Shown one piece after another: positions 1 through 37,068 of a stretch of 37,068 nt of DNA; within the stretch, counting starts at the first letter, position 1; each line of letters starts with the position of its first letter. Source of the stretch: Flavobacteriales bacterium (GTDB taxonomy: Bacteria; Bacteroidota; Bacteroidia; Flavobacteriales; UBA1820); assembly GCA_028709885.1 (NCBI GenBank), contig JAQUTH010000003.1, positions 1-37,068 on the forward strand, read 5' to 3'. Under the pieces are notes generated by a model. The model saw nothing but the letters and a program-made list of their open reading frames with translations, had not been told where the DNA came from and ran no database searches. The position numbers and the translations under genes were made by a program.

Positions 1-1
1 G

Positions 2-238
2 GGGGAGCGTCTTCGTTGCTGGGATTCGTGTGGTTTTGCGCAGTTTACGCTTCATACTTCGGGGCATAATCCACGTCCTACTCAGGCTACACGTTGGCGT
101 CAGCGTCTTTTGCACAAATTTTCATATATTCCACTTCGTCAGCAGTCATTAGGTTGTACTGGTTGTGGACGTTGTAGTCGTGCATGTCCTGTGGATATGA
201 ACATAAAAGAGCATCTTATTTCAATAGATAAAAAATAG
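2..238 (+). CDS. C-terminal part of a 4Fe-4S ferredoxin-domain protein (anaerobic sulfite reductase subunit A / sulfhydrogenase beta-like), truncated by window edge
   Basis: Open frame from base 2 to TAG at 236-238: GERLRCWDSCGFAQFTLHTSGHNPRPTQATRWRQRLLHKFSYIPLRQQSLGCTGCGRCSRACPVDMNIKEHLISIDKK*. CxxCxxCxxxCP ferredoxin motif; 4 nt before the next FAD/NAD subunit. Confidence 0.75.
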   Translation, partial: GERLRCWDSCGFAQFTLHTSGHNPRPTQATRWRQRLLHKFSYIPLRQQSLGCTGCGRCSRACPVDMNIKEHLISIDKK

Positions 239-242
239 AAAA

Positions 243-1085
243 ATGGATACAGAAAAAAATATATACTTGCCTTACCTAATGACTGTGGATAAGGTAACTG
301 TGGAAGCTCCGGGAGTTAAGACACTTCGTTTGCGTTTTCAGAATGAAGAGGATGAAAAAAACTTTTCTTTCCGTGCAGGTCAGTTTGCTGAATATTCTGC
401 CATTGGCGAGGGCGAATGTACTTTTTGCATAGCGTCTTCACCTACCAGAAAAGGATATGTGGAATGTACTTTTCGTCAGGCTGGGCGTGTTACATCGGCT
501 CTTTCACGTTTGGAACAGGGCGATACAATGGGTTTCCGCGGTCCTTTTGGCAATGTTTTCCCTATGGAAAAATGGGAGGGTAAAAATCTCATTTTCATAG
601 CTGGTGGTATAGCGTTGCCTCCTATGCGTTGCGTTATACAAAATGCTCTGGATGAGCGCGATAAATACAAAGATATAACCATAGTTTACGGTGCTAAGAC
701 GGTGAACGATTTGGTTTACAAGGATGAACTGAAAGAATGGGCTGAGCGTCCCGATGTTAATCTTATCACCACTGTTGACCCTGGTGGCCAGACTCCTGAC
801 TGGAAAGGTCGTGTAGGTTTTGTCCCTACTGTGGCTGGTGAGTGTGGTCTTTCTGCCGAAAACACCGTGGCGATAGTGTGCGGTCCTCCTATTATGATAA
901 AATTTACTTTGCCAGTGCTTCAAAAACTGGGCATTGCCGATGAAAATATTTACACTACACTGGAAAACCGTATGAAGTGCGGTGTGGGTAAGTGTGGACG
1001 TTGTAATGTGGGGCATATGTACGTGTGCAAGGATGGTCCTGTCTTTACTCAGGCTCAGCTGAACGATATGCCTCCTGAATTTTAA
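243..1085 (+). CDS. FAD/NAD(P)-binding oxidoreductase subunit (anaerobic sulfite reductase subunit B / sulfhydrogenase gamma-like)
   Basis: 280 aa; ferredoxin-reductase fold motifs (FRAGQFAEYS, IAGGIALPPMRCVI, VCGPPIMIKFT) and C-terminal 2Fe-2S Cys cluster (MKCGVGKCGRCNVGHMYVCKDGPVF). Confidence 0.8.
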   Translation: MDTEKNIYLPYLMTVDKVTVEAPGVKTLRLRFQNEEDEKNFSFRAGQFAEYSAIGEGECTFCIASSPTRKGYVECTFRQAGRVTSALSRLEQGDTMGFRGPFGNVFPMEKWEGKNLIFIAGGIALPPMRCVIQNALDERDKYKDITIVYGAKTVNDLVYKDELKEWAERPDVNLITTVDPGGQTPDWKGRVGFVPTVAGECGLSAENTVAIVCGPPIMIKFTLPVLQKLGIADENIYTTLENRMKCGVGKCGRCNVGHMYVCKDGPVFTQAQLNDMPPEF

Positions 1086-1138
1086 TCATTTTTCTGTGAA
1101 ACTACTATTTTTATAATCTATAACAAGCACTAATTAAA

Positions 1139-2644
1139 ATGAAAAAAATCTTTTACATCGCCATCATGGCAATGATGATGTTCTTAGCCTCTTGTAGTAA
1201 GGACATAAAACCAGGAGACGACCCTGTAAAACCCGTAGACCCAACCCCCACAGCACCAGAGATCACCAAAGTGAAAAAAGCTAACCGTGAAATACGCGCC
1301 GTATGGATGGCAACAGTATTCTCAGTGGACTGGCCATGGAGCAAAGATGCTGCCACTCAAAAACAGCAATACATAGACTATCTTGACCTTTTCAAAACTT
1401 ACAACATCAATGCTGTAATAGTACAGATACGCCCCACAGCCGATGCTTTTTTTCCTTCGGAAATAGAACCATGGAGTCAGTGGCTCACTGGCACACAAGG
1501 ACAAAACCCCGGATATGACGTTCTTCGTTTTCTTATAGACGAAGCACACAAAAGAGGAATGGAATTTCACGCATGGATGAATCCATACCGCGTATCAGCC
1601 GATAGATACAACTACACACCAGCACCAAACAGCATTTACGCCACTCACCCTGAGTACACTCTGGACTACGGCGCAAAACTCCGCTTACTACGCCCGGGAC
1701 TACCCGAAGTGCGCAAATACCTCATTGACGTGATAGACGAAGTGATAACCAAATATGACATAGACGGACTTCATTTTGACGATTATTTCTACCCGTATGC
1801 AGAAACGGGAGCATCGCTGGATGACCAGGCAGAGTACGCCAAATACGGAAAAGCATTTGCCTCCATTGGAGATTGGCGCAGAGACAACGTTACACAAGCT
1901 ATGAAAGAAGTACACGAACTCATAGTATCTAAACGCCCAGATATAGTATTCGGTGTCAGCCCATTCGGTACATGGAAACACGCCAGCCAAGATGCTAATG
2001 GTTCGCCATCGTCAGGACTTACCAATTATTACGACCTTTATGCCGACGTTCGTCTGTGGTGCGAAAAAGGATATGTGGATTACATGGCACCACAGCTATA
2101 CAACGCATCTACCAGCACAGCACAGCCTTTTGTGAAAATGGCACAATGGTGGGCTTCTCATATGTACAACGTTCCTGTTATAATAGGACACGGCATTTAC
2201 CGTTTTGAAAGTGGAAGTTCTACCACAGCATACCGCTCATTGGATGAATTGGCACTGCAAATAAGTACTGTACGTTCCACATCTAACATAGTAGGTAGTT
2301 TTTTATACAATTCTAATTCTTTCAAAGCCAATAAGTTAAATATCTTATCTTCTTTTGGCTCTTATTACAAAAAACCTTCCCCTGTACCGTTCATGGGACG
2401 TAAAACACTCCAAGACCCCTCAGCTCCAGCGGGAGTATCTGCACAAGGAAAGGTCATAACATGGACAAAACCAGCAGATGGACTACGTGCGGTGGTGTAT
2501 AACATTTCAACTGCAAATCTTGCCACACCAGTTGCTGTAACGTCAGATAATAAGTTTACGGTGTCATCCACTGGCTACTACGCTGTAACTCTTATAAATG
2601 AAGATAACGTGGAAAGTCCTTTCTCTTCGCTTTTGAAAATATAG
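1139..2644 (+). CDS. Family 10-like glycosyl hydrolase (GHL10/DUF187-type) lipoprotein
   Basis: 501 aa; lipobox MKKIFYIAIMAMMMFLASC; EIRAVWMATVFSVDWP, HAWMNPYR, DGLHFDDYFYP, VDYMAPQLY motifs typical of GHL10 proteins. Confidence 0.8.
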   Translation: MKKIFYIAIMAMMMFLASCSKDIKPGDDPVKPVDPTPTAPEITKVKKANREIRAVWMATVFSVDWPWSKDAATQKQQYIDYLDLFKTYNINAVIVQIRPTADAFFPSEIEPWSQWLTGTQGQNPGYDVLRFLIDEAHKRGMEFHAWMNPYRVSADRYNYTPAPNSIYATHPEYTLDYGAKLRLLRPGLPEVRKYLIDVIDEVITKYDIDGLHFDDYFYPYAETGASLDDQAEYAKYGKAFASIGDWRRDNVTQAMKEVHELIVSKRPDIVFGVSPFGTWKHASQDANGSPSSGLTNYYDLYADVRLWCEKGYVDYMAPQLYNASTSTAQPFVKMAQWWASHMYNVPVIIGHGIYRFESGSSTTAYRSLDELALQISTVRSTSNIVGSFLYNSNSFKANKLNILSSFGSYYKKPSPVPFMGRKTLQDPSAPAGVSAQGKVITWTKPADGLRAVVYNISTANLATPVAVTSDNKFTVSSTGYYAVTLINEDNVESPFSSLLKI

Positions 2645-2656
2645 AAATTTTGCCAT

Positions 2657-2690
2657 AAAAAAAGCGCACCCATACGGGTGCGCTTTTTTG
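2657..2690. terminator. Bidirectional intrinsic terminator between convergent genes
   Basis: aaaaaagcgcaccc-atac-gggtgcgcttttttt perfect stem with A and T tracts on both sides. Confidence 0.9.
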
Positions 2691-2703
2691 TTTTATAAGA
2701 AAA

Positions 2704-3213
2704 CTATTTGTTTACTATTTCTACTGGTACTTTGTTGAATATTTTGGCATCAACACTACCACGGACAAATCTCTGTGGGTATTCGTAGTGTTCATCATCA
2801 GCAAGAGTGCAAAAAATGTTGCCATTTGTGTCATAAGTAAAATCTTGCACTCGGAAAACTCTTTTATCTGGTAGGAAAATGTTGTCTCCTTGCTTTGGAA
2901 TGTCCCTGACCAACATACTGATGCTTTCGTTCTCTGGTGTTATAATATTTATCACTTTGAAAATCAAATGATTGAAGGATAGCATCACAATGGGATATAA
3001 CGCATCTTCTTGATAGGCAACACAGCGCACGTAGTTAAGTTCTGTACCCTGAGGAAAACCCCACAGTTTGCACATTTTCTCTGCCTCATCCCTCATTTCT
3101 GAGTTTAGAAGTATCTTATCACCTACCCGAGGCAATGCTGGAACTTTTATTTCAAATACTTCGGGAGCATCGTCTTTATCTTGATACACCCCAATGGTAA
3201 CAAAGATGTCCAT
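2704..3213 (-). CDS. Hypothetical protein, apparently two tandem small beta-type modules
   Basis: 169 aa ORF preceded by the terminator of the upstream operon and followed by the 2657-2690 terminator; no family recognised. Confidence 0.65.
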   Translation of the reverse strand: MDIFVTIGVYQDKDDAPEVFEIKVPALPRVGDKILLNSEMRDEAEKMCKLWGFPQGTELNYVRCVAYQEDALYPIVMLSFNHLIFKVINIITPENESISMLVRDIPKQGDNIFLPDKRVFRVQDFTYDTNGNIFCTLADDEHYEYPQRFVRGSVDAKIFNKVPVEIVNK

Positions 3214-3227
3214 GATTAGTTATAGGT

Positions 3228-3256
3228 TAAAAAAAGGGTCTTGAAAAAGACCCTTA
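3228..3256 (-). terminator. Intrinsic terminator of the kdsC-maf-ruvX-def-DUF5606 operon
   Basis: Minus strand reads AAGGGTC-(8 nt)-GACCCTT followed by a T tract, just after the stop of the DUF5606 gene. Confidence 0.75.
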
Positions 3257-3265
3257 TGTTGATGA

Positions 3266-3685
3266 TTATTCTGCTGTTTCAGTTTGCTCTTCGTCTTCGT
3301 GTTCCTTAGATACCATATCGGCAGCTTGTAGGATGTTGTACCATTGGATGAGCTTTTTGATGTGAGCATCGTACACGCGGTCTCGGTCAAAATCTGGTAC
3401 TATCTGAGCAAAATACTCTCTTAGCTCTTTTGGGTCTGCTTTGGCAGAAGGAGCGGCACCGTTGTTTTCTTTTTCAGCTATTCGGCGCATTATTTCGCGG
3501 ATAGGAAGTTCGTCTGTATCGGTGTACATGGCTATTTCTTCCAATGCGCTAATGCTGTTGGTAGCAGATATAGGCATACGTTTTTTCTCAGCTATGGATT
3601 CTACTATCACACCGCCACGGGTACGTCCTAATAGTTTATATAATCCAGGTTTGCCAGATATGGCAAGAATGTTTGTCAATTTCAT
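3266..3685 (-). CDS. DUF5606 domain-containing protein
   Basis: 139 aa; MKLTNILAISGKPGLYKLLGRTRGGVIVESIAEKKRMPI, conserved in Bacteroidetes next to def. Confidence 0.8.
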   Translation of the reverse strand: MKLTNILAISGKPGLYKLLGRTRGGVIVESIAEKKRMPISATNSISALEEIAMYTDTDELPIREIMRRIAEKENNGAAPSAKADPKELREYFAQIVPDFDRDRVYDAHIKKLIQWYNILQAADMVSKEHEDEEQTETAE

Positions 3686-3714
3686 TTTTTACTAATATAT
3701 TTTTGTTAGTTATT

Positions 3715-4299
3715 CTATTTTTTCCAGCGATGAAAACGCATAGGGTAGCGCACATGAACGCGTCCTTCGCCTATGCCTTGAAGGCGTTTTTGAAGCATAC
3801 GTTTGGTAAGAGGGGAGAGGTGGTCTGTAAAAACGAGACCTTCCAAATGGTCGTATTCGTGTTGTACAACGCGGGCAGCCAGTCCTGTTATTTCCTCTTC
3901 GTGTTCCACAAAATTTTCATCCATGTATTTTATGCGGATGTTACCAGGACGAAAAACTTTTTCGTGTATCCCAGGCAGAGAAAGGCAACCTTCCTCATAA
4001 GCCCAAGGTTCGCCCCATTCGTTTAGCATTTGAGGGTTGATGAGTGTTTTTTTGAATGTCTTTAAAAATGCTTTTTCTTCCTTTGAAATATTTTCGTCCT
4101 CTGCCATAGGAGATGCATCTATAACCACCAGACGTATGTCAAGCCCTACCTGAGGAGCTGCCAGACCAACGCCGTCAGCTTCTTCCATGGTTTCAAACAT
4201 ATTGGCTATAAGAGTGCTAAGTTCTGGGTATGAAGCATCTATATCCACAGATGTCTTTTTCAGAACAGGATCGCCGTATGCTGTTATAGGTAATATCAT
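3715..4299 (-). CDS. def: Peptide deformylase
   Basis: 194 aa; GVGLAAPQVG, EEGCLSLPGI and QHEYDHLEG metal-site motifs. Confidence 0.95.
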   Translation of the reverse strand: MILPITAYGDPVLKKTSVDIDASYPELSTLIANMFETMEEADGVGLAAPQVGLDIRLVVIDASPMAEDENISKEEKAFLKTFKKTLINPQMLNEWGEPWAYEEGCLSLPGIHEKVFRPGNIRIKYMDENFVEHEEEITGLAARVVQHEYDHLEGLVFTDHLSPLTKRMLQKRLQGIGEGRVHVRYPMRFHRWKK

Positions 4300-4308
4300 A
4301 ATGTATAT

Positions 4309-4752
4309 TTATTTTATTCTATTTTCATTAAAACGCATATAATCTTGCAGAATGATGGTAGCGCTGGTCATGTCCAATTCACCTTTTTGAGCGCGTTTGC
4401 TCTTTTTCATACCTCCACTAATGAGCGCACTTACTGCTATTTTAGAGGTAAAACGCTCATCAAAACGTTCTACTGGTATCTCAGGCAATGCTTTTTGCAG
4501 GGTAGAGATGAAAGATAAAATGTCTTTTTCCACATCTACCACAGCGTCAGTGCTGTATGTGTGGTGTGGCATACCTACTACAATAGTCTCTATCGCGTTT
4601 TCTTCTGCATAATTTTTAAGGTAAGACAATGTCTTTTCTGGTGAAAGGGTGCAAAGGGGCGATGCTATTATCTGCATATCGTCCGTGTGAGCTATACCCA
4701 CCCTTTGTTTGCCGTAATCCAAAGCTATTAGTCTTGCCATAATTGAGTGCAA
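4309..4752 (-). CDS. ruvX: Putative pre-16S rRNA nuclease / Holliday junction resolvase-like RuvX (YqgF); start more likely at 4740 (MARLIALDYG)
   Basis: ALDYGKQRVGIAHTD, VVGMPHH, ERFTSKIA motifs; conserved neighbour of def. Confidence 0.9.
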   Translation of the reverse strand: MHSIMARLIALDYGKQRVGIAHTDDMQIIASPLCTLSPEKTLSYLKNYAEENAIETIVVGMPHHTYSTDAVVDVEKDILSFISTLQKALPEIPVERFDERFTSKIAVSALISGGMKKSKRAQKGELDMTSATIILQDYMRFNENRIK

Positions 4753-4768
4753 AGGTGCGATTTTTATC

Positions 4769-5368
4769 CTATTTTACAAAATCTTTCAGTGCCGAATACA
4801 CCTGCGCCATCGGCATACCAACCACATTGTGGTAAGAACCGTTGATGTTGGTAATGCCTATTTCACCTATCCATTCCTGAATGGCATAAGCGCCAGCCTT
4901 GTCCATTGGAGCGTATTTTTCCACATAAAAAGCTATGTCTTTTTTATCCAAAGTAGCCAATGTTACTTCTGTTTTTTGGCTAAAAGTCATTTCTTTTTCA
5001 CAACTACGAATGGTTACCCCTGTTATCACTTGGTGTGTTTTTCCAGAAAGGAGTGTTATCATCTCTATGGCATCGTCGGCGTCTTTTGGTTTACCTAAAA
5101 TGATGTCATCTACGCATACTATGGTATCGGCTGAGATGACTATATCGTTTTCATTGAGACTAATAGCACGAGCTTTTACACGGCTTATGTATTCCACAAC
5201 ATCCGCTCCATGTAGTGTAGAGGGGTATGACTCATCTACATCTGGACTTTTTACACTGAAAGGTATGTCAAGGGCAGCGAAAAATTCTCGTCTTCGTGGA
5301 GAACTCGATGCCAATATAATATTTTTGCCTTTCAGAGCCACACAAAGGCTGTTATCTGTTTTTGACAT
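4769..5368 (-). CDS. maf: Maf-family nucleoside triphosphate pyrophosphatase
   Basis: 199 aa; IILASSSPRRREF, SADTIVCVDDIILGKPKD, GAYAIQEWIGEIGITNINGSYHNVVGMPM. Confidence 0.93.
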   Translation of the reverse strand: MSKTDNSLCVALKGKNIILASSSPRRREFFAALDIPFSVKSPDVDESYPSTLHGADVVEYISRVKARAISLNENDIVISADTIVCVDDIILGKPKDADDAIEMITLLSGKTHQVITGVTIRSCEKEMTFSQKTEVTLATLDKKDIAFYVEKYAPMDKAGAYAIQEWIGEIGITNINGSYHNVVGMPMAQVYSALKDFVK

Positions 5369-5898
5369 TAAGCGTTATAATTTTTAAAGTCCTCCTCATG
5401 CCATTTGCCTTGTGCGCGCAGAGTCTGTTCTATTATGTCTCGGACAGCTCCTTTTCCTCCACCCATAGGCGATACGTAGTCAGAAATAGCAACCACGTCT
5501 GTACAAGCATCTGCTGGACAAGCCGATATGCCTATCGCACGCATAGGTTCTATATCAGGAACATCATCTCCCATATAGAGCATCTGGTCAAAAGAAATAT
5601 CATAGAGTTCAGAATACCTATGTAAACATTCCAATTTGTTGTGTGTGTCCAAAGCTATGTCTGTGATACCAAGACGGTTAAGACGTATGCTTATGGACTG
5701 GTCTCTGCCTCCTGTTATAACTATGATGCGCAGTCCTCGTTTTATAGCCAACTGCATGGCATATCCGTCCTTTACACTCATCTGACGGATAAATTCGCCA
5801 GTGGGGTATATTGTTACAGTGCCGTCTGTCATAACTCCGTCAACGTCAAAGACAAAGGCTTTTATTTGACTGAGATGTTCTTTGTAATTTTTCTTCAT
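5368..5898 (-). CDS. kdsC: HAD-IIIA phosphatase, KdsC-like (3-deoxy-D-manno-octulosonate 8-phosphate phosphatase)
   Basis: 176 aa; AFVFDVDGVMTDGTV, VITGGRD, YMGDDVPDIEPM, YVSPMGGGKGAVRDIIE. 1-nt TAATG overlap with maf. Confidence 0.85.
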   Translation of the reverse strand: MKKNYKEHLSQIKAFVFDVDGVMTDGTVTIYPTGEFIRQMSVKDGYAMQLAIKRGLRIIVITGGRDQSISIRLNRLGITDIALDTHNKLECLHRYSELYDISFDQMLYMGDDVPDIEPMRAIGISACPADACTDVVAISDYVSPMGGGKGAVRDIIEQTLRAQGKWHEEDFKNYNA

Positions 5899-5932
5899 GG
5901 TCAGATATTTTACTCATAACGAGTATTGTCTA

Positions 5933-5963
5933 CAAAAATACATAGAAAATCGTACATTTGCAA
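5933..5963 (-). promoter_or_regulatory. Bacteroidetes-type promoter for kdsC operon
   Basis: Minus strand TATTTTTG (-7, 5933-5940) and TTG (-33, 5961-5963) with 20-nt spacer; matches TTG-N19-21-TAnnTTTG. Confidence 0.6.
5953..5960 (+). promoter_or_regulatory. -7 element TACATTTG upstream of miaA
   Basis: Exact TAnnTTTG 19 nt before the miaA ATG. Confidence 0.55.
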
Positions 5964-5979
5964 TCAAGACTTTTAACTA

Positions 5980-6825
5980 ATGACCAGCACCCAAAAATAC
6001 AAGATAATAGCCATAATCGGAGCTACCGCCAGTGGCAAAACAGCATTGGCAATAGAAAAAGCATTGGCGTGGAATGCAGAAATAGTATCTTTTGACTCCC
6101 GCCAGTTTTACCGTGAAATGAACATAGGTACCGCCAAACCTTCTCACATGGAACTTTCTGCTGTGCCTCATCATTTTATAGGTCATCTTCCTGTGGAAAA
6201 AGACTATTCTGTTGGCGAATACGAAAACGATGCTATGGAAAAGATACAAGAGATACACAGCCGAGGCAAAAACGTGGTCTTGGTAGGTGGTTCGGGACTT
6301 TATTTGCAGGCGGTGGAGCAGGGAATAGATGATTTTCCAGAGGTTAGTTCTTCGGTGCGGGAATATCTCAATGATGTTTTTGCAGAAAAAGGACTGAGTG
6401 CTATACAAGATATGTTAAAGGAAAAAGACCCCGATTATTACTCAAAAGCGGATGTTAAAAATCCTCGCAGAGTGATACGTGCGCTGGAAATATGTCTGAG
6501 TACAGGAAAGCCGTACTCATCTTTTTTAGGGGTGAAAAAAGCGTCCCGTCCTTTTTTGATAGAGAAGATAAATATTGAAATGCCTCGCGATGTTCTATAC
6601 CGAAGAATAGACCTGAGAGTGGATATGATGATAAAGGCAGGACTACTTCACGAAGTAGAAACCCTTATGCCTTACCGCCATTGCAATGCTATGCAGAGTG
6701 TAGGCTATCGCGAGTTTTTTGACTTTTTTGACGGTAAAATATCTTTGGAGCAAGCCATAGAAAATGTAAAACAAAACAGCCGTAATTATGCCAAAAGGCA
6801 GATAACGTGGTTTTCTCGCCACTGA
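5980..6825 (+). CDS. miaA: tRNA dimethylallyltransferase
   Basis: 281 aa; GATASGKTALAIEKA P-loop, SFDSRQFYREMNIGTAKP, HHFIGHLPVEKDYSVGEYE, VGGSGLYLQAVEQG. Confidence 0.95.
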   Translation: MTSTQKYKIIAIIGATASGKTALAIEKALAWNAEIVSFDSRQFYREMNIGTAKPSHMELSAVPHHFIGHLPVEKDYSVGEYENDAMEKIQEIHSRGKNVVLVGGSGLYLQAVEQGIDDFPEVSSSVREYLNDVFAEKGLSAIQDMLKEKDPDYYSKADVKNPRRVIRALEICLSTGKPYSSFLGVKKASRPFLIEKINIEMPRDVLYRRIDLRVDMMIKAGLLHEVETLMPYRHCNAMQSVGYREFFDFFDGKISLEQAIENVKQNSRNYAKRQITWFSRH

Positions 6826-8064
6826 TTACATCTGTACCGTCATAGCTTTTTCAGCCTTTGTGTAGCCTTTTTGGGCAGCACGGGCATACCACAAGTTAGC
6901 TTTTTCATCATCGTGAGGGATGCCTTCACCCTGACTGTACAAATACCCAAGAGCGTACATCGCCACAGGATAACCAGTGTTAGCAGAACGAGTGATGTAT
7001 TCAAATGCCTTTGAAGGGTCTTTTTCTCCGTTATCCCCATTGTAATAAATCACGCCAATGGTGTAAAGAGCAGCTGCGTTGTCTTTTTCTGCTGCTTTTT
7101 CCAAGTATTGCATGGCTGTGTTCATCTCCTTTTCTACTCCAAATCCGCGGTAATAAAGGTAACCTAAATTTCCTTGCGCATCGGTATAGTCAGCATCTGC
7201 CGCTTTTGAGAACCAATAAGCAGCCATGCGGTAGTCTTGGGGAGTACCTTCTCCTTTCATGAGCATAAGAGCGAGGTTATACTGAGCTTCGGCTATGGAG
7301 TGTGATGCTGCAAAGGAATACCATTTTATAGCTTTGTTGTAGTCCGTAGGAATACCTTTTTCTGGACTGCTGTACAGTGTGGCAAGGTAAAAAGCAGCTT
7401 CGGCAACACCGTTTTTGGCTGCCAAATCAAACCAATAGAGTGCTTTTTTCATGTCTTGTACCATTCCTCCCTGACCTTTGTAATACATATATCCCATGCG
7501 GTATTGCTGGATAGGATTGCCAGATTCGGCATTTGAAAATGCGGATTTCTGTGGGGAAGAAGTAGTGTTGTCTATATTTTCGTTGTGGTTTTTGAGAAAA
7601 GATATAGCCTCTGGATTACCAGACTGAGCGGCAGTATTTATGTATTTCAGACCGAGATATTCGTTTTTTTTAATGCCGTTGCCATTGTAAAAAGCCACTC
7701 CTGCTATGTACTGGGCTTGTGGATAGCCCATATTTGCCGAAGCATCAAAATATTTTAAGGCTATGCTTTGCTTGCTTTGTGAGTCATCCCACTGGTCATA
7801 GGCTGAGTGATATCCATTGATATATATCTGCCCTATATAATAAGCTGCTATTGCGTCTCTTTTTTGAAATGCTTTTTCAAGCCAGCGAAGAGCGTACACG
7901 TAGTTGTTTTCAGTGTAATAAATGATTCCTACCTTCCTCTGAGCAGAGATATCCCCTTTGCGGGCTAAGCGCAAAAGGCTATCTTTTTCCGCTTTTATCA
8001 TATCAGGGTTTGCTATGGAGAAAAGAGGAAAAAATAATAAGAGTATGATAAAGGCTTTTTTCAT
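6826..8064 (-). CDS. Secreted Sel1-like repeat (SLR/TPR) protein
   Basis: 412 aa; signal peptide, then multiple Sel1 repeats (e.g. AQYNLALMLMKGEGTPQDYRMAAYWFSKAADADYTDAQGNLGYLYYRGFGV). Confidence 0.9.
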   Translation of the reverse strand: MKKAFIILLLFFPLFSIANPDMIKAEKDSLLRLARKGDISAQRKVGIIYYTENNYVYALRWLEKAFQKRDAIAAYYIGQIYINGYHSAYDQWDDSQSKQSIALKYFDASANMGYPQAQYIAGVAFYNGNGIKKNEYLGLKYINTAAQSGNPEAISFLKNHNENIDNTTSSPQKSAFSNAESGNPIQQYRMGYMYYKGQGGMVQDMKKALYWFDLAAKNGVAEAAFYLATLYSSPEKGIPTDYNKAIKWYSFAASHSIAEAQYNLALMLMKGEGTPQDYRMAAYWFSKAADADYTDAQGNLGYLYYRGFGVEKEMNTAMQYLEKAAEKDNAAALYTIGVIYYNGDNGEKDPSKAFEYITRSANTGYPVAMYALGYLYSQGEGIPHDDEKANLWYARAAQKGYTKAEKAMTVQM

Positions 8065-8074
8065 TGTAAAAAAA

Positions 8075-9100
8075 TCATAATTGAGATACCATTAAGTTAC
8101 ACCCGCGCACATCGCTACTACTGAAACGTCCCAGTACTTCAAAAGTACCGTCTTGATGTAGTTTACCTATGTCCTGTGTGGCTATAAAACAGCAGGAGTG
8201 TATATTGGCAAGGTCTGTTATGTTTATTCCTCCACGGTGAAGGCTATGTTTTGGCAGCAAAGACAGCGGGTCTGATGTACTTCTAAGACGCACTCCGAGC
8301 CATGGCACAGCACTGTAAACGCCTTCGCCTTTGGAATATGCCTGAGAAAGCATTTCTGTCATTCCGTATTCTGAATGTATGTGCTGTACACCAAAACCTT
8401 CTTTGAGTATCCCGTGCAGTTCTTCGCGTATCATTTCTCTTCGGCGCCCTTTCATACCTCCCGTTTCCATAACTATTGCATCTTCTGGCAGGTTGATATG
8501 GTATTTTTCCACAAAATCCAAAAGGGCGAATGACACACCCAATAGAATGATTTTTTCACCTTTTGCTATTGCTTTTTCCAATATTTGGAACAGCTTATCA
8601 TGTTGATAAAGGAAAAAACCACTCTGGGGGTTTTGACTGTCGTTTATAAGACCTTGCGCCATTTCTATCAGAGATGAGCCTTTGCGTTCCAGATAAGAAG
8701 GTAAAAGTGCCAAAACAAGACTTCCTTTTATGTCGCCATAGTGATATTTCCAACCGTTTTTATAACTGCTGGTGTACACGTACATGTAGCGCACATAATG
8801 ACAGCTTTGGCTCATACCAGTAGTCCCGCTGGATAGAAAAGTAACCTCTGGTGTAAAAATCCCAGTTTTTACTTCCTGAGTTTTGAAAAACTGAATAGGC
8901 AAATAAGGTATTTTTTCGGCAGAGTCCACCTCGGCGGGTTTTATACCCAGCAAATCCATGTAACGAGCGTACACAGGGTTGTTTTTGCTTTGGTAGTCAA
9001 ATGCACGCAGGGACAATTCGTTAAAATCGTCCTCGGTTGTGGTTTTGAGAGAAAAAATGCTGTCTAAATACTTTTTTAAGTCCATTGATAAAAATGACAC
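8075..9100 (-). CDS. LuxE-like acyl-protein synthetase / acyltransferase; likely start at 9085 (ATG, MDLKKYLDS) rather than the GTG at 9100
   Basis: 341 aa; IPYLPIQFFKTQEVKTG, FLSSGTTGMSQSCHYV, METGGMKGRRREM, HSEYGMTEMLSQAYS: ANL-like acyl-adenylating LuxE family motifs. Confidence 0.8.
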   Translation of the reverse strand: MSFLSMDLKKYLDSIFSLKTTTEDDFNELSLRAFDYQSKNNPVYARYMDLLGIKPAEVDSAEKIPYLPIQFFKTQEVKTGIFTPEVTFLSSGTTGMSQSCHYVRYMYVYTSSYKNGWKYHYGDIKGSLVLALLPSYLERKGSSLIEMAQGLINDSQNPQSGFFLYQHDKLFQILEKAIAKGEKIILLGVSFALLDFVEKYHINLPEDAIVMETGGMKGRRREMIREELHGILKEGFGVQHIHSEYGMTEMLSQAYSKGEGVYSAVPWLGVRLRSTSDPLSLLPKHSLHRGGINITDLANIHSCCFIATQDIGKLHQDGTFEVLGRFSSSDVRGCNLMVSQL

Positions 9101-9117
9101 CTTTATATATTGGTTTA

Positions 9118-9125
9118 CAAAGGTA
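9118..9125 (-). promoter_or_regulatory. -7 element (TACCTTTG on minus strand) upstream of the LuxE-like gene
   Basis: CAAAGGTA on + strand, exact TAnnTTTG on - strand; no clear -33. Confidence 0.45.
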
Positions 9126-9205
9126 GTTATTTTTAATATTTTATAATCTAAAAATAAGCTTAGGTGTCCTAAAAAACACTATTTTTATGTACTAACCCAC
9201 GGCAA

Positions 9206-9913
9206 ATGAGACATTTCAGCATACTCATCCTTTTGTTTACCGCCTATTCATGCCAAAAAGGCTCTATGAATGATGATACAGCACCCACTCTTTCTTTTAA
9301 AGATGCAAGTATCATGTACAAACAGTCTTCTTTGGATAGCTCTACGTATGTGAGCTATTGTACTATCACACTGGCGTTTACAGACGCATCTGGGGATATA
9401 GGGTGGAGCACAGATGAACAGTATCAGTCTTTTCCAACCATGCCAGTAGCCCCTATGACCTCATACACCAATGCCGATACGTCTGACGTTTATCCTGAGC
9501 TAAACAAATATTATATTAACACTCAAAAGATATTTTATTCCAGATATTTTCCCGATGAAACGTTCGTTCCTTTTGACGATGTGAGTTTTTACCCTGTTTT
9601 GATGTCAAAATATGAACAGCTTGTTCAGTTGTATGAGCGGATAATGCAGAAAGAGTATTACTGTCTTTTGGTGGAGTATTTTGAAGGGAAAACAGCCAAA
9701 GTACTACGCAGTGATGTCAATTACAATTCTGTTTTGCCTCCTTTGGGCGGATATGTACCCGGTGGAACTATGGCAAAAGGAGATATAGTCTATGATATCA
9801 ATGTGTCTGAACGTCATAATGATACGGTCTCTTTTTCATTCGTGCTGAGGGACAGAGTGAAAAACACCAGCCAGAAAGTGTACACTCCTTTTTTTGTAAT
9901 CCCAAAAAAATGA
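9206..9913 (+). CDS. Hypothetical lipoprotein
   Basis: 235 aa; lipobox MRHFSILILLFTAYSC; no recognised domain. Confidence 0.75.
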   Translation: MRHFSILILLFTAYSCQKGSMNDDTAPTLSFKDASIMYKQSSLDSSTYVSYCTITLAFTDASGDIGWSTDEQYQSFPTMPVAPMTSYTNADTSDVYPELNKYYINTQKIFYSRYFPDETFVPFDDVSFYPVLMSKYEQLVQLYERIMQKEYYCLLVEYFEGKTAKVLRSDVNYNSVLPPLGGYVPGGTMAKGDIVYDINVSERHNDTVSFSFVLRDRVKNTSQKVYTPFFVIPKK

Positions 9914-9971
9914 TGAGTAGTCAAAAAAATGTTTAACTTTACACTTTGGAATTAATCATAAAATAAAAGAT

Positions 9972-10985
9972 ATGAAAACATTAAAAACTATCATTTTAGC
10001 ACTATGCGTAGTGTCGTTGTCTTCATGTGGCAAATATTCAAAATTGCCCGATGGAATATATGCAGACATAAAAGTGGAAAAAGGACCAGAGCTTTTGCTC
10101 AAACTTGACACCGTAAACACTCCTATGACCACAGGAAACTTTGTGGCGTTGGCAGAAGGAACCATGACAGAAGGCATAGACCCAGCATACCAAGGAAAAA
10201 AATACTATGACGGACTGGTTTTCCACCGCGTGATACGTGATTTTATGATACAAACCGGAGACCCTAAGGGTACAGGCGAAGGCGGACCAGGTTATCAGTT
10301 CCCAAATGAAGTATCAGACGTAGTAAAACACCATGCAGGAGTTATCGCTATGGCAAATGCAGGAGCAGACACCAACGGTTCACAGTTTTACATCACAGAA
10401 GCCGAAACACCATGGCTTGACGGAGGATACAGCATCTTCGGAGAATTGGTAGATACTGCCGATGTTGCCAAAGTCAAAATGGTAAACCAAGGCAACAAGA
10501 TAAAAGAAGTAGTCATAGTCCGCAAAGGTAAATCAGCAGAAAAATGGGACGCTGTAAAAGCATTTACAGAAGGAAAAACAAAGATAGAAGCTGAACACGC
10601 AGCCAAAGCAGCAGCATTGAAAGCGACGATAGATTCTACATTTGCCACAGCAGAAGTATTGCCAAGTGGAGTAAAAATACTTTATATAGAAAAAGGCAAA
10701 GGAAAACCTTACAAAGCAGGAGAGACAGCCCGTGTTAATTATACAGGTATGTTCTTGGACGGTAAAGTATTTGACTCATCACTAAGCGAAGGACGGACAC
10801 CATTTGAGTTTACTCTTGGGGCAGGACAAGTCATTAAGGGTTGGGATGAAGCAGTAGCAGTGATACCAGTTGGTAGCAAAGCCAAAGTATATCTGCCTTC
10901 TGATATGGCATACGGACAACGTGGAGTAGGACCTATTCCAGCCAATACAGACCTCATTTTTGACATAGAGGTACTCAAAAAGTAA
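9972..10985 (+). CDS. Dual-family peptidyl-prolyl isomerase (N-terminal cyclophilin, C-terminal FKBP), predicted lipoprotein
   Basis: 337 aa; lipobox LCVVSLSSC; cyclophilin motifs FHRVIRDFMIQTGDP, NGSQFYIT, WLDGGYSIFG; FKBP motifs VNYTGMFLDGKVFDSS, VIKGWDEAV, MAYGQRGVGPIPANTDLIFDIEVL. Confidence 0.93.
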   Translation: MKTLKTIILALCVVSLSSCGKYSKLPDGIYADIKVEKGPELLLKLDTVNTPMTTGNFVALAEGTMTEGIDPAYQGKKYYDGLVFHRVIRDFMIQTGDPKGTGEGGPGYQFPNEVSDVVKHHAGVIAMANAGADTNGSQFYITEAETPWLDGGYSIFGELVDTADVAKVKMVNQGNKIKEVVIVRKGKSAEKWDAVKAFTEGKTKIEAEHAAKAAALKATIDSTFATAEVLPSGVKILYIEKGKGKPYKAGETARVNYTGMFLDGKVFDSSLSEGRTPFEFTLGAGQVIKGWDEAVAVIPVGSKAKVYLPSDMAYGQRGVGPIPANTDLIFDIEVLKK

Positions 10986-11010
10986 ATAACATCAAAAAAA
11001 AAGATAAAAC

Positions 11011-11943
11011 ATGCAAGACGGAATTTACGCTAAAATACACACCACCAAAGGCGATATTTTAGTGCAGTTAGAAGCTGAAAAAGCACCAGTAACAGTAGCC
11101 AATTTTGTAGGTTTGGCAGAAGGTAGTATCAAGAACAGCAGCAAAAAAGCAGGCGAACCATATTATGACGGGCTCAAATTTCACCGCGTGATATCAGACT
11201 TCATGATACAAGGAGGCGACCCTACTGGCACAGGTGCAGGTGGTCCAGGTTATCATTTTGATGATGAATTTGACTCATCTTTGCGTCATGATGCACCAGG
11301 AGTACTCTCCATGGCAAATGCAGGACCAGGCACTAACGGCTCTCAGTTTTTCATAACTCACGTGGCAACACCATGGTTGGATGACAAACACACCATTTTT
11401 GGACACGTGGTAGAAGGACAAGATGTGGTGAACAAAATAGCGCAAGGTGATAAAATGGACAAAGTAGAAATCATCCGCGTAGGAGAAAAAGCAGAGTCTT
11501 TTGATGCACCAAAAGTGTTTGCCGCAGCTGACCAGATGAAACAAGAACGTATGCAGGCAGCTCAAAAACGCATGGAAGAAGAGCTTGACAAAATGTCCGA
11601 AGGTTTTACCAAAACAGCATCTGGACTTCGTATCCGCACTGACAAACAAGGTGCAGGCGAAACTATCAAAAAAGGACAAACAGCCACTGTACACTACACA
11701 GGAATGTTTCCTGACGGACGTGTTTTTGACTCATCTGTACGTCGCAATGAACCATTTGCACTTCCAGTAGGAGCAGGACGTGTTATAGCAGGCTGGGACG
11801 AAGCACTACAAATGATGAAAAAAGGTGAAAAAGTTACTGTCATTCTTCCTCCACATTTGGCATACGGACAGTACGGAGCAGGCGGTGTAATACCACCAAA
11901 TGCAGTTTTGAAATTTGAAATAGAGGTATTGGATGTGAAATAA
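11011..11943 (+). CDS. Dual-family peptidyl-prolyl isomerase (cyclophilin-FKBP fusion), no signal peptide
   Basis: 310 aa; [42 protein letters not shown] (cyclophilin); [52 protein letters not shown] (FKBP). Starts cytosolically ([14 protein letters not shown]). Confidence 0.93.
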
Positions 11944-11958
11944 TCCACCTTTGCTCAT

Positions 11959-11990
11959 AAAAAATCCCGCGCCACAGGCGCGGGATTTTT
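11959..11990. terminator. Bidirectional intrinsic terminator between convergent genes
   Basis: aaaaaatcccgcgcc-aca-ggcgcgggattttt. Confidence 0.92.
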
Positions 11991-12006
11991 GTTTTAAATA
12001 TATCTG

Positions 12007-12861
12007 TTAGTTGAAAATGATAGTCTTGTTTCGGTACACCAATACCTTGTGTTCTATGTGTTTGCGCACAGCACGGGAAAGGACTATTTTTTCCAAATCT
12101 CGTCCTTTTCTTACCAGTTCATTTACAGAATCTTTGTGCGTAATGCGCTCCACATCCTGCTCTATGATGGGTCCAGCATCCAGTTCGGTGGTAACATAGT
12201 GGCTGGTAGCACCTATAATCTTTACGCCTCTCTGATATGCCGCTTGATATGGTTTTGCACCTATGAAAGCAGGTAAAAAAGAGTGGTGTATGTTTATTAT
12301 GCGGTTGGGGTAACTCTCTATCATATTTTCCGAGATAACCTGCATATAACGGGCCAAGACAATGAAATCTATGTTATTTTCTTTTAAAAGAGCCATTTCT
12401 TTTGCCTCCATTTCGGTTTTGTTATCCTTTGTTATCGGAAAAATGTAGTACGGAATACCAAAACTCTTGGCAACATCGCCCATATCGGGGTGGTTACTTA
12501 TGATAAGAGGTATGTCGGCACACCATTCGCCAGCGGTGTAACGAGAAAGCATATCGTACAGACAGTGAGACATTTTGGATACAAAAATAGCCATACGAGG
12601 TTTGACATCGGAAAAATACACACGAAATGTCATGTTGTATTTTTTGGCATATAGGGTGTCAAAATATTCGGCTATCTTGTCCGCAGGGATGAGAAAATTG
12701 TCTAATTCCCATTCCAAACGCATGAAGAATATTTTTTCCTCGTTATCTACATATTGGTCTAAATAGACTATGTTTCCTTTATTTACCGTTATAAAATTGG
12801 TTACCTGAGTTATTATGCCTGGCTGGTCTGGGCAATGCAATAATATTTGCGCTTTCTTCAT
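12007..12861 (-). CDS. purU: Formyltetrahydrofolate deformylase
   Basis: 284 aa; N-terminal ACT domain (AQILLHCPDQPGIITQVTNFI), C-terminal formyltransferase (ISNHPD, VLARYMQVIS, INIHHSFLPAFIGAKPYQAAYQRGVKIIGATSHYVTTELDAGPIIEQ). Confidence 0.95.
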   Translation of the reverse strand: MKKAQILLHCPDQPGIITQVTNFITVNKGNIVYLDQYVDNEEKIFFMRLEWELDNFLIPADKIAEYFDTLYAKKYNMTFRVYFSDVKPRMAIFVSKMSHCLYDMLSRYTAGEWCADIPLIISNHPDMGDVAKSFGIPYYIFPITKDNKTEMEAKEMALLKENNIDFIVLARYMQVISENMIESYPNRIINIHHSFLPAFIGAKPYQAAYQRGVKIIGATSHYVTTELDAGPIIEQDVERITHKDSVNELVRKGRDLEKIVLSRAVRKHIEHKVLVYRNKTIIFN

Positions 12862-12891
12862 TTATATATAACATCCACAATTATTAAGCTA

Positions 12892-12899
12892 CAAAAGTA
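12892..12899 (-). promoter_or_regulatory. -7 element (TACTTTTG on minus strand) upstream of purU
   Basis: CAAAAGTA on + strand. Confidence 0.45.
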
Positions 12900-12935
12900 G
12901 TGATATTTTGTTAAAAATAGTATAATATTGAAGTT

Positions 12936-15419
12936 TTATTTTTCTGAAATGATGACTAAAACCCCAGCTCGGATGTCTTTTTCAGAAAAGCCTTTGTTAA
13001 GGTTAAGAAAGACGTCTTTGCTCATACCAGTTGCCAAGAGTATCTTTTCCAGCGTGTTTTCTGCCCTTTCTACACGGTGATGAGTGCGGTCAAAAGAAGC
13101 GTAATCACATGTTTTACATACTTTTAGCACCATGCCCTCAAAAGGAGAAATACCTCTGAGTCCACCGTTCAGGGCACGCAAATCCTCACTCGTTATTCCA
13201 AAAAAAGTAGCCACTGTACCGTAATTGTCTCCTGTTTTAAGGGTGTAAAACTCCACTTTTTTATCTGCTGTTTTCTCTTTTTCCTTATCAATGACAGCGG
13301 TGGAGGATGACGTTTTTGGCAACGTGTCTATTTTATAGGTAATAACGGGCGAAACAAATGCACTGACGGTAGTATCTGTCGTTGTGGCAATGTTTTTTTG
13401 TTCCAAAGGAGTGTAGTCCGATGCAACTTCGCGTACTATTTCACCTAAAACCTTGAAGTCTGTACGGCGGTTGTACTGGCGCGCTTCTTCGTCTTTTTCA
13501 GGACTTTTAAGAGCTGAAATATAACTTTCGGTAAGGACTGTTCCGGGGGCAAAATTGCTTTTGAAATACATTGGAATGATAAAAGGTTCGGTTTCGCCCA
13601 TACCACGACTACGAAGACGCATAGGGTCTATGCCACGACTAATGAGGTAATCTACACAGCTTTTGGCACGCTCATCAGATAGACGAAGGTTGTAATCGTC
13701 CAGTCCTTTATGGTCTGTGTGGGCGCGCAATTCTATCACTATGGACGGGTTTTCTTCCAGTGTTACCACCAAGATATCCAATGCTTTTTTGCCCTCAGGA
13801 CGAAGTGTGGCACGGTCAAAATCGTACTCTATTCGTGGGAGAACTATCGGTTTAGTCATGGGGTCTATCTCGGCTATTATCTGCGTGGTGTGCAGTTTTC
13901 CTTCGGGTGTGTTGGTAAATTCTTCCTCGTCCACCCCGTGTGTGGTGGCTGAAAACGAAGAAATGAGGTAGTGCTTTTTGTCCACTGTAATTTTATAAGT
14001 GGTAGCTTCTGAAATGATGTTAGGCGAGGCTATGAAAATGCCTTTTGCATCGGTAGAAAGGGTGTTTATACTGCCATTTGAGCCTTCTATGCGCACGGTG
14101 GCATTATCCAGAGGAAGTCCTGTTTTGTTATCTATCACTACACCTTGAATGGCGTACAGGTGTGGAATAGGGCGCATTCGGTATATATCGTCCTTGCCCA
14201 TGCCACCGTTTCTGTTTGACGAGAAAAAACCGTCCCCTTTTTCTGTTATGACAAATGAAAAATCATCTGCCGAGGAGTTTACAGGCGTACCCATGTTTAT
14301 TGCCGAGGTGAAAATGCCGTTTTTTTCATCACTGTAAAAAATGTCAAGCCCACCCATACCTGCGTGTCCAGAAGATGAGAAATACAGCCGTCCATTATTT
14401 GCAATGAAGGGAAAAAGCTCATCTGATGAAGTGTTTACCGACGGTATTTCTCGCCATGCGCTCCAATGTGTGGAGTCTGTTTTTACCACAAAAAAGATGT
14501 CTTTATCTGAGTTTTTACTCCGCTGAGCAGAAAAGAAAAGTTTATTGCCGTCGGGAGAAAGGCTTGGGTGTCCTACGGTAAGTCCACTATCTGCCTTGAT
14601 GACTATTTCAGGTGCGCTCCATGTGCTATCTGATGTCTTTACGCTTTTCATTATGGCGCACCCCATACCTTGTTCTGCGTTTTCACACTGGGTAAAATAT
14701 ACTTCTTTGCCATTTTTGGAAAAGGAAGAAGCTCCACGATGCGGTGTGCGGTTTTCGTCTAAAACAAATGGTACGGGAATACTCCATTTTCCGGCTGATG
14801 AAATGTCGGGGTTATATAGTAATGTGCTGATGTATAGAGTGGAGGATGCTTCACCTTGACGGTGGTCTTGCGATGCTTTGTCTGTGGCACGGCGCGATGA
14901 TGTGAATACCAAGTTCCCTTTTTCATCCAGTGATGGAGCAAAATCTCTTTCTGTGCTGTTTATTTCATCTATTTGATTTACAGTGTATGGCGATTTTTGT
15001 TTTGATATTTTTTCTGCCATTTCTATCCCTTCAAGTATTTTTTTTGCCAAGTCATCTTCGGGAGATTCTTCTATGTATTGTAAAATGGTGGCGCGAGCGG
15101 TGGTGTATTGTCCTAATATTTTTTCTATTTTGCCTTTTTCAAGAGTGGTTTTTGGTCCGTAATTTTTTTCTTGTGCTATGGTAAAATGGTGTAATGACTG
15201 CTCGTACATACTGTTTTGAGCGTAGCTTTCGCCCAATGCAAAATGTAGCATAGCTGTGGTATTTTCATTTTTTTCCACAGAAAGAGCGCTCTGCAAAAGA
15301 GGTATTGCGTTGGCGTATTTATGCTGTGAATAGGCGTTTAACGCTTTTTGCGAAGCTGGTGTTTGAGCGTGTAAAATGGCTGTCAGAGCTGTCAGCACAA
15401 GACATAAAAAACATTTCAT
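12936..15419 (-). CDS. OmpA-family envelope protein: TPR + PD40/beta-propeller + carboxypeptidase-regulatory-like domain + OmpA C-domain + two C-terminal LysM-like repeats (PorE-like layout with extension)
   Basis: 827 aa; signal peptide; TPR-like N-term; LSPDGNKLFFSAQR/NNGRLYFSSSGHAGMGGLDIFYS PD40 repeats; IQGVVIDNKTGLPLDNATVRIEG CRD; IELRAHTDHKGLDDYNLRLSDERAKSCVDYLISRGIDPMRLRSRGMGE OmpA; YTLKTGDNYGTVATFFGITSEDLRALNGG and HRVERAENTLEKILLATGMSKDVFLNLN LysM-like. Confidence 0.87.
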   Translation of the reverse strand: MKCFLCLVLTALTAILHAQTPASQKALNAYSQHKYANAIPLLQSALSVEKNENTTAMLHFALGESYAQNSMYEQSLHHFTIAQEKNYGPKTTLEKGKIEKILGQYTTARATILQYIEESPEDDLAKKILEGIEMAEKISKQKSPYTVNQIDEINSTERDFAPSLDEKGNLVFTSSRRATDKASQDHRQGEASSTLYISTLLYNPDISSAGKWSIPVPFVLDENRTPHRGASSFSKNGKEVYFTQCENAEQGMGCAIMKSVKTSDSTWSAPEIVIKADSGLTVGHPSLSPDGNKLFFSAQRSKNSDKDIFFVVKTDSTHWSAWREIPSVNTSSDELFPFIANNGRLYFSSSGHAGMGGLDIFYSDEKNGIFTSAINMGTPVNSSADDFSFVITEKGDGFFSSNRNGGMGKDDIYRMRPIPHLYAIQGVVIDNKTGLPLDNATVRIEGSNGSINTLSTDAKGIFIASPNIISEATTYKITVDKKHYLISSFSATTHGVDEEEFTNTPEGKLHTTQIIAEIDPMTKPIVLPRIEYDFDRATLRPEGKKALDILVVTLEENPSIVIELRAHTDHKGLDDYNLRLSDERAKSCVDYLISRGIDPMRLRSRGMGETEPFIIPMYFKSNFAPGTVLTESYISALKSPEKDEEARQYNRRTDFKVLGEIVREVASDYTPLEQKNIATTTDTTVSAFVSPVITYKIDTLPKTSSSTAVIDKEKEKTADKKVEFYTLKTGDNYGTVATFFGITSEDLRALNGGLRGISPFEGMVLKVCKTCDYASFDRTHHRVERAENTLEKILLATGMSKDVFLNLNKGFSEKDIRAGVLVIISEK

Positions 15420-15477
15420 ACGGTTTTTTCTTTACCGTAAGTTAGCTTTTTTAGTAGTAAAAATCTAATGCGTTGCG

Positions 15478-16929
15478 CTAATTAAAAGTAACAATACCTC
15501 GTCTTATTCGGCTTTTCACGCGTTTCATATACAAAAATACTATGTAGCTCACCATGATAGTGAATACCCCGCCACAGCCCATAGCTAAATAGTAATCGGT
15601 GGCAAAACCTTCTGGGGAGAACATGATGTAAAAAGAAACTATGAATGTCATGAACATAGCTGGCAGAAAAGTTAACCAATATTGTTTGTCTTTGATGAAA
15701 AGATATACTGTGATAGTCCACAGACATATAGCTGCTAAAACTTGGTTGGCCCATGCAAAATATCTCCACAATACATCAAAAGGCATCAATGTAATGCTAA
15801 AACCTACTATGAATAGCGGTACACATATATATAGACGTTTTTTTATGGAATGTTGCTCCATGCCTAACATATCCGCTATCATAAGTCTTGCACTGCGAAA
15901 AGCTGTATCTCCACTGGTAATAGGAGCTACTACCACACCCAAAAGAGCCAACAATGCGCCTACTTTTCCCATAGTGCTGTTGGTTATGCTATTGACGGCC
16001 CAAGCAGCATTGTTTCCATGTTCAGCCATTGCGGTGTTAAGACCATCTACGCCACCCCAGAATGCCATTCCTATTGCAGCCCAAATAAGAGCGATAATGC
16101 CCTCGGCTATCATAGCACCAAAGAACACAGGACGACCTTCCTTTTCGTTTCTCACACACCGAGCCATCATAGGGCTTTGCGTAGCGTGAAAACCAGATAT
16201 TGCGCCACAAGCTATTGTTATGAAAAGAGTAGGAAATATTGGAAACTTGTCTGGGCGAATGTTCATATTATGAAGATTGGCAAATGATATTTCTGGAATG
16301 TCATATCCACGTGTGGTGATGACATATAAAATACCAAATGCCATAAAAATAAGAGCCGCTCCGAAAATAGGGTATATTTGTCCTATTATTTTATCAATAG
16401 GAAGCATGGTAGCCAGTATGTAATACACTAATATGATATATACCCAAATAGTCTTTGGCATACCACTTATACTCTCTATTATGCCAGCAGGACCTACCAT
16501 AAAAACAGCACCCACCAGTACTATCAGAAATATTGTTGAAAATCTCATGATGTGTTTTACTAACGGACCCATGTATTTGCCAACTATCTCAGGAAAAGAC
16601 ATACCCCCTTCGCGAAGAGAAATCATACCACTGGCATAATCTTGCACAGCACCTATGAAAATACATCCACATGTTATCCAAATAAAAGCCACCGGACCGT
16701 ACATAGCACCCATGATAGCTCCGAAAATAGGGCCAAGCCCTGCTATGTTAAGCAACTGAATAAGAAAAGTCTTCCACATAGGCATTGGAAGAAAATCAAC
16801 ATCATCTTTTTTATTTATAGACGGAACGCTTTTTGAGGAGTCAGCCACAAAAACCTTTTTATCTAAATATACAGCGTATGTAAAATAAGACCCAACTAAA
16901 AGAGTAAGGCATATAAAAAATGATATCAT
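15478..16929 (-). CDS. cstA: Carbon starvation protein A family transporter
   Basis: 483 aa polytopic; NIAGLGPIFGAIMGAMYGPVAFIWITCGCIFIGAVQDY, SGFHATQSPMMARC, TSGDTAFRSARL motifs. Confidence 0.9.
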   Translation of the reverse strand: MISFFICLTLLVGSYFTYAVYLDKKVFVADSSKSVPSINKKDDVDFLPMPMWKTFLIQLLNIAGLGPIFGAIMGAMYGPVAFIWITCGCIFIGAVQDYASGMISLREGGMSFPEIVGKYMGPLVKHIMRFSTIFLIVLVGAVFMVGPAGIIESISGMPKTIWVYIILVYYILATMLPIDKIIGQIYPIFGAALIFMAFGILYVITTRGYDIPEISFANLHNMNIRPDKFPIFPTLFITIACGAISGFHATQSPMMARCVRNEKEGRPVFFGAMIAEGIIALIWAAIGMAFWGGVDGLNTAMAEHGNNAAWAVNSITNSTMGKVGALLALLGVVVAPITSGDTAFRSARLMIADMLGMEQHSIKKRLYICVPLFIVGFSITLMPFDVLWRYFAWANQVLAAICLWTITVYLFIKDKQYWLTFLPAMFMTFIVSFYIMFSPEGFATDYYLAMGCGGVFTIMVSYIVFLYMKRVKSRIRRGIVTFN

Positions 16930-16955
16930 GATGTTATGTATGTGTTAAAACGTTA

Positions 16956-16963
16956 CAAATGTA
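16956..16963 (-). promoter_or_regulatory. -7 element (TACATTTG on minus strand) upstream of cstA
   Basis: CAAATGTA on + strand. Confidence 0.45.
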
Positions 16964-17083
16964 CGCAAAAATTCAGTAAAAAAGCCTTTTTGTGCATTGG
17001 AATAATAACATTTATACTCTTTTTATAAAATAATCATAAATGGTACATCCTATTCGTTTTCTCTACAATAAAAAAAGAAAAAA

Positions 17084-18742
17084 CTACTCTTTTTTCAATA
17101 ATTCACGGGCGTGAACCATAGCTGCCTCAGACACATTACTGCCACTAATCATACCAGCTATCTCATTGACACGTTCATCAGGGGAGAGTTCTGTTATCAT
17201 GGAAGTGGTAGTGCCGTCCACATCTTTTTTAAATACCTTCAAATGTACATCGCCACGAGCAGCTATCTGCGGTAAATGCGTTATCACTATCACCTGCATT
17301 CTCTTGCCCATTTGCTCCATTATGCAACCCATGCGGTCTGCTATTTCGCCAGAAACACCAGTGTCTATCTCATCTAAAACTATTGTAGGTAGTGAAGTCT
17401 TTTCTGCCATGGCACATTTAAGGGACAGCATTATACGTGATAGTTCACCGCCAGAAGCGTTTTTCTCCACCGGAGCTGTCTTTCCACCAGCATTGGCGCA
17501 GAACATAAAAGATATATCGTCCATGCCACTTTCGTGAAAAGAGTCGCTTTGTGTAACTTGTACATCAAAAACAGCTGCTGGCATGCCAAGTGTCCTTATA
17601 ACACCGTTTATCTTTTCAGAGAAAGACTTGCCACCTTTTTTCCTGGCATCGGAAAGGTTTTTTCCTGCTTTTTTCAGTTCTTCTTGCGCTGTGAGAAGGT
17701 TTTTTTCAGCTTCGGCAATGTCGTTATCCATGTCTATAAGACTGTTTACCTCTTTTTCTACGCGGTACTGTATTTCCAAAAGTTCAGCCACGCTATCCAC
17801 AGCGTGTTTTTTCTTCAACGTATATATAATATCCAGCCTTTGTGATGTCTTTTCAAGTAACTCAGGGTCATTTTCAGTGTTGGAAAGAAGGGAAGAAACC
17901 TCGTCTGAAATGTCTTTAAGGTCTATGATAATGCTGTCCATTCTTTGGTCAATATTCGCATTTTCAGGAAGATAACGACTTATAGATGATAACTCAGACC
18001 TCACCGTGTGTAGTGAAGTTATTATTCCGGTTTGTTCAGTGTTAAAAAGCTCATCGGCAGAAAAAAGAGCTTCTTTTATATTCTGAGTGTTGGATAGACG
18101 CTCTAAAAGTTCTTCGGCATCTTCTTCTTCTCCGTCAATGAGTTTTGCGCCTTCTAACTCTCTGAGAATGTATTTGTTATATTCGTCGTTTTTATTCAAC
18201 TCATCTTTTTTCTTTTTCAGAGCCTCCAATGTTTTTTTTGCCCCGAGAAAAGATGCGAGTTTTTCCTTGTATTGTGTAAAAAGTACCCCGTTGCCACAGT
18301 AAGCGTCCAATACATCGGTACGGTAGTCTTGTTTTGAAAGCATAAGTGTCTGGTGCTGAGAGTGTATGTCTATGAGTTTTTCAGACAGTGCATTCAGCGT
18401 ATCCAGTAAAATAGGTGTATCATTGACAAAAGCACGGGATTTACCAGAAGGTAGTATTTCACGACGGATAATAGTAAGAGGTTCAAAATCTATGTCGTTC
18501 TCCTCAAAAAAAGACTCTAAATGATACGCAGACACGTCCACAGTAGCTTCTATGACACATTTAACATCTTTCTTTCTTAGCGCTGAAAGGTCTGCTCGTC
18601 CGCCCATTACCAAAGACAACGCGCCTAATATTATGGACTTACCAGCGCCTGTCTCGCCTGTGAGAATGGATAAAGACGGTGCAGGGCATATTTCAAGGCT
18701 GTCAATGAGGGCAAAATTAGATACGAATAACTTTTTTATCAT
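17084..18742 (-). CDS. recN: DNA repair protein RecN
   Basis: 552 aa; SNFALIDSLEI, LTGETGAGKSIILGALSLVMGGRAD, SGGELSRIMLSLK, TIVLDEIDTGVSGEIADRMG, VITHLPQIAARGDVHLKV. Confidence 0.96.
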   Translation of the reverse strand: MIKKLFVSNFALIDSLEICPAPSLSILTGETGAGKSIILGALSLVMGGRADLSALRKKDVKCVIEATVDVSAYHLESFFEENDIDFEPLTIIRREILPSGKSRAFVNDTPILLDTLNALSEKLIDIHSQHQTLMLSKQDYRTDVLDAYCGNGVLFTQYKEKLASFLGAKKTLEALKKKKDELNKNDEYNKYILRELEGAKLIDGEEEDAEELLERLSNTQNIKEALFSADELFNTEQTGIITSLHTVRSELSSISRYLPENANIDQRMDSIIIDLKDISDEVSSLLSNTENDPELLEKTSQRLDIIYTLKKKHAVDSVAELLEIQYRVEKEVNSLIDMDNDIAEAEKNLLTAQEELKKAGKNLSDARKKGGKSFSEKINGVIRTLGMPAAVFDVQVTQSDSFHESGMDDISFMFCANAGGKTAPVEKNASGGELSRIMLSLKCAMAEKTSLPTIVLDEIDTGVSGEIADRMGCIMEQMGKRMQVIVITHLPQIAARGDVHLKVFKKDVDGTTTSMITELSPDERVNEIAGMISGSNVSEAAMVHARELLKKE

Positions 18743-18771
18743 CTTGGGACGTATTTTCGTTTTTTATACCC

Positions 18772-18779
18772 CAAAGATA
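18772..18779 (-). promoter_or_regulatory. -7 element (TATCTTTG on minus strand) upstream of recN
   Basis: CAAAGATA on + strand. Confidence 0.45.
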
Positions 18780-18937
18780 GTGTACTTTTTGCAAATATTA
18801 CACATAAAAGTAGTGCCATGAATAATTGTTTATGTTTTTTTAATAGTGTAATGTATTGAAATACAGACTGTATGTTGTAATGACAAAAAAAATATAAAAA
18901 TTTTTGGTTTTAGTGTACATATATCCAATTTAAGTAC

Positions 18938-18945
18938 TATATTTG
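18938..18945 (+). promoter_or_regulatory. -7 element TATATTTG for a candidate unannotated transcript
   Basis: Exact TAnnTTTG in the recN-dnaB intergenic region; no good -33. Confidence 0.5.
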
Positions 18946-18979
18946 CATCGTTGGTGTACAAGATACAGCATTTGATAAA

Positions 18980-19036
18980 ATGACGAAAACGCGTCCACCA
19001 GCAGTCCTAACAACTAACATTAATTTTGTTTTTTGA
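18980..19036 (+). CDS. Candidate 18-aa leader/small peptide MTKTRPPAVLTTNINFVF
   Basis: ATG 18980 to TGA 19034-19036, inside the candidate RNA; start codon lies in the 3' arm of a hairpin. Confidence 0.3.
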   Translation: MTKTRPPAVLTTNINFVF

Positions 19037-19143
19037 TTTTTTATACAACACACACAACTAGATTTTAGAGTTACTATGAATTAAAAGAGCGAGTTCTACT
19101 TCTTATTTCCTTCGTTTCGTTCTACTCGCATCTTTTGAAAGTT

Positions 19144-19178
19144 AAAAGCCACTTGAATGTATTTCAAGTGGCTTTTTA
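19144..19178 (+). terminator. Intrinsic terminator in the recN-dnaB intergenic region, not attributable to any annotated CDS
   Basis: aaaagccacttgaa-tgtat-ttcaagtggctttttaa, 14-bp perfect stem plus T tract. Confidence 0.85.
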
Positions 19179-19218
19179 ATTGTTGATAAGATGTTAATAA
19201 CTAAAAAGCAAATCGTTA

Positions 19219-19250
19219 TTGGAACAAAAGACATATTTTGCATACATTTG
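19219..19250 (+). promoter_or_regulatory. Bacteroidetes-type promoter directly abutting the dnaB start codon
   Basis: TTG (19219-19221), 21-nt spacer, TACATTTG (19243-19250); ATG at 19255. Confidence 0.65.
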
Positions 19251-19254
19251 AAGT

Positions 19255-20853
19255 ATGGAAAATGCAAAACAAAATAACACAAAAAAATACTCATCTATTA
19301 CTCCTATGGTACCTTTGGAGGCAGGAAAACTGCCACCACAGGCATTGGAATTTGAGCAGGCAGTCTTAGGCGCATTGATGATAGACAGCCGTTCGGTAGA
19401 TACGGTTATCAACATTATACAGGAAAACACCAACGTTTTTTACCGTCCTGAACACCGTGAAATATACACCTCTATAATCAATCTGTACCGAGATACCAAG
19501 CCAATAGATATGCTCACAGTGAGCAATGACCTTAGAAAACGTGGAGTACTGGATAAAGTAGGCGGCGATATGTATTTGGTGCAGTTAACCCAAAAAGTTA
19601 CTTCCGCTGCAAACGTGGAACATCACGCACGTGTGGTTCAGCAAAAGTATTTCCAGCGCTCTCTGATAGAACTCTCCAGCGATATAATATCCAAGTCCTA
19701 TGACGATTCCACAGACGTTTTTGACCTTTTGGATGAAGCAGAGGGTGGTATTTTTGAGATAACTAATTCCAACATCAAAAAGTCCTATGAAAAAGCCAAC
19801 ATATTAGTTCCTCAGGCTATAAAGCGCATTCAGGAACAGGCTAAAAAAGAAGGTGGCATCAGTGGTCTGCCTTCTGGTTTCAAGGACGTTGATGCTGTTA
19901 CAGCTGGTTGGCAAAACAGTGACCTTATAGTCATAGCCGCTCGTCCAGGTATGGGTAAAACGGCATTTGTGGTATCTATGGCGCGAAATATGGCGGTGAA
20001 TAGAAACATACCAGTGGCTCTTTTCTCATTGGAGATGTCATCGGTGCAGCTGATAACCCGTATGATAAGTGCCGAAACAGGTATTCCGTCCAATAAACTT
20101 CGCGAGGGTAGTCTTGATAAAAACGAATGGGATGTTCTTTTGGAAAAAACGAGTGATTTGGCAAAATCACCTATGTATATAGATGAAACGCCAGGTCTTT
20201 CTCTTTTGGATTTTAGAAGTAAGGCGCGTCGTCTGGTGGCTCAGGGTGTCAAAATCATTTTCATAGACTATTTGCAGCTGATGACGGTGAAAAACTCTGG
20301 CGATAAAAGTGGTAACCGTGAACAAGAAATATCACTTATTTCCCGTACATTGAAGGCTGTGGCAAAGGATTTGAACATACCTATCATAGCTCTTTCTCAG
20401 CTTTCCCGTGGAGTGGAGGCTCAGACAGGACAAAAACGCCCTATGCTTCAACATCTTCGTGAATCTGGTGCCATAGAGCAGGATGCTGATATTGTGGGCT
20501 TTATATATCGTCCTGAATATTACGACCTTACCGAATGGGATGATGAGAAACACACTCCATGTGAAGGACAAGCAGAGTTTATCATAGCTAAGCACCGTAA
20601 CGGAGACCTCAAAAACATAAAACTACGTTTTGAAGGGTATAAAGCTCTTTTCTCAGACCTTGATACGGCAGCCAGCGACATAGCTAATAGCCTTCCTTCT
20701 GGGACAAATTCGCCTTTTGCAGTGGTGGATAGTTTTGAATCCCGAATAAATAACCCAGCCACTGCTTCATCTTTTAATCCACAAGTATTGCCAGCCGATG
20801 CTTTTCAAACAATTCAGAATCAGCATGATGATAACGATGAAGTATCTTTCTAA
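19255..20853 (+). CDS. dnaB: Replicative DNA helicase
   Basis: 532 aa; LPPQALEFEQAVLGALMID, VIAARPGMGKTAFVVSMARN, FSLEMSSVQLITRM, IFIDYLQLM, LSQLSRGVE, LRESGAIEQDADIVGFIYRPEYY. Confidence 0.97.
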   Translation: MENAKQNNTKKYSSITPMVPLEAGKLPPQALEFEQAVLGALMIDSRSVDTVINIIQENTNVFYRPEHREIYTSIINLYRDTKPIDMLTVSNDLRKRGVLDKVGGDMYLVQLTQKVTSAANVEHHARVVQQKYFQRSLIELSSDIISKSYDDSTDVFDLLDEAEGGIFEITNSNIKKSYEKANILVPQAIKRIQEQAKKEGGISGLPSGFKDVDAVTAGWQNSDLIVIAARPGMGKTAFVVSMARNMAVNRNIPVALFSLEMSSVQLITRMISAETGIPSNKLREGSLDKNEWDVLLEKTSDLAKSPMYIDETPGLSLLDFRSKARRLVAQGVKIIFIDYLQLMTVKNSGDKSGNREQEISLISRTLKAVAKDLNIPIIALSQLSRGVEAQTGQKRPMLQHLRESGAIEQDADIVGFIYRPEYYDLTEWDDEKHTPCEGQAEFIIAKHRNGDLKNIKLRFEGYKALFSDLDTAASDIANSLPSGTNSPFAVVDSFESRINNPATASSFNPQVLPADAFQTIQNQHDDNDEVSF

Positions 20854-20871
20854 CAATTAAAAATACCGATA

Positions 20872-21969
20872 ATGGACAAAAATATCATTTGCAGCGCATA
20901 TTTTCCAAAGACAGACACACACGCTTTGGTACAAGAAGAAAACGATTGTGTGTACTTATATATGTACATTCGTCCTAACACACCAGAGCAGGAAATACGT
21001 GCTTCGTGGGTTAGAAACTACGGCGTGGCTATCAATGGAGTGGACCAAAAGGCTATAAATGAGGAAAAACAGCCTCGTATGCCACAAAAAGCCTGCACAC
21101 ATCCACAAGGAGCTCCCAAATTTCGCCCAGAGGACTTGTCTTTGGTGTTTTTGGAGGACGGAGATGGCGTGGCACTAAAAGAAAAAGACCAACTTTTGGC
21201 TGTAATACCAGGGTGGGCATCCAGCGGAGAGTTTACCGGTTATGCTCGCGATGCGGTGGGTACTTCGCCTTTTGCATGGGAACTGGGCACTGAGAAAGAC
21301 AATGAAATATTTGCTCAGGTGGCTTCTGCTGAAAAATATTGGAATGATATGCTCCATGGAAATGCGTGGACAGAGTATCGCGATACGCATATGGAGGCAA
21401 TAGAAAAAATGTATGGCAAGCACAGCGAATATTTGGCAGTGGACAATGGAGAATTTCCTCCAAAAGCTCTGGTGGTGGTAGAAAAAAAGGATACTGTGTA
21501 TCTTTTTACCATTGGTATGGGTACTTTGGCTATGCCGACAGTGGAGATGTGCACACAAAATCCGCAAGAATTACGCCGTTGTGAACTCGCTATGGCTATG
21601 ACAAAAACCATTTGGACTAAGGATAAAGACCAGTTTTTGGCATTTATGAGTGGACTGGCCGATATTCCATGGGCTTATACTACTTTTTTGGCAGACGGTC
21701 ATACAGTGCTGTTTGATATCAAACCTTACCAGACGCATTTTACCAACGCCATGCTTTTAGACGGAGAGATAAACTTCAACGAAAGTCTTTTCCCTGCGTT
21801 TAGAAATGACAAACTAAACCTTTTGTGGGTAGTGCCTATCACCAAAATACAGCAAGAATATGCCGAAGAAAATGGCAATGAAGACTTTATGCTTCATAGA
21901 AAAAAAGATGTTGATTTGCGAGTATTTACTACCGAAGAAAAGTTTGATATAAAAGGGAAAAAGAAATAA
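20872..21969 (+). CDS. Suppressor-of-fused (SUFU)-like domain protein
   Basis: 365 aa; C-terminal half with GMGTLAMPTVEM...ELAMAMTKTIW...LLWVVPITKIQQEYAEEN resembling SUFU family; 18 nt downstream of dnaB. Confidence 0.6.
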   Translation: MDKNIICSAYFPKTDTHALVQEENDCVYLYMYIRPNTPEQEIRASWVRNYGVAINGVDQKAINEEKQPRMPQKACTHPQGAPKFRPEDLSLVFLEDGDGVALKEKDQLLAVIPGWASSGEFTGYARDAVGTSPFAWELGTEKDNEIFAQVASAEKYWNDMLHGNAWTEYRDTHMEAIEKMYGKHSEYLAVDNGEFPPKALVVVEKKDTVYLFTIGMGTLAMPTVEMCTQNPQELRRCELAMAMTKTIWTKDKDQFLAFMSGLADIPWAYTTFLADGHTVLFDIKPYQTHFTNAMLLDGEINFNESLFPAFRNDKLNLLWVVPITKIQQEYAEENGNEDFMLHRKKDVDLRVFTTEEKFDIKGKKK

Positions 21970-21983
21970 TTTTCCCTTTTTTA
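21951..21983. terminator. Hairpin/T-tract terminator overlapping the last codons of the SUFU-like CDS, between convergent genes
   Basis: aaaagggaaaa (21951-21961) - 8 nt - ttttccctttt (21970-21980) followed by tt; stop TAA 21967-21969 is in the loop. Confidence 0.65.
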
Positions 21984-22349
21984 TTTGAAAAGTGAGTAGG
22001 TGAGCCACGTAACAGCAAAGCCTGCAATCATCGTTACCACTGCATAGACAAAGGCTTCAACAGTGTTGCCGTTTTGGAAAAGGCGGATAAAATCCATTGA
22101 GAATGATGAAAAAGTGGTAAAACCACCTAAAAAGCCAGTTATTATCAATAGTTTTAAGTACGATGAGTCTGCATCTTTTGAAAAAACGGCAAATGCTACT
22201 CCAATGAGTGCCGCTCCTAAAATATTGACCACCATGGTGGGGTAGGGAAAACCAGAGCTGCTTTTAAGTGCAGGTATCATTCCAACCCAATATCGGCATA
22301 TACCACCCACGGCACTGCCTATGCCCACTGTCAGTATTGCGCGTATCAT
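21981..22349 (-). CDS. crcB: CrcB/Fluc-family fluoride channel
   Basis: 122 aa; GIGSAVGGICRYWVG, PTMVVNILGAALIG, ITGFLGGFTTFSSFSMD. Confidence 0.95.
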   Translation of the reverse strand: MIRAILTVGIGSAVGGICRYWVGMIPALKSSSGFPYPTMVVNILGAALIGVAFAVFSKDADSSYLKLLIITGFLGGFTTFSSFSMDFIRLFQNGNTVEAFVYAVVTMIAGFAVTWLTYSLFK

Positions 22350-22780
22350 ACGGCGTTTTTTTCTTTTTTATTGGATTTAATCTTTCGGTAGGTAAATTTT
22401 TTGTTCATCAAATACTGGTACAGACCAGCTAAAAGAATGGTGAAAATCTTACTACCTATGTCGTTAAGTCCCATATATTCCACCATAAACCACATAAGGG
22501 CGGTGCTAAATGCCAATCCTGTCCACGCTATTGCAAAGAACAATGTTGCGCGGTGGTACAGACGGTCTGGTGTACGGAAATTAACTTTTGTATTGGTGAA
22601 AAAACTGCAAACAAGACCTACATTCACACTTATAAGGTGCGCATACAGCACGTACATATCACATATATGGGTGAGAAAATAAAATAAAGAAAAATCTATT
22701 ATCTCACACCAAGCACCGATGATGGTGTAATTGATGAAATGGTTATAGTTACGATATATGTCTATTGTTTTTTGCTTCAT
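22346..22780 (-). CDS. GtrA family membrane protein
   Basis: 144 aa; FINYTIIGAWCEIIDFSLFYFLTHI, VGLVCSFFTNTKVNFR, YQYLMNKKFTYRK; 4-nt ATGA-type overlap with crcB. Confidence 0.88.
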   Translation of the reverse strand: MKQKTIDIYRNYNHFINYTIIGAWCEIIDFSLFYFLTHICDMYVLYAHLISVNVGLVCSFFTNTKVNFRTPDRLYHRATLFFAIAWTGLAFSTALMWFMVEYMGLNDIGSKIFTILLAGLYQYLMNKKFTYRKIKSNKKEKNAV

Positions 22781-22799
22781 GTATTAAATGTACAGACTG

Positions 22800-22830
22800 C
22801 AAATTTAATTTTAAAATAATTACCACACAA
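22800..22830 (-). promoter_or_regulatory. Bacteroidetes-type promoter for gtrA-crcB
   Basis: Minus strand TTG (22828-22830), 20-nt spacer, TAAATTTG (22800-22807). Confidence 0.6.
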
Positions 22831-22968
22831 TAAAAACGCATTTCAATGCTGTTTCTTTTAGGTTAAAAAATGTTCATTTTTAGCCTTTACAAAAGTATTT
22901 GGGTAAAAAACGCACCATATAAGAGAAAAAAATGCCATATTTGCATTTGAATAATAAGAAGAAAATAA

Positions 22969-23919
22969 ATGAAACTGACAGACAAATTTAGTGAAGGAGA
23001 AACACTCTTTGCCTTTGAGCTCCTTCCGCCATTGAAAGGGGATAAAATAGACACGCTGTATAATTCAATAGACGCTCTTAGAGAATACTCGCCTTCGTAC
23101 ATAAATATAACGTATCACCGCGAGGAAATAAAGCTTATAGAACGCGAAAACGGTCTTTTGGAACGCCAAGTAGTGCGCAAACGCCCTGGTACAGTAGGTA
23201 TTTCTGCTGCTATCCAAGGACGTTACGGCATAGATGTTGTCCCTCATCTTATCTGTGGAGGTTTTTCCGCCATGGATACCGAGGATGCGCTGATAGAAAT
23301 GAATTTTCTTGGAATAGACAACGTCCTTGCCCTGCGTGGAGATAACGTCCGTGGAGAACACTCTTTCCGCCAAGTGGAAGGAGGACATACCCATGCCAGT
23401 GAATTGGTCAGCCAGATAAAAGACCTAAACGCAGGCAAATACCTCAGTGGGGAAGTGCAAAATCCAACCCCTACTGATTTTTGCATCGGAGTGGCAGGAT
23501 ATCCAGAAAAACACGCTGAGAGTCCTAATATGACTTCGGATATAGCACGTCTGAAAGAAAAAGTAGAAGCAGGAGCCCACTACATAGTAACACAAATGTT
23601 TTTTGACAATTCAAGATTCTTTGACTTTGAGAAAAAATGTCGTCAAGAAGGTATCACAGTGCCTATTATTCCTGGAATAAAACCTTTCTCCACCAAAGCA
23701 CAGTTGCATATTTTGCCAGAGGTTTTTGGGGTGAATATCCCGGAAGAATTAGTCAGTGAGGTGGAAAAAGCTACCGACAAAGCAGCTGTACGTCGCGTTG
23801 GAGAACTTTGGGCTATCCAGCAGTGCCGAGAACTGAAAAAACACGGTGTGCCCGCACTTCATTTCTATACAATGAGCCGTGCAGACAATGTAGCAGAAGT
23901 GGTAAAAAATGTTTTCTGA
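22969..23919 (+). CDS. metF: Methylenetetrahydrofolate reductase
   Basis: 316 aa; FAFELLPPLKGDK, YINITYH, PHLICGGFS, LGIDNVLALRGDN, GAHYIVTQMFFDN, IPGIKPFSTKAQL. Confidence 0.95.
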   Translation: MKLTDKFSEGETLFAFELLPPLKGDKIDTLYNSIDALREYSPSYINITYHREEIKLIERENGLLERQVVRKRPGTVGISAAIQGRYGIDVVPHLICGGFSAMDTEDALIEMNFLGIDNVLALRGDNVRGEHSFRQVEGGHTHASELVSQIKDLNAGKYLSGEVQNPTPTDFCIGVAGYPEKHAESPNMTSDIARLKEKVEAGAHYIVTQMFFDNSRFFDFEKKCRQEGITVPIIPGIKPFSTKAQLHILPEVFGVNIPEELVSEVEKATDKAAVRRVGELWAIQQCRELKKHGVPALHFYTMSRADNVAEVVKNVF

Positions 23920-23978
23920 TTTTGCTTTAAGATAAGATATAATTACATATTTTTATATTACAATCAAAATTAAAACTC

Positions 23979-24239
23979 ATGGAAGAAAATCAAACACCTC
24001 TGTATCAAGAGCCTCAGAACACCAAAGTGATGTCTGTAAGCGATTGGCTGGTAACGCTACTGCTTATGATAATACCGCTGGTAAACATCGTATTGCTATT
24101 TGTATGGGCATTTTCCAGCACTGAAAACAAAAACCGCAGCAACTGGGCAAAAGCAGAACTTATTTTGCTTGCCGTAGTGTTAGTTCTGTACATTCTGTTC
24201 TTTATAGTGTTTTTTGTAATAGCTGGTAACAGTTTTTAA
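23979..24239 (+). CDS. Small two-TM membrane protein, unknown function
   Basis: 86 aa; VSDWLVTLLLMIIPLVNIVLLFVWAFS...NWAKAELILLAVVLVLYILFFIVFFVIAG. Confidence 0.75.
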   Translation: MEENQTPLYQEPQNTKVMSVSDWLVTLLLMIIPLVNIVLLFVWAFSSTENKNRSNWAKAELILLAVVLVLYILFFIVFFVIAGNSF

Positions 24240-24242
24240 GAA

Positions 24243-25649
24243 TTAAACAGATATTTTTTCTGCCTTTACACTAAGGGCGTCAGAAGGTTTTTTCACGGTA
24301 TCATTATGCTGAATGAAGCCTTTTGATGCCCATTTTTTTGACATCCAACGGCGCACAAATACCACAGCACGCATATTTTCATCCAAAAGGAATGCCACCC
24401 ACATACCCAGTATTCCAAATTCAAACGTTATGCCAAAAACATAACCCAACGCCGTAGCTACACCCCACATGAACACCACGCCCACCCAAAAAGGGTAGCG
24501 AGCATCGCCTGTGGCACGAAGACCGTTCACAGCAAACATATTAACGGCTCTACCTATCTCCACGCCAACATCTATGATTAAAAGGTAAGCCCCCATGCGT
24601 ATTATCTGGGGATTTTGCGTGAGTAATGCCATTATGTTACGTCCGAAAATAGCCGTTGCCACCGATGCCACCAGAGAGCTTATAACCGCCAGTTTGATGC
24701 AGTAAAAACCTAAAATATAAGCAGCATTTTTCTTTCCATAACCCACCAAATGCCCTATACAGATACCACCACCCATACCTGTAGCCGAAGCTAAAAGATA
24801 TGAAAACATCACTATGTTTACCACGTAAGTCCGCGCCGTAAGAGCCTCAGTGCCCAGCATATTTATAAAATATGTGATAGTAACCTGCGATGCACAGTAT
24901 GAAAAGTTTTCTCCTGCCGCTGGTAGTCCAATGGAAAGCATATTTTTAAGTTTTGTATATGGAAAAGGACTGAGGCATTTTATGGTAAAATCTTTCATCT
25001 CCACTCTGAAAACTATGAAAATAAGTATCAAAAGAGCTACTAAACGGCTCATACAAGTGGAAATAGCAGCGCCCATAACTCCCATTTCAGGAAAACCAAA
25101 CTTACCGAAGATAAGAGTGTAGTTGCCAAAAATGTTGAGAACGTTTATCAAAACGGTAACGTACATAGGGTAAAATGCTTTTCCTGCGCTGCGCAAAAAA
25201 GCACTAAGCGTTAATGATAGAGCCTGAATGAATGAAAAACCGCCAACTATCTGCATGTAATTGACCGCATCATCCATAAGACTTTGGTCTAACTGCATAA
25301 AATTCAACAGATTGTAACTGAAAAAATATAGTCCAAGACTCACTATGCCACCAGCTATGGTATTGAAAAGGACAGAAACGCCCAATATCTGCATCACACT
25401 GCGACGCTCACCAGCACCAAAAAACTGAGAACAGCACACCGAGGTACCTATTGTGGTAACTGTGTAAATGAGCAGTATCATATTGAGTAGCTGGTTTGCC
25501 ATACCAACAGACGCTACTTTGTCATCGGAATATTGGCTGAGCATAAGCGTGTCCATAGCGCCTAAGAGCATCATCAAAAACGTCTCTATAAAAATAGGAA
25601 AGGCTACTTGACGGAAATTTTTGCGGATATTTGGACTGATTATGGACAT
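24243..25649 (-). CDS. MATE family efflux transporter
   Basis: 468 aa, 12 TM; VAFPIFIETFLMMLLGAMDTLMLSQYSDDKVASVGMANQL. Confidence 0.93.
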   Translation of the reverse strand: MSIISPNIRKNFRQVAFPIFIETFLMMLLGAMDTLMLSQYSDDKVASVGMANQLLNMILLIYTVTTIGTSVCCSQFFGAGERRSVMQILGVSVLFNTIAGGIVSLGLYFFSYNLLNFMQLDQSLMDDAVNYMQIVGGFSFIQALSLTLSAFLRSAGKAFYPMYVTVLINVLNIFGNYTLIFGKFGFPEMGVMGAAISTCMSRLVALLILIFIVFRVEMKDFTIKCLSPFPYTKLKNMLSIGLPAAGENFSYCASQVTITYFINMLGTEALTARTYVVNIVMFSYLLASATGMGGGICIGHLVGYGKKNAAYILGFYCIKLAVISSLVASVATAIFGRNIMALLTQNPQIIRMGAYLLIIDVGVEIGRAVNMFAVNGLRATGDARYPFWVGVVFMWGVATALGYVFGITFEFGILGMWVAFLLDENMRAVVFVRRWMSKKWASKGFIQHNDTVKKPSDALSVKAEKISV

Positions 25650-25686
25650 TAAATGCTAAAACTTTGTTGCTATTGTAATTTGTGCG

Positions 25687-25694
25687 CAAAAGTA
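25687..25694 (-). promoter_or_regulatory. -7 element (TACTTTTG on minus strand) upstream of the MATE gene
   Basis: CAAAAGTA on + strand. Confidence 0.45.
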
Positions 25695-25737
25695 AACATT
25701 TTTGCCAGTGTAAATGGAATTTTAAGGAAAAAATACA

Positions 25738-25745
25738 TAACTTTG
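25738..25745 (+). promoter_or_regulatory. -7 element TAACTTTG upstream of DUF1599 gene
   Basis: Exact TAnnTTTG 26 nt upstream of the ATG at 25772. Confidence 0.5.
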
Positions 25746-25771
25746 AAAGCTAAAACAGATGTTATTTTTAT

Positions 25772-26329
25772 ATGTCGCAAAATATAGATACCGCCAAACA
25801 ATTTGACGCAGTTATAGAGCGTTGCCATAGTCTATTTTCCAAGAAATTAGAAGATTACGGAGCAGCATGGAGAATACTTCGCTTGCCATCCTTGACAGAC
25901 CAAATATTCATAAAAGCTCAACGAATACGCTCTATTCAACAGTGCCAAACGCGCATGGTGGACGAAAGTGAGGCAAGTGAATTTGTGGCAATAGTCAATT
26001 ACTGCATCATAGCTCTTATTCAGATAGAAAAAGGAGTGGTGGAGCGTCCAGACATGGAAAACACTGAAATAGAGGCTCTTTATGAAAAATATGCAAAACA
26101 AAGTAAAGAGTTGATGATGCGCAAAAATCACGACTATGGTGAAGCATGGCGCGAGATGCGTATATCTTCTTTGTGCGACATTATACTCCAAAAACTACTG
26201 CGTGTCAAACAGATAGAAGATAATGGAGGACTTACAAAAGTATCGGAAGGCATAGATGCCAATTATTATGATATGGTAAACTATTCCATCTTTGCACTAA
26301 TAAAACTAATGGAAAACAATGAGTGGTAA
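25772..26329 (+). CDS. DUF1599 domain-containing protein (internally duplicated)
   Basis: 185 aa; two copies of K..DYG.AWR.(L/M)R..SL.D.I..K..R...I. Confidence 0.85.
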   Translation: MSQNIDTAKQFDAVIERCHSLFSKKLEDYGAAWRILRLPSLTDQIFIKAQRIRSIQQCQTRMVDESEASEFVAIVNYCIIALIQIEKGVVERPDMENTEIEALYEKYAKQSKELMMRKNHDYGEAWREMRISSLCDIILQKLLRVKQIEDNGGLTKVSEGIDANYYDMVNYSIFALIKLMENNEW

Positions 26330-27425
26330 AGACCAAACGGAAGAAACATTGCGCTGCCGCAAAAAAATATTCACCAGCATAGTACGCACTGTGTTAGGGC
26401 TTGTTTTTGTGTTTTCGGCATTGGTAAAACTAAACGACCCTATGGGGTTATCATTCAAGATAGAGGACTATTTGGCTACCGATGTGCTGAATATGCCGTT
26501 TTTCTCGTCCTTTTCGGTAACTCTGTCCATAGCTATGATAGCTTTGGAGCTAATATTGGGCATTTGCCTGCTACTGGGACGTTTTAAAATATTTACTCTT
26601 TGGGCATTGTTCTTTGTCAATATGGGTTTTATGTCATTGACGTTGTACTCTGCAATAACTGGCAAGGTAACAGACTGCGGATGCTTTGGCGATGCGGTAC
26701 ACTTGGGACCATGGACTTCTTTTTTCAAAAATGTGGTCATATTTGTTCTAATAGTCCTTTTGATAGCTTGGCAACGTTTTATCCGCCCGATAGCAGGTTT
26801 TAGAACATCTATGAGTATAGTAGCCATAGCTTTTGCATTTGCTTATGGTACAGCTTATTACGTTTTGCGTCATGAGCCATTTGTAGATTTTCGTCCATAT
26901 AAAATAGGAGTGAACATACCTCAGGCTTCTTCTATCCCCGATGGCGCTCCGGTAGACAAATACAAGAATGTGTGGAGTTACCGCGTGGGTGGTGAGGTGA
27001 AAAAATATTCAGACGAAGATGAGCCATGGAATATAGCAGGGGCAGAGTTTGTGTCCAGAACATCGCGTTTGGTAAAAAAAGGTTACACGCCAGCTATTAC
27101 CAATTTTTCTATGTATGACGCTCAGGGCGAGGACATGACAGATTATGTGATGTCTATGCCTAAGGTTTTTATCATCTTGTGTTATGATTTCTCTTCGGTC
27201 AAAGAAGATATTTGGCAAAAAGTTAAGACTTTTACCAAAAATGCTGTTGCTCCCGTGGTTATACTGTCCAATGCTAGCGAGGAAAAATTTAACGCATTGG
27301 GTATTAACGTACCAGTTTACAATGCCGATGCTGTTACTATCAAGACTGTAATGAGGTCAAATCCTGGCATTTTGGAACTTGAAAATGGCACCATAGTGCT
27401 GAAATATAATCTCTTTAATCAATAA
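26319..27425 (+). CDS. BT_3928-type/DoxX-like membrane protein with C-terminal soluble domain
   Basis: 368 aa; VRTVLGLVFVFSALVKLNDPMGLSFKIEDYL, CGCFGDAVHLGPWTSFFKN; 11-nt overlap with DUF1599 gene. Confidence 0.83.
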   Translation: MSGKDQTEETLRCRKKIFTSIVRTVLGLVFVFSALVKLNDPMGLSFKIEDYLATDVLNMPFFSSFSVTLSIAMIALELILGICLLLGRFKIFTLWALFFVNMGFMSLTLYSAITGKVTDCGCFGDAVHLGPWTSFFKNVVIFVLIVLLIAWQRFIRPIAGFRTSMSIVAIAFAFAYGTAYYVLRHEPFVDFRPYKIGVNIPQASSIPDGAPVDKYKNVWSYRVGGEVKKYSDEDEPWNIAGAEFVSRTSRLVKKGYTPAITNFSMYDAQGEDMTDYVMSMPKVFIILCYDFSSVKEDIWQKVKTFTKNAVAPVVILSNASEEKFNALGINVPVYNADAVTIKTVMRSNPGILELENGTIVLKYNLFNQ

Positions 27426-27458
27426 AATAATCAAATTAATAATATTAAAATCAAAAAG

Positions 27459-28223
27459 ATGAGACGTAAAATTGTAGCAGGAAACTGGAAGATGAACAAG
27501 ACTCTTCCTGAGAGTGTAGCTTTGGCAAAAGACCTTAAAGCTGTTTTGGCAGGACAATGCCTTTGCGGTGTAGAAGTAGTGGTAGCCCCAGTATTTACTA
27601 ACATTTACCCTGTGGCAGAAGAGCTAAAAGGTACTGGTGTAGCTGTGGCAGCACAGAACATTCACCAAAAAACATCAGGCGCATACACAGGAGAGGTTTC
27701 TGCTCCTATCGCTAAGTCTGCTGGTGCATCAAAAGTAATTCTGGGGCACTCAGAACGCCGTCAATACTTCGGTGAGGACGATGCTCTTTTGGCTACAAAA
27801 GTAGATGCTGCTTTGGCAGAAGGTCTTGAAGTTATTTTCTGCATAGGAGAAGTTTTGGAGGAAAGAAAAGCCAACAAACATTTTGATGTAGTAGAATCAC
27901 AAGTTAAAAACGCTCTTTTCCACCTTCCTGCATCAGCATGGCAAAACATCGTTTTGGCATACGAACCAGTATGGGCTATCGGTACAGGCGAAACTGCTTC
28001 TCCTGAACAAGCTGAAGAAATACACGCTCATATCCGCAAGGTGGTAGCTGACAAATATGGTAAAGAAGTAGCTGACGAGGTATCTATCCTTTATGGTGGC
28101 TCTTGCAATCCTAAAAATGCAAAAGAGATATTTGCAAAACCTAATGTTGACGGTGGTCTTATAGGTGGTGCTTCTCTTAAAGCTGAGGATTTCAAAGCTG
28201 TGATAGACGGTTTTAAAGCATAA
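27459..28223 (+). CDS. tpiA: Triosephosphate isomerase
   Basis: 254 aa; [55 protein letters not shown]. Confidence 0.98.
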
Positions 28224-28239
28224 TTATCATACACAATAA

Positions 28240-28272
28240 AAAACGGCGAGCATTGCTCGCCGTTTTCGTTTT
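28240..28272. terminator. Bidirectional intrinsic terminator
   Basis: aaaacggcgagc-att-gctcgccgtttt followed by T-rich tract. Confidence 0.9.
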
Positions 28273-28281
28273 TATCAGTAT

Positions 28282-29583
28282 CTAATTTGCGTGGCTGTAA
28301 AGAGCTTCAGCCTCTCGGCTTTTGGCTATTTTTGCTCGGTAATAAGACTCCACATCATTCCAATGATAATACGGCGCCAAGTCTGTTTTAACAGGTAGCT
28401 TTGCCTCTTTTTCATTCAGTAAAACCTTGACTAAGATGTCCTCAGAGCCTTTTTTGCGGTAAAAGACGAATTGAACGTTGCACGCCATAGGGTATATTTC
28501 GTAATTTTTCCAATGACTATCCAAAGTATTGAGGTCATTTATTTGTTTCCCAAAATCATCCAGTTCCAAAAGGCACACCAATGGCAATACGCACACTTCG
28601 TGTCCAAATCTCAGTGTAGCTGAATTTTCTTTTTTGGTAACACAAGTATCGGCTGTGTTGAGGAAATTTTCCAAAAGATTGGTCTCTATATAAGGCATCA
28701 AACCGCCTGTCAGAGGTGCAGGACCGTATCCGAGATACCAGTTTACGTTGCCTATTTGCCAAAGGTCATAACATTCGTCTTTGGTAAAAAGAGAATATAG
28801 CTCCATTTGAGTATCATGACTTTGCATGTTGCAAGCCACGTCAAAAAGAGTGGTCATAAGTTTTGCTGAGTCCACTTGATTTTTCTTTACAAAATCTTTA
28901 TCTGTAAAAAGAGAAGCCATAAGACGCTCAGGATGTACATGAGCATTTTTAAAATCCTCCATTGCTGATGTAACTTCGTCTTTTTTACGGAGCTTTTTTA
29001 GCCAATCGGGATTGTTATTCATGTAGAACATATCGTGATAGCTGGCATCATTCTTAAAAACAAGATGAGGATTCATAGCTTTTAGCTGCATACATTCGGC
29101 ATTCATGGAAAGAATACAACGTATTACCACCGTTGAACGCGCATCTATTGTAGCATTTGACGCAAAAATCTCAGGAAAATTGTGGTACATTCTACCTGCA
29201 ATACCCTTGTGTTGGCGCGCACCGAGGGCTGTGAGTTCTCCATATCTGCCTTCTGCCATGCGTGAAATGCTGTCTATAACAAAGAGTGCTTTTTCGCCGT
29301 CTGAGCTAAGAACACCGTTTTCTTTTGCCTTTTGAAGTATAGCAAGAGGCATTTGGTAGTCCTGAGGATTTATCAAAAAACGTGAACCATGACGGGCGTA
29401 ATGACTCAGATAATACGGCTTGTAACCCTTTGGAGCAGGGGTAAGACTGCCTTGTGGGGTAGGGTAAGCGTAGTAATTAGCTGCACTGAGGTACACATTT
29501 TTAGATATTTCATCTTTGGCACTTTGGGCGTTTAGTCCCAGAGTACACAGTATTAAAAATATAAAAAGAGAAAAGTTTTTCAT
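28282..29583 (-). CDS. Secreted histidine-type phosphatase (clade 2 / MINPP-like)
   Basis: 433 aa; signal peptide; YLSHYARHGSRFLI (RHGxR) and GHEVCVLPL. Confidence 0.85.
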   Translation of the reverse strand: MKNFSLFIFLILCTLGLNAQSAKDEISKNVYLSAANYYAYPTPQGSLTPAPKGYKPYYLSHYARHGSRFLINPQDYQMPLAILQKAKENGVLSSDGEKALFVIDSISRMAEGRYGELTALGARQHKGIAGRMYHNFPEIFASNATIDARSTVVIRCILSMNAECMQLKAMNPHLVFKNDASYHDMFYMNNNPDWLKKLRKKDEVTSAMEDFKNAHVHPERLMASLFTDKDFVKKNQVDSAKLMTTLFDVACNMQSHDTQMELYSLFTKDECYDLWQIGNVNWYLGYGPAPLTGGLMPYIETNLLENFLNTADTCVTKKENSATLRFGHEVCVLPLVCLLELDDFGKQINDLNTLDSHWKNYEIYPMACNVQFVFYRKKGSEDILVKVLLNEKEAKLPVKTDLAPYYHWNDVESYYRAKIAKSREAEALYSHAN

Positions 29584-29589
29584 TATAGA

Positions 29590-31740
29590 TTATTTTTTAG
29601 ATTCTGATATTTTCATTTCATCCAAAAGATAACCCGCTCCGCCTACTTTATCCATAAGCCACAGCACGTAACGAATGTCCACCATGATATTTCGGCAAAT
29701 GGAAGGGTCGTAGTTAAGGTCGCTCATGGTTCCTTCCCATAGACGGTCAAAATTTAGTCCGATGAGTTCACCATTGGCATTTATGGCAGGAGAACCTGAA
29801 TTACCGCCCGTGGTGTGGTTTGTGGCTATAAAGCAGACAGGAAGTTTGCCATTTTCTCCGTAACGTCCGTAATCTTTTGCTTTGTAAAGTTCCAAAACTT
29901 TGGCAGGTAGGTCGTACTCTTTATCGCCTGGGATGTATTTTTCTATCACACCGTCCAAGTACGTCTGAGGTATGTAATAAATGCCGTCCCGAGCCTGCAT
30001 ACCTTTTACCTGACCATACGAAGCACGCAAAGTGAGGTTGGCATCAGGGAAAAATGCTTTCTGTGGAAAAGCCTCCATTTGGGCTTTCATGTATTTTTTC
30101 ATCAAGAAATTGATGCTGTCGTTACAAACTTTGTAATTTGGCAATACTTCTTGGTAAAATGTTTTGTTTATGCTGTTGAAAAAAGATACCATAATATCGT
30201 CATTCAATGCTTTGACAACATCTTTTTGAGATTTTGAAAACAGGTCTTCAATTCCTTTTTCTGTCATCAAAGGTGAAGAATAAAGTGTTTGAGCTACCGC
30301 ATTCCAGTTGTTTCCATTGTTCTGGTAGTTCTGCTTTACCTGTTGTGGTAGAAATTCTGACGGTATATTTTTATAGTAAAAATCAGACAATGAGGCAAAT
30401 ACTTTTTTATCAATATTTACTGTTTTGGCAGAAATGAGTTTTAATGCGCTTTTTTTGAGAAATTCTTTAACGGAAGCGTAAAGAGAGTCTTTCTCATCCA
30501 TGCGCTCGTAATTATTTAGAACATTTGTAAGTTTGTAAGCATCGCACAGAGAACTAAATTCCGCCATTGCGTCATAAGCTATTCCGTAAGGAAGTAATGT
30601 TTTATACTGAGTATATAACTTTGGTAAAAGCTCTTTCAAAGCCTCTTTTTTACCAGTGAGAGTAGCGGTAAAGGCTTTTTCGTACTCTTTTTTCTTGTTT
30701 ACAGCGTTGGTTTTGTTCAGTCCCAAAGACTCACCTTGCCATTTTTTCCAAGCATTAGCGGCAGAAACGTAACGGTTTGAGTATAGGAGTTTTATGGTGT
30801 CGTTAGCGTTCATGTTTTCTCCCCATATTTTAAGGGCTATGTCTCTCATACCTACTTTTACAGGGTTGCGATGGTTGGCTGTCTGCTCCAAAGCTATGGC
30901 AGGCAAGTATTCGTTGGTGGTACCAGGGAAGCCGAACACCAGCGTAAAGTCATTTTCTTTTACTCCATTTAATGAAATAGGGAAAAAGTGGTCTGGACGG
31001 TAAGGCACGTTATCTGCCGAAGGGGCAGCAGGACGATTGTTTTTATCGGCATAAATGCGGAAAACAGAAAAATCACCCGTATGACGAGGCCATACCCAGT
31101 TATCGGTCTCACTGCCGTATTTACCTACCGAAACAGGAGGACAACCTACCAAACGCACGTCTGAATATGTCTCTCGAACGAACATGAAGTACTGATTGTC
31201 TTTGAAAAAAGGTTTTATCTCTACATTTTGCCATGCTTCTACTTTTGCATTTTTCTTTATAGATGCAAGATTTTCCTTTATCTTTTTATTTCGCTCATTT
31301 ATAGGCATTTTGTCTGTTACACCTTTGAGGGCATCTTTGGTAACATCTTCTATTCTTTTTATGAAAGTAACAGAAAGCGAAGGGTTTATCTTTTCCTCAG
31401 AACGGTTTTTTGCCCAAAAACCATTTTGAAGAATGTTATCTTCAATGGTAGAGTGAGCCGCTATGACAGAATATCCGCAGTGATGGTTGGTAAAAAGAAG
31501 ACCGTTAGGCGATACTACTTCGCCAGTACATCCGCCTCCAAATAGCACCACAGCGTCTTTTAGACTGCTTTTGTTTACAGAATAAATGTCTTCGGCACTA
31601 ATTTTCATGCCGAGAGATTTCATTTCTGTTTCGTTCAATTTTTTAAGGAACAGTGGTATCCACATTCCTTCCGCTCCCCATGATACGCCAGTAAATACCA
31701 AGGCGAAAAGGGCTGTAACAATGATTTTTTTAATGTTCAT
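29590..31740 (-). CDS. S46 family dipeptidyl-peptidase, DPP11-like specificity predicted
   Basis: 716 aa; GGGCTGEVVSPNGLLFTNHHCGY, DNWVWPRHTGDFSVFRIYAD, TTGGNSGSPAINANGELIGLNFDRLWEGTMSD. Confidence 0.93.
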   Translation of the reverse strand: MNIKKIIVTALFALVFTGVSWGAEGMWIPLFLKKLNETEMKSLGMKISAEDIYSVNKSSLKDAVVLFGGGCTGEVVSPNGLLFTNHHCGYSVIAAHSTIEDNILQNGFWAKNRSEEKINPSLSVTFIKRIEDVTKDALKGVTDKMPINERNKKIKENLASIKKNAKVEAWQNVEIKPFFKDNQYFMFVRETYSDVRLVGCPPVSVGKYGSETDNWVWPRHTGDFSVFRIYADKNNRPAAPSADNVPYRPDHFFPISLNGVKENDFTLVFGFPGTTNEYLPAIALEQTANHRNPVKVGMRDIALKIWGENMNANDTIKLLYSNRYVSAANAWKKWQGESLGLNKTNAVNKKKEYEKAFTATLTGKKEALKELLPKLYTQYKTLLPYGIAYDAMAEFSSLCDAYKLTNVLNNYERMDEKDSLYASVKEFLKKSALKLISAKTVNIDKKVFASLSDFYYKNIPSEFLPQQVKQNYQNNGNNWNAVAQTLYSSPLMTEKGIEDLFSKSQKDVVKALNDDIMVSFFNSINKTFYQEVLPNYKVCNDSINFLMKKYMKAQMEAFPQKAFFPDANLTLRASYGQVKGMQARDGIYYIPQTYLDGVIEKYIPGDKEYDLPAKVLELYKAKDYGRYGENGKLPVCFIATNHTTGGNSGSPAINANGELIGLNFDRLWEGTMSDLNYDPSICRNIMVDIRYVLWLMDKVGGAGYLLDEMKISESKK

Positions 31741-31877
31741 ATCGTATGTTTTATTAATTTTTTTAACTAAAATGTTTCAAGTGCTAAGGTACAAAAAATG
31801 CTTATTACATTGCTTAAATAATGATGTTCAAATCTCATTTTTCTATATGAAATAAGCTAAAATAAAAGAAAAAAACT

Positions 31878-31885
31878 TAATTTTG
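31878..31885 (+). promoter_or_regulatory. -7 element TAATTTTG upstream of glnS
   Basis: Exact TAnnTTTG; overlaps the ORF-track start at 31883, arguing the true start is ATG 31913. Confidence 0.5.
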
Positions 31886-31912
31886 CATATTGGACAAAAT
31901 CATCATAATATA

Positions 31913-33625
31913 ATGACTGAACAAAACGAAGCACAAGATAGCGAAAAAACAGCATCGCTCAATTTTCTTGAAAATATCATAGAAGAAGACATAAAAAGCG
32001 GCAAGAACAACAGCGAAGTACATACCCGTTTTCCTCCTGAACCAAATGGTTATCTGCACATTGGACACGCCAAGAGCATTTGCCTAAATTTTGGATTGGC
32101 AAAAAAATACTCCGCACCATGCAACCTCCGCTTTGACGATACCAACCCTGCAAAAGAAGACCAAGAATACGTTGATTCCATAAAAAAAGATGTTCAATGG
32201 CTCGGTTTTCAGTGGGCAGGAGATATCAAATACACATCAGATTACTTTGACCAACTATATCAGTGGGCATTGAAATTGATAAAAGAAGGCAAAGCCTATG
32301 TAGACCACCAGACCAGTGAGCAGATAGCTGAACAAAAAGGCGAACCTACCATAGCTGGTACGGAAAGTCCATACCGCAATACATCGGTAGAGGAAAACCT
32401 TGCTGAATTTGAAAAAATGCGAACAGGAGTATATCCTGACGGTGCTTGCGTTCTGCGAGCCAAGATAGATATGGCAAGTCCTAATATGCACATGAGAGAC
32501 CCAATCATGTACCGTATTATCAATAAAGAACACCACCGCACAGGCAATAAATGGTGCATTTACCCTATGTATGACTACGCTCATGGTCAGTCCGATTATT
32601 TGGAAGGAATAACACACTCTATCTGCACGTTGGAATTTGAGGTACACCGTCCGCTTTACGAATGGTTCCTTGACCAAGTGTACAGCGCAGGACATCGCCC
32701 ACGTCAGTATGAGTTTGCGCGTTTGAACCTATCATACACCGTTATGAGCAAGCGTAAACTACTCCAACTGGTTACCGAAGGACACGTTACTGGGTGGGAT
32801 GACCCACGAATGCCTACCATTTCAGGACTCCGTCGCAGAGGATATACACCAGAGTCAATACGTCGTTTTTGTGAGACAATAGGTGTTGCTCGCCGAGAGA
32901 ACATCATAGATGTCGCTCTTTTGGAATTTAGCGTAAGAGACCACCTGAATAAGATAGCACCACGCGTTATGGCTGTTTTAGACCCTATAAAAGTGGTCAT
33001 AGATAACTACCCTGATGGTAAAACAGAATATGTTACCATAGAAAATAATCCAGAAGACCTCTCTACTGGTAACCGCGAAGTTCCATTTGGAAAAGAGGTA
33101 TACATAGAACGCGACGATTTCATGGAGGATGCTCCTAAAAAATTCTTCCGTCTTCGTCCTGGTAGCGAGGTTCGCTTAAAAGGCGCATACATCATCAAAG
33201 CTGAGAGCGTTGTAAAAGATGCCGACGGAAATATTACAGAAATACATTGCTCTTACGATGCCGATTCTCTATCTGGTACCGGTAGCGAGGCGTCTATGAG
33301 AAAAGTAAAAGGTACTCTTCACTGGGTGCCTGTAAAAGAGGCTGTAAGTGCCGAGGTACGTCTTTATGACCGTTTGTTTAACGATGAAGCTCCTGACGGA
33401 CACAAAGACCATGATTTCAAAGAATATCTTAATCCTTCTTCTTTGACAGTGATAAACGATGCCAAAATGGAGCCTTCTATCAAAAAATTCAAAGCAGGGG
33501 ACAGCATGCAGTTCCAACGCATAGGTTATTTCTGTGTTGACCCAGACTCCACAGAAAATAAAATGGTATTTAACCGCACCGTAGGTCTTAAAGATTCATG
33601 GGCAAAAGAGCAGAAAAAAGCATAA
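31913..33625 (+). CDS. glnS: Glutamine--tRNA ligase (start MTEQNEAQ preferred over track start 31883)
   Basis: [86 protein letters not shown]. Confidence 0.96.
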
Positions 33626-33642
33626 AACTCTTGTCAGAAACT

Positions 33643-33672
33643 AAAAAAGCTCGCCGAAAGGCGAGCTTTTTT
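33643..33672. terminator. Bidirectional intrinsic terminator with GAAA tetraloop
   Basis: aaaaaagctcgcc-gaaa-ggcgagctttttt. Confidence 0.92.
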
Positions 33673-33685
33673 TATGCAAATCAAA

Positions 33686-34363
33686 TTAGAATATTCTGTA
33701 ACGGAAGAAAAAACGAACCCTCTGAGCGTAGGAGGTTGGACTCATTATTTTGTAATTATACGCATAGTTGTACTCAAAAATGAAAGTCAAACGTTTTGTA
33801 GGGGAGAAACCAGCGCGTCCGCCTATCCAAAAAGCATCGGCAAAATGTTCTTTGTTGTTCCAAAAATTAAGTGTTTCCACCAACGCCTCAATGTATGGTT
33901 TTTTTTCTTTCCACACTGGTAATGAGTATCTTATGTGTGGGCGAAAACGTATTCTCGCACCAAAGTTAAACTCATCTGCATTGCTATCTTTGGAAAATAT
34001 TTCCTCTTGACGTATTCTTATTCCTATTGAAAAACGATGCCATGAAGGCGTTTTCATGTTTATCTGTTGATAAATGCCTATTTCGTCTTTATTTGCAGTG
34101 AAATCATCCCAAGAAAGAGTGTACCAACCACCTACTTCACCAGTAAAGTGCTTGTTAATGAAGTAAGTAGCCTGTGGACGAAACAAAAATGACTGGCTAC
34201 CTTTGAAGTTGTTTATGCGGTAATCTACCTCAGGTGTAAAACGCCATTTGCCATTTTTGGTGTACATATCTGGATAAAACTCTATCCACCCTCCAGTGGT
34301 GGTTTGCGCAAATGTTTCTATTGATAAAAAAGCAAAAAAGAGTACAAATATCTTTTTATTCAT
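33686..34363 (-). CDS. DUF2490 outer-membrane beta-barrel-like protein
   Basis: 225 aa; signal peptide; GGWIEFYPDMYTKNGKWRFTPEVDYRIN...FRPQATYFINKHFTGEVGGWY...C-terminal aromatic residue YRIF. Confidence 0.8.
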   Translation of the reverse strand: MNKKIFVLFFAFLSIETFAQTTTGGWIEFYPDMYTKNGKWRFTPEVDYRINNFKGSQSFLFRPQATYFINKHFTGEVGGWYTLSWDDFTANKDEIGIYQQINMKTPSWHRFSIGIRIRQEEIFSKDSNADEFNFGARIRFRPHIRYSLPVWKEKKPYIEALVETLNFWNNKEHFADAFWIGGRAGFSPTKRLTFIFEYNYAYNYKIMSPTSYAQRVRFFFRYRIF

Positions 34364-34384
34364 AATGCTATTATTTGGTAAGTG

Positions 34385-35392
34385 TCAGTGTTTGAACATG
34401 TAAGGGAATGCTTTTTCTACATCTTCATAGTAAATAAGTCTGCATGAAGAATAGATAAATCCCCATCCATATCCCACAAACATGAACACCGAAGCAGCCA
34501 CAGATAATAGCCCTACTATGAAACTTTTATTTATGTAAGTAGCTGATACTAAAATGGTAAGCAAATAAAGCAAAAGCAAAATCATAAGTCCAGGAGCAAA
34601 TACTCCAGCCAAGAGTGAAAGAGCCATAAACCCTAAGAAAAACGAAGGGAACATATAAGTCAGTTTGGCAGTGCCGGGGAACATTCTGTTAAGAATAGGG
34701 CGTGCCATACCAAAATGATACACCTGACGGAAAAAATCATCAAGAGATGTACGTCTTTTGTGATACACAAACAAATCCTCATCCCACGCTGTTGTGAGGT
34801 CATTTCTCCATATACGGTGTGTGTATTCTATATCTTCGCCCACTCTCTGACGAGCAAAACCACCTGCGGTATCGTATGTTTTTTTGGAAATAACCATGTT
34901 GTAACTGCGCAGCTGGCGTTTTCCACTCATATTTCCCTTGCCACCGCGAAGACCACCTGTGGTAAAAAATGATGTCATTGCGTAGTTTATAGCCTTCTGA
35001 ATATCTGTAAAAGAAGGATGAGCGCGGTCAGGACCACTTATTGCATCGGGCGGAGTGGTGGAGGATATTAGTTTGTTCAGCGTTATAAAATAATCTGACG
35101 GTACCAAACAGTCCGAATCCAGTATCACAAAATATTCACCAGAAGCATGTTCCATACCGTAGTTTCTGGATGCTCCCGGGCCAGAATTGTTTTTTTCCAA
35201 ATACAAAATCTGCATTTTATCGCTATAAGAGTCGCATACATCTTTTGAGGTGATGGATGAACCGTCCTCTACAACAACTATTTCATAAGTGAAATCTTCT
35301 GGTTTATAAGCTGTGTATATGCTTTCTAACAGTTCTGAGAGTTCATCAGGACGGTTGTAAATAGGTACTATGACTGAAATTTTATTGCTCAT
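34385..35392 (-). CDS. Glycosyltransferase family 2
   Basis: 335 aa; ISVIVPIYNRPDELSELLESI, VVVEDGSS, GPGASRNYGMEHASGEYFVILDSDC; C-terminal TM segments. Confidence 0.93.
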   Translation of the reverse strand: MSNKISVIVPIYNRPDELSELLESIYTAYKPEDFTYEIVVVEDGSSITSKDVCDSYSDKMQILYLEKNNSGPGASRNYGMEHASGEYFVILDSDCLVPSDYFITLNKLISSTTPPDAISGPDRAHPSFTDIQKAINYAMTSFFTTGGLRGGKGNMSGKRQLRSYNMVISKKTYDTAGGFARQRVGEDIEYTHRIWRNDLTTAWDEDLFVYHKRRTSLDDFFRQVYHFGMARPILNRMFPGTAKLTYMFPSFFLGFMALSLLAGVFAPGLMILLLLYLLTILVSATYINKSFIVGLLSVAASVFMFVGYGWGFIYSSCRLIYYEDVEKAFPYMFKH

Positions 35393-36459
35393 ATTTCTAT
35401 TGTATTCTTTTGATATGTTGTCAAAAATCTTAGGATTTCTTCACCCGAAGGAAAATTTTCGCTAAGGTGAAAAAAACCGTTTTTTATTTCAAAAGGATAA
35501 GGCACGTTATTGGTAAAAAGACCACCTGTACCTAATCCCTGAGGGGTTTCTATTCTGTTTTTTGCAGTGAAACGCGCTATTGCATCCAGTCCAACATTGG
35601 ATTCCAATGCAGAAGTAACCCAATAACCAATATTCATCTCATCTGCGTAATTCATCCATTTTTTAGTCTTTGAAAGACCACCTAAAAGCGTGGGTTTGAG
35701 GATGATATATTGAGGTTTTATCTCATTTAAAAGCCGTTTTGGGTCATTCACACCTATCAATTCCTCATCCAAAGCTATCGGCAGAGGAGTATTGGCGCAA
35801 AGGGAAGACATTTTTTCCCATTCCCCTGCACGTATAGGCTGCTCAATAGAGTGAAGCGAATAGTCAGAAAGGCGTTTTAGGCGTTCCATTGCATCTTTGA
35901 AAGCAAAAGCTCCATTTGCATCCACGCGTATAGTTATCTCTTTTTCAGAGTATTGAGAACGGATATGTTTTATCAATGACAGTTCATCATCAAAATTAAT
36001 AGCTCCTATTTTTAGTTTTATGCACTGAAATCCGAGTTCTATTTTTTCATGTATCTGTCTGAGCATCTGCTCTTTGCTACCCATCCACACCAGTCCGTTG
36101 ATAGGTATGGACATTTGCCCACGTGTGAAAGGACTTTCTAAAAAAGTCTCGCCTTTTTCCATAGCTGAAAGGTTGCCCTGCGCTATTTCAAGTCCAAAAT
36201 TTATAGACGGAAAAGCCGTTAAATCAGGTACATTTTCACCAGCATTTATGGCTTTACATACGTTGGAAATGATTTTTTCATAATTTGGTACGTCATCACA
36301 CGAAAGACCTTTGAACATTCCACATTCGCCTATGGATGTTAGTTCGCCTTTTTTTAGTACCAAAAACCATGTATCTTTATCGTACAGTATGCCTCGTGAA
36401 GTACCAGAAGGTACTTTGAAGTGGAGTGTGTGTTTTATGTACGACGCTGTAACGCTCAT
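35389..36459 (-). CDS. menC: Enolase-superfamily o-succinylbenzoate synthase
   Basis: 356 aa; CIKLKIGAINFDDEL (KxK), IRVDANGAF, SIEQPI, IALDEELIG, ILKPTLLGGLSKT, VTSALESNVGLDAIAR...QGLGTGGLF. Confidence 0.8.
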   Translation of the reverse strand: MSVTASYIKHTLHFKVPSGTSRGILYDKDTWFLVLKKGELTSIGECGMFKGLSCDDVPNYEKIISNVCKAINAGENVPDLTAFPSINFGLEIAQGNLSAMEKGETFLESPFTRGQMSIPINGLVWMGSKEQMLRQIHEKIELGFQCIKLKIGAINFDDELSLIKHIRSQYSEKEITIRVDANGAFAFKDAMERLKRLSDYSLHSIEQPIRAGEWEKMSSLCANTPLPIALDEELIGVNDPKRLLNEIKPQYIILKPTLLGGLSKTKKWMNYADEMNIGYWVTSALESNVGLDAIARFTAKNRIETPQGLGTGGLFTNNVPYPFEIKNGFFHLSENFPSGEEILRFLTTYQKNTIEI

Positions 36460-36534
36460 GGTGTATGCCGTAGCTATGTGATTTGTGCTTTTATTTTATG
36501 TAAAATGATATTTTGGTGTATATTTTACAGTGTG

Positions 36535-36542
36535 CAAAATTA
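36535..36542 (-). promoter_or_regulatory. -7 element (TAATTTTG on minus strand) upstream of menC
   Basis: CAAAATTA on + strand. Confidence 0.45.
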
Positions 36543-36649
36543 CTGAAATTTTTTTATAAAGTGAAAACTATATTTTACCTACTGTATAGTATGGTATTTT
36601 TAGGCTATAAAATGGCTTTTTTAGACTAAAAAAAGGTGTTTTGATTTAT

Positions 36650-36657
36650 TATATTTG
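36650..36657 (+). promoter_or_regulatory. -7 element TATATTTG upstream of the BamA-like gene
   Basis: Exact TAnnTTTG, 24 nt before ATG 36682. Confidence 0.5.
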
Positions 36658-36681
36658 TATCCTATTTGTAGAAGATATTAT

Positions 36682-37068
36682 ATGAAGATAAAAATATTTT
36701 ACATTTTTGTTTTATACTTTATTTTTAATGCCAATGTAATGTCTTACAACGCGTTAGATACTTTGCGTATTCAAAAAGAAGATGCAAAAGATACAGTTGT
36801 AATCTCTGATAGTACTGGAAAAAAAACGGTTTGGCGGAAATTTATAGACTACTTTAAAAATGCCAACCAAGATAAAACGACGTATAAAAAGTTTGATTTC
36901 AGTATTTTGGGAGGACCTCATTATTCATCCGATACTGAATTTGGAATAGGACTGGTGGCTTCTGGACTTTATCGTCAGGATATAAGTGATACTTTGACTC
37001 CTCCGTCTAACCTTTCTGTGTATGCAGATGTCTCTACCATAGGTTTTTACCTTCTTGGAATACGTGGA
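36682..37068 (+). CDS. BamA/TamA-like (D15 surface antigen) outer membrane protein, truncated at window edge
   Basis: Open frame to window end: MKIKIFYIFVLYFIFNANVMSYNALDTLRIQKED...WRKFIDYFKNANQDKTTYKKFDFSILGGPHYSSDTEFGIGLVASGLYRQDISDTLTPPSNLSVYADVSTIGFYLLGIRG. Confidence 0.7.
   Translation, partial: MKIKIFYIFVLYFIFNANVMSYNALDTLRIQKEDAKDTVVISDSTGKKTVWRKFIDYFKNANQDKTTYKKFDFSILGGPHYSSDTEFGIGLVASGLYRQDISDTLTPPSNLSVYADVSTIGFYLLGIRG

Follow-up and report, generated by a model that had tools for sequence, protein, structure and literature searches.

A predicted genus-restricted small RNA gene upstream of dnaB in Flavobacteriales and its probable small RNA partner

Introduction

Little is known about the regulatory RNAs of Bacteroidota. 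In the window analysed here, the whole 37,068-nt stretch of contig JAQUTH010000003.1 (assembly GCA_028709885.1, a Flavobacteriales bacterium), the interval between the leftward recN and dnaB (19255-20853, + strand) raises the question of whether it holds a gene of its own and, if so, on what the product would act. The first-pass annotation, made from the letters alone, had placed there either a ~230-nt small RNA (sRNA) or an orphan attenuator, and had looked to Bacteroidales for relatives. In this study, the genome of the window (G000) was compared with three other species of its genus (G001, G002 and G003). The locus, designated RNA1, is present in all four species examined, which are relatives of Candidatus Merdimorpha and belong to Flavobacteriales, not Bacteroidales; the three relatives named by pattern search are Candidatus Merdimorpha stercoravium and two ruminant-gut Flavobacteriales MAGs.

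Structure of the RNA1 gene

RNA1 is predicted to be an sRNA gene of ~233 nt (18949-19181, + strand), its ends being placed from the promoter and the terminator. The -7 box TATATTTG (18938-18945, +) is of the Bacteroidota TAnnTTTG type, the promoter consensus of the phylum (PMC9723704). A generic sigma-70 scan did not single this promoter out (6 sites against 4.3 expected). It is singled out by conservation, since TATATTTGC is kept in all four species. At the other end lies an intrinsic terminator of 14 bp (19144-19176, +), in a terminator scan that expects about 0.6 terminator-like sites in shuffled sequence. The region 18949-19181 folds at -51.3 kcal/mol, compared with -36.4 +/- 3.5 kcal/mol for 200 shuffled sequences (z -4.2), and none of the shuffles was as good.

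Between promoter and terminator, all on the + strand, follow a 5' domain (18950-19002) with an invariant GUUGGUGUAC, a variable hairpin and a CACC arm; block 1, the invariant GTCCTAACAACTAACA (19004-19019); an invariant U-rich block, TTTGTTTTTTGATTTT (19025-19040); the conserved block ACACACAACT (19050-19059); and the block AGTTACTATG (19069-19078), invariant in all four species. Hairpin 2 (19082-19138) comes next, with the arms AAAAGAGCGAGT (19083-19094) and ACTCGCATCTTTT (19124-19136) around an invariant, pyrimidine-rich loop, TATTTCCTTCGTTTCGT (19104-19120). The -7 box, the 5' stem, hairpin 2 and the terminator had all been located correctly from the letters alone, and not all of them are equally well kept. 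The 5' stem, GTTGGTG (18950-18956) with CACCAGC (18996-19002), is present in the window; its predicted local pairing probability ranges from 0.10 to 0.96 and that of long-range pairing from 0.01 to 0.76, depending on the species. In G003 the local stem is weak, and pairing of GUUGGUGU with ACACACAAC, the predicted alternative partner at 19050-19058, is preferred. The enclosed CATTT-GATA-AAATG hairpin likewise exists where it had been described, and it falls in the variable part and is unconserved.

Conservation within the genus

The order of elements is alike in the four species and runs from TATATTTGC through GUUGGUGUAC, the variable hairpin, GUCCUAACAACUAACA, the U-rich block and ACACAACU or a close variant to AGUUACUAUG, hairpin 2 with the loop UAUUUCCUUCGUUUCGU and the terminator. 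The single-stranded blocks and the hairpin-2 loop are invariant, and the stems change in a compensating manner. Hairpin 2 forms 12-17 pairs in each species despite differing stem letters, its core reading GAGCGAGU in G000, GUCU.AGGGUUA in G001, GUCU..GAGUUA in G002 and GGGCG.CAU in G003. The terminator stems are almost wholly different among the species, while the pairing and the T-run are retained in all. The covariation that the first-pass annotation had proposed to look for was thus found in hairpin 2 and the terminator, as counted by hand over four sequences with no formal R-scape statistic; the 5' stem displays no such compensating changes. In G003 the T-run after the terminator is confined to the + strand, which fixes the direction of RNA1.

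Outside the genus, no RNA1 was found with model R1 in samples of 298 genomes from the order and 396 from the phylum, where scores reached at most 28 bits against 146-165 bits for members; this model has an automatic structure in which hairpin 2 is poorly represented, and it is mainly a sequence model. In the window, no match to an Rfam family attained the gathering score, and relaxed matches within the interval were at chance level. A viral collection gave a single exact match to the hairpin-2 loop, inside a phage gene. RNA1 is a previously unnamed RNA and belongs to no described family among those tested.

With a promoter and an intrinsic terminator of its own, both on one strand and conserved, RNA1 is very probably a real sRNA gene. 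The interval is best explained as a noncoding RNA gene of ~230 nt that is independent and restricted to the genus; it would be transcribed from its own sigma-A promoter and end at its own terminator.

The probable partner RNA2 and the further loci RNA3

Complements of three invariant RNA1 segments, namely the loop, the AGUUACUAUG block and the GUCCUAACAACUAACA block, were sought in the four genomes. Beyond RNA1 itself, the complement of the 16-nt GUCCUAACAACUAACA occurs at 3, 3, 3 and 1 sites, whereas reversing the pattern gives 1, 0, 0 and 0. Nine of the ten sites are situated in intergenic, sRNA-like loci with terminators, seven of them copies of a family designated RNA2 and two belonging to another, RNA3 (in G001 and G002); the tenth is coding. 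The complement of AGUUACUAUG, in the same genomes, matched almost only coding sequence and nothing sRNA-like. The hairpin-2 loop has no perfect complement elsewhere in the four genomes, and the near matches checked were mostly coding or not common to several species. One near match to UAUUUCCUUCGUUUCGU, with two mismatches, is found immediately before a start codon on contig C56 of G000.

RNA2 is a predicted family of GU-rich sRNAs of ~90-130 nt, with a TAnnTTTG box, a terminator and the invariant core AGUAGUAGUUUCAUAGUU(G/A)UAG...UAGGUUAGUUUUUAGGACUUG. Two paralogues are found per genome (one was seen in the incomplete G003), and the sites in G000 are at C56:13962-13977 and C69:7897-7912, both on the - strand. 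A deoC-like gene follows one type of copy, and the other type faces a DUF456-like gene. RNA2 has no Rfam match, and the viral collection yielded matches to its 5' core without the remainder of the RNA. RNA3 comprises sRNA-like loci with terminators on contigs C83 of G001 and C36 of G002. A wider complement search revealed a two-copy RNA3-like locus in G000 (C88:8435-8453 and C108:61-79), which has a terminator of its own (AAAGACCUAAGAACUGACC); the two copies are near contig ends. The sequence of the RNA3 loci, those of G000 included, is (C/A)AAGACCUAA(A/G)AACU(A/G)AC and is also complementary to RNA2.

Block 1 of RNA1 is complementary to GGTTAGTTTTTAGGAC of RNA2, and within it the single-stranded GUCCUAACAACUAAC(A) matches RNA2 GGUUAGUUUUUAGGAC. 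The computed duplex has 15 bp (8 + 7) around one mismatch at about -18.9 kcal/mol and is the same in all species and copies; at most 1 in 1000 shuffles was as good. For RNA3 and RNA2, 14-18 bp were computed, and RNA3 of G000 differs from that of G001 mainly by A-to-G changes, which keep U-G pairs with RNA2. Since neither side of the RNA1-RNA2 duplex varies, the two RNAs show no covariation with each other, and the pairing is supported by the match itself, by its repetition in RNA3 and by its placement in sRNA-like loci. The predicted folds leave block 1 and the seed of RNA2 unpaired only in part (0.3-0.8). A second colinear pairing, of ACUAUGA with RNA2 UCAUAGU, did not rise above chance (12-31% of shuffles as good). 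Taken together, RNA1 carries in all four species a conserved, extended complementarity to another RNA that is itself a predicted sRNA, and it probably pairs with RNA2.

Possible roles of the RNA1-RNA2 pair

As a part of RNA1 is near-perfectly complementary to RNA2, RNA1 probably works by catching RNA2. In the mechanism proposed here, RNA1 would carry the binding site of RNA2 and titrate it, while RNA2 would be the member that binds mRNAs. We hold with modest confidence the whole reading, according to which RNA1 is an independent sRNA gene that would pair with RNA2 via GUCCUAACAACUAAC and act most likely as its antisense antagonist, or sponge; the sponge role by itself is assigned tentatively. 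We infer from sequence the transcription of RNA1, its duplex with RNA2 in the cell, the direction of control, the targets of RNA2 and those of the hairpin-2 loop of RNA1.

On the target side, UUUCAUAG of RNA2 could cover AUG-AAA starts: it is complementary to CUAUGAAA, and sites of this kind occur at starts in the sampled sequence. In G002 the matches of RNA2 to starts below -12 kcal/mol exceed those of shuffles, and coding controls are as high or higher. Because start regions show no enrichment relative to coding controls, repression of AUG-AAA starts by RNA2 is suggestive only, and is drawn by analogy with FopS. According to the FopS report (PMC11697453), FopS and GibS are sRNAs of Bacteroides thetaiotaomicron described together with RbpB, FopS binds susC mRNAs at their start regions, and the classical RNA chaperones have no homologues in Bacteroides or its relatives. 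A motif search for RRM proteins in about 1 Mb of sequence sampled from G002 and G000 found none. A wider circuit may be imagined, in which RNA2 would bind AUG-AAA starts, many of them of exported proteins, RNA1 and RNA3 would set the activity of RNA2, and a replication-linked locus would tune envelope protein synthesis with no known RNA chaperone; as a whole it is speculative and rather improbable.

The direction of control may also be the reverse. RNA1 would then regulate mRNAs in trans, using the hairpin-2 loop together with the GUCCUAACAACUAAC seed, and RNA2, with its two copies, would be a decoy or target that titrates RNA1 and RNA3. The exposed, invariant 17-nt loop is typical of an mRNA-binding loop; RNA1 and RNA3 have the seed in common, as do sRNAs with common targets, and two copies per genome are what a titrating RNA might have. 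However, mRNA starts in the sampled sequence show no unusual complementarity to the RNA1 loop or block 1 when compared with shuffles, and the near-perfect partners of block 1 consist only of the RNA2 copies and one coding match. We regard this reversal as unlikely, though it keeps some weight.

Less probable still is that RNA1 is a protein-binding or structural RNA, for which the 15-bp match would be incidental or the relic of an old, functionless inverted duplication. In favour of this reading, invariance to the same degree is seen in several further RNA1 segments for which no RNA partner could be found. Against it, the site or its complement recurs in three separate classes of sRNA-like loci, whereas chance 16-mer matches should be mostly coding, as they are for the control block.

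Relation of RNA1 to dnaB and to 6S RNA

RNA1 lies directly upstream of dnaB in all four species. That recN points away had been noticed in the window and is correct for G000, the only genome in which this divergence was seen; in G002 the nearest upstream gene found encodes a DegT-type aminotransferase. The upstream gene thus varies, and the stable linkage is to dnaB. This constancy speaks for a cis-acting leader or attenuator governing read-through into dnaB. Nevertheless, dnaB does have its own promoter after the terminator, as the first-pass annotation had stated: a -7 box of the TAnnTTTG type, TACATTTG (19243-19250, +), lies outside RNA1 and 4 nt before the ATG at 19255, so that dnaB is not a gene without another promoter. 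The box stands four or five bases before the ATG in G000, G001 and G002. In addition, the RNA1 terminator is strong in all four species, the predicted folds contain no antiterminator pairing, and no comparable RNA precedes dnaB in those other Flavobacteriales that were inspected.

The sORF that had been described as sequestered in the transcript starts at ATG 18980 in G000 (MTKTRPPAVLTTNINFVF and stop), and it is not conserved among relatives. Neither the start nor the upstream frame is kept across the four species, and the aligned change from NIN to NNT is nonsynonymous, so RNA1 was rejected as a small-ORF mRNA. With the sORF unconserved and dnaB served by its own promoter, RNA1 appears to be an independent sRNA gene rather than an attenuator. 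Of the two forms first suggested for the interval, the sRNA with promoter and dedicated terminator was thus borne out by the comparison of four species, and the dnaB attenuator has become very unlikely.

The spacing of the dnaB promoter deserves a remark of its own. The -7 box abuts the start codon (window 19243-19257) in several other families too, and this direct contact suggests a leaderless or near-leaderless dnaB mRNA. Just before the promoter, at 19181-19189, a DnaA-box-like TGTTGATAA occurs in three of the four species, and similar boxes are located upstream of dnaB in some other families.

A divergent 6S RNA or other housekeeping RNA, which the poor scores of the Rfam 6S-type models RF01685 and RF01693 in the genus might seem to allow, can be dismissed, because RNA1 matches neither model nor any other Rfam family at gathering score, has no closing stem and no promoter-like bubble, and elsewhere, between zapA and rny, each of the four species has a 6S-type RNA whose closing stem is long. 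Both models miss this zapA-rny RNA of Flavobacteriales in the genus. In several genomes of other families, RF01693 (Bacteroidales-1) and RF01685 (6S-Flavo) match the same loci, all below gathering score, so that the two may be one RNA.

Comparison with known systems

Sponges of sRNAs, or anti-sRNAs, are an emerging class (PMC7366714). RNA1 resembles them as an independent RNA with long, conserved complementarity to another sRNA, sponges being either independent or processed. Most known sRNA sponges come from Hfq-containing bacteria. In contrast to those, RNA1 stands alone as a gene and belongs to a Flavobacteriales lineage; its titrating activity is proposed from the complementarity.

By presumed mode of action RNA1 is closest to sponges, and by lineage to the Rfp sRNAs and the FopS system. 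Like Rfp sRNAs of Flavobacterium psychrophilum, for instance Rfp18, it is independent, strongly structured and preceded by a TAnnTTTG promoter (PMC9723704); the median length of the Rfp set is 176 nt (PMC9723704). Unlike them, RNA1 is without a relative among the 298 genomes of the order, as judged by model search and not by direct comparison with Rfp sequences. RNA2 in turn recalls FopS as a multicopy family of small RNAs with canonical promoters, and its UUUCAUAG might bind translation starts as FopS does. The two are set apart on the basis of their descriptions, FopS having 14 paralogues of ~65-70 nt and RNA2 two copies of ~90-130 nt, and the consulted portions of the FopS account mention no antisense RNA to it (PMC11697453). 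The 6S RNAs (RF01685, RF01693) are stand-alone, structured and of similar length to RNA1, and differ from it in fold and locus.

The case of RNA1 illustrates that Rfam can miss sRNA genes restricted to a genus. With another sRNA family as its best partner, RNA1 offers a concrete RNA-RNA circuit that is recoverable from sequence alone and can be tested, in gut bacteria known from metagenome assemblies.
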